A stretch of DNA of 53,005 nt from an uncultured Truepera sp. (GTDB taxonomy: Bacteria > Deinococcota > Deinococci > Deinococcales > Trueperaceae), in the NCBI GenBank assembly GCA_902806425.1, contig CADCWP010000215.1, positions 1-53,005 on the forward strand, read 5' to 3'. The position numbers were made by a program, and so were the translations under genes. The notes under the pieces are model-generated. The model was not told the origin of the DNA. It saw only the letters and a program-made list of their open reading frames with translations, and did not search any database. Of the stretch, positions 1 through 53,005 are shown one piece after another. Each line of letters begins with the position of its first letter. The stretch's first letter is position 1.

Positions 1-87
1 CATTCACAACCTTGAACTCGCTCTCAACCCGTGACTTTCGCAAGAGGTCCACTATAGCGGAGGTTCGAGCCTTAGTAGTCGAACTTT

Positions 88-1215
88 CTAGGACGCCTTA
101 TAGAGTTTCGTATCCTTCGATGTGCTTACATTCGTGCGTTTGTAGGGCGCAATAGGGTTCAGGATGTTGCGGCACTGCGGGTTCACGCAACCGGGGCAGC
201 GCAGCCCGTACTGCTTGCTGCACGCTTCCCCCGCTTGCAGGTGCTCGACAACAACTTCGGCTAGGGCGTCCTGAAAGACCGGCAACCCGTTTAGCGCCGG
301 TGCCCGCTTGAAGTTGGTGATCCCCGCCTTGTGCGCGACCTCGCCGTACTCGATGTCGAGTTCGTGAAGCGTCTCGATGTGGTCGCTGGTGAAGGCGATG
401 CCGACGACTAGTACGTTGCGGCGCTTTTTCTCGCCGAGGCTTTCGAGTACCTTTTCGGTGCTCGGCCCGAGCCACGGCACCGGTCCCACGTCGGACTGGT
501 AACTGACGATGTACTCATGGCTGTAGTCGAGGCGCTTCATCACCTCATGGGTGCTCGCGCCGATTTCAGCGGGGTAGGCGTCACCCCGGTTAATCACGTC
601 CAGCGGCAGCGAGTGCGCGCTGAAAAGGATCAGCACGTCGTCGCGTTCTTCGTCGCTAAACCCCGCCAGTCCCTGCTTGACGGTCTCGGCCATCGCCTCG
701 ATGAATCTGGGGTGCGTCGGCCAGCGGTCGATGACGCTCCACTCGAAGTCGTTTTGCAAGCCGACGTTTTTCGCTGCGCGCCAGAGTTCGTTAAGTGACG
801 AGCCCGTGGTCGAACACGAAAACTGCGGATACTGCGTAAAGGCGACCGCCCGTTTTACGCCGTCGGCTTTCATGGCGCGCAGGGCGTCCTCGCTAAAGGG
901 ATGGACGTAGCGGAAAGCCACGTAAAACTTGTGTGGCGCGGTCTCCGGCGACATCTTGTCGAGGCGTTCGCACATGCCGCGCCCCTGCTCCTCGGTCCAC
1001 GCCAGGATGGGGGAGCCGCCGCCGATCTCGTCGTACTTTTGCTCGACGCTCTTGGTGCGGCGGTTGGCGATAAAGGGACCTAAAAACCGCTGCGCGGGAA
1101 GTTGAATAATCTCGCGGTCCTCGAAGAGTTTGAGGAGAAATGGTCTCACGTCTTCAAGCGTCTTCGGACCACCCAGGTTCATCATCACAATTCCGGTGGG
1201 GCCTCTTTGAGTCAT
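88..1215 (-). CDS. hemH: Ferrochelatase, [2Fe-2S]-type
   Basis: 375 aa; GIVMMNLGGP N-terminus, YPQFSCSTTGSSLN, FSAHSLP, C-terminal RCPGCVNPQC cysteine motif. Confidence 0.96.
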   Translation of the reverse strand: MTQRGPTGIVMMNLGGPKTLEDVRPFLLKLFEDREIIQLPAQRFLGPFIANRRTKSVEQKYDEIGGGSPILAWTEEQGRGMCERLDKMSPETAPHKFYVAFRYVHPFSEDALRAMKADGVKRAVAFTQYPQFSCSTTGSSLNELWRAAKNVGLQNDFEWSVIDRWPTHPRFIEAMAETVKQGLAGFSDEERDDVLILFSAHSLPLDVINRGDAYPAEIGASTHEVMKRLDYSHEYIVSYQSDVGPVPWLGPSTEKVLESLGEKKRRNVLVVGIAFTSDHIETLHELDIEYGEVAHKAGITNFKRAPALNGLPVFQDALAEVVVEHLQAGEACSKQYGLRCPGCVNPQCRNILNPIAPYKRTNVSTSKDTKLYKAS

Positions 1216-1332
1216 GATAAAATAGTACCTTTTATCGTCTAGGACGTGTGTCCCCTAGCGGAACAATTGCCCTATACCCCACGTGTTTTCCGGCTCGTTC
1301 TGGTGAGTGTAGGGGTGAATTACCGCTCGGGT

Positions 1333-1841
1333 CTACTCCACGACCTCGTAAACACCGCTGAGCTTGGCGTGTTGGGCGGCAATATCCGCTCGCGGTTCCC
1401 CTTGGTGCGTGTGCAGCCTTCTGTAGTCGTTGCAAACGGGCGCACTCTCGCCGGGCGTCAGCGGCAGGCTCAGCCGTATCGTCTCGCCGGGAACGAAGTT
1501 CTCGAGCGTACCGACGAGTGTTCGGTAACTCGGTGCGTTTACGCAAAAGCTCAGGTAGTTGTGGCTCACGCCGTGCAGCATCAGAGGCGCGGTCATTTTG
1601 CTGCTAAGCCGTTCGGCGGCTGAAATGTGCCCTGCCGCGTCGCTCCAGTAGACAGCCCGGCGTCTAAGCGGCTGTGTGGGTCCAACCAGGCGTAGGCGTA
1701 GAGCGGGGTGTCCGCGACGACCGCGCCGCTCCAGTTTGTGAGCTGCACGTCCCACTGTGGAAATACGACAAACATTTCGCTGTAGCAGCCGGAGAGCAGA
1801 AGCGTCCCTAAAACCGGCAGCAGGTGCACACTGCGAAACAT
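1333..1841 (-). pseudogene. Small lipoprotein split by an apparent frameshift near 1651-1662
   Basis: ORF 1593..1841 has signal peptide and lipobox LLLSGC; ORF 1333..1755, in another frame, becomes coding-like from VYWSDAAGHISAAERL onward, while its N-terminal part is Arg-rich and noncoding-like. Confidence 0.6.
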
Positions 1842-1860
1842 GGGTTATTTTGTACTCAGG

Positions 1861-2793
1861 TCAGCGCACCGTCGAGAGTTTGTCGTCTGCCCAATCCCTC
1901 GGCTGCAAAAAGGTCAGTATCTCCGCCTCCTTGGACCCCGCTTCGGGCTGGTAATCGAACGCCCAGTGCGCGTAGGGCGGCATCGACATCAAGATGGCCT
2001 CGATATGCCCCCCGGTTTGGAGGCCGAAGGTCGTGCCGCGGTCGTAGACCAAGTTGAACTCGACGTAGCGCCCGCGCCGCATGAGTTGCCACCGCCGTTC
2101 ACGCTCGCCGTAGGGCGTATCTTTGCGCCTAACCAGAATCGGCAGATACGCGTCCTCAATCGTTCGTACACCGTCCCCTACAAAGGCGAAGTCAGTCTCA
2201 AAGTCGCCTACGCCGACAGGGGAGAGTTCGTCAAAAAAGATACCGCCGACGCCGCGCATCTCTCCGCGGTGCTTGATATAGAAGTAGCGGTCGCAAGTCT
2301 CCTTGAGCGTCCCGTAGTCGCCGACGCTGTGGCGGTCGCACTGTGCCTTGAGAGTGCGGTGAAAGTGGACAGCGTCCTCGGCAAAGGGGTAGTTGGGGGT
2401 CATGTCTGCGCCGCCACCGAACCACCAGATGTCGCTCTCCTCGCCGTGCCCAACCTCGAAATAACGATAGTTGGCGTGAAACGCCGGGGCGTAGGGGTTG
2501 TGGGGGTGAAAGACCATCGACAGGCCGGTGGCGAAGTACGGTCTGCCCTCGCTGCCCGGATGAGACGCGGCGAGGCTCGGGGGTACGGCGTCGCCGTGGA
2601 TAGCGGAGAAGTTGATCCCGGCGCGCTCTAAAATGTGGCCGCCCTCCAAGACTCGAGCCGTTCCCCCACCGCCACCAGGCCGCTCCCAGGTGTGCGTCCC
2701 GAACGTCGCTGAGTCGTCCAGTGCCTCGAACGCTGCGATGAGCTGTGCTTGTCCGGCCTGTAGGGTGTTTACAACACGTTCTCGCCTAGACAC
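1861..2793 (-). CDS. hemF: Oxygen-dependent coproporphyrinogen III oxidase
   Basis: 310 aa; WWFGGGADMTPNYPFAEDAVHFH, FNLVYDRGTTFGLQTGGHIEAILMSMPP motifs. Confidence 0.96.
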   Translation of the reverse strand: MSRRERVVNTLQAGQAQLIAAFEALDDSATFGTHTWERPGGGGGTARVLEGGHILERAGINFSAIHGDAVPPSLAASHPGSEGRPYFATGLSMVFHPHNPYAPAFHANYRYFEVGHGEESDIWWFGGGADMTPNYPFAEDAVHFHRTLKAQCDRHSVGDYGTLKETCDRYFYIKHRGEMRGVGGIFFDELSPVGVGDFETDFAFVGDGVRTIEDAYLPILVRRKDTPYGERERRWQLMRRGRYVEFNLVYDRGTTFGLQTGGHIEAILMSMPPYAHWAFDYQPEAGSKEAEILTFLQPRDWADDKLSTVR

Positions 2794-2794
2794 G

Positions 2795-3811
2795 CTAAGC
2801 CACCCCTGTACGGTCGAACGCCTGCACTACAGAGATAAGCTGTGCCACCCTTCCGGGGTCGGTCTGCCGCATGATGCCGTGACCCAGGTTGAAGATGTGC
2901 GGTCCACCCAGCCCCTCGCGCAGCACGCGCTCAGCCTCAGCGCGCACGACCGCTTCAGGGGCGAGCAGCACGGCGGGGTCTAAGTTGCCTTGCAACGTTT
3001 TACCCGGTAAGAGCGGGCGTACCTGCGAGAGCGGCGCGCGCCAGTCGACGCTGACGACTTCGCAGGGAAGGTCCTTGATCTCACCGTACAGGTGCAGCGC
3101 CTCCACGGCGATGTACATCCGGGGCGCGCCGAACTCAGCCAAAGCTTCAAAGATGCGGGTGTTGTACGGTTTGGCGAATTCGCGGTACAGGCGCGCGTCG
3201 TGGAGTCCGGCCCACGAGTCGAACACCTGAACCGCCTGCGCGCCTGCGCCGAGTTGCATCTTCAGGTAGCGAATACTCAGCTCGGTGAGTTTTTCCAACA
3301 GCGCGTGCGCCGTTCCGGGCGCGTAACGTAAAAACTGTCGGAACTCGTCGTAATCCTTGGAGCCGCCGCCCTGCACAATGTACGTTGCCAGCGTCAGTGG
3401 CGCGCCGCCGAAACCGATCAGCGGCACCGGGCTTTCAGCGCGGATAAGGCGGATGGCCTCGGCGACGAAGGGTGCAATCTCGTCTTGTTCGGGAACGCGG
3501 AGGTCGGCTACCGCTTCAGCGCTGCGGACGGGCGCTTTGAAAACTGGGCCGGGGGCGAAGTCGATCTCCAACCCCATCGGCGGCAAGGGCGTCATGATGT
3601 CCTGGAACAAGATGGCGGCGTCCACCCCGAAGCGGCGAACCGGTTGCAAGGTAATCTCAGCCGCCAGCTCGGGCGTGCGGCACAGCTCCCAGAAGGTGTA
3701 CTTCTCTTTCAGGGCGCGGTATTCACTCAGGTAGCGTCCGGCCTGACGCATAATCCAGATAGGCGCGCGTGGGGTGTTGTGGCCGTGAGCGGCCCTAAGA
3801 AACAAACTCAT
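2795..3811 (-). CDS. hemE: Uroporphyrinogen decarboxylase
   Basis: 338 aa; PIWIMRQAGRYLSEYR, FQDIMTPL, GNLDPAVLLAP, FNLGHGI. Confidence 0.96.
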   Translation of the reverse strand: MSLFLRAAHGHNTPRAPIWIMRQAGRYLSEYRALKEKYTFWELCRTPELAAEITLQPVRRFGVDAAILFQDIMTPLPPMGLEIDFAPGPVFKAPVRSAEAVADLRVPEQDEIAPFVAEAIRLIRAESPVPLIGFGGAPLTLATYIVQGGGSKDYDEFRQFLRYAPGTAHALLEKLTELSIRYLKMQLGAGAQAVQVFDSWAGLHDARLYREFAKPYNTRIFEALAEFGAPRMYIAVEALHLYGEIKDLPCEVVSVDWRAPLSQVRPLLPGKTLQGNLDPAVLLAPEAVVRAEAERVLREGLGGPHIFNLGHGIMRQTDPGRVAQLISVVQAFDRTGVA

Positions 3812-3959
3812 GCTCTAGTTTACGCGGCGCTGCGTCAGATAATGGTCCCGTTCAAGCAAATAGCTTGGTGCTCGAGCCGTAGTCCGAAACCTGCGATCCT
3901 GAGCGTTTACAGAAAACTTGGCCATATCTGTAACGGAAGCTGTATACTGAAAATATAGT

Positions 3960-4685
3960 TTAACGTGCTTCGACCTGTGTTCCCGCCGGTGTAAACCGGT
4001 AACCGACGCCCCACACGGTATGAAAGTAGACCGGGCTCGCCGGGTCGGGTTCAAAAAGGCGGCGGAGCCGCATGACGAAGTTGTCGACCGTCCGGCTGCT
4101 CGGGAAGGCGTCGTCACCCCAGACGGTATCTAAAATTTCATCACGGCTGACGACCTCGTTTTGCCGACTGCTGAGGAGCCTGAGAATTTTCAGCTCGCGC
4201 TCGCCGAGCGGCTCCTGCCGCCCGCCCGCCAAGGTCGCTGTCCACGCCCGAAAATCGACCTTGTGCCCGCCGAAACGGAGGGTGTCATCCGTTTCCTGTC
4301 GCGTCTCGCCCACGCCCCAACGCTGCCGCCGAAGCATGTTCTCGACCCGGAGCAAAAACTCGGGCAGATGAAAGGGTTTGGGCAGGTAGTCGTCGCCACC
4401 CGCGCGCAGACCCTCCACACGGTCTTCGACCTGACCTTTAGCGCTCAGAAAAAGGACCGGCGTCGTGTCGCCGCGCCCCCTCATGGTGCGGCAGACCTCG
4501 AAGCCGGACATTCTAGGCAACATTACGTCTAAAATAACCAGGTTTGGACGTTCATCTTGCCAACACCGCAGGCCGCTACTGCCGTCGGCGGCGTGGAGCG
4601 TGCGGTAGCCCTCGTCTTGCAGGTTGTCGGCGAGCACCTCGGCGAGAGTACGTTCGTCTTCAACGATGAGAACAGTCGGGGGCAC
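3960..4685 (-). CDS. OmpR/PhoB-family response regulator
   Basis: Receiver domain VLIVEDE...LVILDVMLPRMSGFEV, KPFHLPE, winged-helix DNA-binding C-terminus VWGVGYRF. Confidence 0.93.
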   Translation of the reverse strand: MPPTVLIVEDERTLAEVLADNLQDEGYRTLHAADGSSGLRCWQDERPNLVILDVMLPRMSGFEVCRTMRGRGDTTPVLFLSAKGQVEDRVEGLRAGGDDYLPKPFHLPEFLLRVENMLRRQRWGVGETRQETDDTLRFGGHKVDFRAWTATLAGGRQEPLGERELKILRLLSSRQNEVVSRDEILDTVWGDDAFPSSRTVDNFVMRLRRLFEPDPASPVYFHTVWGVGYRFTPAGTQVEAR

Positions 4686-4686
4686 G

Positions 4687-5835
4687 TCAGTCCGCCGCTG
4701 CTTCCGGGGAGGGGGACGCGCGGGGTAGGCGCTCCACCCGTTTGGGCAACACCACGCTAAAACGGCTGCCGCGCCCGGTCTGCGGGTCGAGGGGCGCGTC
4801 GCACCGGACCCAGCCGTTCATGGCTTCGGTCATCGAGCGAACCAGATGCAGCCCCAGCCCGACGCCGGGTGCGGCGCGGGTCAGCTCGTCGCCGACGCGG
4901 TAAAAGGGGTCGAATACGCGCGCTTTATCGTGTTCGGCCAGCCCGACGCCGTTATCCTCGACGTGAACAACGGCTAGGTGACGCCTACTCTCGAGCCTCA
5001 CCCGCACGGTCTTCTCCGGACCGGAACTGTACTTGACGGCGTTGTCTAAGAGGTTGCCGAGAACGGTGCCGAACGCTGCCGTGTCGAGCGAGACGGGCAG
5101 CGTGTCCGGGGTATAGAGCACCTCTAAACGTGCGCCCCGCGCCTCCAACCCGCTCCGCTCACGCTCGACGGCTTCGCGCACAGCCCCGTTGAGTTCGGCG
5201 GGCGCGAGAGTCTGAACCCTAGGGGCGTGCTCAAGCCGCGCCGACGCTAAAACCTGTTCGCTCATAGCCTCTAGACGCGTTACCTCGCGGTCCATCCGGC
5301 CCAGGTAGTCACGCTGTTTTTCGGGTTTGAGCGGGCGGTAAAGCGCAGTTTCGATAAGCAGCCGCAGCGTGCTGATCGGCGTTTTGAACTCGTGCGAGAC
5401 GGCGTTTAAGAAGTTTTGTTGCCGCCTCTTGAGTTCGCGTTCGGCGCGCAGGCTTACCGCGATCACGTAAAGCCCTGCCAAGATGACGAGCGCGTAAAAA
5501 GGGCCTTCAAAGGCGAACATCCGCAGGTGACCGGTCTGTTCAGCGCGGAAGGCTCGCAAGTCTACGGGATCGACCTCGAAGCGTTCGCCGCCGAAGCGCA
5601 GGTGCGGATAGGTAACGAGGAGCTGCTCCCGAACCGCGATCTGGGACCGCGCGCTGTAAAGCAGGCTTGCCGTCGCCGCGTCGCGCTGCCACGCAGAGAG
5701 CGTCTCGCGCGTTACGCGGGCGATGTAGCGTTGCTGGAAGATGATCCACCACGCCACCTGAGCGAGCAAAAAGACCACGATCACCACGAAGGCCACACGC
5801 GTCGCGCGCTGAGAGGTGATGCGGGGGCGTTTCAC
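4687..5835 (-). CDS. Sensor histidine kinase (HisKA/HATPase)
   Basis: Two N-terminal hydrophobic segments, SHEFKTPISTLRL H-box, N/G boxes NLLDNAVKYS...VEDNGVGL...VGLGLHLV; 1-nt gap to response regulator. Confidence 0.93.
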   Translation of the reverse strand: MKRPRITSQRATRVAFVVIVVFLLAQVAWWIIFQQRYIARVTRETLSAWQRDAATASLLYSARSQIAVREQLLVTYPHLRFGGERFEVDPVDLRAFRAEQTGHLRMFAFEGPFYALVILAGLYVIAVSLRAERELKRRQQNFLNAVSHEFKTPISTLRLLIETALYRPLKPEKQRDYLGRMDREVTRLEAMSEQVLASARLEHAPRVQTLAPAELNGAVREAVERERSGLEARGARLEVLYTPDTLPVSLDTAAFGTVLGNLLDNAVKYSSGPEKTVRVRLESRRHLAVVHVEDNGVGLAEHDKARVFDPFYRVGDELTRAAPGVGLGLHLVRSMTEAMNGWVRCDAPLDPQTGRGSRFSVVLPKRVERLPRASPSPEAAAD

Positions 5836-5876
5836 GCCCTTATTTTCTCATGGACGCGGGCCCTAGGGTGTCGCCT

Positions 5877-6923
5877 TTAATCCAGCCAGCCCTTTTCAGC
5901 AGCCTCAAGCGCGTAGTAGCTGATGATCAGGTCCGCCCCAGCGCGTTTTATCGCGGTCAGGCTTTCATGGGTCGCCGCCGCCTCGCCCAGTGCGCCCGCC
6001 GCCGCCGCCGCTTTAAGCGCCGCGTACTCGCCCGAGACGTGATAGGCGACGAGCGGCAGGCTGCTCAGCTGCCGCATCTGGTAGAGGATGTCGAGATAGG
6101 CCAGCGCGGGTTTGACCATGAGCAGGTCGGCACCCTCGGCGGCGTCTAAGGCGATCTCGAGCCGCGCTTCACGTGGATTTCTGAAATCCATCTGGTAGGT
6201 CTTGCGGTCACTCGGGGGCCGCGCCGCGCTGTCCGCTACCGCGCCGCCCTTGGGCACGGAGCCCGCCGCGTCTCTAAACGGCCCGTAAAAGGCCGACGCA
6301 TACTTGACGGTGTACGCCAAGATGCCCGTGTCCTGAAACCCAGAGTGGTCGAGTGCCCCGCGCAGGTAACCGACGCGTCCGTCCATCATGTCCGACGGTG
6401 ACACCAAATCGGCCCCGGCTTCGGCGTGCATGACGGCCATCTCTCCCAGGGCGGCGAGGCTCGGGTCGTTGTCGATGATGACGCCGCGCGGTGTGGAACG
6501 CAGCAGACCGCAGTGCCCGTGGTCGGTGTAGCCGCACAAGCAGACGTCGGTCATGAGCACCAGGTCGTTGCCGAAAGCGCGTCTTGCGGCGCGCAGGGCC
6601 TGCGGTACGGGGCCGTGTGGGTCGGAGGCGCGCTTGCCCGACGGGTCTTTGGTCTCGTTCGGAACGACGCCGAAGAGCATGGCGGCCCGCACACCGAGCT
6701 TGAGGCCGCGCTCGAGGTCTCGCAAGAGGAGGTCCGGGCTGAGGCGCGACACCCCCGGCAGCGAGCCGATGGGTTCGGTTATGTTCGTTCCGGAGACGAC
6801 GAAATACGGCGCGACGAAGTCTTGAGGCCGCAGGTGCGTTTCGGCAACCAGCTCGCGCAGGGCCGGGGTGGCGCGGAGCCGCCGGGGACGATGGGTGAGG
6901 GCGACGGTCTTATCCTGGATCAT
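5877..6923 (-). CDS. hemB: Delta-aminolevulinic acid dehydratase (porphobilinogen synthase)
   Basis: 348 aa; DVCLCGYTDHGHCG, SPSDMMDGRV, YQMDFRNPREA, MVKPALAYLD. Confidence 0.96.
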   Translation of the reverse strand: MIQDKTVALTHRPRRLRATPALRELVAETHLRPQDFVAPYFVVSGTNITEPIGSLPGVSRLSPDLLLRDLERGLKLGVRAAMLFGVVPNETKDPSGKRASDPHGPVPQALRAARRAFGNDLVLMTDVCLCGYTDHGHCGLLRSTPRGVIIDNDPSLAALGEMAVMHAEAGADLVSPSDMMDGRVGYLRGALDHSGFQDTGILAYTVKYASAFYGPFRDAAGSVPKGGAVADSAARPPSDRKTYQMDFRNPREARLEIALDAAEGADLLMVKPALAYLDILYQMRQLSSLPLVAYHVSGEYAALKAAAAAGALGEAAATHESLTAIKRAGADLIISYYALEAAEKGWLD

Positions 6924-7621
6924 AGGGTCTCCAAAGTTAACGTGCCTCGAGCGGCGTCTAAAACCGCCCCAACGACGCCCGCAGTGTCGGGCGTTTTGGC
7001 TTCAGTGGCTCTCCAACCGCGGGCTCGGACGGCCCGAACGGTGCTCGGGCCGAGCGCGACGAGTCGGGCGTGCGTGAGCGTTTCAGGAAGTGCAGCTACC
7101 GCCGACGGACTTGCCAAAACGATGAGGTCGGCGCTTATGTTCGGCAGGGGCTGCGTTAGGGTGCGGTAAAGGGGCAGTTTGCTGACCTTGAAACCTGCGT
7201 GGGCGAGACCGGCCTCGAGCGTAGGCAGTGCCTGTTCGCCGCAGGGAAGTCCAACACGCGCGGGGGGTGAGACGTGAGCCCGAAAGGTCTCGAGCAACCC
7301 CTGGGCGGAGGCAGGCTCCGCAACCAGCGCGACCGTTCCGCCTGAGCAGGTGATCTCCTGCGCCGTCGACTCACCCACGGCACCGAGCTTAGGTACCTGA
7401 CCGGTCAACGGCAAACCTAGCGACGTCCACGACCAGACCGCCGTACGGCTGGTGAAGAGCAGCCAGTCAGAACGTAAGGAATCTCTGGCGGACGCCGTTA
7501 TTTCGTTATCCAACAGCTCAGTTTTGATAAGCGGGTGGTGCGTCACGTTAAAGCCTCGAGCTGTAAGCGCAGCGGCCAAGCGCTCGAGCCGCCCTTCGCT
7601 GTGGGTCAGGAGGACGTTCAT
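6920..7621 (-). CDS. hemD: Uroporphyrinogen-III synthase
   Basis: 233 aa, HEM4-like fold pattern (WLLFTSRTAV, LVALGPSTVRAVRARGW); 4-bp overlap with hemB. Confidence 0.85.
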   Translation of the reverse strand: MNVLLTHSEGRLERLAAALTARGFNVTHHPLIKTELLDNEITASARDSLRSDWLLFTSRTAVWSWTSLGLPLTGQVPKLGAVGESTAQEITCSGGTVALVAEPASAQGLLETFRAHVSPPARVGLPCGEQALPTLEAGLAHAGFKVSKLPLYRTLTQPLPNISADLIVLASPSAVAALPETLTHARLVALGPSTVRAVRARGWRATEAKTPDTAGVVGAVLDAARGTLTLETL

Positions 7622-7627
7622 CTGCCG

Positions 7628-8539
7628 TTACGACGCCGGTGCCGGACGGCCAAGCGCCTCGAACGCGAGCATAGCCGCCCCTTCGGATGAAAGGTGCGAC
7701 GCGGTCACGCGCTCACCCTCGTACCAGGCCGTGAGCCGAACCTGAGCGTCTTCAAGCACCGCGTACGCGCCCAGCGCCAGCTGACAGCCGCCGTCTAGCA
7801 TCGCCATCAGCCCACGCTCGGCGGCGACGGTTCTGTAGGCAGTCGGGCTGTGCAGGTCGGTCAGAAGCGAGGCTAGTTCATAATCGGCGGCGCGGACCTC
7901 GAGCGCTAGCGCGCCTTGTGCCGGTGCCGGAACAAACAGCACCGGGTCGAGCCAGACGGCCTCCAGGCCGGATAGATCGAGGTCCAAACGTGAGAGCCCC
8001 GCTGCTGCCAGCACAACCGCGTCGTACCCGCCTTCACGCAGCCTGCGGACGCGCGTGGGAACGTTGCCGCGCAGCTCGCGCACGCGCACGTCGGGGCGCA
8101 AGTGCCTGAGCTGCGCCTGCCGCCGCGCCGCGCTCGTACCGACGATGGTACCCACTTTGAGAGGAAGTGGTGAGGCTGCCGGGTCGAACGCTCCCGGACG
8201 CACGAGCAACACGTCGCGCGGGTCTTCTCGTTCGGAGACGGCGGCCAAATCCAGTCCGGCCATACGCACGCTGGGCAGGTCTTTATGCGAATGCACTGCT
8301 ACGTCCGCGCGTCCGTCGGCAACTGCGTCCTGCACCGCTTTGGTAAAAAACCCCTGACCCGGCATCAGCCGAAAAGGGACACCGTCTTGTTGCGTGCGGT
8401 CGCCCTGCGTGTCGATCAAAACCAGCTCGGCGCGTCTGCCGAGCGCCTCCAAACGACCTTTAACCCAGTTCGCCTGCCACAGCGCCAGGTCACTCTTCCG
8501 GGTAGCGATGCGAATAGGCTTATTCACGCGCCCAGTCAC
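7628..8539 (-). CDS. hemC: Hydroxymethylbilane synthase
   Basis: 303 aa; RIATRKSDLALWQA, VAVHSHKDLP, GTSAARRQAQL, GGCQLALGA dipyrromethane-cofactor motif. Confidence 0.95.
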   Translation of the reverse strand: MTGRVNKPIRIATRKSDLALWQANWVKGRLEALGRRAELVLIDTQGDRTQQDGVPFRLMPGQGFFTKAVQDAVADGRADVAVHSHKDLPSVRMAGLDLAAVSEREDPRDVLLVRPGAFDPAASPLPLKVGTIVGTSAARRQAQLRHLRPDVRVRELRGNVPTRVRRLREGGYDAVVLAAAGLSRLDLDLSGLEAVWLDPVLFVPAPAQGALALEVRAADYELASLLTDLHSPTAYRTVAAERGLMAMLDGGCQLALGAYAVLEDAQVRLTAWYEGERVTASHLSSEGAAMLAFEALGRPAPAS

Positions 8540-9770
8540 GTGGTCTGTCAGGCTCGAGCCGCCCCGCTCCAGCTGCTGCGTCGCCCGATCTTATTTCACT
8601 TAAACCCGCCTCACCGAGAAGCGTCTCGCCCAAAAACGTTTCGGCCGCCCCCAAACCGTAGCTGCGGGCAACGGCGCGTAGGCCCTGCACCGGCACGCGG
8701 GCAAAGCGGTGTGCGAGCCGTTCGGCCTCTCCCGCCGACATATCCGGGAGTGTTCTCCGAACCGTGTCGAGGTAGTGCTGCCGGAGTTTGGTGATGGACG
8801 GACCGAGCTGGCGTTCGGTCCACCCTTCAAGGGCCGAGTCGAGTTCCCGCTGCATCAGCGCTTCGGCCTCAGCAAGGCGTCCGTACAGGGTTTCACGACG
8901 CATTTTGCCCGCATCTTGAAGGGTGTCGACGTCGAGCACGCGGAGGTTGGGAAGCTCCAGGACTTCGCTGTGAACGTTGCGCGGAAGACCCAAGTCGACG
9001 ATGAGTTTAAGGTCGGGGAGAAGCTGTACGAGCGTCCGGTCGACTATGCCGCGCACCGGCGTCGCGCACACGAGCGCGTCAACGGGTGGGGGTGCGGCTA
9101 AAAAAGCTTCGAGGGAGGAGCTTTTCGCCCCCAAGTGCTTGGCGAGCTGTCGCGCCCGCTCTACGCTGCGGTTGACGACGATCAGCTCCACGCCTGCCTG
9201 AGCGGAGAGCGACTTGGCTGCCAGCGCGCCCATCTCGCCCGCGCCGAGGACCGCGACCGTGCCGCCGTGGGGCAGCACGCGCTCCAGCTCGGGGCGTGCG
9301 AGGCTGAAAAGCGAGGTGTTCAGCGGTGCTAAAGGGACCTCTCGGCGCACCTTCTTGGCAATCTTGAGGGCTGTTTGAAAGGCGAAGTGCGTGGTCGGTC
9401 CGACGCTGCCTGCGGCCTGCGCGGCGGCGAACGCGCCGCGCACCTGCGCCATGATCTGATCTTCGCCAGGGTTAAGTGAGTCGAGCGAGGTGGCGATGCG
9501 GGTAAGCTGTTCAAGTGCGCCGTCACCCCCATAAGCGTAGGGGCGAAAGGGTACGTTCGCCGCCAACGCCTCACGCGCCCCAAGCGCGTCCATTCCCTTA
9601 GGCAGCGCAACCACCAAGTCGCAGCGGTTGCAGGTGATGATCGGCACCCACTCGGAAAACCCTGCCCGCCGAGGGGCCTCGTCAGCTAAGCTAAAGGTGC
9701 TCTGCCACGCCTCGAGCGCCGCTGCGCCGCCGCGTTTATGAGAAACACCGATTAAAGCGAGTTGTTCCAC
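8520..9770 (-). CDS. hemA: Glutamyl-tRNA reductase
   Basis: 416 aa; GVSHKRG, ITCNRCDLVVALP catalytic Cys region, VLGAGEMGALAAKSL NADPH-binding; 20-bp overlap with hemC. Confidence 0.9.
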   Translation of the reverse strand: MEQLALIGVSHKRGGAAALEAWQSTFSLADEAPRRAGFSEWVPIITCNRCDLVVALPKGMDALGAREALAANVPFRPYAYGGDGALEQLTRIATSLDSLNPGEDQIMAQVRGAFAAAQAAGSVGPTTHFAFQTALKIAKKVRREVPLAPLNTSLFSLARPELERVLPHGGTVAVLGAGEMGALAAKSLSAQAGVELIVVNRSVERARQLAKHLGAKSSSLEAFLAAPPPVDALVCATPVRGIVDRTLVQLLPDLKLIVDLGLPRNVHSEVLELPNLRVLDVDTLQDAGKMRRETLYGRLAEAEALMQRELDSALEGWTERQLGPSITKLRQHYLDTVRRTLPDMSAGEAERLAHRFARVPVQGLRAVARSYGLGAAETFLGETLLGEAGLSEIRSGDAAAGAGRLEPDRPRDWARE

Positions 9771-9798
9771 ACCCCAGCATAATCGGAATGATTACGAC

Positions 9799-9818
9799 GA
9801 AGTGTCACGGAAGTGTCA
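9799..9818 (-). promoter_or_regulatory. Tandem 9-bp direct repeat (GAAGTGTCA x2, 11-bp period) upstream of hemA
   Basis: GAAGTGTCA at 9799-9807 and 9810-9818; on the minus strand TGACACTTC, ahead of a possible -10-like GATTAT. Confidence 0.35.
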
Positions 9819-9873
9819 TAAAAGCTCGTGGCGCATAGGTGTAGTGGAGAGATGAATACGTTAGAAAGGCCCT

Positions 9874-10176
9874 CTAAAGCTCGCTCTCGCCGCGGATGTC
9901 GGGCATCACCTCGGCCGCGCCCGACGGGTTGGCGACGGCGTGCCGGACTCTGGCCCACGCTTCTTTAAGAGCGTGCTCACCCGGCCCCAGCGCCGCTTCG
10001 GAAGCGTCGGCGTAGGTGCCGACCTCCTCGGCTTTGGCTTTAAGGATGTCGTTGAGGACGCGGTGTAGGGCGTTGCGGACACCGAGCCCCTCGCGCAACA
10101 GGTCTTGAAGCTCGAGCACCCTCGAGACGAGTTCATCGTGCGTCATCGCCTCGAGGTCTTCTCTGGTGCGCTGCAT
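9874..10176 (-). CDS. Hypothetical protein, helical
   Basis: ORF 9874..10209; likely internal start MQRTREDLEAMTHDELVSRVLELQDLL; coding-like composition. Confidence 0.6.
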   Translation of the reverse strand: MQRTREDLEAMTHDELVSRVLELQDLLREGLGVRNALHRVLNDILKAKAEEVGTYADASEAALGPGEHALKEAWARVRHAVANPSGAAEVMPDIRGESEL

Positions 10177-10262
10177 TACGGGCCTCCTTACGCTAGCCTG
10201 ACACGTCACCGCACCCGATGTAAACCGTTTGTCGTGGACGGTTTACAGGTCAATCTACGGGG

Positions 10263-10451
10263 TCAGAACAGATAACGCGCGACCAAAATGCCGACGATTA
10301 GAGCAAGAAGTAAGCTGATCAGCAAAATCGTGTTTCTACCCCTTGCTCCCGAACGGCCATATACCTTGTCCGCGCCGTCTTGTACAGAGACGTTGCTCTC
10401 TACACCCGGTTTTGAAACGGGTTTGTCCTGAACTTGTTCGGGGTTCGCCAC
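10263..10451 (-). CDS. Small single-pass membrane protein
   Basis: 62 aa with C-terminal TM helix ILLISLLLALIVGILVARYLF; AGGAGG-like region near start. Confidence 0.55.
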   Translation of the reverse strand: MANPEQVQDKPVSKPGVESNVSVQDGADKVYGRSGARGRNTILLISLLLALIVGILVARYLF

Positions 10452-10799
10452 AGTAGCCTCCGGTAATAAGTTTAGGGAGGTGTGGGCTCAGCGGTGTGCA
10501 GTCCCGCGCACGTTACCGCCGGGGGAGACTGCGTGAACGGTCCATAGCTGCCTCAACACGTCGTGGGTCAGTTTGGGATGGTAGCCCAGCCTGCGGTGGC
10601 TGCCCTAACCGTACTCACCCGAAGGTAGAGCTGGAAGCGCTGCTTGGTCTTACTTTGACAAAAACGCCTCGCTCGCGCACAGGTGAAGCGCTTGGAAGCC
10701 TCCAAAAAGTACGAGCCTAGGCGTCTCAGGGGCGTCCCAAAGTAGGCGCGTGCAGCAGCTATACTCAGCCTATGATTAAAGCTCCGGGGTTGAGGCGTT

Positions 10800-11501
10800 A
10801 TGTTTGAGGTGGTTCCAGCAGTCGATATTCAGCGGGGACGGGCTGTGCGGCTCGTTGAGGGACGGACAGAGGACGAGACGGTGTATTTTGACGATCCCTT
10901 AGAGGCAGCTCAAAAGTGGGCCGGGTTGGGCGCGTCGTGGTTGCATCTAGTCGACCTGGACGCGGCCTTCGGACATGGAGACAACCGTGAGGTCATCGCT
11001 AAGCTGGCCGCCGCGCTGCCGTGCAAGCTCGAGGTTGGCGGCGGCATCCGCGATTTGGGGGCCGCCGAGCGCCTTTTAGACACTGTCGAGCGCGTCATCA
11101 TCGGTACCGCCGCCATCACCGAACCTGGGTTACTAGACGCCCTGCTCTCACGCTACGAAGCGCACCGCATCGCCGTCTCTATCGACGCGCGGGACGGTCT
11201 GGTGGCGGTACGCGGCTGGACCGAGACGAGCGCCGTCGCCGCGCGTGACCTGGCAAAGCGCGTTTCCGAGCAGGGCGTGACGCACATTATCTATACCGAC
11301 ATCGCCCGCGACGGCACGCTCTTAGGTGTCGACCCGGAGCCGGTCAGCTTGATGCGCTCGGCGTGTCCGCACACCTTGGTCGCGGGCGGCGGGGTGGCGA
11401 GCGACTATGACCTGGAGCTTTACGAAAGTCTGGGGCTGGACGGCGCGATTGTCGGCAAGGCGCTTTACGAAGGGCGGATTCAGTATCCCCGAACTGCCTG
11501 A
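10800..11501 (+). CDS. hisA: 1-(5-phosphoribosyl)-5-[(5-phosphoribosylamino)methylideneamino]imidazole-4-carboxamide isomerase
   Basis: 233 aa; VVPAVDIQRGRAVRLVEG, LEVGGGIRD, VSIDARDG, DIARDGTLLG. Confidence 0.95.
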   Translation: MFEVVPAVDIQRGRAVRLVEGRTEDETVYFDDPLEAAQKWAGLGASWLHLVDLDAAFGHGDNREVIAKLAAALPCKLEVGGGIRDLGAAERLLDTVERVIIGTAAITEPGLLDALLSRYEAHRIAVSIDARDGLVAVRGWTETSAVAARDLAKRVSEQGVTHIIYTDIARDGTLLGVDPEPVSLMRSACPHTLVAGGGVASDYDLELYESLGLDGAIVGKALYEGRIQYPRTA

Positions 11502-12327
11502 AGTTGAGACCGTCCGGCGGGAGCTTTCGCCGTGGCTAACGGACCGCATCATTATGCAAGCCGACCTTATAGAGGCGGTGCCGGGTCCCAAGTACGCCGG
11601 GCTCGAGCGGGCGAGTGGGCAGCACATCCTGGAGGTCAAGCGCCGAGGCAAATTTCTGATCCTGCCGCTTTCGGGGGGTGATGACCTAATTATCCATCTG
11701 GGCATGACCGGCATCCTCAGCCCGGAACCCCCGCCTAAACACGTGAGGGTAAGGCTCGAGCTGGACCCCGGCCTGAGCCCGACACTGTATTTCCAGGACG
11801 CGCGCCGCTTTGGGCGCTTTCTGGTAGTGCCGTCCGGGTTGTACGACAGCTTGCCGACCCTGCACGCCATGGGACCGGAGCCGCTCGAGGCGGGGTTCAC
11901 CGCGGCAGCTTTTTACAGGGCGCTGCAAGCCTCGGCGGTGCCCATCAAGCCCTATCTGCTCAGCCAGCGGCCCGTCTCGGGCGTCGGCAACATCTACGCC
12001 GACGAGGTGCTCTGGCACGCGCGCGTCCATCCACTGACGCCTTCTAAAGCCGTGTCTAAAGCTAAGGCCTACGCGCTAGCCGAAGCCATCCGTGCGGTGC
12101 TGGCCGCGAGCCTCGAGTTTCGGGGCACGACGCTTCAGGACTACCGCACCGTGGGCGGCGAGGTGGGCGGTTACTTGGCGCAGCTTCAGGTCTACGGCCA
12201 GCCGGACGCACCCTGCCCACGCTGCGGGCGGCCTATCACCAAAACGGTCGTAGGAGGGCGCGGCACACATTTTTGCCCACGCTGTCAGAAACGTCCTGCG
12301 GTGCCCCTGGCGTCGGCGAGTCTGTAG
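11485..12327 (+). CDS. mutM: Formamidopyrimidine-DNA glycosylase
   Basis: PELPEVETVRREL N-terminus (start placed at ATC 11485 so that Pro is residue 2), VSGVGNIYADEVLW H2TH, C-terminal CPRCG...CPRCQ zinc finger; ORF track start at 11407 lies inside hisA. Confidence 0.92.
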   Translation: MPELPEVETVRRELSPWLTDRIIMQADLIEAVPGPKYAGLERASGQHILEVKRRGKFLILPLSGGDDLIIHLGMTGILSPEPPPKHVRVRLELDPGLSPTLYFQDARRFGRFLVVPSGLYDSLPTLHAMGPEPLEAGFTAAAFYRALQASAVPIKPYLLSQRPVSGVGNIYADEVLWHARVHPLTPSKAVSKAKAYALAEAIRAVLAASLEFRGTTLQDYRTVGGEVGGYLAQLQVYGQPDAPCPRCGRPITKTVVGGRGTHFCPRCQKRPAVPLASASL

Positions 12328-12371
12328 GGGAGGGTGTACAGCTCCGTTTTGACCTACTCTATGCTGAGGTC

Positions 12372-12755
12372 ATGCCCCACCGAACCGACGTCCAGATGCG
12401 CTTTTCCGACACGGACGCCCAGGGTCACCTCAACAACAGCGCCTACGTGGTCTACGCCGAACTCGCTCGCGCTGACCTCTTAGACGCCGTGCGCGGTGAG
12501 GATACCTACTTGCTCCTCGCCAAATTGGCGCTGGAGTTCAAAAGCCAGGTTCGCTTCGGGCAGCGCGTTTGGGTGAATACTACCGTCACCGAGGTTGGTG
12601 AGAGCAGCGTAAACCTCTTTCAAGAGGTCTACGCCGATGATGAGGTCGTGGCGAGCCTTACCTCAACCGTGGTTTTTTTCGACCCTCAAGCACAGGAGGC
12701 CAAGCCTGTGCCGCCCGAAGCGCGCGGAAAGCTCGAGGCTGACCGGCCACTCTAG
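12372..12755 (+). CDS. Acyl-CoA thioesterase (4HBT/hotdog fold)
   Basis: MRFSDTDAQGHLNNSAYVVYAELAR hotdog thioesterase motif; start chosen at MPHRTD within ORF 12273..12755. Confidence 0.88.
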   Translation: MPHRTDVQMRFSDTDAQGHLNNSAYVVYAELARADLLDAVRGEDTYLLLAKLALEFKSQVRFGQRVWVNTTVTEVGESSVNLFQEVYADDEVVASLTSTVVFFDPQAQEAKPVPPEARGKLEADRPL

Positions 12756-12806
12756 ACTGAACCCGCTTAACGTCAAACTTTACTGTCCGGCACGGTAAGC
12801 TGGGTT

Positions 12807-13226
12807 ATGTCACCCGATGTAGTTTCAGCGTCCCAAACTCGCGTCTATCGCACCGAGATTCAGCTGCGGTTTAACGATACCGACGCGCTCGGACATCTCA
12901 ACAACACCGCCTACGCGCTCTACGCCGAGCAGGGCCGCGTGGACTTTTTGGATGGGTTCCGGGCTCAAGGAGTCTATCTCATCTTGGCGCACCTCTCGCT
13001 CGATTTCCTCAAACAGGTTCGGTTTCGGGACACGGTGTACGTCCTGACCCGCGTCGCCAAACTTGGCCGTACGAGCGTAACTCTGGAGCAAGAGATATAT
13101 GGAAGCGGCGAGATCGCGGCGCGGGCGCGTTCGGTCGTCGTGATGTTCGACTACCAGGCGCAGAAACCCGTTCCCATCACGGACGCGGTACGGGAGAAGC
13201 TGACGCCTTACCACAAGCCCTCCTAG
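12807..13226 (+). CDS. Acyl-CoA thioesterase (4HBT/hotdog fold), tandem paralog
   Basis: LRFNDTDALGHLNNTAYALYAEQGR; clear similarity to preceding ORF. Confidence 0.88.
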   Translation: MSPDVVSASQTRVYRTEIQLRFNDTDALGHLNNTAYALYAEQGRVDFLDGFRAQGVYLILAHLSLDFLKQVRFRDTVYVLTRVAKLGRTSVTLEQEIYGSGEIAARARSVVVMFDYQAQKPVPITDAVREKLTPYHKPS

Positions 13227-13762
13227 CCGGTCCTAAAGACGCCGGTTTCGCTTAGCAGGTGTGTCATAGGTACGTCGTGCGCTCTAGTCGGTAGGGTCGG
13301 GACGATGAGCTGCGACGGTGTGACGCCGACGATAGAGACACCCTTCTGAACGCTGCCCAGCAGCCGGTCGTAAAAACCCTTGCCGTAGCCTAGACGAGTG
13401 CCGGAGGGGTCGAACGCCAAGCCTGGTATAAGGAGTAGCTCGAGCTTCCGCACCTCTACCTCCGGACTCTCCTGGTGCGCTTGCCAAAAGCCGTAGGGGT
13501 GACGCTCGAGCCCCTCTGAAAGTGCGTGGACGCTGAGCGTGCCGTCGTCACGCGTCCGGGTGATGTAAAACCGCTTTCCTTGAAGCCCCGACAGGTTGAG
13601 TTCGCTGCCGAAGGCTAGATAGTTCAGGACGTGCTCAGCCTGCCGGTACGGGGGCCAAAGCTCGAGCTGCGCCACAACGTCCCTACTCAAAGCCGGGATG
13701 TCCAGCCGCGCCCGTGTTTCTTTAGCCCAGCCGCGCCACTCGCTTTTGCTCCAGCCCGCCAC
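13223..13762 (-). CDS. 5-formyltetrahydrofolate cyclo-ligase family protein
   Basis: LLLIPGLAFDPSGTRLGYGKGFYDRLL signature. Confidence 0.92.
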   Translation of the reverse strand: MAGWSKSEWRGWAKETRARLDIPALSRDVVAQLELWPPYRQAEHVLNYLAFGSELNLSGLQGKRFYITRTRDDGTLSVHALSEGLERHPYGFWQAHQESPEVEVRKLELLLIPGLAFDPSGTRLGYGKGFYDRLLGSVQKGVSIVGVTPSQLIVPTLPTRAHDVPMTHLLSETGVFRTG

Positions 13763-13829
13763 CTTTTGAGTTTACGTCCGTGTCCTCTACCCAACAGCGC
13801 CGTAGCGCGCGTGCAGCATACTTAAACAT

Positions 13830-14255
13830 ATGACGACCAAAACGACCACTGTGCATCACCTCGTAGACAAACGCTTCGTCGGCGTTACCCCCGACGGGCA
13901 GCGCGTCATGATCGACGGCGAGGCCGAGGCGAAAACCGGTCCCAACCCGATGGAACTGCTTTTAAACGCACTCGGCGCTTGTGCGGCTTTCGACGTTGTA
14001 GAGATGCTTAAAAAGCGTCGTTTAGACGTGCAGGGCTACCGTATCGAACTCTCCGGCGAGCGGCCCGACGCCGTGCCCGCGCCCTATACGCATATTCACG
14101 CCAGACACGTCTTTGACGTGCCGGGGCTTGACGAAAAGACGGCGACGCGCTTTGTAGATCTCGCTATGAATAAGTACTGCTCGGTAGCGAGTAGCTTAAA
14201 AGCCGAGATCAGCTTCGAGGTGGCCCTCGAGGTGCCTGCGCCGCAGAACGTTTGA
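13830..14255 (+). CDS. OsmC family protein
   Basis: GPNPMELLLNALGACAAFDVVEML and KYCSVASSLK conserved Cys regions. Confidence 0.9.
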   Translation: MTTKTTTVHHLVDKRFVGVTPDGQRVMIDGEAEAKTGPNPMELLLNALGACAAFDVVEMLKKRRLDVQGYRIELSGERPDAVPAPYTHIHARHVFDVPGLDEKTATRFVDLAMNKYCSVASSLKAEISFEVALEVPAPQNV

Positions 14256-14343
14256 CTTTAAGGACCCTCTGATGTTGGTTTAAGTCGCCGAGCAACGCGC
14301 GTGAGACCGGCACCTTCGTTTGGGGATTTGCTAGGCTTAGGGT

Positions 14344-16434
14344 ATGGCTGAGCCCGACCTGCACGACCCGCAGTTTTACTTTAACCGGGAGACCTCTTGG
14401 CTCAGGTTTAACGAGCGGGTTTTAGAAGAGGCCGAAGATGACGAAAACCCACCCCTCGAGCGCCTGAAGTTTTTGGCGATCTTCAGCAGCAACCTAGACG
14501 AGTTTATGATGATCCGCTACGCGGGTCTTAAAGAGCAGGTCGCCGCCGGTATCGTCGGGCGCAGCTTTGACGGCCTCACGCCCGCCGAACAGCTCACGGC
14601 CATCTCAAGCGAGCTCCACCCGCTCATCGCGCGCCACCGCAAGGTGCTCCGCCACGACGTTCTGCCCGCGTTGGAGCGCCACGGCGTCGCGCTCGTGCCC
14701 GTTCACAAACTCTCCGAAACCGACCGGGCTATGGTCGACGCCTACTTCGACCGCGAGCTGTTCCCGGTGCTCACGCCTCTCGCCGTCGATTCCGGGCACC
14801 CCTTTCCGCGGCTTCCCAACCTGAGCTTTTCGCTGCTGCTCGAGCTTTTCGATCCCGCCCGCGACGAGACGAAGCTCGCGGTCGTGCAGGTGCCGAGCGT
14901 GCTCCCGCGCTTTTTGCGCCTGCCACCCCTAGACGACGCCGACCGAACATTTCGCTTTGTCTTAGCCGAGGAGATCATCCGGGCAAAAGTCGGTGACCTG
15001 TTCCCCGGTCATGAGGTGCGCTCGAGCCACGCCTTTAGGCTGACTCGGGACGCTGACATCGAGATCGCCGAGGACGAAGCCGACGACCTTTTGCAGGTGA
15101 TCGAGGATGAGGTTCGTAAGCGCCGCTGGGGGGACGCCGTGCGGCTCGAGGTCACTGCCAAGATGCCCGCGCCGTGGTGCGACTTCTTGCGCCGTACGCT
15201 TCAGCTCAGCGAGAGCGACGTCTACCGCGTTGACTATCACCTCAACGTCGGCGACTTTATGGAGCTGGCGCTTTTAGACCTGCCCGACCTGCGTTACCCC
15301 CCCTTCGACACCCGGCTACCCACTGAGTTCTTGGGGATGTCGGACGTGTTCGGCATCATCGGGCGTCAAGACGTCTTTATTCATCACCCGTTTCACTCGT
15401 TCGACGCTGTTCTTAACCTTATCGAGCAGGCCGCCGACGACCCCGATGTGCTGGCGATCAAGCAGACTTTATATCGCGTCGGCGGCAAGTCGCCGGTAGT
15501 AGCGGCCTTGGCGCGGGCGGCGGGTAACGGCAAGCTGGTCACCGCTTTGGTCGAGCTAAAGGCCAGATTCGACGAAGAGAACAACATCGTCTGGGCGCGC
15601 GAGTTGGAGCGTGCCGGGGTCCACGTCGTTTACGGGTTTGCGGGCCTTAAGACACACTGCAAAACGCTTCTTATCGTCCGCCGTGAAGGTCAAGAAATAC
15701 GCCGTTACATGCACCTCGGTACCGGCAACTATAACCGCGGTACCAGCACTGTCTACACCGACTTTGGTTTGCTCTCGTGCGATTCCGAGCTGGGCGCTGA
15801 CTTATCGGAGTTATTCAACTACCTCACCGGCTTTTCCAAACAGCAGGCGTGGCGCAAGCTTTGGGTCGCCCCGGAAACGCTTCGCAGCGAACTAACCGGG
15901 GCCATCGAACGCGAGGAGGCGCACGCCCGTGAGGGTCGTCCGGCCCGCATCATCGCCAAGATGAACGCGCTCGTCGATCCACGCGTGATTCGCGCGCTCT
16001 ACCGCGCGGCGCAAGCAGGGGTCGAGATCGACCTTATCGTGCGCGGCATCTGCTGCCTGCGTCCGGGCGTCGAGGGGGTAAGTGAACGCATCCGCGTCCG
16101 CAGCATCGTCGGGCGATTTTTAGAACACTCGAGGGCGTTCTTCTTCCTTAACGGCGGCGAGGAAAGCCTCTACTTGGGGTCGGCGGATTGGATGCAGCGC
16201 AACCTGACCCGGCGCGTCGAGGTCGTGTTCCCCATCGAAGACCGAGCGGTCAAAAAGAAAGTCTTACAGGTTCTAGACCTGAACCTCCGCGACAACGTCA
16301 AGGCCAGGGAGCTAGGTCCGGACGGTCTCTATACCTACCTTCGGCGTAGGGCGGGACAGCGCAGGCTTAACTCGCAGGAAAAGCTGTTAGACATCTCTGC
16401 GCGGCGGGCGGCACTCCTCAGCAGCCGACGTTAA
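14344..16434 (+). CDS. ppk1: Polyphosphate kinase 1
   Basis: 696 aa; FNRETSWLRFNERVLEEA, HHPFHSFDAVLNLI, KQTLYRVGGKSPVV, HLGTGNYN. Confidence 0.97.
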   Translation: MAEPDLHDPQFYFNRETSWLRFNERVLEEAEDDENPPLERLKFLAIFSSNLDEFMMIRYAGLKEQVAAGIVGRSFDGLTPAEQLTAISSELHPLIARHRKVLRHDVLPALERHGVALVPVHKLSETDRAMVDAYFDRELFPVLTPLAVDSGHPFPRLPNLSFSLLLELFDPARDETKLAVVQVPSVLPRFLRLPPLDDADRTFRFVLAEEIIRAKVGDLFPGHEVRSSHAFRLTRDADIEIAEDEADDLLQVIEDEVRKRRWGDAVRLEVTAKMPAPWCDFLRRTLQLSESDVYRVDYHLNVGDFMELALLDLPDLRYPPFDTRLPTEFLGMSDVFGIIGRQDVFIHHPFHSFDAVLNLIEQAADDPDVLAIKQTLYRVGGKSPVVAALARAAGNGKLVTALVELKARFDEENNIVWARELERAGVHVVYGFAGLKTHCKTLLIVRREGQEIRRYMHLGTGNYNRGTSTVYTDFGLLSCDSELGADLSELFNYLTGFSKQQAWRKLWVAPETLRSELTGAIEREEAHAREGRPARIIAKMNALVDPRVIRALYRAAQAGVEIDLIVRGICCLRPGVEGVSERIRVRSIVGRFLEHSRAFFFLNGGEESLYLGSADWMQRNLTRRVEVVFPIEDRAVKKKVLQVLDLNLRDNVKARELGPDGLYTYLRRRAGQRRLNSQEKLLDISARRAALLSSRR

Positions 16435-16552
16435 GGTCTGTTGACGATCCCTCCGCAGTAGGTGGACTAGAGAACTCGAGGTCTAGCGGTTTGTTGAGCG
16501 CTAGATTCTCAGGCCGCGTCTGGGCCTCGACCGGAAACTCTTCCGCACCTAG

Positions 16553-17544
16553 TTTAACCTGAGTTCGACGTTTAACGTTTAGATAATGGTCGGTAGCTGA
16601 GTCAGGTTGGAAGGCAACCGGAGAGAAGGTTTTTTTGGCTGGTGGGTATAGGCAACGAGACCGGCCAGAAGATTCACAGCGAAGTTTGCCGGACTCCGGT
16701 GGCGAGTGTGCTCTACCTGAGAAATGTTTTTGAGCTGATCCGTGATCGTCTCGATGATGAAGCGTTTGCGCAGCATGAGCCTGTCGGACAAAAGCATCAG
16801 CTGCCCCTTCATATTTTTACGCAGCGAGGTGATCAGTTCCAGGCCGCGCTCGAAGAGCATCTCAAACAGCGCTTGTGAGAGATAGCCTTTATCTCCGAAG
16901 AGCTTGCCGAGAAGCTCTTCGCTCATGCCCTCAAGCGGTCTGCGGTCATCGACGTTGCCCGGAGTGAGGTGTACGGCCAGCAGCTCGCCCAGATCATTGA
17001 CGATCAGATGCAGCTTGAATCCATAAAACCAGCCCATGGTTGTTTTGCCACGCGCCGCTAAGTCTTTGAAGACCTTGTGCCTGTTAATTCGTCGGTTGTG
17101 ACAAACCGCCAACGGCGTACTATCTACAAAAGCGATGCCGGTGCAGCGACCGAAGCGGCTCTGCAAGTAGGCGCACAGCAGTAGTAGTACACCTGGCATC
17201 AACTCGACAAAGCGCCCGTACGAAACCAGTCTGGGAAACTCGGCAGCAAGGTGCCTACAAACGTGCTTCTGATAGAAGCTTTTGAAGTCGCGGTAGCCCT
17301 GTTGATGAAAGTGGATCACGATAGTCATGACTTCACTAGCTGAGAGCGAGGGCTCAGGACCACGTTTCGCTTTGCCGGGCAGTTGCTGCTGTGCGGCCCA
17401 GCTCTCGAACGCTTGGTGGAAGTCGTCAACTTCAACGAATAGCTCGAGTAAACTCATAACCGTATCTCCTTAGCGGGTCTTTAGACAACCCCATCCTAGG
17501 AGATACTTCTTCATTTGGCTCCGAAACCTCGAACTGAGGTTAAA
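16553..17544 (-). mobile_element. IS982-like insertion sequence, about 992 bp
   Basis: Transposase ORF flanked by imperfect 21-bp inverted repeats TTTAACCTGAGTTCGACGTTT (16553-16573) and revcomp of AAACCTCGAACTGAGGTTAAA (17524-17544), 19/21 matching. Confidence 0.82.
16579..17457 (-). CDS. IS982 family transposase
   Basis: 292 aa; FVDSTPLAVCHNRRI, GWFYGFKLHLIVND, FGDKGYLS, EHTRHRSPANF; full-length reading frame. Confidence 0.9.
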   Translation of the reverse strand: MSLLELFVEVDDFHQAFESWAAQQQLPGKAKRGPEPSLSASEVMTIVIHFHQQGYRDFKSFYQKHVCRHLAAEFPRLVSYGRFVELMPGVLLLLCAYLQSRFGRCTGIAFVDSTPLAVCHNRRINRHKVFKDLAARGKTTMGWFYGFKLHLIVNDLGELLAVHLTPGNVDDRRPLEGMSEELLGKLFGDKGYLSQALFEMLFERGLELITSLRKNMKGQLMLLSDRLMLRKRFIIETITDQLKNISQVEHTRHRSPANFAVNLLAGLVAYTHQPKKPSLRLPSNLTQLPTII

Positions 17545-17641
17545 TAATTCACAGCTGGGCGAACGGGACGCGCCACGTGAGCGTTTCGCCGTCGTGTGGC
17601 CCGAGGCGCACCTATCATCCCGAGAACGACTCGGAGGTGAT

Positions 17642-18412
17642 ATGAAGTTGAGAAGGAGGGTCAAAGGGGCCCTGAGAAGCCTTTTTCTGGGGGTGCAACG
17701 GCCCTTTTTTGAGGAGCTTCTCGTTTTAGGCGATTCTCACGTCAGGGTTTTTAGCAGCCCCCGGCTGCGCAGAAAGCTCTGGCGCTACCACCTCAACGTC
17801 GTCAGCGTCCACGGCGCGACGGCGTCGGGGCTCGAGAACCCGAACTCAAAAACGCAGACCTACAACATTTTTAACCGCGTCTTGGCGGCGACCCGCGCGC
17901 AAAAGGTCGTGGTGATGCTCGGTGAGGTCGACACAGGTTTTATCATCTGGTACCGCGCCGACAAGTACGGTGTGCCGGTCGCAGAGGCGTTCACCAAGAC
18001 CGTTTCCACCTATCAAAACTTTTTGCGGACGCTTAAAGCGCGCGGCTTTTCGCCCGTCTGCGTCAGCGCGCCGCTGCCGACCATTCAAGACGGCAACACC
18101 TGGGGCGAGGTCGCCAACTTGCGAAAGGGCATCACGGCGACGCAGCGGCAGCGGACCGAGCTGACCCTGGCCTTTAACCGGGAGTTAGAGGCGTTCTGCC
18201 GGGTTCACGCCATCCCTTACATCAACCTAGACGACGTTTCGCTGGGTCCCGACGGGCTGGTAAGGGCCGAACTGCTCAACAAAAACCCGTTCGACCACCA
18301 CTACGAAAAGCGCGTCTACGCGCGGGTGCTGGCCCAGCATGTGGGGCTGGTCATCCCGCAGGCGGGGCGCGTGCGGGCCGCGGCAGGCCCGTTTCGCTAC
18401 CGCACCGAGTAG
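17642..18412 (+). CDS. SGNH/GDSL-like hydrolase family protein
   Basis: VLGDSHVRVF, GEVDTGFIIWYRADKY, C-terminal FDHHYEKR; start at MKLRRR inside ORF 17594..18412. Confidence 0.75.
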   Translation: MKLRRRVKGALRSLFLGVQRPFFEELLVLGDSHVRVFSSPRLRRKLWRYHLNVVSVHGATASGLENPNSKTQTYNIFNRVLAATRAQKVVVMLGEVDTGFIIWYRADKYGVPVAEAFTKTVSTYQNFLRTLKARGFSPVCVSAPLPTIQDGNTWGEVANLRKGITATQRQRTELTLAFNRELEAFCRVHAIPYINLDDVSLGPDGLVRAELLNKNPFDHHYEKRVYARVLAQHVGLVIPQAGRVRAAAGPFRYRTE

Positions 18413-18499
18413 ACGGGAGCGTCTATTATCTCCAACCGTACATCCCTAAGCGCGCCCAAACTGTGCTGGATAGAAAAGTGAACTCAACAGGAGATCAAG

Positions 18500-19390
18500 A
18501 TGAAAGTGTCCGAAAGCCTTAAAGAGAACCTGCGAAAGCTCCTTCTTGGAGTGCATAAGCGCCTCTGCCCGGAGGTTCTGGTCTTGGGCGACTCGCACGC
18601 CACCATCTTCGGGCACAAAATCGTGCGGCTGCATCTCAGGCGCTACTACCTCAACGTCTCGAGCGTCCCCGGCGCGACGGCTTCAGGGCTCGAGAATCCC
18701 GAATCGATCACGCAGGCGGTTCAGAAGTTCGACCGTGCGCTTTTGAGCACGCGGGCAAAAAAGGTCATCATCATGTTGGGTGAGAACGACACTGGCTTTA
18801 TCATCTGGTACCGCGCGGACAAGTACAAAATTCCGGTGCGCGAGGCCTTTCAAAAAACAGTCGCCACCTACGGACACTTTATCCGGGACATCAAGGCGCG
18901 CGGCTTTTCGCCCATCTGCGTCAGCACCCCGCTGCCGACCATTCAAGACGGGGCCGACTGGGGTGAGGTCGCCAACTTGCGAAAGGGCGTCACGGCGACG
19001 CAGCGGCAGCGGACCGAGCTGACCCTGGCCTTTAACCGGGAGATGGAGAGGATGTGCCGCGCTGAGAGTGTTCCCTACCTAAACCTCGACCGCGTCTCGG
19101 TAGGCGAGGACGGCTTGGTCAAGCCCGAACTGCTGAACTCGGACCCTGCCGATCATCACTACGGAAAGCGCGCGTTCGCCCAGCTGCTCGCTGAGCACAT
19201 CGACGGGGTGCTCGAGGACGCTGACCTGACGCCACGCAGGTCAGGTCACCCCACACAGGGTCGAAGCCCTATCCCGCACCGACGTGGACGTGGTAGCGGT
19301 GCGGGCCAGCGGGGTGCAGGCGGTTATCGTGACCGTAAGAGACCGCCACCTGCCGCCCATCCCAAAACCGCACGCGAGGGTAGGTCTTAG
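18500..19390 (+). CDS. SGNH/GDSL-like hydrolase family protein, tandem paralog
   Basis: VLGDSHATIF, GENDTGFIIWYRADKY, ADHHYGKR; highly similar to 17642..18412 up to about 19215; the last ~55 codons look noncoding. Confidence 0.72.
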   Translation: MKVSESLKENLRKLLLGVHKRLCPEVLVLGDSHATIFGHKIVRLHLRRYYLNVSSVPGATASGLENPESITQAVQKFDRALLSTRAKKVIIMLGENDTGFIIWYRADKYKIPVREAFQKTVATYGHFIRDIKARGFSPICVSTPLPTIQDGADWGEVANLRKGVTATQRQRTELTLAFNREMERMCRAESVPYLNLDRVSVGEDGLVKPELLNSDPADHHYGKRAFAQLLAEHIDGVLEDADLTPRRSGHPTQGRSPIPHRRGRGSGAGQRGAGGYRDRKRPPPAAHPKTAREGRS

Positions 19391-19500
19391 AGATGTTGAG
19401 GTAATCCGGTCAGTCAGCGCCTGTAGGGACACCTCAACGATGCGGTCCCGTCGGGCACCCAGCAAAGCGCGGCTGGCGTGAACCTGCCCCAGCGCGTCGG
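19269..19500 (-). pseudogene. Possible gene remnant downstream of pruA
   Basis: Minus strand 19406-19269 reads DYLNISKTYPRVRFWDGRQVAVSYGHDNRLHPAGPHRYHVHVGAG* with coding-like GC3; upstream coding-like stretch is in another frame and no clear start is visible. Confidence 0.3.
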
Positions 19501-19510
19501 AGGGCGCACC

Positions 19511-21064
19511 TCAGTAACGTTCCGAAACCGTCTTCATCTCCATAAAAAGCCGCAGATAGTCGGGCCCCCCCGCCTTGGCGTTCGAGCCCGAGAGGTTAAA
19601 GCCGCCGAACGGCTGTACCCCGACGAGCGCGCCTGTGATCTTGCGGTTGAGGTACAAGTTGCCAACATGGAACTCGCGGCGGGCGCGTTCCAAGCGCGAA
19701 CGGTCGCGGCTGAACACCCCACCCGTAAGGCCGTACACCGTCGCATTGGCAAGCTCTAGGGCGTGGTCAAAACTGCGAGCCCGCATAACCGACAAGACAG
19801 GACCGAAAATCTCCTCGCAGGCTATCGACGCGCTCTGCGGGACGTCGGCGAAAACCGTCGGCTCGATGAAGTAACCCGCGTCGTCGCCCCGGCCTCCGCC
19901 CAAAACCAGCCGCGCTTCGGTCTTGCCGTTCTCGATGTAGCCCATAGTCTTGGCGACCGCTTTTTGGTTGATGACCGCGCCTACGTCGGCGTTCGTTTCA
20001 GCAGGACCGAGCGAGAGGTTTTTGGTGCGCTCGACGACCCGTTCTAGAAGCCCGTCGTACACCTCGTCGACGACGATCAGACGGCTTAGCGCCGAGCACT
20101 TCTGACCCTGAAAGCTAAAGGCGCTCGCTACCGCAGCGTCGGCAGCCATGTCCAAAGGGGCCGTCTCGTCGACGATCAGCGCGTCCTTACCGCCCAACTC
20201 GGCGTACACTTTCTTCAACCACTTCTGCCCCGGTTGCAGCTTGGCGGCGCGTTCATGGATGCGTAAGCCCGTGTCAAGCGAGCCGGTAAAGTTGATAAAG
20301 CGCACCCGAGGGTGGTCGACCAAGAGGTCGCCGATATCGGCGTCTTCGCCGGTAAGCAGGTTGATGACGCCCGCCGGAAAACCCGCCTCGGACACGCACT
20401 CCATAAACTTTTGCGCGATGATCGGCGTGTCCGGCGACGGCTTGACGATGACCGTGTTGCCCACCACCACCGGCCCGACCGCGGTACCGACCATGATCGC
20501 CAGCAAAAAGTTCCACGGCGGGATCACGACGCCGACGCCGATAGGGATTAAAAACGAGGTGTTCTCCTCACCGGGGTAGTCGTAGGTCTCCAGCGGCCCG
20601 TCAAGCTTCAGCGCCTGCCGCGCGTAGTACTCGCAAAAATCAATCGCTTCGGCGACGTCGGCCTCGGCCTCGGCGTAGTTTTTGCTGGCCTCGAAGGTTT
20701 CCCAGGCGGCGAGTTCAAATTTGCGGCGGCGCATCACGGCAGCGAGTTTGACAAGCGTCCGGGCACGCTCACTCATCGTCAGCCGCGACCAGCTCCCGTA
20801 CGCGTCCCAAGCGGCGGTCAGTGCGCGCTCGACCTCTTTACGTTTAGCCTTGGCGCTGCGTCCAACGATCTGCTGCGTGTTGCACGGGTCCACCGACTCG
20901 AGAAACCCGTGCGCGGGGGTGACCTTCTCGCCGCCGATGATGAGCGGGTAGTCCTGCCCCAACTGGGCACGGACCTCCTCCAGCGCCTGCCGGTAGGCGC
21001 TCTGCACGCTCTCCTGAGAAAAATCCGAGTAGGGCTCGGTCTTGTAGGGTTCAAACAGGTCCAT
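19511..21064 (-). CDS. pruA: L-glutamate gamma-semialdehyde (1-pyrroline-5-carboxylate) dehydrogenase
   Basis: 517 aa; YAELGGKDALIVDETA, FSFQGQKCSALSR catalytic Cys, aldehyde dehydrogenase fold, C-terminal GVQPFGGFNLSG. Confidence 0.95.
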   Translation of the reverse strand: MDLFEPYKTEPYSDFSQESVQSAYRQALEEVRAQLGQDYPLIIGGEKVTPAHGFLESVDPCNTQQIVGRSAKAKRKEVERALTAAWDAYGSWSRLTMSERARTLVKLAAVMRRRKFELAAWETFEASKNYAEAEADVAEAIDFCEYYARQALKLDGPLETYDYPGEENTSFLIPIGVGVVIPPWNFLLAIMVGTAVGPVVVGNTVIVKPSPDTPIIAQKFMECVSEAGFPAGVINLLTGEDADIGDLLVDHPRVRFINFTGSLDTGLRIHERAAKLQPGQKWLKKVYAELGGKDALIVDETAPLDMAADAAVASAFSFQGQKCSALSRLIVVDEVYDGLLERVVERTKNLSLGPAETNADVGAVINQKAVAKTMGYIENGKTEARLVLGGGRGDDAGYFIEPTVFADVPQSASIACEEIFGPVLSVMRARSFDHALELANATVYGLTGGVFSRDRSRLERARREFHVGNLYLNRKITGALVGVQPFGGFNLSGSNAKAGGPDYLRLFMEMKTVSERY

Positions 21065-21136
21065 AAAACTCCTTTGCTGAGTGGGCTGCGCGCCTATCCG
21101 ACACTTAACAGCCCGGGTGATACGTTTGCGCTCTGC

Positions 21137-22069
21137 TCAGCCGAAAAGGCCGCGAACGACGAACATCAGGTTCGCGGGCCGCTCGGCCAAGCGGCGGCTG
21201 AAGTAGCCGTACCAATCGCTGCCGTAGGGAATATAGATACGTACCTTGTGACCGCGCCCCACCAACCGCTTTTGCAGCGCGGGTTTAACGCCGTACAAAA
21301 ACTGAAATTCGTAGCGGTCCGCGTCTAACCCGGCACCGCGCACAAAGGCTTCGGTCTCACGGATGATGCTTTCGTCGTGGGTGGCTATACCGAGCGTCGC
21401 GCCGCCCTCGAGGCCCCGGTAGAGGAGGTCGCGGTAGTTCTGGTCGACTTTAGCCTTATCCCCAAACGCGACCGCTTCGCTTTCGCGGTAGGCCCCCTTG
21501 ACAAGGCGCAGCGTCGGCTTGGGCGAAATTTCCAAAAGCGTGTTCAGGTCGTCTTTGGTTCGGTAGAGGTAGCTCTGCAAAACCGTCGAGACGTGCCTGA
21601 AGCCTTCATCTTGAAGCGTGCGAAAAAGCCTTAAGGTGCCGTCGACGTAGGGCGCGTTCTCCATGTCGAGGCAGAGCCGCGCGTCGACCTCTCTCGCCTT
21701 CTCGGCGACCCGGCGTGCGTTGCGGAGGCCCAAGTCGAAATTCACCCCGAGCCCGAGTTGCGTCGGTTTGACGCTCATATAGCGTTCGCCTGGTTCCGAG
21801 CGGAGGGCCTCCAAAGTCGTTAGAATCTCGCCCGTCATGGCCGCGGCGTCCGCCTCGGTGTCGACAAACTCACCAAGCAGGTCGAAGATGCTCTCCAGAC
21901 CCTCCCCGCGCAACGTCCTCGCCGCCTCTAAAACCTCGGGCAGCCTCTCCCCGGCGACGAAGCGCGAAACGCCCAAGTGTCGCCCCTGCTGTTTGACAAA
22001 CCCTGTGACCGGGCCCGCGTCGGCTACCGCGAGCAGCGCGCGCCGATAAAGATCATCGATGACTCCCAC
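21137..22069 (-). CDS. Proline dehydrogenase
   Basis: 310 aa; CLDMENAPYVDGTL, RLVKGAYRE, IATHDESII, EFQFLYGV, YIPYGSDWYGYFSRRLAERPAN. Confidence 0.94.
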   Translation of the reverse strand: MGVIDDLYRRALLAVADAGPVTGFVKQQGRHLGVSRFVAGERLPEVLEAARTLRGEGLESIFDLLGEFVDTEADAAAMTGEILTTLEALRSEPGERYMSVKPTQLGLGVNFDLGLRNARRVAEKAREVDARLCLDMENAPYVDGTLRLFRTLQDEGFRHVSTVLQSYLYRTKDDLNTLLEISPKPTLRLVKGAYRESEAVAFGDKAKVDQNYRDLLYRGLEGGATLGIATHDESIIRETEAFVRGAGLDADRYEFQFLYGVKPALQKRLVGRGHKVRIYIPYGSDWYGYFSRRLAERPANLMFVVRGLFG

Positions 22070-22394
22070 AGGTCCATTTTAACGTAAGTGCTTCAGGCAA
22101 ACACGGCGCTGGACGGCATCCGGCACCGGCGTTGAGCCCACAGAGTTGAGCTTACGAGTTAAGCATTGTATAAACTCTCACCGCCGCCCCTGCTAGGCTG
22201 TAGCTGTCCGTCGCCTGAGCCCTATTTTGTCAGGCTGCCAAAAACTCTTGAACACTGCGAAAGGGAGGCGCCGGGGCCCCTCGAGACGCAATGAACTGCA
22301 CCTATCACTGCGGCAAAAAATACCTCTGTGCTACCCTAAACTATGTCGGTCGCCCTCGCCCAAGTTGCCTTCAGAAGCCGGAACGGAAGCGTTT

Positions 22395-23060
22395 ATGAAG
22401 CTTTTTTTTATCCGTCACGGTGAGACCGACTGGCAGGCGCTCGAGTCGCGCGGCGTGCGGGGCTGGGCGCGGTCGTTTGCCCCCCTGACCCCTAGGGGCC
22501 GTTTGCAGATCGACGTGATCGCCAGCGACTACCGTTTGCAGGAAGCCGAGGGCATCCTCACCTCGTCGTACGCGCGGGCGCTAGAGTCGGCGGCGCGGCT
22601 TTCGCGGGTGCTCAATAAACCTCTGCACGTCGAGTACGACCTGCACGAGTGGCTGCCGCAAAAAGATTCTTTAGGTGAGATGGACGATGACATCATCCGC
22701 GACGCCAACAGACAGCTCAACTACTACACCGGGTTTGTGCCCTTTGCCGAGCGGCGCGTCCGCTCCGCCCCCGCGCCCGCCGTCGACCGCCGGGTACCAG
22801 TCGCCCAGCGGCACCTGCCCCCCCCCGAGGCGCGCACTTGGGAGAGCGTCGAGGAGGTGCGGGGGCGCGTGCTGAACGTGCTGCGGCGTTACGACCACCT
22901 GAGCAGCCTGATCGTCGTCTCGCACGCGGTCGTGATCAGCAGTATGCTCGGGGTGCAGCGCCCCATCGAGCACGCTGAGATCGTGCCCTTGGAGATCGAC
23001 CTCGACGCCGGGGTGCCGCAACACGCCGTTCACTCCGAACTCGATATGCAGGTCGGTTAA
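22395..23060 (+). CDS. Histidine phosphatase superfamily protein
   Basis: MKLFFIRHGETDWQ (RHG motif), LIVVSHAVVIS; start chosen at 22395. Confidence 0.88.
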   Translation: MKLFFIRHGETDWQALESRGVRGWARSFAPLTPRGRLQIDVIASDYRLQEAEGILTSSYARALESAARLSRVLNKPLHVEYDLHEWLPQKDSLGEMDDDIIRDANRQLNYYTGFVPFAERRVRSAPAPAVDRRVPVAQRHLPPPEARTWESVEEVRGRVLNVLRRYDHLSSLIVVSHAVVISSMLGVQRPIEHAEIVPLEIDLDAGVPQHAVHSELDMQVG

Positions 23061-23186
23061 GTACCTATCCAAGCAAGCCGTTCACCTCACCGCCGTCAGC
23101 GTCCCAAGCGTCGGCCTGAGACGTAAGTGTTTTACGCGCTGGGCGACCCGATTGGCGTCCAGCTTACCGGCACCTATACTAATGTC

Positions 23187-23777
23187 ATGATCGAACACCC
23201 GCTCGTGCTCGAAGGGGAGAGGGTGAGGCTCGAGCCCCTACTCCCGGCGCACATTCCTCCCCTACTGGCGATCTCTAAGGCTGACCCGGAGACCTACCGC
23301 TACACCTCGACCCCGACGACCGACGCCGAGGCCGAGGCGTATTTTGCAAAGGCGTTCGGGGAGCGTAAGGCCGGGACGGCCTATCCGTTTGTGCTGCTTG
23401 TGGGCGGTGACGTTGTCGGAACGAGCCGCTACGCCGATCTCAGATCGGCGCACCGGAGCTGTGAGCTGGGCTTTACTTGGCTCGCGCCGCGGGTTCAGGG
23501 AACAGGCGTAAACGCCGAGAGCAAATATCTGCTGCTCTGCCACGCGTTCGAGGTGCTCGACTTTTTGCGCGTCTACTTCTATACGGACGCTCGCAACGTG
23601 CGCTCGCAGCGCGCGATTCGCAAACTGGGCGCGGCCTACGAGGGAACGTTGCGCGCCGAGCGGGTGATGAAAGACGGTTATATAAGGAACACGATGGTCT
23701 TCTCGGTGATCCATACCGAGTGGCCGGAGGTGAAGCGGACGCTGGAGGCGCAGCTCGGCTACGCGCGCCCGGTCTAG
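23187..23777 (+). CDS. GNAT family N-acetyltransferase (RimJ/RimL-like)
   Basis: LEGERVRLEPL, CELGFTWLAPRVQGTGVNAESKYLLL, RSQRAIRKLGAAYEG; start chosen at MIEHPL. Confidence 0.88.
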   Translation: MIEHPLVLEGERVRLEPLLPAHIPPLLAISKADPETYRYTSTPTTDAEAEAYFAKAFGERKAGTAYPFVLLVGGDVVGTSRYADLRSAHRSCELGFTWLAPRVQGTGVNAESKYLLLCHAFEVLDFLRVYFYTDARNVRSQRAIRKLGAAYEGTLRAERVMKDGYIRNTMVFSVIHTEWPEVKRTLEAQLGYARPV

Positions 23778-25114
23778 GAGCCGCGTTCAATACGGACGGG
23801 CAAGCCGCCTTTGGGGTGCAGCGTGTTCCCGGCTTCCTGGAGCGTCCCCTCCCAAGCCGGGGTGAGGCGGTAGTCGCGCAGCAGCAGGGCCAGCCCAAAC
23901 TTGATGACGCCCGTAGCGAGGCCCGAGCCGATGCAGTAGCGCGCGCCGTTGCCGAAAGGCAAGTAGGCGTTTGGGGGCGGCGCGTGAAGCCATCTCTCGG
24001 GGTCGAAGGAGAGCGGCTCCGGGTACGACGCGCTCTGGCGGTGCGTCGCGTAGATCGAGAGCGCTACGCGCTGACCTTTGGGAATGTGGAGACCCGCGAA
24101 CTCGAGGTCCCGCGTCGCCACCCGCAAGGCGGCGGGCGCGGGCGGATAGAGGCGCAGCGTCTCCTTGACCACGCGCTCCAGGTAGGGAAGACGGGCGAGC
24201 GCCCCGTACTCGAGCCTCTCCAAACCCATGACCTCCTCCCGAAGCCGCGCCAGCATGTCCGGATGACGCAGGAGCGCGTAGACCGCCCAGACGAGGGCCG
24301 CGCTCGTCGTCTCGAACCCCGCCGACACGAGGCTCAGCGCCTGGTCGCGCACCTCCGCGTCGGAGAGCCCGGCGCCCGCCTCGTCCTCGGCGGCGAGCAG
24401 CAGCGACATCACCCCACCGTCTTCGCCCCCCTGCAATTGACCCTTGGGTGCATCTTCGCGCCGCCGCTGAATCTCGCGATAGAGAACCTCGTCCGCCTGC
24501 CGCCGGGCCTGCACGAGGCGCGCCCAAGGGCTGCCGGGGAAGGGAACCTTAAACTCTTGAAAGGCGAAGGGAAGGTTTGCAAAGGCCATCATCCGCGCGA
24601 CGTACCCGGTCAGCTCGGGGTTGCGCTTTAAGGTCGCCGCGCCCAGAAGCACCTCGCAGATGGTTTCTAACACGCAGGGCCGTACGGCGGTATAGAGGTT
24701 TACGGCCCCACCCGCCGAAGCGCGACTCAGCTCGGTGAAAAGCGCCCCCAAACGCCGCTCCACGACCTCAAACGCTCCCTCTAAACGCCCCTTGTGAAAA
24801 GCGGGTTGCACCAGCCGCCGCCGCCGCAGGTGCTCGGGTTCGTCGCTGGTGATAAGCGCCGCGTCGCCGCCGATAGGCCGCAGAAACCGGTAGGCGGGTC
24901 CGAGCACAAGGTGCGGCGCGGCCTCCTGAGTCACGAAATGGGCCGCTTCGGGGCCGACCAACCAGACAAAATGCAGAGGACCGACGCCGAAAGCGAAGGC
25001 CGAACCGTAGCGTTCGTGAAGCCCCCACACCGCCGCGTTGATGTCGCGGCCCGCGGCGCGCATGGCGTGCAGGTGCTCGAGCCCCCGTGGTGCCGGAACC
25101 GCTAAAGGCTCCAA
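23774..25114 (-). CDS. Cytochrome P450
   Basis: I-helix AGFETTSAALVW, ExxR KETLRLYPP, PERW, heme loop FGNGARYCIG; TTG start. Confidence 0.96.
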   Translation of the reverse strand: MEPLAVPAPRGLEHLHAMRAAGRDINAAVWGLHERYGSAFAFGVGPLHFVWLVGPEAAHFVTQEAAPHLVLGPAYRFLRPIGGDAALITSDEPEHLRRRRLVQPAFHKGRLEGAFEVVERRLGALFTELSRASAGGAVNLYTAVRPCVLETICEVLLGAATLKRNPELTGYVARMMAFANLPFAFQEFKVPFPGSPWARLVQARRQADEVLYREIQRRREDAPKGQLQGGEDGGVMSLLLAAEDEAGAGLSDAEVRDQALSLVSAGFETTSAALVWAVYALLRHPDMLARLREEVMGLERLEYGALARLPYLERVVKETLRLYPPAPAALRVATRDLEFAGLHIPKGQRVALSIYATHRQSASYPEPLSFDPERWLHAPPPNAYLPFGNGARYCIGSGLATGVIKFGLALLLRDYRLTPAWEGTLQEAGNTLHPKGGLPVRIERGS

Positions 25115-25115
25115 C

Positions 25116-25808
25116 CTAGCGAACGCCGTGCAAAATCTCCTCGAGGCCCTCGGGGTCTCGTATCAACACCTCTTTGGGGCGGGTGCTGATCACGTGCTCT
25201 TCTTCAAGCGCCTTTAGCGCCCGGGTGACGGTCTCGCGGCTTGTTCCGGCCAAGCTGGCAAGTTCCTGGTGCGTCAGGCGCAAAATCGCGCTGCCCTCTT
25301 CGTTAAAGTCGATGAGGCCGTTCCAGTAAAGCCGCAAGATCACATACGCGACCCGGCCCTGCGCGTCTTTATAGGACAAAATCTGCGCCTCGTCGACCAT
25401 CCCGCGCAGCCGCTGTGAAAGCGTGTTGGCGACGTTTAGGCTGACGCTCGGGTAATCCTTAAGCAGGCGCTGGAAGTCGTCTTTGAAAAGCAGGTAGACG
25501 AGCGTCTCACGGATGGCGAGGGCCGTTGCGCTGCGCCCTTGCTCACCCAAAAGGGCCATCTCGCCGAAAAACTCCGGGGGTTTAAGGATAGCGAGCGTTT
25601 TTTCGTGACCCTCGAGGTCGATCTTAAAGAGCTTGACCATGCCGCTGGAAAGCACATATAAAACTTCGCCCTGGTCACCTTCCTGAAAAAAAACCGTATC
25701 GGCGGCGAAGGTGCGCGGTTGTAGGGCCTGCGCGGCGATCTCTAACGCCCGCTGCGGCGCGCCGTGAAAAAGGGGGACTTGGGCCAGGAAACGCTCGAGT
25801 TCAGCCAT
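25116..25808 (-). CDS. Crp/Fnr family transcriptional regulator
   Basis: cNMP-binding domain (FFGEMALLGEQGRSATALA) plus HTH (LTHQELASLAGTSRETVTRALKAL). Confidence 0.95.
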   Translation of the reverse strand: MAELERFLAQVPLFHGAPQRALEIAAQALQPRTFAADTVFFQEGDQGEVLYVLSSGMVKLFKIDLEGHEKTLAILKPPEFFGEMALLGEQGRSATALAIRETLVYLLFKDDFQRLLKDYPSVSLNVANTLSQRLRGMVDEAQILSYKDAQGRVAYVILRLYWNGLIDFNEEGSAILRLTHQELASLAGTSRETVTRALKALEEEHVISTRPKEVLIRDPEGLEEILHGVR

Positions 25809-25933
25809 AAACGTCTCCGTAGGAGCAAAAGAAAACTGAAACCGTCATCGGCGCTAAGCGTACCATATGTGAGAAAGTATGCAGGAGCTAGCTCTCTTTT
25901 GGGTCGCCCTGAGCGGCCCGGTATAGTGCTCCT

Positions 25934-26635
25934 GTGACCCTTCCTCAAGCCGCCGAGACGTCCGCCTCTTCCGCGGCGCTCTCGTGCAGCGGTCTCACCC
26001 GCACCTTCGCTACCCCTACGGGCGGGCTCGACATCCTGCGCGGGGTTAACTTGAGCACCTACAGCGCGCAGGTCGTGGCGATTTTAGGTCCGTCGGGATC
26101 GGGCAAAAGCACGCTGCTGCACCTTTTGGGCGGTCTCGACCGGCCCAGCGCCGGTGAAATCTACTGGGGTGGGCGGCGTATCGACGCGCTCCCGCAGCGC
26201 GTCTTGGCCCGCGAACGGGCCACGAGGCTCGGGCTCGTGTTTCAGCAGCACTACTTGTTAGAAGACCTGAGCGTTTTGGAGAACGTGACGCTGCCGGGGC
26301 GGATCAGAGGCCGTCCGGACGCGGCGCGGGGTGAGGAACTTTTGGCGCGGGTTGGGCTCTCTAAACGCGCAACCTTCCTGCCCAAACGCCTCTCAGGCGG
26401 CGAGCGGCAGCGGGTCGCGGTCGCGCGCTCCTTGTACAGCCGTCCGCAGGTCGTCTTGGCCGACGAGCCGACCGGCAGCTTGGACCGCTCCTCCGCCGTG
26501 GGCGTCTACGCGCTTTTGGCGCAGCTCGCCCGCGAGGAGGGGAGCGCCGTGGTCATGGTCACGCACGACGAGGGGCTCGTGGGGGATGTGGACGCCCGTT
26601 ACGCGCTTTCTGGGGGCGTGCTCGTACCCGCTTGA
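25934..26635 (+). CDS. ABC transporter ATP-binding protein (LolD/MacB-like)
   Basis: Walker A GPSGSGKST, LSGGERQRVAVARSL, Walker B VVLADEPTGSLD, H-loop VTHDE. Confidence 0.93.
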   Translation: MTLPQAAETSASSAALSCSGLTRTFATPTGGLDILRGVNLSTYSAQVVAILGPSGSGKSTLLHLLGGLDRPSAGEIYWGGRRIDALPQRVLARERATRLGLVFQQHYLLEDLSVLENVTLPGRIRGRPDAARGEELLARVGLSKRATFLPKRLSGGERQRVAVARSLYSRPQVVLADEPTGSLDRSSAVGVYALLAQLAREEGSAVVMVTHDEGLVGDVDARYALSGGVLVPA

Positions 26636-26757
26636 GCCGCCCCTAATCATCCGTTCTTTGCGCTATGTTAAACTCCGGTGAGCATTATGGCGGCGCACGG
26701 TGGACACGCTCTCTTAGAGGGACCGAACGCCGCCGCGGTGTATCTTCTGGAGGTGAC

Positions 26758-28326
26758 ATGAGAAAACTTCTGGTGATGCTGACGGCGCTTTTGGCGCTGG
26801 GTCTGGGCGGCGCGCAGACGCTCGTCTTCGGGGGCAGCGGCCTGCCGGTCAGTTTAGATGACGCGACCGACGGCAACTCGCTGACGGTGGCCTATCAGAT
26901 TCTGGAGAACCTGGTGTTCGTCGAACCCGGCGGCACAGAGCTTCAGCCCGGGCTGGCGACCGAGTGGTCGTCGAACGAAGAGGGTACGGTCTGGACCTTT
27001 ACGCTCCGCGAAGGCGTGACCTTTCACGACGGCACACCCTTTAACGCCGAGGCGGCAAAGTTTAATATCGACCGCTGGAACGATCCCAACTTTGAGTACG
27101 GTTTCCGCGACGAAGGCAAGACCTTTGAAGCGTGGCGGTACGTCTTCGGCGGCTTTGCGGGCGACGAAGGCGCGGTCCTCCAAGAGGCGCGCGTGGTGGA
27201 TGAGTACACGCTCGAGCTGACCCTCAACACCCCGATGGGTTTTCTGCCCGCCGCTTTCTCCTCGTCCTACTTTGGCATCAACAGTCCGGCGGCGATTCGG
27301 GAAGTTGGCGCGGACTACGGCACACCTGCGGGCGGCGCGGTCGGCACCGGCCCCTTTCGGTTCGTCGAGTGGGTTGACGGGTCCCAAGTCACCTTGGAAC
27401 GCTACGCCGACTACTGGGGCGAGCCCGCGGGGGTCGAGCGCCTCGTATTCCGCGGTATCGAAGACCCCACCGCTCGCTTGGCCGAGCTGCAAGCGGGCAG
27501 CATCGACATCGCCGTCAGCCTCTCCCCGGACGATGTGGAGACCATCGAAGGCGACAGCAACTTAGAGGTCGTCACCGCCAGCGAAAACCTCAACATCGGC
27601 TACATCGGCCTGCACCAAGCCAACACCCCCCTTGAAAACCAGCAGGTCCGTCAAGCCATCGCCCACGCGGTCGACTGGAACGAGGTCGTCGGCGCGTTTT
27701 TCGGTGAAGGCGCGCAGGTCGCTACGCAGTTTATCCCGCCCGGCTTGATCGGCTTCCGTGACGACTTGGAGCCCTACGCCTACGACCCCGAACAGGCGCG
27801 TGAACTCTTAAGCGAGGCGGGCTTTGCGGACGGTTTCTCGACCCAGCTCTGGTACATGCCGGTGTCGCGCCCGTACTTCCCCTCGGCGGAGCCGGTCGCC
27901 TCGGCCATCGCCACCTATTTGGCCGACATCGGCATCCAGGCTGAGCTGCAAACCGAGGACTGGGGCACCTACTTGGACGACAACAACACCGGCAAGTTCC
28001 CTATGTATATGCTCGGCTGGAGCGCGGACTTCGCCGACCCGGACAACTTCATCTACACCTTTTTCGGCAGCCAAGAGGGCGCACTCAACTTCGGTTTTGA
28101 AAACGAAGAGGTAACGGGGCTTCTCGACCAGGCGCGTCAGGAACCCGACGAGGCGACCCGCGCCGAACTCTACGGCCAGGCGAGCCAGATTATCTACGAC
28201 CAAGTTCCGGCCATTCCGGTTGCCCATAACCCCGTGCTGAACGCCGTGCGCGTCGGGGTCGAGGGCTTTGAGCCGAGCCCACTGGGCAGCACCGTGCCCT
28301 TCAGGACCATTACCAAAACCGAATAA
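26758..28326 (+). CDS. Peptide/nickel-type ABC transporter substrate-binding protein
   Basis: Signal peptide MRKLLVMLTALLALGLGGAQ, FTLREGVTFHDGTPFNAEA (SBP_bac_5); GGAGG RBS before ATG 26758. Confidence 0.94.
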   Translation: MRKLLVMLTALLALGLGGAQTLVFGGSGLPVSLDDATDGNSLTVAYQILENLVFVEPGGTELQPGLATEWSSNEEGTVWTFTLREGVTFHDGTPFNAEAAKFNIDRWNDPNFEYGFRDEGKTFEAWRYVFGGFAGDEGAVLQEARVVDEYTLELTLNTPMGFLPAAFSSSYFGINSPAAIREVGADYGTPAGGAVGTGPFRFVEWVDGSQVTLERYADYWGEPAGVERLVFRGIEDPTARLAELQAGSIDIAVSLSPDDVETIEGDSNLEVVTASENLNIGYIGLHQANTPLENQQVRQAIAHAVDWNEVVGAFFGEGAQVATQFIPPGLIGFRDDLEPYAYDPEQARELLSEAGFADGFSTQLWYMPVSRPYFPSAEPVASAIATYLADIGIQAELQTEDWGTYLDDNNTGKFPMYMLGWSADFADPDNFIYTFFGSQEGALNFGFENEEVTGLLDQARQEPDEATRAELYGQASQIIYDQVPAIPVAHNPVLNAVRVGVEGFEPSPLGSTVPFRTITKTE

Positions 28327-28337
28327 CGTTTTTCTAG

Positions 28338-28366
28338 GGCCGGAGCTGTAACGCTCCGGCCTTTTT
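28338..28366 (+). terminator. Rho-independent terminator between substrate-binding protein and permease genes
   Basis: Perfect 9-bp stem GGCCGGAGC-TGTAAC-GCTCCGGCC followed by TTTTT. Confidence 0.9.
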
Positions 28367-28388
28367 CTAGCTTGATGAGGAGCGACGT

Positions 28389-29444
28389 TTGACGCGCTAC
28401 ATCTTCCGGCGCATCTTGGGCCTTATCCCCGTTTTGGTAGGTATCAGCCTGCTGACCTTTACCCTGACGCGTGTTATTCCCGCCGACCCGGCGCTGCTTA
28501 TTTTAGGTGAACGCGCGACCCCCGAATCGCGGGCGCAGTTGCGGGAGGTGCTGGGCCTTAACGAACCGCTCTTTTTCAACCCGGCGGCGGTCTCCGAGAC
28601 GGGTAACCCGGCCGCTTTTTTGGATTCACAGTATTTCAACTTTGTCGGTGGCGCGCTGACCGGAAACTTGGGGCGCTCGTACTTCACCCGTATCGACGTC
28701 CGCGACGGTCTCGCTCAGCGCTTTCCGGCGACCTTCGAGCTTGCGGTGACCGCCATGATCTTCGCGCTCGTGATCGGAATTCCGGCGGGGGTTGCCGCGG
28801 CCCTCTACCGAGGCACTGCGGTCGACACGCTGCTCATGATCGGCGCGCTTTCCGGAGTGTCGTTTCCGGTCTTTTGGTTGGCAATTATCCTCATCTATAT
28901 CTTTTCGATCAATCTCGGCTGGCTGCCGCCGTCGCAGCGGCTCGACGTGTCGCTCAGCCTTCAACCCGTCACCGGGCTCTACGTCCTTGACGGACTTTTG
29001 CGCGGGCGACCGGATATCTCTTGGGACGCGCTCAAACATCTTATCCTGCCGGGGGTCGCGCTCGGGACGATTCCACTAGCTATTGTCGTGCGGATGACGC
29101 GGAGTTCGATGTTGGAGGTCTTGGGGCAGGATTACGTCCGCACCGCCAAAGCCAAAGGGCTCCGGCAGCGGTTGGTGGTCAACAAGCACGCCCTTAGAAA
29201 CGCCCTCTTACCCGTCGTTACGGTAGTCGGGTTGTCGTTCGGGACGCTTTTGTCGGGAGCGATCCTGACCGAGACGGTCTTCTCGTGGCCGGGCATCGGC
29301 AAGTGGATCTACGACGCCATCTCGGCGCGCGACTACCCCATCATCCAAGGTGGCGTGTTATTTGTGGCGTTCGTGTTCGTTGTCGTCAACCTGCTCATCG
29401 ACCTTTCCTACGCGCTCATCGACCCCAGGATTCAGTACACGTGA
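28389..29444 (+). CDS. Peptide ABC transporter permease (DppB-like)
   Basis: MTRYIFRRILGLIPVLVGISLLTF, DYVRTAKAKGL...NKHALRNALLPVVTVVG. Confidence 0.94.
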   Translation: MTRYIFRRILGLIPVLVGISLLTFTLTRVIPADPALLILGERATPESRAQLREVLGLNEPLFFNPAAVSETGNPAAFLDSQYFNFVGGALTGNLGRSYFTRIDVRDGLAQRFPATFELAVTAMIFALVIGIPAGVAAALYRGTAVDTLLMIGALSGVSFPVFWLAIILIYIFSINLGWLPPSQRLDVSLSLQPVTGLYVLDGLLRGRPDISWDALKHLILPGVALGTIPLAIVVRMTRSSMLEVLGQDYVRTAKAKGLRQRLVVNKHALRNALLPVVTVVGLSFGTLLSGAILTETVFSWPGIGKWIYDAISARDYPIIQGGVLFVAFVFVVVNLLIDLSYALIDPRIQYT

Positions 29445-29451
29445 GGGCGCT

Positions 29452-30432
29452 GTGAAAGCTCCTTCGGGCGGCGCGGCAGCTGTTGCGGGCACCCTGACCG
29501 ACGCTGAGGCCGTGCGTGGGCGCTCGCTCTTGCAGGACTCGCTGCGGCGCTTTTTCCGCAACCCGACCGGCATGGTCGGGCTCGCCGTCACGCTTTTTTT
29601 TATCGTGATGTCGCTGCTTGCACCTGTCTTGCGCCCCTACGACGCCACGACCGACCGCAACCTGCGGCTGCGCTTGTCGCCGCCGTCGTGGACCATGACC
29701 CCGGAAGAGCGGACCGAACTGAGCGAGGACGCAGATATAGACGTAGGCCGCTGGACGCTGCCCTTCGGTACCGACGAGAACGGCCGCGACCTGCTGGTGC
29801 GGGTCTGGCACGGCGGGCGCATAAGCTTACGCATCGGCATTATCGCAGTGGCAATCTCGTCGACCATCGGGGTGCTGCTCGGGCTGTTGTCCGGCTACAT
29901 GCGTGGCTGGATCGACCTGATCACCGTCTGGCTGATGGACATCTTGCAGGCGTTTCCGGGCATTTTGTTGGCAATAGCCATTGTCGCGACGCTCGGGCCG
30001 AGCCTGACAAACGCGCTGATCGCCATCAGCATCACGCAGATTCCAAGCTATGTGCGGATCACGCGCTCGGTGGTGCTGGGGCTCCGCGAGTCCGAATACG
30101 TACAGGCGGCGAAGGCGCTCGGCGGCAGGGGTCCGCGCGTGGTGTTCAACCACATCTTCCCCAACAGCCTGTCGCCCATCATGGTGCAGCTGACGCTCTC
30201 TATCGGGACGGTTATCTTGGAGGTCGCGGCGCTTGGGTTTCTGGGTCTCGGCGCGCAGCCCCCCGACCCCGAATGGGGCGTGATGATCCGTGACGGCTAC
30301 CGGCAGTTTTTGCGCGCGCCGTGGATGAGCATCTTTCCGGGATTGGCAATATTCCTGTCGGTTGTGGGCTTTAACCTCCTAGGCGACGCTATTCGCGACG
30401 TGCTCGACCCGCGCCTGAAAAACGTGTCTTAA
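29452..30432 (+). CDS. Peptide ABC transporter permease (DppC-like)
   Basis: HPFGTDENGRDLLVRV-type motif (LPFGTDENGRDLL), EYVQAAKALGG, FNHIFPNSLSPIMVQ; GTG 29452 chosen over ORF start 29350. Confidence 0.92.
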   Translation: MKAPSGGAAAVAGTLTDAEAVRGRSLLQDSLRRFFRNPTGMVGLAVTLFFIVMSLLAPVLRPYDATTDRNLRLRLSPPSWTMTPEERTELSEDADIDVGRWTLPFGTDENGRDLLVRVWHGGRISLRIGIIAVAISSTIGVLLGLLSGYMRGWIDLITVWLMDILQAFPGILLAIAIVATLGPSLTNALIAISITQIPSYVRITRSVVLGLRESEYVQAAKALGGRGPRVVFNHIFPNSLSPIMVQLTLSIGTVILEVAALGFLGLGAQPPDPEWGVMIRDGYRQFLRAPWMSIFPGLAIFLSVVGFNLLGDAIRDVLDPRLKNVS

Positions 30433-30458
30433 CGGCGCTGAGTCGTGTTTATAGTTAA

Positions 30459-31379
30459 ATGATGATCTTCGCCGGGTGTCCAGTAGACGAAAGTGTTTTT
30501 ACTGCGTGGCAACGTCACTGGGCACCTCCAAGCCAACCCTTCTTTGTCAGCGACGCGCTTCTAAAGCGGCTTCCTCCGTGGCCCCGCTTTACGCGCCGGG
30601 AGTTTGGGGAGTCGGGCGTGGCTTTAAGCCTGCACGACACCTTCACAACCTACAGGGTTAGTGATGATCCGCCCTGGGTCGTGTGGCTAACCTACGAGGC
30701 ATTCTCTAATCTCAGTCACAACGAGCAGTTCGACCTTTTAGGCGAGCAGCGCACCTTCGGGCGGGCCGGGGTCGTTCATCTTGACGAGGTCGCCGACCAA
30801 GTTGAGGTCAACGGAATCGCTGAACTGGCGACCGGCGGCCTTTTCGTCTGGTGGCCCAAGCTTTGGGGGCTCCTCCACGCGTCCGAGCAGGAGCGGGTTT
30901 TGCAGAAGTTGGTCGAAGCTGACCGACTTCCCTGTAGGCGTGACGAGCTCTCCGCTCAAGACTGGCACCGCATCGCGGCCCGCTTGCCCGGCGCACGCGA
31001 ACTCGCCGGAAGTTTTTTGCCCGAGAGTGGAGGTAACTGTCTAGCTACGGTGATGGCGGCCTTTGGCGCGCCTGCTGTTGCGGAGCGGTGGGTTCACCCG
31101 GAACCGTTTGGGCGGTGGCTCGGCTCCTTTACGCTCTCTGGTTCGGCGCGGACGGTGCTCGCGCCCCCTAATTTAGGAGACGTATTGGTCTGGCGCGACC
31201 AAAACGCACGGATACAGCACGCCGCCGTCAGTTTGGGTGAAGGTTTCGTTCTGCACAAAGAAGCGCAGTGTTGGCACGTGCCGAGGCAAGTCGTGAGCCT
31301 AAAGGATGCTCTAAGCAGATGGCGAGACGATGGATACCCAAGTCTTTACACTCCGTTGAAAGGGCTGGTCCTGCGCTAG
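30459..31379 (+). CDS. Hypothetical protein with possible C-terminal NlpC/P60-like cysteine peptidase domain
   Basis: GNCLATVMAAFG (candidate Cys) and GDVLVWRDQNARIQHAAVSLGEGFVLHK (candidate His) arrangement. Confidence 0.6.
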   Translation: MMIFAGCPVDESVFTAWQRHWAPPSQPFFVSDALLKRLPPWPRFTRREFGESGVALSLHDTFTTYRVSDDPPWVVWLTYEAFSNLSHNEQFDLLGEQRTFGRAGVVHLDEVADQVEVNGIAELATGGLFVWWPKLWGLLHASEQERVLQKLVEADRLPCRRDELSAQDWHRIAARLPGARELAGSFLPESGGNCLATVMAAFGAPAVAERWVHPEPFGRWLGSFTLSGSARTVLAPPNLGDVLVWRDQNARIQHAAVSLGEGFVLHKEAQCWHVPRQVVSLKDALSRWRDDGYPSLYTPLKGLVLR

Positions 31380-31422
31380 GAGAATGTCCGAGCTTGTGGT
31401 GCTTGTCGGCCCGAGTCGCATC

Positions 31423-31453
31423 GAAAAAGCGTGTGGGAATACTCACACACGCT
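31423..31453 (-). terminator. Rho-independent terminator for the minus-strand lipoprotein gene
   Basis: AGCGTGTG / CACACGCT stem; on the minus strand followed by TTTTTCG. Confidence 0.8.
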
Positions 31454-31475
31454 CCTGTTGACACCTTGGGCTTAG

Positions 31476-33215
31476 CTAACGGCCCAGTATAAAGACCATG
31501 CTGGCAGGGAGGTTGTAGATGCGGGGCGATTCGTAACGGCCCTCTTCGGTATTTGCGTAGGCGGTCCGGGTAGCGAGCTCAAGGCGGCCCGAAGCGTCCC
31601 ACGGGGCCATGTGCGAGTAGGGATACGAGACGAAGTAGTAAAGGTCGCCGTACTGGCCGCCGCCGCCGCAGATAGTATTCGTCAGGTAGCTGCCGTCGGT
31701 TTTCTTAAGGACGGTATAGGCCATGGTGTTGGCTACACGGGTCATAAAGGTCCGGTCGAAAAGGCTCGAGTCCAGGGTGGCGAGTTCGGCAAACGCCTGC
31801 ATCGTATAGCGGATGTAGACGGTCGGCTGGCACCCTAGAGCCGGTCTGTTGTTGAGATCGTTGATGCGGTGATCCCACGTGTAGCCCGTGCCGTTCGGGG
31901 TCGAGATCGTCCTCATATGAGACCTGACTACCCCCGCCATGCGCGTAGCCTCGGTGTAGTAGCTGCTGTCGCCCGTCAGCTTGTACATGAAAAAGTGGTA
32001 GCGGATAAACTGCGCGTAGGGGTGCATCAGATCTTTTTGCATAAAGGGAAAACCCGAAGGTTTGTTGTTGCGCCCACGCCACTTTTCCTCGAAGTGGTTT
32101 TTGAGGTAGTTCGTCCAGTACGACGCGCTCGAGCTGTAGCCTGCTTGCTTAAGCGTGTATGCTACCGACGCGACCATCGAGTGAGCGAGAATCTCGTCCA
32201 TAACGTGCTCGTCGGTACCGAGGTACTGTTCCGAGGAAGAATCGGTGCGTTGCCGGTAGACCCAGTTGAGGTAGCCGTCACCGTTGGAGTCGCTGAGGTT
32301 GCCCTTAGCGATGTTCATGAGCCTATCGAGCTGCCGGACGAGGGTGCGGTCACCAGTCTCGCGGTAGGCGAGGACAAGGCTGGTGGCGTAGTTGTTGAAG
32401 TTGCGTGCGAGCGAGAAGGTGTCGCCGTTGGCCTGCCTGTCGGGATTCATCCAAGCGTTGTAGGAGTCGTACTTGGGGTTGGTGATGGTCGCGACCAAGC
32501 GTGAGTTCCAAGTGGCCAAAGTGCCGCTGCTTCCGCTGCCACTACCCCCATCATCACCATCGTCCCCGTCGTCCCCATCATCGCCGTCGTCGCCATCATC
32601 CGTCTCGTACCAGACGTAAAGCGTCGGCGCGACCTTGGTACCACCACCATCGACTGACATCGCCTCCCGGTCGTTGTTGGTGTTGCCGCCTACGATTAGG
32701 GCTAGGGCGTTGCCGCTTCTCCAACCGCTGCGGCTGACGACCTCCTGAACCACGTTCGAGAGGTCGCTCGACTGCGCCACTACCCCTTCGCTCCATGATG
32801 GCGCGCTCCAGTTCGCCGCCGCCGAAGTTAAGCTCCGTGAACTTAAGTTCTGGTTTGAGCTAGAGAACTGCGCCGCCGAGTCGGCGTCGTGCGCTCTAAA
32901 GGTGAGCGTAGTGTCGCCCGAACTCGTCGCGGCTGCCATCAGCCGCACGTACGCTTTGGTTATCTTGGCTCCCTGGGGGACCCCGACGCCAGTAAAGCGC
33001 AGGCCAACTCTTTGACCGTCCGCCGAGAAGTTCAACCTGTTCGCGTCGTCGCCGCTGACCATGCTGCCCGACGCGCTCTCCTCAGAGTCGTCGGCCCCGC
33101 TGCGAATCCAGGTTCGCACCGAACCCGTAGCAGCAGGGGTGAGTTCAGGGACTTCGGTGCTGCTGCACGCGGCGAGCAGCGCCAGTAAGCCGAACATAAA
33201 GCTTCTTGGTTTCAT
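31476..33215 (-). CDS. Secreted lipoprotein: DNRLRE-like N-terminal domain, DDG-repeat linker, C-terminal helical toroid-like domain
   Basis: MKPRSFMFGLLALLAACSS lipobox; SSDLSNVVQEVVSRSGWRSGNALALIVGG...APTLYVWYE; (DDG)6; helical-repeat-like C-terminus. Start chosen at 33215. Confidence 0.75.
   Translation of the reverse strand: MKPRSFMFGLLALLAACSSTEVPELTPAATGSVRTWIRSGADDSEESASGSMVSGDDANRLNFSADGQRVGLRFTGVGVPQGAKITKAYVRLMAAATSSGDTTLTFRAHDADSAAQFSSSNQNLSSRSLTSAAANWSAPSWSEGVVAQSSDLSNVVQEVVSRSGWRSGNALALIVGGNTNNDREAMSVDGGGTKVAPTLYVWYETDDGDDGDDGDDGDDGDDGGSGSGSSGTLATWNSRLVATITNPKYDSYNAWMNPDRQANGDTFSLARNFNNYATSLVLAYRETGDRTLVRQLDRLMNIAKGNLSDSNGDGYLNWVYRQRTDSSSEQYLGTDEHVMDEILAHSMVASVAYTLKQAGYSSSASYWTNYLKNHFEEKWRGRNNKPSGFPFMQKDLMHPYAQFIRYHFFMYKLTGDSSYYTEATRMAGVVRSHMRTISTPNGTGYTWDHRINDLNNRPALGCQPTVYIRYTMQAFAELATLDSSLFDRTFMTRVANTMAYTVLKKTDGSYLTNTICGGGGQYGDLYYFVSYPYSHMAPWDASGRLELATRTAYANTEEGRYESPRIYNLPASMVFILGR
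32547..32600 (-). repeat. 9-bp tandem repeat encoding (Asp-Asp-Gly)x6
   Basis: Six consecutive GAY-GAY-GGN units read on the minus strand. Confidence 0.9.
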
Positions 33216-33538
33216 TTTTCCTCCACCCCGGGTTGACGTTGAGCCCATAGAGAAGTTCTCCACGGGTTTGGCTGCACAGTGCGAGGCTGAGTTCAAAACG
33301 TCCTCGGTCGGTTGCGCTACTGGCTCCACCTGTTCCAAGCGCCCAAATATGGAAAACAGGTTTCGTCGCCTCCGAGGGGCGGGGTAACCCCTCTACGCCT
33401 TGAATCTTAATCTAGGCTTAATGTTTAACTTTGTGAAATATTTCGTTTTGCGTCCATAGAGTGAAAAACTATAAACGTCTTTTGAGCGCGCGATGCGGCG
33501 AGACGCTTCCAGAGGGGGTGGGCACGATACGATAAGGT

Positions 33539-35077
33539 GTGCCGGATTTTGATGTAATTACAGTTGGGGCGGGGCACAATGCGCTCATTACAAGCGCGTA
33601 TCTCGCGCAAGCAGGCTACAAGGTGGGCGTCTTTGAGCGGCGTGATGTCGTGGGCGGGGCGGTGTCGACCAAGGAGATCGTACCGGGTTACCAGTTCGAC
33701 CTGGGCGGTAGCGCGCATATCTTAATTCGCCTGACGCCGATCATCGAAGAATTGGGGTTGGAGCGCTACGGTCTCGAGTATATCGACATCGACCCCCTTT
33801 TTTTTGCACCGTACAGGGACGGCGAAAGCGTTTTTATCCACCGCAGCGAACAGAAGACCGTAGAGGGGCTCGAGCGCAGCTACCCCGGTGAGGGGGAGGC
33901 TTACAGGCGCTTTATGGACGACTGGCGGCCCTTCGGCAAGGCCGTCAAAGAGCTTTTTTTAAGCACGCCGAGCCCCCTAAACCTGGGCAAAAAGATGATC
34001 TTCGGCAAGGCCATCAAGGGTGACTGGAAAAAAGCGCTGCCCAAAATTCTCAAACCTTACGGCGAGGTAGTCGACAGCTATTTCAAGGAGGAGCGGGTCA
34101 AAACGCCGCTGGTCTGGATGGCCGCGCAGTCCGGCCCACCGCCGTCCGAGCCGTTCTCGTCGCCGTTCGTGCTCTGGCAGCCGCTGTACCACGAGAGCGG
34201 TATGGCGCGGCCCAAGGGCGGCTCGGGGATGCTCACGCAGGCGCTTGGGCGGCACATTGAGGCGCACGGTGGGCAGCTGTTCGTGAACGCTTCAGTCGAA
34301 AAGATTTTGGTCGAAGGGACGCGGGCGACCGGGGTGCAGGTCGGGGGTCAGGTCTACACGGCGCGTTCGGTTGTGGCGGGCACGCACGCCCTCGAGACGT
34401 TCGGCAAACTTCTCCCCGAAGCGCACCGCCCCGAGGGAAGCCGTCACATGCGTGTCGGGAACGGCTTCGGCGCGATTTTGCGGCTGGCCCTAAACGCGCC
34501 GGTACGCTACAGCGCGCACCCCGGCGACGCGGCGCGGCGGGCTTTGGGCCTGATCTGCCGCGACCGGGCGCAGCTGAGCGCCGCGTACGGCGACTTTTTG
34601 GCCGGTCGTCCGGCGGCGGACCCGCCCATCGTAGCGATGAGTTTTAGCGCTGTAGACGACACGCTGGCCCCGCCCGGTGGCGAGGTGCTGTGGCTCTGGG
34701 CGCAGTATTTTCCCTATGAGCTGGCCCATGGCGCGCGCTGGGCCGACATCGAGGACGAGGTAGCCGAGCGCATCCTGGACGCCTACGAGGTCTACGCGCC
34801 GGGTACCAAGGCGAAGGTCGTCGGCAAGCTGTTTCAGCATCCGGAGTGGCTCGAGCGTCACCTGGGCCTCTACCGCGGCAACGTGATGCACCTCGAGATG
34901 AGCCTGGACCAGATGTTCGCGCTGCGACCCTTTTTGGGTATGGCCGAATATAAAACGCACCTCAAAGGCCTCTACCTGACCGGCGCGAGCACGCATCCCG
35001 GTGGGGGCATCATGGGCGCGTCGGGGCGCAACGCGGCGCGGGTCGTCCTAAAAGACTTAGAGAAGAAAAAGGTGTGA
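33539..35077 (+). CDS. crtO: Carotene ketolase, CrtO type (CrtI superfamily)
   Basis: 512 aa; [79 protein letters not shown] closely resemble remembered Deinococcus CrtO; GTG start. Confidence 0.9.
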
Positions 35078-35080
35078 GCG

Positions 35081-35494
35081 GTGGCCGAATACGAGGTTAG
35101 AGCGCAAGTCCCTACAGTAGACGACTATATCCGCGTCCGCCTAGCTGCCGGCCTCAGCCGTAAAACTGAAGAGGCCGCGACGATTGGGCTCAAAGATTCG
35201 CTCTTTGCCGTCACAATTTTTAATGAGAATGAACCCGTAGGAATAGGCCGCATTATAGGCGACGGCGGGTGCTTCTTTGAGGTAGTAGACATAGCCGTCT
35301 TACCTAAGCATCAGCAAAGGGGTGTCGGTACCCTTATCATGGACGTGCTGATAGCTTACGTGAACGAACACGCCCCTAAAAGCGCCTACGTAAGCCTCAT
35401 GGCCGATTACGGCACCCCGACATTTTACGAGAAGTTTGGCTTCGCCAAAGCCGAACTCCCCAAAGCTGCCGGGATGGTCCTGCGCGTCCTGTGA
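35081..35494 (+). CDS. GNAT family N-acetyltransferase
   Basis: 137 aa; [24 protein letters not shown] acetyl-CoA-binding motif; 4-bp overlap with next CDS. Confidence 0.9.
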
Positions 35495-36951
35495 CCTACC
35501 TTCAGTTTCACCTCATCTTTACGCTGCCGCCGCTTTTACCGCTCGCGTTTCTGACGTGGCGGGCGTCCCAGCAGGGTCGGGTGCCGCGGGTGGCGCTGTT
35601 AGCGCTCCTTATCCATGTGCTGCTGGCGCTCGTCTATACGACGCCGTGGGACAACTTTCTCATCGCGCGCGGCGTGTGGGGCTACGGGCAGGAGCGGGTG
35701 CTGTTCACGCTCGGCTGGGTACCGTTTGAGGAGTATCTGTTCTTCGTGATCCAGACGCTTCTGACCGGCCTCTGGGTGCTGCTGCTACAGCGGCGGCTAA
35801 GCGGAGTAGAGAACGATGTAGGGCAAGGTGGCGCGCGCCCCTCGCTCCGGCTGCGCGTCGTCGGCGCACTTTTCTGGCTGGGACTTGCCGCGGCGGGGGT
35901 GTTGGCCCTCGGCACGGCAAAAGGTACCTATTTCGGCCTTATCGCGGCGTGGGCCGCGCCGGTGCTGGCGCTCCAATGGGGGTTCGGCGGCGACCTGCTC
36001 GTAAGGCGCTGGCGCGTCCTGCTGCCGGGGTTCGCGGTGCCGACGCTGCACTTATGGCTCGCTGACCGCTCCGCGCTGGGGGCTGGTATCTGGTGGATTT
36101 CGCCGGAGCTTTCGTCCGGTCTGCACGTCTTCGGGTTGCCACTCGAAGAGGCGCTTTTTTTTCTGCTGACGAACCTGCTGGTGGTGTTCGGCATGATTTT
36201 GGCCCTCGAGCCGCGAGGGGTCCTACGCTTGCAGGAGCTGCGCCGGGTCAGCTGGTGGCGCGCGGTGCTCGCGCTCTGGGCACTGTCGATGGTACCGACG
36301 CCGCTTTTTCCACAGCGTTTTGCCGTGTTCGCCTACCTAAGCACGGGCCTGTTGGCGCTCGGGGTGCTGGGGTACGCGTACTCGCGTTACGGCCGCCGCG
36401 CGTGGGGACTTTTCGCCGTATCGTTCGGTTTCGGGCTGCTGGTGGAGTGGCTGGGACACACCACCGGGGTTCCCTTTGGTTCTTACGACTACACTGCGCC
36501 GGGGCCACGGCTCTTGGGGGTACCGCTGCTTGTGCCGCTGGGTTGGTTTGCGTTTTCGCTAATTGCGCTCGCTCTCTCGCCGCTCGGCAGCAAACGCTGG
36601 CTCGCGCCGCTCGCGCTGGTCGCGTGGGATGTCGGGCTTGATCCACTGATGGTGTCGCAGGGGTTCTGGGCGTTTGAAGGTGGCGCGTACTACGGGATTC
36701 CGCTGAGCAACTTTCTCGGCTGGGGGGTGTCGGGCGCGGTTTTGGTGGCGCTGCTGTTGTGGCTCGAGCCGCGCCTCGCCCAAGGCACCTCCGCCGAGAT
36801 GCGGTCGGTCTTCTGGGCGCAGGCGTTTTTGATGGGCGTCGGGTTGCTGGTTTTCGGCCTGCCGTGGGCGGCGCTCTGCGCGTTTCTCGCCATGAGCTTG
36901 GTGGGAACTGTGGCGGAGCGGGTACCGGGTTTGAAGCGCCAACTCGGATGA
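35491..36951 (+). CDS. Carotenoid biosynthesis fusion: CrtYcd-type lycopene cyclase domains plus CruF/DUF422 hydratase-like domain
   Basis: PWDNFLIARGVWGYGQERVLFTLGWVPFEEYLFFVIQT (CrtYc-like), WISPELSSGLHVFGLPLEEALFFLLTNLLVVFG (CrtYd-like), EWLGHTTGVPFGSYDYTAPGPRLLGVPLLVPLGWFAF...GLDPLMV (CruF-like). Confidence 0.85.
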   Translation: MTYLQFHLIFTLPPLLPLAFLTWRASQQGRVPRVALLALLIHVLLALVYTTPWDNFLIARGVWGYGQERVLFTLGWVPFEEYLFFVIQTLLTGLWVLLLQRRLSGVENDVGQGGARPSLRLRVVGALFWLGLAAAGVLALGTAKGTYFGLIAAWAAPVLALQWGFGGDLLVRRWRVLLPGFAVPTLHLWLADRSALGAGIWWISPELSSGLHVFGLPLEEALFFLLTNLLVVFGMILALEPRGVLRLQELRRVSWWRAVLALWALSMVPTPLFPQRFAVFAYLSTGLLALGVLGYAYSRYGRRAWGLFAVSFGFGLLVEWLGHTTGVPFGSYDYTAPGPRLLGVPLLVPLGWFAFSLIALALSPLGSKRWLAPLALVAWDVGLDPLMVSQGFWAFEGGAYYGIPLSNFLGWGVSGAVLVALLLWLEPRLAQGTSAEMRSVFWAQAFLMGVGLLVFGLPWAALCAFLAMSLVGTVAERVPGLKRQLG

Positions 36952-37661
36952 GCATGGGTTGGGTAAACGTCTACCTGACCGGGTTGCGGGCGCGCACCCT
37001 CGAGCGGGTCGTCGCGCTCATCGCCTGGGCGCTGCCGTGGGTAATCCGCCGTTCGCTGCGGCGCGGGTTGCACGGCGTCTACACGCGGGGCCCGTGGGAC
37101 GCGCTGCCGAAGAGTGGCGTGCTGCTGGCCGCGAACCATCACGCCTGGTGGGACCCGTATCTGGCGTGGCTGATCGGTCGGAGGTTGGGACGGCCTCTCA
37201 GCGGGCTTATGCTCTCCCAAACGGTGGCGCGCTTTCCCTTTTTTAGGGCGCATGGAGCCCTGGCGACTTATGAAGTGCGCGAAGCGCTCAGGCGGCTCTC
37301 GCGCGGTGAGCTGCTCATCATCTTCCCGGAGGGCGGCGTCCGGGTGCCGGGCAAGGTAGCGGGGCTAGAGCCCGGTCTGGCCTTCCTCGCTGAGCGGGCG
37401 CGGATGCCGGTCCACCCGGTCGCGCTGCGCGTCGCCATGCGCGGCGCGCAGCACCCGGAGGCGTTTTTGCTGTTGGGCGACCCCGTAGCCCCGCCCGACG
37501 TGCAGGGGGCACTTAACACCCTGCTTGCCAGGCTGGAGACGGAGCTCTCCGCCGCCGATCCCGAAGCGCCGCTCCCCGGTTTTACCGTCTGGAGCGGCGG
37601 CGCGCGGAGCACGCACGAAAGGGCCGCTTGGCTGGGTAAACTGTTGCGCGGGGAGATCTGA
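36948..37661 (+). CDS. 1-acyl-sn-glycerol-3-phosphate acyltransferase-like (PlsC family)
   Basis: NHHAWWD (NHx4D), LLIIFPEGGVR; ATGA overlap with preceding stop; ORF track start 36759 judged too early. Confidence 0.85.
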   Translation: MSMGWVNVYLTGLRARTLERVVALIAWALPWVIRRSLRRGLHGVYTRGPWDALPKSGVLLAANHHAWWDPYLAWLIGRRLGRPLSGLMLSQTVARFPFFRAHGALATYEVREALRRLSRGELLIIFPEGGVRVPGKVAGLEPGLAFLAERARMPVHPVALRVAMRGAQHPEAFLLLGDPVAPPDVQGALNTLLARLETELSAADPEAPLPGFTVWSGGARSTHERAAWLGKLLRGEI

Positions 37662-38731
37662 TGATCCTGTGGTGGCTGGCGACACTTTTCGTGACGGTGC
37701 AACTCGTCGTGCTGGTGACGAATACCTTTACCTTTCCGGTGCTCGTTCCAGCGAGAACCCCCCGCACCCGGCGGCGGGTATCGCTGCTGATTCCTGCCCG
37801 TAACGAAGCGCTCAACCTACCCGAGACACTGCCGTTGCTGCTGGCCCAAGGTGCGGACGAGCTTATCGTGCTTGACGACGGCTCGACCGACGCGACGCCG
37901 GAGATTCTGGCGGGGTTTCGCGGTCTTCGCTGCGTGCAGGGGGAACCGTTGCCGGAGGGGTGGGTCGGCAAAAACTGGGCGTGCCATCAGCTCGCTGGGG
38001 TCGCTACGGGGGACGTGCTCGTCTTTACCGACGCCGATGTGTACTGGGGGCCGGGGGCCTTGACGGCGCTTTTGGCGTTTGCCGAACGCAGCGACGCGGT
38101 CTACGCCAGCGTCTGGCCGCGTCAGCGTACCGAGACCCTCTTTGAGCGTCTGGCCGTGCCGGTCATCGACACCATCTTGTTGGGACTATTGCCCTATCCC
38201 TTAGTCAAGAACACCACAGACGCCCTGTTCTCGGCGGGAAACGGGCAATGCATGATGTGGACGCGAAGTGCTTACCGGCAAGTTGGTGGGCACGCGGCGT
38301 TTCGGAGTGAGGTTTTAGAGGACGTGCGGATGGGTCAGGCGGCTAAAGGCCGGGGCCTGAAGCTGGTGTTGGCCCTCGGGGGTGACCTCCTCAGCACCCG
38401 GATGTACCGGACGCCGGGTGAGCTCTTGGAGGGGTTTTCTAAAAACATTTTGGCGGCGCACGGGGGCCGGTTGCCGCTTATGTTCTCGGTCCTGCTCAGT
38501 ACCCTAACCTACACGCTCTCGTGGGTCTTGGCCTTTGTAGACCCACTCTGGCTCGTTCCGGCGGCGCTGGGAATGTTTCAGCGGGCGCTGACCGCCTACA
38601 AAACGCACCGGAGCCCGCTCGAGGGGTTTTTACAGCCGTTCACCGCCTACCCGCTTCTGCGCGTTGCGCTGCGGGCACTTTCGCGTAAGGGCTACCGCTG
38701 GAAGGGCCGCAGCTACGGGGCGCATGACTAA
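37661..38731 (+). CDS. Family 2 glycosyltransferase (carotenoid-associated, CruC/CrtQ-like)
   Basis: VSLLIPARNEALNLPETL, LIVLDDGSTDAT, GKNWACHQL, TDADV, C-terminal TM helices. Confidence 0.85.
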   Translation: MILWWLATLFVTVQLVVLVTNTFTFPVLVPARTPRTRRRVSLLIPARNEALNLPETLPLLLAQGADELIVLDDGSTDATPEILAGFRGLRCVQGEPLPEGWVGKNWACHQLAGVATGDVLVFTDADVYWGPGALTALLAFAERSDAVYASVWPRQRTETLFERLAVPVIDTILLGLLPYPLVKNTTDALFSAGNGQCMMWTRSAYRQVGGHAAFRSEVLEDVRMGQAAKGRGLKLVLALGGDLLSTRMYRTPGELLEGFSKNILAAHGGRLPLMFSVLLSTLTYTLSWVLAFVDPLWLVPAALGMFQRALTAYKTHRSPLEGFLQPFTAYPLLRVALRALSRKGYRWKGRSYGAHD

Positions 38732-40157
38732 AGCCGCCAACACCGCGCTGGTCTTGGGGGGCGGGTTCGCGGGCTTGTCGGCGGCGCTCAGTTTGGCGCT
38801 GGACGGCGTACAGGTCACGCTTTTGGAACAGCTGGGCGAGGTCGGCGGCAAAGCGGGCGAGTTCGCGCAAGAGGGGTTCCGTTTCGACTTGGGGCCGAGC
38901 GTGTGGACGCTGCCGGAACTTGTCACCGACCTGTTCAGGCAGGCAGGGGAGACGCCGCCGGAGTTCGTACCGCTCTCGCCCCTGTGCCGCTATCTCTACC
39001 CGTCCGGGCGGGTGTGGGATGTGTCGCTCGACCCGGAAAAGACGACCGCGCAGCTGAGTGAGCAGGAGGCGTCCGTCTACCTACGTCTGGTTGCAGAGGC
39101 GCGCACGCTCTACGAGGCGGCGGCACCGACGTTTTTGTTCGGGCAGTCGCCGGGTCTTAAAGAACTGATGCGCTACGGAATGGCGGGCGGCCTGAGAGCG
39201 CATCCCGGCAAACGCCTGCCTGCGCTGCTCCGACACTTCGGCGCGGCGGGCGACCTGGAGACGTTTTTTCTGCGCTTTGCGACCTACTTCGGGGCCGACC
39301 CGTACCGCGCTCCGGCGGTGCTGCACAACATCGCCTGGGTCGAGTTGGGCAAGGGCGTGTTCTACCCGGTGGGCGGCATTAAAGGGGTCGTGCGGCAGCT
39401 CCGGGAACTGGCCCAAAGGCTGGGCGTCAAAATCTGTACGGGCGTGACGGTCGAGCGGCTGCGTACCTCTGCGGGCCGTGTGACCCAGGTGGAGACGGAC
39501 GCGGGCGTGTTCTCGGCCGAGGTGGTCGTCTCGAGCCTCGACCTCATCCGCACCTACAGGTTGTTAGGCCGCAAGGCAACCGCGGAGGGGCTCGAGCCCT
39601 CACTCTCAGGGTTTGTTTTGCTTCTGGGCCTAGACGGTAAAACGCCCGGTCTAACACACCACAACATCTCTTTTCCAAACGATTACCGCGCCGAGTTCGC
39701 GGCGGTAGGGCGTGGCGAGCTGCCCGCTGACCCGACGCTCTACGTATCGATCAGCAGCAGGACCGAAACGGGTGACGCGCCGCCGGGGTGCGAGAACTGG
39801 TTTGTGCTGGCGAACGCGCCCGCTCTGTCCGAAAAGAGACCGATGGACTGGGACGTGACAGGTCCGCGTTACGCCGAACACCTGCTGGGCGTTCTCGCGC
39901 GGCGCGGTCTCGACGTGCGCGGCCGTGTGCGGGTGCAGCAGATGTTTACACCGGCCTATTTAGGCAGGCTTGCGCACCGGGGGGCGATCTACGGTGCCGC
40001 GCCGCACTCGCTGCTCCAGACGCTCCGGCCCAAGCAGACCGTGCGCGGCGTGCGGAACCTGGTGCTGGCGGGCGGGACAGTGCATCCGGGCGGTGGGATT
40101 CCGCTGGCGCTGCTGTCGGGTAAGCACGCGGCGGAACTAGCCGTTACCCGGCTCTAA
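38724..40157 (+). CDS. Phytoene desaturase family oxidoreductase (CrtI/CrtD-like)
   Basis: LVLGGGFAGLSAALSLALDGVQVTLLEQLGEVGGKAG, FDLGPSVWTLPEL, GGTVHPGGGIPLALLSGKHAA; ATG overlaps end of GT2 gene. Confidence 0.87.
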   Translation: MTKAANTALVLGGGFAGLSAALSLALDGVQVTLLEQLGEVGGKAGEFAQEGFRFDLGPSVWTLPELVTDLFRQAGETPPEFVPLSPLCRYLYPSGRVWDVSLDPEKTTAQLSEQEASVYLRLVAEARTLYEAAAPTFLFGQSPGLKELMRYGMAGGLRAHPGKRLPALLRHFGAAGDLETFFLRFATYFGADPYRAPAVLHNIAWVELGKGVFYPVGGIKGVVRQLRELAQRLGVKICTGVTVERLRTSAGRVTQVETDAGVFSAEVVVSSLDLIRTYRLLGRKATAEGLEPSLSGFVLLLGLDGKTPGLTHHNISFPNDYRAEFAAVGRGELPADPTLYVSISSRTETGDAPPGCENWFVLANAPALSEKRPMDWDVTGPRYAEHLLGVLARRGLDVRGRVRVQQMFTPAYLGRLAHRGAIYGAAPHSLLQTLRPKQTVRGVRNLVLAGGTVHPGGGIPLALLSGKHAAELAVTRL

Positions 40158-40254
40158 AGCGCTCCCTTCTTCCCCTGAAGGGTATCTTGAGGGTTGCTCT
40201 CAGTGACGAACACTGTTGAACTCGGTGTTATTCACCTCAAATTTTTGCTAGAAG

Positions 40255-40301
40255 CTGTCGACGGGTGTGATGCACATGAAGTATTGTACGCGCGTCGACA
40301 G
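40255..40301. repeat. Inverted repeat CTGTCGACG ... CGTCGACAG
   Basis: Perfect 9-bp arms at 40255-40263 and 40293-40301. Confidence 0.7.
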
Positions 40302-40398
40302 TGACCCTATCCATATGGCTTTAAGAATGAAATTTTGCATTACAACGTTGACCACGAGTAGCACTTTAACCACATGCCGAACAAGCATCGTAAAGCAA

Positions 40399-40421
40399 CC
40401 TGCGTCGGGTATCGACGCAGG
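40399..40421. repeat. Perfect 9-bp hairpin CCTGCGTCG-GGTAT-CGACGCAGG
   Basis: Read directly; lies 3' of the small minus-strand gene 40489..40758; no T-tract. Confidence 0.75.
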
Positions 40422-40488
40422 AATACCGCAACCGGTAGAGGGGGCAATCTCAGTACCTTTCCCTCCCCCCGTTTGCAATCTGGCGGGG

Positions 40489-40758
40489 CTACTTTCGCCT
40501 TCGGATAAGGCCAACGCTTACCACGATGGCCGTGACTATAATAGTTGCTGCACCCAGAAGGGCTATTAGACCGACGCCGCCGCGGTCAGTCTCGCTATCT
40601 TCCGCATCCGCCGCCGCGACCTGCGTTTCAGCCGAAGAGGTCTCCGCCGGTGCAGAGCTTACAGGGGCAACGTCGGTGTTCGCGTGGGCTGCGGGCGCAC
40701 CTGTTACAAGTAGACCCAAGCTAAGTACGAGCGCAAGTAAAGGCCGATGTCGTGTCAT
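40489..40758 (-). CDS. Small exported protein with C-terminal TM and RRRK tail
   Basis: Signal peptide ...VTGAPAAHA, low-complexity Ala/Ser/Asp linker, DRGGVGLIALLGAATIIVTAIVVSVGLIRRRK tail; AAGGAAAAG upstream. Confidence 0.65.
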   Translation of the reverse strand: MTRHRPLLALVLSLGLLVTGAPAAHANTDVAPVSSAPAETSSAETQVAAADAEDSETDRGGVGLIALLGAATIIVTAIVVSVGLIRRRK

Positions 40759-40838
40759 CTTTTCCTTTCTTTGTGTGTGGTTCAGCGGGCAGGTGGTGGA
40801 GGCTAGTCCTCACCTTCTCCCTACCCACTAGGGGGCGT

Positions 40839-41852
40839 CTACCGCTTTCGCGCGTCACCTCTGAGAAGCGCCGTCAGCGCGAGTCCGGCGGCTGCGACGA
40901 GGAGAGCCGTGGGCAGCGGCTGGCGCGCCGCTCGGGTATAAAAGCTCGCTTCCTTGACGTGACCGTCATACTCGCCACGTTCCTGAAGTCCGAACGTCGG
41001 CCGGTAGAGCGCACCGCCCTGATCGTGCGCCGGTCTCCCCGACTTCTGCTGCTCGAGAAACCCTTTCGTCGCCATCATTTTGTCGGCAAGTCGCGGCGCG
41101 TGCTGTCCCATGACCGAGATCAGCTTGCCGCCGCCACCGACGATGACGTCGCGTTCGGGTGTTCTGGCGGCGTGCAAGATTGCCTCGGCGACTACCTCCG
41201 GCGCGTAGACCGGCGGGGGGAGCGTCGGCTCCTCACTCATATAGTTCTTGGCATGTTGCGGAAAGGGCGTGTCGATGGCCGCCGGTTTAACAAGCGTGAC
41301 CGAAACGGGCGCGTCGGCCGCCTCTAGCTCGGTCCGCAGCGCGTCGGTAAAGCCCTTGACGGCGTGCTTTGAAGTAGCATATATCCCTTGCAGCGGTAGA
41401 GCACGGTCCGAGAGCGCCGAGCCGACGTTGATGAGCGCGCCGCCGCGTCCGCTAAGGTGCCGCGCCGCCTCGAGCGAGCCGTACACCACGCCCCAGAAGT
41501 TCGTCTCGAAGAGCCGCCTGTAGTCGTCGGTCGCGCCGTCTAGTAACGCGCCGAAGATGCCGGTAGCGGCATTGTTCACCCAGGTGTCGAAGCCGCCGAA
41601 GCGCTCATGGGCGACGCGTGCAATTTTACGCACATCATCCTCGTGCCCCACGTCGGCTACGACGTAAACAGCTTTGTGACCCTGTGCTTGAAGCTCGGTT
41701 ACAAGCTGCTCGAGCGCCGCCTCGTTGCGGGCGGCCAGCACCACACGCGCGCCCCCTTTCGCCGCCAGTCGCGCCGTCGCCAGCCCGATCCCCGACGAGG
41801 CCCCGGTAATCACCATGACCTGCTCACTTAACTTTTTCAGCTTTACCTTCAT
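40839..41852 (-). CDS. SDR family oxidoreductase
   Basis: VITGASSGIGLATARLAA, NNAATGIFG, YATSKHAVKGFTDAL; C-terminal hydrophobic segment. Confidence 0.93.
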   Translation of the reverse strand: MKVKLKKLSEQVMVITGASSGIGLATARLAAKGGARVVLAARNEAALEQLVTELQAQGHKAVYVVADVGHEDDVRKIARVAHERFGGFDTWVNNAATGIFGALLDGATDDYRRLFETNFWGVVYGSLEAARHLSGRGGALINVGSALSDRALPLQGIYATSKHAVKGFTDALRTELEAADAPVSVTLVKPAAIDTPFPQHAKNYMSEEPTLPPPVYAPEVVAEAILHAARTPERDVIVGGGGKLISVMGQHAPRLADKMMATKGFLEQQKSGRPAHDQGGALYRPTFGLQERGEYDGHVKEASFYTRAARQPLPTALLVAAAGLALTALLRGDARKR

Positions 41853-41949
41853 GGTCTACCTTTCTTTGCGCTAAACCCAGCCAGCTCTCCTGTGCGGCTG
41901 GCGCAGACCGGAAAGCTTTTTACCTCAACGTGAGTCCTTGCGGGCGCGT

Positions 41950-43116
41950 TCACGGTACGAACACGGCTCTGACGCAGCCGTCCTCTTTATTTTTGAACAT
42001 CTCGTAACCGCGCGGGGCGTCCTCTAGAGGAAAACGGTGTGTCGCCAAGTACGAAGGGTCGAGTTCACCCCTGACGGCGTGCTCCAAAAGGCGCGGCAAG
42101 TACGCCTGCCCATGCTGCTGCGCCGTTCGCACCGTCAGCCCCTTGTTGATAACGACGCCGACCGGAAACTTATCCATTACGCCGTAAACACCGACGATAG
42201 ATAACGTACCCCCCTTGCGGCAGGCAAGGATCGCTTCGCGCAGCGCCGTACCGCGGTCCGTTTCGAGGCGCAGCGCCTGCTTCACGCGGTCGTAGGCGTA
42301 ACCGACGCCGGTGCCGTGCGCCTCCATGCCGACCGCGTCGATACACGAATCGGGGCCGCGCCCGCCCGTCATTTCTTTAAGGGCCTCGAGCACGTTGTCT
42401 CGGGTGTAGTCGAGCGTCTCGGCCCCGGCATGGTCTTTAGCCATTGCCAGTCGTTCGGGCAGCCGGTCAATAGCGATAACCCGCTCCGCGCCGAGCAGGT
42501 AGGCGCTCCGCATCGCCATCAGCCCCACACCACCCGCGCCCCAGACGGCTACCGTGTCGCCGGGATGGATGTTGCAGAAGTCCGCCCCCATGTAGCCGGT
42601 CGGCCCGGCGTCGGACAAGAAAAGTGCCTGTTCGTCGTTTACGCCTTCTGGAACCGCAAAGCAGCCCACATCGGCGTGCGGTACCCGGACGTACTGGGCG
42701 TGCGAACCGGCGTAACCACCGAACGCGTGGGTGTAGCCGTAGATTCCGGCGGTCGGATAGCCGAGGAGCGGTTCTTGCAACTCCGCGTTCGGGTTGGTGT
42801 TGTCGCACAGCGAGTAGAGGTCCCTCTGACAGTACCAGCACCCTCCACACGAGATAAACGACGGCACCACCACCCGGTCGCCCGGTTGAACCTTTTTGAC
42901 CTCAGCGCCAACCTCGACGACTTCGCCCATAAACTCGTGGCCGATAACGTCGCCCGCGCGCATCGTCGGGATGAAGCCGTCGATAAAGTGCAGGTCGGAG
43001 CCGCAGGTGGTCGACAGGGTGACCTTTAAGATGACGTCTTTCGGATTGACGATCTCGGGATCGGGGACGGTTTCGACCCGCAGATCATTGACGCCGTTCC
43101 AGCAGAGTGCTCGCAT
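41950..43116 (-). CDS. Zinc-dependent alcohol dehydrogenase (formaldehyde dehydrogenase-like)
   Basis: TTCGSDLHFIDGF, GHEFMGEVVEVG, CGGCWYCQRDLYSLCDN structural zinc, VWGAGGVGLMA. Confidence 0.93.
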   Translation of the reverse strand: MRALCWNGVNDLRVETVPDPEIVNPKDVILKVTLSTTCGSDLHFIDGFIPTMRAGDVIGHEFMGEVVEVGAEVKKVQPGDRVVVPSFISCGGCWYCQRDLYSLCDNTNPNAELQEPLLGYPTAGIYGYTHAFGGYAGSHAQYVRVPHADVGCFAVPEGVNDEQALFLSDAGPTGYMGADFCNIHPGDTVAVWGAGGVGLMAMRSAYLLGAERVIAIDRLPERLAMAKDHAGAETLDYTRDNVLEALKEMTGGRGPDSCIDAVGMEAHGTGVGYAYDRVKQALRLETDRGTALREAILACRKGGTLSIVGVYGVMDKFPVGVVINKGLTVRTAQQHGQAYLPRLLEHAVRGELDPSYLATHRFPLEDAPRGYEMFKNKEDGCVRAVFVP

Positions 43117-43228
43117 CTTTAGCCTCCTCGAGTGGGTAGCGTCCAGTTAAAGGTGCTCTTAAACGAACGAGCATCCTATAGCACGCAATTTATAGGGTGC
43201 TGCCTAGCTTACATCTCTTTGCAATCTA

Positions 43229-44740
43229 TCAAACGGTGTCGCCGCGCCCACGGGCGGACGGGTTGTGCTCAAGCGTCGGCACCTCGCCCGTCTCGACCAG
43301 GCTCTTGAAGCGCCGGAGCGCCTTGCCGACAAAGGTCTTGGGTACGGCCTCCATAAGCTTGGCGGCGGCGGTTCCGGCCACGCCGCCGGGGGGGTCGAAG
43401 CGGAAATAAAGCGTGACCTCCGTACCCCAATCGCCCGGAGCGGGCCGGAACGTTACCGAGCCCTCGTTGGGCAAAGCCGCCCCCGCGATCGATTCCCAGC
43501 GGATCAGCTCACCCGGACGCTCCTCCACAACCCGCGTTTCCCATTCCGGGCTCTGGCCTAATGGCGCGTGCACGCGCCAGCGCGTGCGGCCCTCACCGGC
43601 GTCACGCACCTCGGCCGCTTGACCCATCACCTGCGACAGCGTTTCGGGTTCACGCCAGCGGCGGTAGAGTTCGTCCGCGGGTCTGCCAATCGTGATCGAG
43701 CGCTCAACCTCCGGGGCGTCGGCGGGTGTTCCAGGCCCCCTCCGGTCCCTGCTACCTGCTCCGGGGCGTCGGTCCTCGCTGCGGATACCGCGGTAGAGGA
43801 GCCAGCCTCCGACGAGTGTCAGCGCTACCCCGGTAACGGTCATCCCCGGCGTACCACCCGCCCCTTTCGGGGGTTTTGGCGGTACGTATACGGTGCCGCG
43901 CTCGTCGGCTCGAGCGGGGGCACCTACATAACGCCCGTGTTCAGGTACCGCGAGCCGTGTAAAGTCGCGGGCGAGGGTGTGGAGCGCCGCGCGCAGTTCG
44001 GCTCCACGCATGGCGGGTCCGTGACCCGTCACGGCGGCTTCGGGGTTAAGGGCTGCAAGCCGCTCGGCAGAGGTCCGCGCCGCCTCCCAGTCCTGTGTGT
44101 AGTACCTGGGTGGGCCGTGAACCTCGGGTTTTTGCACAGCTACCGAGTAAGCGGACTCTTGTTTGGTCGTTACAAAAGCGTCGCCCGCAACCAACAGCCG
44201 GTCGGCCTCGCGCCATAGCGAGATGTGGCCCGGCGTGTGACCCGGCGTGTGCAGCCAGCGCCAACCGGGCATTCCCGGTACACTGCCGTCATCCGGAAGC
44301 GGCCTCAACCACCCTCCTACGTCAATGGGACCCCTTGGGTAAAAGCCTGAAAGCCGAGCCATGAGACCGCCACCCACCTGTGGGTCCGGGGGCGGGTACG
44401 CCGAACGGCCATCCAGATAGGGAAGCTCGAGCGGGTGCGCGTAGACGGGAACTTGCCAGCGGTCCGCCAGTTCCCTAAGTGCGCCCACATGGTCGAAGTG
44501 GCCGTGCGTCATCACGATGGCCGCAGGCCTCGCACTAGGAAAGCGTTCCCCGGCCCCCTTAGCGATCAGCTCAGCCGTTCGGGGCAGTCCCGCGTCGACA
44601 AGCACCCACTGTCGATCTCCTGCTCCGGGCGGCCCGTAAAACGCCACGTTGACGATGGCAAGGCGCTTATAGGCGAGGTCGCGCGCGACCTCGTGAGTGG
44701 CGTCTTGATGACGCGCGTCGTCATAGGGTTTGTCCGCCAT
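43229..44740 (-). CDS. MBL-fold metallohydrolase with internal TM segment and C-terminal SRPBCC (cyclase-like) domain
   Basis: THGHFDHVGAL, HTPGHTPGHISLW, TM GMTVTGVALTLVGGWLLYRGI, then ERSITIGRPADELYRRWREPETLSQVM... Confidence 0.88.
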   Translation of the reverse strand: MADKPYDDARHQDATHEVARDLAYKRLAIVNVAFYGPPGAGDRQWVLVDAGLPRTAELIAKGAGERFPSARPAAIVMTHGHFDHVGALRELADRWQVPVYAHPLELPYLDGRSAYPPPDPQVGGGLMARLSGFYPRGPIDVGGWLRPLPDDGSVPGMPGWRWLHTPGHTPGHISLWREADRLLVAGDAFVTTKQESAYSVAVQKPEVHGPPRYYTQDWEAARTSAERLAALNPEAAVTGHGPAMRGAELRAALHTLARDFTRLAVPEHGRYVGAPARADERGTVYVPPKPPKGAGGTPGMTVTGVALTLVGGWLLYRGIRSEDRRPGAGSRDRRGPGTPADAPEVERSITIGRPADELYRRWREPETLSQVMGQAAEVRDAGEGRTRWRVHAPLGQSPEWETRVVEERPGELIRWESIAGAALPNEGSVTFRPAPGDWGTEVTLYFRFDPPGGVAGTAAAKLMEAVPKTFVGKALRRFKSLVETGEVPTLEHNPSARGRGDTV

Positions 44741-44753
44741 GCTTATCTCCTCT

Positions 44754-45116
44754 CTAGGCGCGGGTGAGGTCTGAGGGCCGCGTCTTGGTCGTCAGCGCAG
44801 CCAGCACTTCAAAAAGCCCGAGAATCAGGTGCGGCCAGAAGACGAACTCGCTAAAGCCGAACAGCCAAGGCGAGACGGCCAGCAGAAGCCCGCTGGCTGC
44901 GTCGAGACCCAGATGCGTACCCATACTGAGGCGACGGACGAGGCCGAGTTCGTAGTCTGTAAAGATGCTGTAGAGGAGCGCCCCCAGGCCGAGCACAACC
45001 GGCACCCAGGTTTCTGCCCCGCCCCGGTTAAAGTTGAGAAGCCATGGCGCAGCGATTAAAAGTGCGCCGACGAGATAATCGAGAATGCCGTGAAGGCGGG
45101 TGGGAATAAACCGCAT
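44754..45116 (-). CDS. SPW-repeat-like membrane protein
   Basis: Repeated LLIAAPWLLNF / LLAVSPWLFGF; start chosen at MRFIPTRLHG. Confidence 0.8.
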   Translation of the reverse strand: MRFIPTRLHGILDYLVGALLIAAPWLLNFNRGGAETWVPVVLGLGALLYSIFTDYELGLVRRLSMGTHLGLDAASGLLLAVSPWLFGFSEFVFWPHLILGLFEVLAALTTKTRPSDLTRA

Positions 45117-45154
45117 GGTTTCTCCTAAAGCTGTAAACAGCTGGGTGTGAGTAG

Positions 45155-45179
45155 AAAGCCCCAACGGTTGCTGGGGCTT
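45155..45179 (-). terminator. Probable terminator of Mn-catalase gene
   Basis: AAGCCCCA-8nt-TGGGGCTT hairpin followed on the minus strand by a short T-rich CTTTCT. Confidence 0.6.
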
Positions 45180-45208
45180 GTGCTCGCTTTATCTGCTACT
45201 TTTTTAGA

Positions 45209-46111
45209 TCACTCTTTACCCAGAAGGGAGTCGGCAACGCGTCCTATCACCGACTTGTTGCCATCTGAGTCCGCAGCTTGACTGCCCTGCTCCGTCTGAG
45301 CGTGCGCCTGCGGGACCGGCGGCGCGAGCTGCGGCTTGCCTCCCATCGGCTGGGCTGGGCGCTGGCTGTACTCGCCTTTGCCGTCGAGCGAAGGTCCGCT
45401 CGTCCAGCGACCTTCGGTCAGCGGCTGAGCGTCCTTTTGCGTCGACAAGAAGACGTAGTTAAACTCGCCGTTCTCCTGCTCCTGCGGAAACGAATTGGGA
45501 ATCGGCAGCGCGCCCTCATGACCACCTAACTCCTCGATCACCGCCAGCCACTGCTGCTGGTGCATGGTGTCACGGGCGATCAAAAACGAGAGCATATCCT
45601 TCATACCGGGGTCGTCGGTGAATTCGTAGAGCCTGGTGGCGAGCGCCCGCCCAGTCGATTCAGCCATGACGTTGGCGTACATGTCGGCGGCGATGTTGCC
45701 GCTGCTCACCACCCAGGAGCCGTTGAAGGGCACCCCGTTGGCGTCGGCGGCAAGCGCTCCCAAACCCCCGGAGAGAAAGTGGCGTGGGTCCATACCGCTC
45801 TGAATAGCCCCGACCACCGGGTTTTCTTTAGCCATCTGCTCCTTGAGCGCACCGTCGGCCCCCTCGAGGTTGAGGTTTACGGCGGTCGCCAGCATCTCGA
45901 TGTGGGCGAGTTCCTCGGTACCGGTCTCGAGTAGCATGTCACGATACTTTTGCGGGCCGCGTGAGTTCCACGATTGGAAAAGGTACTGCATCGCCACGCG
46001 CATCTCGCCTTCGATGCCGCCGATGGCCTGCTGAAGCATCTTGGCGAAAACCGGGTTAGGTGTGGTGACCTCGACTTTGTACTGCAATTTGCCGCCGTCG
46101 TGATAAAACAT
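45209..46111 (-). CDS. Manganese catalase
   Basis: MFYHDGGKLQYKVEV, GGIEGEMRVAMQYLFQSWN, TGTEELAHIEMLATAV, ARDTMHQQQWLAVIEEL. Confidence 0.95.
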   Translation of the reverse strand: MFYHDGGKLQYKVEVTTPNPVFAKMLQQAIGGIEGEMRVAMQYLFQSWNSRGPQKYRDMLLETGTEELAHIEMLATAVNLNLEGADGALKEQMAKENPVVGAIQSGMDPRHFLSGGLGALAADANGVPFNGSWVVSSGNIAADMYANVMAESTGRALATRLYEFTDDPGMKDMLSFLIARDTMHQQQWLAVIEELGGHEGALPIPNSFPQEQENGEFNYVFLSTQKDAQPLTEGRWTSGPSLDGKGEYSQRPAQPMGGKPQLAPPVPQAHAQTEQGSQAADSDGNKSVIGRVADSLLGKE

Positions 46112-46151
46112 CTTTCTCCTCCGTAGGGCGTTTGTAGCCTGCGCCGAGCCG

Positions 46152-46643
46152 CTAGACCGCCTGGGCGTTGATGGTAGTTTCTGCCAGCTGCGACAGCATG
46201 GCGTCGGTTGCCTTTTCTTCTTCAAGGGTCCTCCCGAGCAAAGATGCCGCGTCCTCATGCCCGAGCCGTTTGGCGTAGGCGACGACCGTACCGTAGCCAG
46301 CCATCTCGTAGTGCTCGACGCGCTGCAAGGCGGCGATGATGCCCGCGTCTTTCACCGCCGGGTCGCCGTCCTCTTCCAACAGTTCGTGCGCTTCGGCGAC
46401 CAAGCCCTTGGCGGCTTGACAGGTCTTGCCGTTAAGGCTGCCGAGGTTTAGCGTCTGCGCAATCTGCTCGAGCCGTGTGATCTGCTCTTTGGTCTGCTCC
46501 AGGTGCGTGGTGACGCCTTGCTTGAGTTCGCTGTCTGAAACGGCGTCGGCTACTTTGGCTTGGGCTGCTGAGAACTGCTGCTCAGCGCTGTAGAGGTCTT
46601 GAAGTTGTTCGACAAAAAGGTCGTGCAAACTGTTTAGGCTCAT
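46152..46643 (-). CDS. DUF892 / YciE-YciF ferritin-like protein
   Basis: LHDLFVEQLQDLYSAEQQ, RVEHYEMAGYGTVVAYAKRLG. Confidence 0.9.
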   Translation of the reverse strand: MSLNSLHDLFVEQLQDLYSAEQQFSAAQAKVADAVSDSELKQGVTTHLEQTKEQITRLEQIAQTLNLGSLNGKTCQAAKGLVAEAHELLEEDGDPAVKDAGIIAALQRVEHYEMAGYGTVVAYAKRLGHEDAASLLGRTLEEEKATDAMLSQLAETTINAQAV

Positions 46644-46802
46644 CGTTTCCCTCCAAAGGTGGTTCTACCTCAAAATTTGAGCACGCTTTAAGAGCGCTTC
46701 GTTAGACGCGAGAGTACCGATCGGCTTAAGGCAACTGCGCCGGTGTCTTCCCGCTACTGAGCAGCGTTGCGGGCGGTTTCACACAACAGCCCCTAACCGG
46801 GT

Positions 46803-47144
46803 CTACGCTTCGTCGCGTCCCTTGACCTCTGCCGGGGGATGGGTCGCTTCAACCGCAGTAAAGGGCTCTAAGATCTTGTAAGTGTGGTTCGCACCTTTAG
46901 GTACCAGCCACGAGTCGCCGGGTTCTAGCAGCACCATCTGCCCCTCGAGGTGAAGCTCCGCGCGGCCGCTGATGACGTAGCCGACGGTTTCGTAGTCACG
47001 GCTGACGCCGGGTTTCGCGTCGTCCGACATCTGCTCGCGCCAGAGCCGCATCGAGATGCCTTTGCCCGTCGCCAGATAGACCTGGCCCATATCACCTTTA
47101 GGTGACGCCTCCGAACTGACCTTAACGATGGTTGTATCTGCCAT
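46803..47144 (-). CDS. Cupin domain protein
   Basis: YETVGYVISGRAELHLEGQMVLLEPGDSWLVPKGANHTYKI. Confidence 0.9.
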   Translation of the reverse strand: MADTTIVKVSSEASPKGDMGQVYLATGKGISMRLWREQMSDDAKPGVSRDYETVGYVISGRAELHLEGQMVLLEPGDSWLVPKGANHTYKILEPFTAVEATHPPAEVKGRDEA

Positions 47145-47286
47145 ATCGCCTCCTTAAAGGGCATCGTGGCACGCTAGGGGCGTCTAAAAAGTAGGCGAAC
47201 AGGGAAATCGTTCCAGGTATAGGCAGCTACGCCTGAATATAGATCAAGCCCCTGAACGCGGAGCCCCTAGCTGTGAGCGCGCCACG

Positions 47287-47583
47287 TTAGTTTGGGCCTT
47301 CGCTCCTTGTAAGCCGTGCAAGCCCCTTAGCTAGTCCCGTCCCCACACGGGCATATAGGCTACAGCTCACCGCGCCGTCTACGATCAAATATGCCCAGAA
47401 GCTGAATCCACCCGCATTCAAAGCTATGGTGTGTCCCTTCAAGCCCTCATTGGGTAGAGCCCAGCAAAGGGTGAGCTGCCGGAACGGGGCGTGCTCGAAG
47501 TTTACTTGGGTGCGCCAACTAGACATAGAGGAAAAATGCGGCCTTGATGCTACAGCGCTCGGCTCGTCTCCAATTCCAACCAT
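47287..47583 (-). CDS. Hypothetical protein (uncertain)
   Basis: 98 aa ORF in otherwise non-coding interval; no recognised motif. Confidence 0.25.
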   Translation of the reverse strand: MVGIGDEPSAVASRPHFSSMSSWRTQVNFEHAPFRQLTLCWALPNEGLKGHTIALNAGGFSFWAYLIVDGAVSCSLYARVGTGLAKGLARLTRSEGPN

Positions 47584-47681
47584 TCGCTAACGCTGCGTGA
47601 GATATTGCACTCCAGGGGCTGAAACCGGCCCTTTGGCAAGCCTCTACAGACAGCGTAGCAGCGGGCGCTCTACCATCAGTC

Positions 47682-48389
47682 ATGGACGAAATTAGAGGGA
47701 ACCAGCCAACTTACAGCTATCCGAAACGCGTGGTCGTTCGGTATCCGGATACTCGTCAGGCCCCCGCCCTGCCAACCATCATAGAGAGCTCGGAGCGGCC
47801 CGAGGTAGCGTTGCCCGCAACGTTTCAGGCATATCTCCATCTGGTCCGTGCGGACCTCTACCGCAAAAAAGAACGGACCGACTGGGTCACGCTCGCAAAA
47901 ACACTTTATTCCGACATGGGTTTCAAGCACTGTTTCTGGTTGCGTACCTGCACCTTTACAAAGAAAAAAAGGTCACTGCGTACCGTTTATCCGCTCGTCC
48001 GGGCTATCTACCTGCACTACCAGCATAAACACGGTATATGGATCGCGCCGGGCACGCAGATCGGGCCGGGGCTCTATATCAACCACGTCGGGGGCATCGT
48101 GGTCAACAGTCGCGCCAAGATAGGCCGTAACTGTAACCTTTCACACGGCGTAACCTTGGGCCAGGCCAACCGTGGTAACAGCGTAGGCTCCCCCATACTG
48201 GGTGACAACGTATTTGTCGGTCCGGGCGCAAAGGTGATCGGCGCTGTTGAGGTCGGTGACAACGCCGCTATCGGTGCGAACAGTGTCGTGACCAAAGATG
48301 TCCCTGCCCGCGCGGTCGTTGTAGGTGCACCCGCCAAGATCATCTCGTATAAGAGTTCGAGCGGCTACATCAACGCCACCGACTACTAA
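47682..48389 (+). CDS. Serine O-acetyltransferase-like left-handed beta-helix acetyltransferase
   Basis: Hexapeptide repeats IGPGLYINHVGGIVVNSRAKIGRNCNLSHGVTLGQ, LGDNVFVGPGAKVIGAVEVGDNAAIGANSVVTKDVP. Confidence 0.85.
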   Translation: MDEIRGNQPTYSYPKRVVVRYPDTRQAPALPTIIESSERPEVALPATFQAYLHLVRADLYRKKERTDWVTLAKTLYSDMGFKHCFWLRTCTFTKKKRSLRTVYPLVRAIYLHYQHKHGIWIAPGTQIGPGLYINHVGGIVVNSRAKIGRNCNLSHGVTLGQANRGNSVGSPILGDNVFVGPGAKVIGAVEVGDNAAIGANSVVTKDVPARAVVVGAPAKIISYKSSSGYINATDY

Positions 48390-48412
48390 ACCTGGTTGTT
48401 AGGGTTTAAAAC

Positions 48413-48437
48413 GCCCCTTTCAGGTTGTGAAAGGGGC
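48413..48437. terminator. Hairpin between convergent genes, possible terminator
   Basis: GCCCCTTTCA-GGTTG-TGAAAGGGGC perfect 10-bp stem; minus-strand side followed by GTTTTAAA. Confidence 0.7.
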
Positions 48438-48508
48438 TCGTCCGACCCTGAAGCTTTACAGTGCGCTACCTCTTCGGACGGGTGGTAGAGGCCAATGCAA
48501 GGCCCGTT

Positions 48509-48982
48509 TTAGGTGGCGGCGCTGGGCTCCTCTTTGCCGCCCGAACGCCCCTCCTCGACAAAGTTCTTGATAGACTCGAGCGCCGTGACTAAGCCCTCCT
48601 GAATCTGGTCGGTGCTAGGTGCCTCGTCACTGCTGGCGTCGCCGGGCTCCTCGCCTTGCCCCGCGGGAGGTCCGCCGGAGAACGACAGGTGCACTGTCAT
48701 GCTCGAGCCCTCACCCTGTCCCTCAACCTGGAGCCAGCCCGAGTAGTACCCCTCGTCAGCCCCCCACTCGATGCGGTGGTTTTCCTTGTCTTGACGGAAG
48801 AAGCCGTCGGAGTCGTATTGGTGACCCTGCGCCTCGCCCTGTACGCGGACCCGTTCACCCTCCTGCGGCTGGGCGCTGTGGGTCGTGGGCAGGTACTTCG
48901 GCAGGTTCTCGACCTTTGACATAAAGGCGTAAACCTCATCGGGCGACGCGTCTATGGTCGTGCTGTGCTCGAACTCGCTCAC
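48509..48982 (-). CDS. SRPBCC family protein
   Basis: EFEHSTTIDASPDEVYAFMSKVENLPKYLP. Confidence 0.88.
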   Translation of the reverse strand: MSEFEHSTTIDASPDEVYAFMSKVENLPKYLPTTHSAQPQEGERVRVQGEAQGHQYDSDGFFRQDKENHRIEWGADEGYYSGWLQVEGQGEGSSMTVHLSFSGGPPAGQGEEPGDASSDEAPSTDQIQEGLVTALESIKNFVEEGRSGGKEEPSAAT

Positions 48983-49198
48983 GGGTTCTCCCTTTGTAGT
49001 CTTAATATTTTAGAAGCGTAAGTCAAAGGGGCAAAGGCTATCTTAGCGCCTTGACACAATGTTGAGCTTGACACTGAATCCGGCCTTTTAGCCGCTTATG
49101 ACCGCTATGTCTGCCCTACCCGAACGGGTCTCTCGCACGTGCGTAGCGGGGGACTTTAGGACTGGTGCTGTATATCCTTCCAAGTTGTAAGGTGAGCT

Positions 49199-50287
49199 AT
49201 GCCTAGGGCTCGAGAACTCGGACTTCCATTTACAGGCCGCACCGGACCGCATAACGCCATCACCGACGTTTCCGGCGTCCAGGTCGGTTACGCCACCCTC
49301 ATTAGTGGCGAAGGTCCCTTGAGGGTTGGGCAGGGTCCCGTCCGCACAGGCGTCACCGCTATCTTGCCGCGTGGGAAGGTCACCGACCCAACCTTCGCGG
49401 GTCTGTACGCGCTCAACGGCAACGGTGAGATGACCGGCGCGGCTTGGGTGGAGGAGTCCGGGTTTCTCGAGGGTGCGATCATGATTACCAACACGCACAG
49501 CGTCGGCGCGGTTCGCGACGCGCTCATCGGGTGGTCGGTGGCGCGCGGCTACGCCCCGCAGCCGTGGCAGCTGCCGGTAGTGGCCGAGACCTACGACGGC
49601 TTTTTAAACGATATCAACGGGTTTCATGTTAAGGCGGCGCATGTGGACGAGGCGCTCAGCGCTGCCTCGTCCGGTCCTATCGCCGAGGGAAATGTGGGCG
49701 GCGGGACCGGCATGGGTCTGTTCGGCTTTAAGGGCGGTACCGGCACGGCCTCGAGGCGGCTCCCGGAGGACGAGGGCGGCTACACCGTCGGCGTTCTCGT
49801 GCAGGCCAACTTCGGGTCGAGGGAAGACCTGTTGGTGGCAGGTGTTCCCGTAGGGCAACACCTCACCGATCTCCTCCCGGTGCTTGGCCCTGACGCCGCT
49901 CCCCCTTCTGAGGGCGGCTCGATCATCGCCGTAGTGGCCACCGACGCGCCGCTGCTGCCGCATCAGCTCAAACGATTGGCGCGGCGGGTGCCGCTAGGTA
50001 TCGCCAGAACGGGCGGGATGGCGGAGAACGGCAGCGGCGACCTCTTCATCGCCTTTTCCACGGCCAACCCAGGCGTGTTTAGGGATCCTTTGGCACCTAT
50101 TCACATGCTGTCGAACGAGCGTATCAGCCCTCTTTTCAAGGCGACTGTCCAGGCGACGGAGGAGGCCATCATCAACGCCCTCGCCGCAGCTGAGGACATG
50201 ACCGGGCACAGCGGCAATGTGCGCTTCGCCGTGCCGCACGACAGGTTAAAAGAGGTTATGCGGAAGTACAACCGCCTCTTGGACTGA
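49199..50287 (+). CDS. P1 (DmpA/BapA-type) aminopeptidase
   Basis: NAITDVSGVQVGYATLI, GNVGGGTGM, IARTGGMAENGSGDLFIAFSTANP autoprocessing Ser region. Confidence 0.92.
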   Translation: MPRARELGLPFTGRTGPHNAITDVSGVQVGYATLISGEGPLRVGQGPVRTGVTAILPRGKVTDPTFAGLYALNGNGEMTGAAWVEESGFLEGAIMITNTHSVGAVRDALIGWSVARGYAPQPWQLPVVAETYDGFLNDINGFHVKAAHVDEALSAASSGPIAEGNVGGGTGMGLFGFKGGTGTASRRLPEDEGGYTVGVLVQANFGSREDLLVAGVPVGQHLTDLLPVLGPDAAPPSEGGSIIAVVATDAPLLPHQLKRLARRVPLGIARTGGMAENGSGDLFIAFSTANPGVFRDPLAPIHMLSNERISPLFKATVQATEEAIINALAAAEDMTGHSGNVRFAVPHDRLKEVMRKYNRLLD

Positions 50288-50486
50288 TGCAAGCCGCTTG
50301 CTCTGATCCGACAACCATGTATCACGCCCTCTTTGTCGGCTTGTCCGACCTGACCTTTGTTACACTTGACGACATCCTCGGTGGGGGGTCTACTCGCCAC
50401 GGTTTAGGGGGTACTTTGGGCGGACGCACCCGGCTAACGACTTAAACAACGGTTTATGGGCAGAAAACAGCTTCTCTGGAGGAATC

Positions 50487-52250
50487 ATGAGTAAACTCGC
50501 GGTTTTTCTCGTGCTGGTCGTTATGGGTGGAGCGTTCGCACAGTCGGACCCGCTCACTTTCGTCATCCAAGGTATCGGTGACGTCGACACCTTGGACCCC
50601 GCACAGGCGTATGACAGCCAGTCGGGTCAGATCGTCGAAAATGTTTACGAGACGCTCTACAGCTACAAGGGCGAAAGCGTCACCGAATTCCAGCCGCGTT
50701 TAGCAACCGACTATCAGGTGTCGGACAACAACCTCACCTACACGTTCACGCTCCGGGAAGGCGTCACCTTTCATAGCGGCAACGCGTTTTCATGCAAAGA
50801 CGTCGAGTACTCCGTTCAGCGCCTGCTCGTAACCAACCCCGCCGACTCCGGCGGCTGGATTCTGATGGAGCCCCTGACCGGCTACTACTCGGACGCCAAT
50901 ACCGAGTTGGGCGAAGAGGCGACCGATCAGCAGTACGCTGACTTTTTCGCCGCCATCGACGGCGGCGTCGAGTGCCCCGACGGTCCGGACGGCCTCAGCG
51001 TGCAGTTCAAGCTGGACCACGCGGACCCCGCTTTTTTTGTAAAACTGCTCTTTTACGCGGCTTCCGTCGTCGACTCAGCGTGGGCAGTTGACAATGGCAT
51101 GTGGGACGGCACCGAGGGGACCTGGCGCGAGTGGATCGGCGTCGACTTGCGCGAGCACTATCTGCAAACCAACATGAGCGGCACCGGTGCCTACCAACTG
51201 GTCAACTGGGCTCCGGGAGACCGCGTCGTCCTCGAGTCCTTCGAGGCTTACTGGAACGGCTCCCCACCCATCAAAAACGTTCAAGTACAGGTCGTCGAGG
51301 ACCAAGCCGCGCGCATCTTGGCGTTGCAACAAGGTGACGCGGACGTCGTCGGCGTTGAACGCGCCGCCTTGGGTCAGGTGCTAAACTCGCCCGGCATCCG
51401 CGTTCGCGACGCCGCTACGGACCCCGAACTCGGCTGGACGTCAACGCTCGTCAGCGCAATTTTTTTAAATCAAAACATCGTGACCGAGAACAACCCCAGC
51501 GTCGGTTCGGGAAAGCTTGACGGTAAGGGCATCCCTGCGAATTTTTTCAGCGACCTCAACATGCGCAAATGCTTTAACTACTCGTTCGACCCGCGGGCGT
51601 ACATCGACGAGGTGTTGCAGGGTCAGGGCGTACCGCTCACTATGGCCCTGCCCCCGGCCTATCTCGGCTACGACCCCGAGGTGCCGACCTACAGCTACGA
51701 CCCCACCGCCGCCGAAAAGGCCTGCCGCGCCGCCTGGGACGGTCAAGTTTGGGAAAACGGCTTTACGCTCACTGTTGCCTACAACACCGGAAACACGCAG
51801 CGCCAAGCCGTCGCCGATATCCTAAAGGCCAACCTCGAGTTCTTAAACCCTAAATTTAAAGTTCAGGTTCGCAGCGTCGCTTGGCCCGACCTTTTAGATC
51901 AGCGGGAGAGGGGTCTCGTGCCGGTGTTGATTAATGCCTGGATTCCCGACTACGCCGACCCCGACAATTACATCCACACCTTTTACCAAACCGACGGCTA
52001 CTACGCCAGCTCGTCAAACTTCTCCGACGAGCAGATCGACGCTTGGGACCTACGCGCGCGCACCAGTTTTGACGAGGTGGAGCGCGTAGACCTCTATAGC
52101 CGGATTGGAAATCGCGCCTACGAGCTTGCGCCGTACATCCTGTTGCCGCAAGGGATTCCCTTTCTAGTCGAACGCGACAACCTTCAAGGTACCTACATCA
52201 ACCCCATGTATAGCGGCTCGTACCTATGGAAAGACTTGTCGAAAAACTAA
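50487..52250 (+). CDS. Peptide-type ABC transporter substrate-binding protein
   Basis: Signal peptide ...VVMGGAFAQ, TFTLREGVTFHSGNAFSCKDVEYSVQRLL (SBP_bac_5); GGAGG RBS. Confidence 0.94.
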   Translation: MSKLAVFLVLVVMGGAFAQSDPLTFVIQGIGDVDTLDPAQAYDSQSGQIVENVYETLYSYKGESVTEFQPRLATDYQVSDNNLTYTFTLREGVTFHSGNAFSCKDVEYSVQRLLVTNPADSGGWILMEPLTGYYSDANTELGEEATDQQYADFFAAIDGGVECPDGPDGLSVQFKLDHADPAFFVKLLFYAASVVDSAWAVDNGMWDGTEGTWREWIGVDLREHYLQTNMSGTGAYQLVNWAPGDRVVLESFEAYWNGSPPIKNVQVQVVEDQAARILALQQGDADVVGVERAALGQVLNSPGIRVRDAATDPELGWTSTLVSAIFLNQNIVTENNPSVGSGKLDGKGIPANFFSDLNMRKCFNYSFDPRAYIDEVLQGQGVPLTMALPPAYLGYDPEVPTYSYDPTAAEKACRAAWDGQVWENGFTLTVAYNTGNTQRQAVADILKANLEFLNPKFKVQVRSVAWPDLLDQRERGLVPVLINAWIPDYADPDNYIHTFYQTDGYYASSSNFSDEQIDAWDLRARTSFDEVERVDLYSRIGNRAYELAPYILLPQGIPFLVERDNLQGTYINPMYSGSYLWKDLSKN

Positions 52251-52282
52251 GCGGCGACGCGCGGAGGTAGACCTGAAACCGG

Positions 52283-52326
52283 GCACTGGAGCGCACCCTA
52301 GCTGCGGACATAGTGCGCTCCAGTGC
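52283..52326. repeat. Long perfect inverted repeat downstream of substrate-binding protein gene
   Basis: GCACTGGAGCGCAC (52283-52296) and GTGCGCTCCAGTGC (52313-52326), 14-bp arms, 16-nt loop, no T-tract. Confidence 0.85.
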
Positions 52327-52729
52327 TGGCAACCCCTGAACGGATTTCGCTGCGGCCGAACGTGCCAACCGAGTGACCAGCTTGTCAGTGGTTACACAGG
52401 CTGAGCTTGGCGGTGAGTCGCGCGATCAAATCCGCGCGCAAGAATTGCTGGCTCGACAAGTTGAAGTCGGACCTGCTTGGAGACCCGAAAACTTTTCGTG
52501 TCAGCCCCCGCATTGTGGATGTACCTGCTTCTGGCACGTGCTTGTTAAGCTCTATAGTCCGGTTCTCGCATCGCCTCGAGCATAGTGCTGAGGTGTCACC
52601 ATCGTCTTGTTGTTGGAAACGTAGAAGATGCCGGTTCCACTTTTACCGTGCTCCGGCGTAGCACCGCTGACAGCTTGTCTGGAAGATGTAACGCCGTGTC
52701 CTACAGCGCCAAACACACACTACACCGCA

Positions 52730-53005
52730 CTATTTCAGCGGGTCGTGGCCCCAATTCATCAGCGAGTAGCGCCAGCGGGTGTCCTCAACGTCGCCCTTCG
52801 GCTTCTGCCCGAGATGCCGGTGGACATATGACACTACCTTTTGTATATGCTTTAGGTCGTCGTCCGTATAGTCGGCTTGCTTTTTGCCAAGCAACGCGAC
52901 GATGTTCCGGCCCATGGCGTGCCCGGTCGACTCGCCACCCTCAGAGGTTTTTTGACCTACCTCTTTGGACTCGTCCGTCTCAAGCCACCGCTCGAGCTCT
53001 TTGGG
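52730..53005 (-). CDS. DUF3140-like protein, N-terminus truncated by window edge
   Basis: Frame open to the window end: PKELERWLETDESKEVGQKTSEGGESTGHAMGRNIVALLGKK...DDDLKHIQKVVSYVHRHLGQKP...RWRYSLMNWGHDPLK. Confidence 0.8.
   Translation of the reverse strand, partial: PKELERWLETDESKEVGQKTSEGGESTGHAMGRNIVALLGKKQADYTDDDLKHIQKVVSYVHRHLGQKPKGDVEDTRWRYSLMNWGHDPLK

Follow-up and report, generated by a model that had tools for sequence, protein, structure and literature searches.

A carotenoid glycoside-ester cluster of an uncultured Truepera, predicted to make a salinixanthin-type membrane pigment

The 2011 genome paper of Truepera radiovictrix describes the organism as red and states that there are no data on its pigments (PMC3072082). 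The stretch of DNA analyzed here (53,005 nucleotides of contig CADCWP010000215.1 from an uncultured Truepera sp.; hereafter the window) carries at 33539-40157 a run of six genes read as a carotenoid tailoring operon, and raises the question of which pigment such an operon makes and whether that pigment belongs to a known class. We propose, with a probability of roughly 0.77, that in this operon Truepera carries its own version of the carotenoid glycoside-ester cluster of the Deinococcota and that the product is a salinixanthin-type membrane pigment. Clusters of this kind are already known and occur widely across the Deinococcus-Thermus phylum, and their class of product is not new; the locus does supply a concrete formula to seek for the red pigment of Truepera, in the cultured type strain.

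All six ORFs listed in the earlier note are present at their coordinates, on the + strand, and its picture of tightly spaced genes with 4-bp or short overlaps at most junctions is borne out by both the ORF coordinates and the junction DNA. As read in the DNA, crtO and the GNAT gene are separated by a gap of 3 bases, and the remaining four of the five junctions overlap: by 4 bases at GNAT/fusion (GTGA), 4 bases at fusion/PlsC (ATGA), 1 base at PlsC/GT2 (TGATG) and 8 bases at GT2/crtD (ATGACTAA). The host metagenome-assembled genome (MAG) comprises 3.84 Mb in 376 contigs, with a completeness of 91.9%. Pfam and NCBIfam comparisons uphold the assignments of all six ORFs at the level of the family, the level at which they are to be read, as CrtO, CruF and CrtD miss their NCBIfam equivalog cut-offs.

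At the center of the operon, a 486-aa protein (35491..36951, + strand) fuses a lycopene cyclase of the CrtYc-CrtYd type (residues ~1-240) to a carotenoid 1',2'-hydratase of the CruF type (residues ~290-470). The cyclase part matches TIGR03462 in two stretches with 121.7 bits (cut-off 39.4), and both of its halves carry a PxEE motif, P78-E80-E81 and P217-E219-E220, that is invariant across 12 relatives. The CruF domain (Caroten_synth, PF04240; 36361..36894, + strand, Pfam residues 291-468) scores 121.8 bits, above the cut-off of 25, and falls short of the NCBIfam equivalog cut-offs for bisanhydrobacterioruberin hydratase. The same fusion is found across the Trueperaceae, in the f2 lineage (L160 and L161) and in Deinococcus deserti; in T. 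radiovictrix (713 aa) and genome G027 (725 aa) a PlsC domain is further joined to it in a single ORF, and Thermus keeps the cyclase half alone. Depending on the genus, the cyclase domain is fused, missing or alone, and the pigment pathway has clearly undergone domain shuffling. Overlapping the fusion gene is that of a 237-aa PlsC-type acyltransferase (36948..37661, + strand; PF01553, 45.9 bits), for which a CruD-like role is proposed and whose HX4D (HHAWWD) and FPEG motifs are intact in an alignment of 12 cluster orthologues. It is followed by a 356-aa family-2 glycosyltransferase, GT2 (37661..38731, + strand; PF00535, 79 bits), with a proposed CruC-like role and with the aligned LDDGS, TDADV and LEDVR motifs likewise intact.

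The two outermost genes both encode members of the CrtI superfamily. The 512-aa CrtO-type carotene ketolase (33539..35077, + strand), a predicted FAD/NAD-binding protein, matches the NCBIfam model BCarotKetCrtO with 339 bits, against an equivalog cut-off of 1000, and is 87% identical to its T. radiovictrix orthologue. The 477-aa product of the last gene (38724..40157, + strand) is predicted to be a CrtD-like 1'-hydroxycarotenoid 3',4'-desaturase: it exceeds the cut-off of the NCBIfam crtI_fam model (314.7 vs. 238.1 bits), scores 277 bits with the CrtD model (cut-off 580), and among solved structures best matches gamma-carotene desaturase (4rep, 248 bits) as opposed to phytoene dehydrogenase (4dgk, 162 bits). 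In a tree of 41 CrtI-superfamily proteins, which holds no biochemically proven CrtD or CrtO, the window CrtO groups with other cluster CrtO proteins with a support of 100/100, distinct from CrtI and CrtD, and the desaturase joins the cluster CrtD-like proteins (95/95 for the wider group and 100/100 for its Trueperaceae-Meiothermus-D. deserti part), with the CrtI sequences of Thermus, D. deserti and the Trueperaceae falling elsewhere.

The order crtO, cyclase-CruF, PlsC, GT2, crtD, without the GNAT gene, runs through to crtD in 18 of the 19 other Trueperaceae neighborhoods compared (L035-L053), where L039 leaves its contig within PlsC and the crtO of L049 is cut by a contig end. Such recurrence is more than chance, and the module is composed of these five genes, with GNAT as the sole extra gene in the window. 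Neither crtB nor the primary crtI was found within the window, in line with the earlier note, and both are encoded on other contigs of the host, where C375 carries crtB and C143 a 245-aa crtI fragment. The idea of a dedicated late-modification module did not survive the comparison, however, since crtB lies in the same neighborhood in all Trueperaceae loci but L049, mostly as the gene immediately before crtO, and the late-module appearance is thus a local state in which that link has been broken. In T. radiovictrix crtB and crtO stand two ORFs apart; on C375 the neighbors of crtB are ispG and a gene homologous to one of these two intervening ORFs, whereas an unrelated gene lies upstream of crtO in the window. 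Furthermore, an SDR gene located beyond ispG in T. radiovictrix is found downstream of crtD in the window. The separation of crtB from crtO is best explained by rearrangement, or less likely by an assembly error.

A neighborhood search in other Deinococcota, as the earlier note had suggested, finds the same order outside the family in Meiothermus ruber and D. deserti, and a variant of it in Thermus. The M. ruber cluster (L167) presents crtB, crtO, CruF, PlsC, GT2 and crtD in identical order, and M. ruber produces an acylated 1'-glucosyl keto-carotenoid (PMC3035268, PMC4384146); the cluster differs in that its CruF is without the cyclase half, a separate 397-aa gene before CruF resembling by sequence a flavoprotein-type lycopene cyclase, in that a P450 gene follows crtD, and in that the product is a 2-one. 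On the Deinococcus side the comparison covers D. deserti. Plasmid 2 of D. deserti (NC_012529.1, DEIDE_RS15430 to RS15405; L181) features crtO, a fused cyclase-CruF (482 aa), PlsC, GT2 and crtD in the order seen here, but with a DoxX gene between PlsC and GT2, no GNAT gene, and neighboring crtI and crtB genes on the opposite strand. Deinococcus has been described as making unglycosylated deinoxanthin (PMC11306087), from which the product of the window had been expected to differ; by gene content the distinction does not hold, as both GT2 and PlsC are present in D. deserti too. Searches of the available literature on glycosylated deinoxanthin and on Deinococcus genes beside cruF returned nothing useful, and no statement was found on glycosylation of the D. 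deserti pigment itself. The glycoside-ester genes are thus common to Truepera, Meiothermus, Thermus and at least one Deinococcus, which raises the question of why Deinococcus is described as unglycosylated. In the Thermus thermozeaxanthin clusters (L172-L175, and L187 of the megaplasmid type), whose products are acylated zeaxanthin glucosides and whose locus genes are named CruC and CruD (PMC4021367), the order of CrtYcd cyclase, PlsC (CruD) and GT2 (CruC) is shared, with crtB and crtI within the cluster; unlike the window, the megaplasmid-type cluster features no CruF, crtO or CrtD, and a P450 gene (CrtZ role) before the cyclase.

Each of the catalytic steps that follow is predicted, as are the positions at which they act and the nature of both the sugar and the acyl chain. 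Lycopene, supplied by crtB and the fragmentary crtI of the other two contigs, would be cyclized at one end by the CrtYcd part to gamma-carotene, hydrated at C-1',2' of its open end by the CruF part and desaturated at C-3',4' by CrtD; CrtO would introduce a ring ketone, most likely at C-4, GT2 would glycosylate the 1'-hydroxyl, and PlsC would transfer a branched fatty acid onto the sugar, yielding a salinixanthin-type membrane pigment with neither a ring hydroxyl nor a 2'-hydroxyl. The Trueperaceae clusters lack the P450 seen in those of Meiothermus and Thermus, and no ring hydroxylation is consequently predicted; the P450 encoded elsewhere in the window (23774-25114) reaches only 28-39% identity with the P450s of the Meiothermus, f2-lineage and Thermus clusters, and we do not claim it as a ring hydroxylase. 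The best prediction for the product is 1'-(acyl-glucosyloxy)-4-keto-3',4'-didehydro-1',2'-dihydro-gamma-carotene, in which the sugar, the acyl chain and the position of the ketone are putative. Hydration, 3',4'-desaturation and ketolation of gamma-carotene give a computed C40H54O2, the composition of the 2-deoxydeinoxanthin type (PMC11306087). With anteiso C15:0, which predominates among the fatty acids of T. radiovictrix (PMC3072082), as a guide to the acyl chain, the hexoside C15:0 ester computes to C61H92O8 (952.679), the formula measured for non-hydroxylated salinixanthin of Rhodothermus marinus (PMC5822342). The predicted product thus shares its class, a 4-keto, acylglucosylated monocyclic carotenoid, with the salinixanthin pathway of Salinibacter ruber and R. 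marinus, where a hydroxylated form also exists; for R. marinus, neither a CruF nor a clear CrtD was recognized, and CruC lies outside the cluster (PMC5822342). The class proposed by the earlier note, an acylated and glycosylated keto-carotenoid, finds good support in homology to the M. ruber and Thermus clusters of known product and is probably correct.

Its reading of CrtO as a 4-ketolase is not fixed by the sequence, from which C-4 and C-2 cannot be told apart. The crtO-type ketolase of M. ruber, 60% identical to that of the window, is proposed to form a 2-one (PMC4384146), and the same cluster might then, as in M. ruber, combine a C-2 ketone with 3,4-desaturation of the ring to give 1'-(acylglucosyl)-3,4,3',4'-tetradehydro-caroten-2-one. 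We consider this unlikely: the D. deserti CrtO is about equally similar (61%), and deinoxanthin is a 4-ketone (PMC11306087); moreover, the clusters of M. ruber and the f2 lineage carry after crtD the P450 that those of the Trueperaceae lack and that could explain the C-2 oxygen. The M. ruber homologue nevertheless leaves the C-4 assignment uncertain and counts against the salinixanthin-type prediction, as do the MAG that is 92% complete, the missed equivalog cut-offs of CrtO, CruF and CrtD, and the presence of GT2 and PlsC in D. deserti, a member of a genus described as unglycosylated. A larger departure from it would have GT2 and PlsC serve membrane glycolipids, leaving free 2-deoxydeinoxanthin as the carotenoid end product, in keeping with the unglycosylated Deinococcus pigment (PMC11306087) and with the complex glycolipids of T. 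radiovictrix (PMC3072082). PlsC does belong to a generic phospholipid acyltransferase family, and among the NCBIfam models GT2 comes closest to the hopanoid-associated HpnB; the 128.5-bit match lies far under the cut-off of 379, however, and a search of the host genome found no hopene cyclase, and on these grounds we reject a hopanoid role for GT2. Distribution points the same way: each of the 28 Trueperaceae genomes that possess cyclase-CruF matches the GT2 profile, at 185-572 bits (related genomes, and so not 28 independent observations), whereas nothing above about 80 bits was found in the 11 Trueperaceae genomes without it. Together with the single ORF that joins PlsC and the cyclase-hydratase in T. 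radiovictrix and G027, this makes the glycolipid alternative improbable, and placement of the two genes in an unrelated lipid pathway, which the earlier note had named as refuting its reading, is not what we find. What is observed directly, namely the genes, their intact motifs, their conserved order and their co-occurrence, along with GT2 and PlsC orthologues within the carotenoid clusters of M. ruber and Thermus, instead supports glycosylation and acylation of the carotenoid.

The 137-aa GNAT-family N-acetyltransferase (35081..35494, + strand; Pfam GNAT) had been counted as an operon member, and its tight spacing, with a 3-base gap on one side and a 4-base overlap on the other, could suggest a working part of the operon that, for example, acetylates the sugar in place of or besides PlsC. 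This is very improbable, as no GNAT homologue occurs in any of the 19 other Trueperaceae neighborhoods and none was found in the T. radiovictrix genome at E 1e-5, and on these absences it is rejected as a pathway enzyme. The few Trueperaceae genomes with other copies hold them in different locations and at an identity of at most 36%. The gene also differs in composition, with a GC3 of 60% vs. 77-83% across the other five genes and a lower GC, and it sits between crtO and CruF, where the genes of other Trueperaceae overlap or are separated by a short noncoding stretch, 176 bases long in T. radiovictrix. The gene is most plausibly a lineage-specific insertion outside the conserved five-gene module.

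Since xanthorhodopsin uses salinixanthin as its antenna (PMC5822342, PMC3587595), rhodopsins were checked as well. It is conceivable, though improbable, that a salinixanthin-like Truepera pigment serves as antenna for a rhodopsin, its enzymes channeled via the cyclase-hydratase-acyltransferase fusion of T. radiovictrix. For the window species such a role is not supported, as the sole rhodopsin that a phylum-wide search found in the host genome resembles cyanobacterial chloride pumps by comparison with solved structures, and no Blh gene was found in the MAG. T. radiovictrix encodes four rhodopsins, and the gene of one of them, most like sodium pumps, lies ~3.4 kb from crtB.

Upstream of crtO, a c-di-GMP-II riboswitch was detected on the minus strand at 33298-33382 of the window (67.5 bits, against a gathering threshold of 53.5), where it overlies the beginning of a gene running divergently from crtO (31476-33338). 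The product of that gene is lipoprotein-like, with an acidic DDG repeat, and a Pfam search with it returned no matches; its true start probably lies near 33215. The promoter side of crtO and the riboswitch are housed in one and the same intergenic region.

Among the relatives, T. radiovictrix (extracted locus L035, 7166-9307, minus strand; 713 aa) and genome G027 (locus L051, 2050-4227; 725 aa) each encode the PlsC acyltransferase within a single open reading frame that also contains the lycopene cyclase and the CruF hydratase. G028, of the Trueperaceae genus g13, features a phytoene synthase and a CrtI-type gene, the reported match of each reading through stop codons, with the cyclase-CruF fusion and any high-scoring GT2 match absent; the carotenoid pathway of this genome is possibly decaying.

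Elsewhere in the window, a Crp-family regulator gene is directly followed by a cytochrome P450 gene, both on the minus strand (23774-25808), the P450 not being closely similar to those of the relatives' carotenoid clusters. The single rhodopsin found in the window genome (G000:C4:10443-11108, locus L188) resembles the cyanobacterial chloride pumps 6k6i, 6xl3 and 7zou. A microbial rhodopsin of T. radiovictrix (2443017-2443901, or 7017-7901 of locus L218) has sodium-pumping rhodopsins as its nearest relatives and sits ~3.4 kb from crtB, with ispG, an SDR gene and a DJ-1/PfpI-like ORF in between, and in several Thermus genomes a rhodopsin lies ~11-19 kb or less from the cyclase gene.
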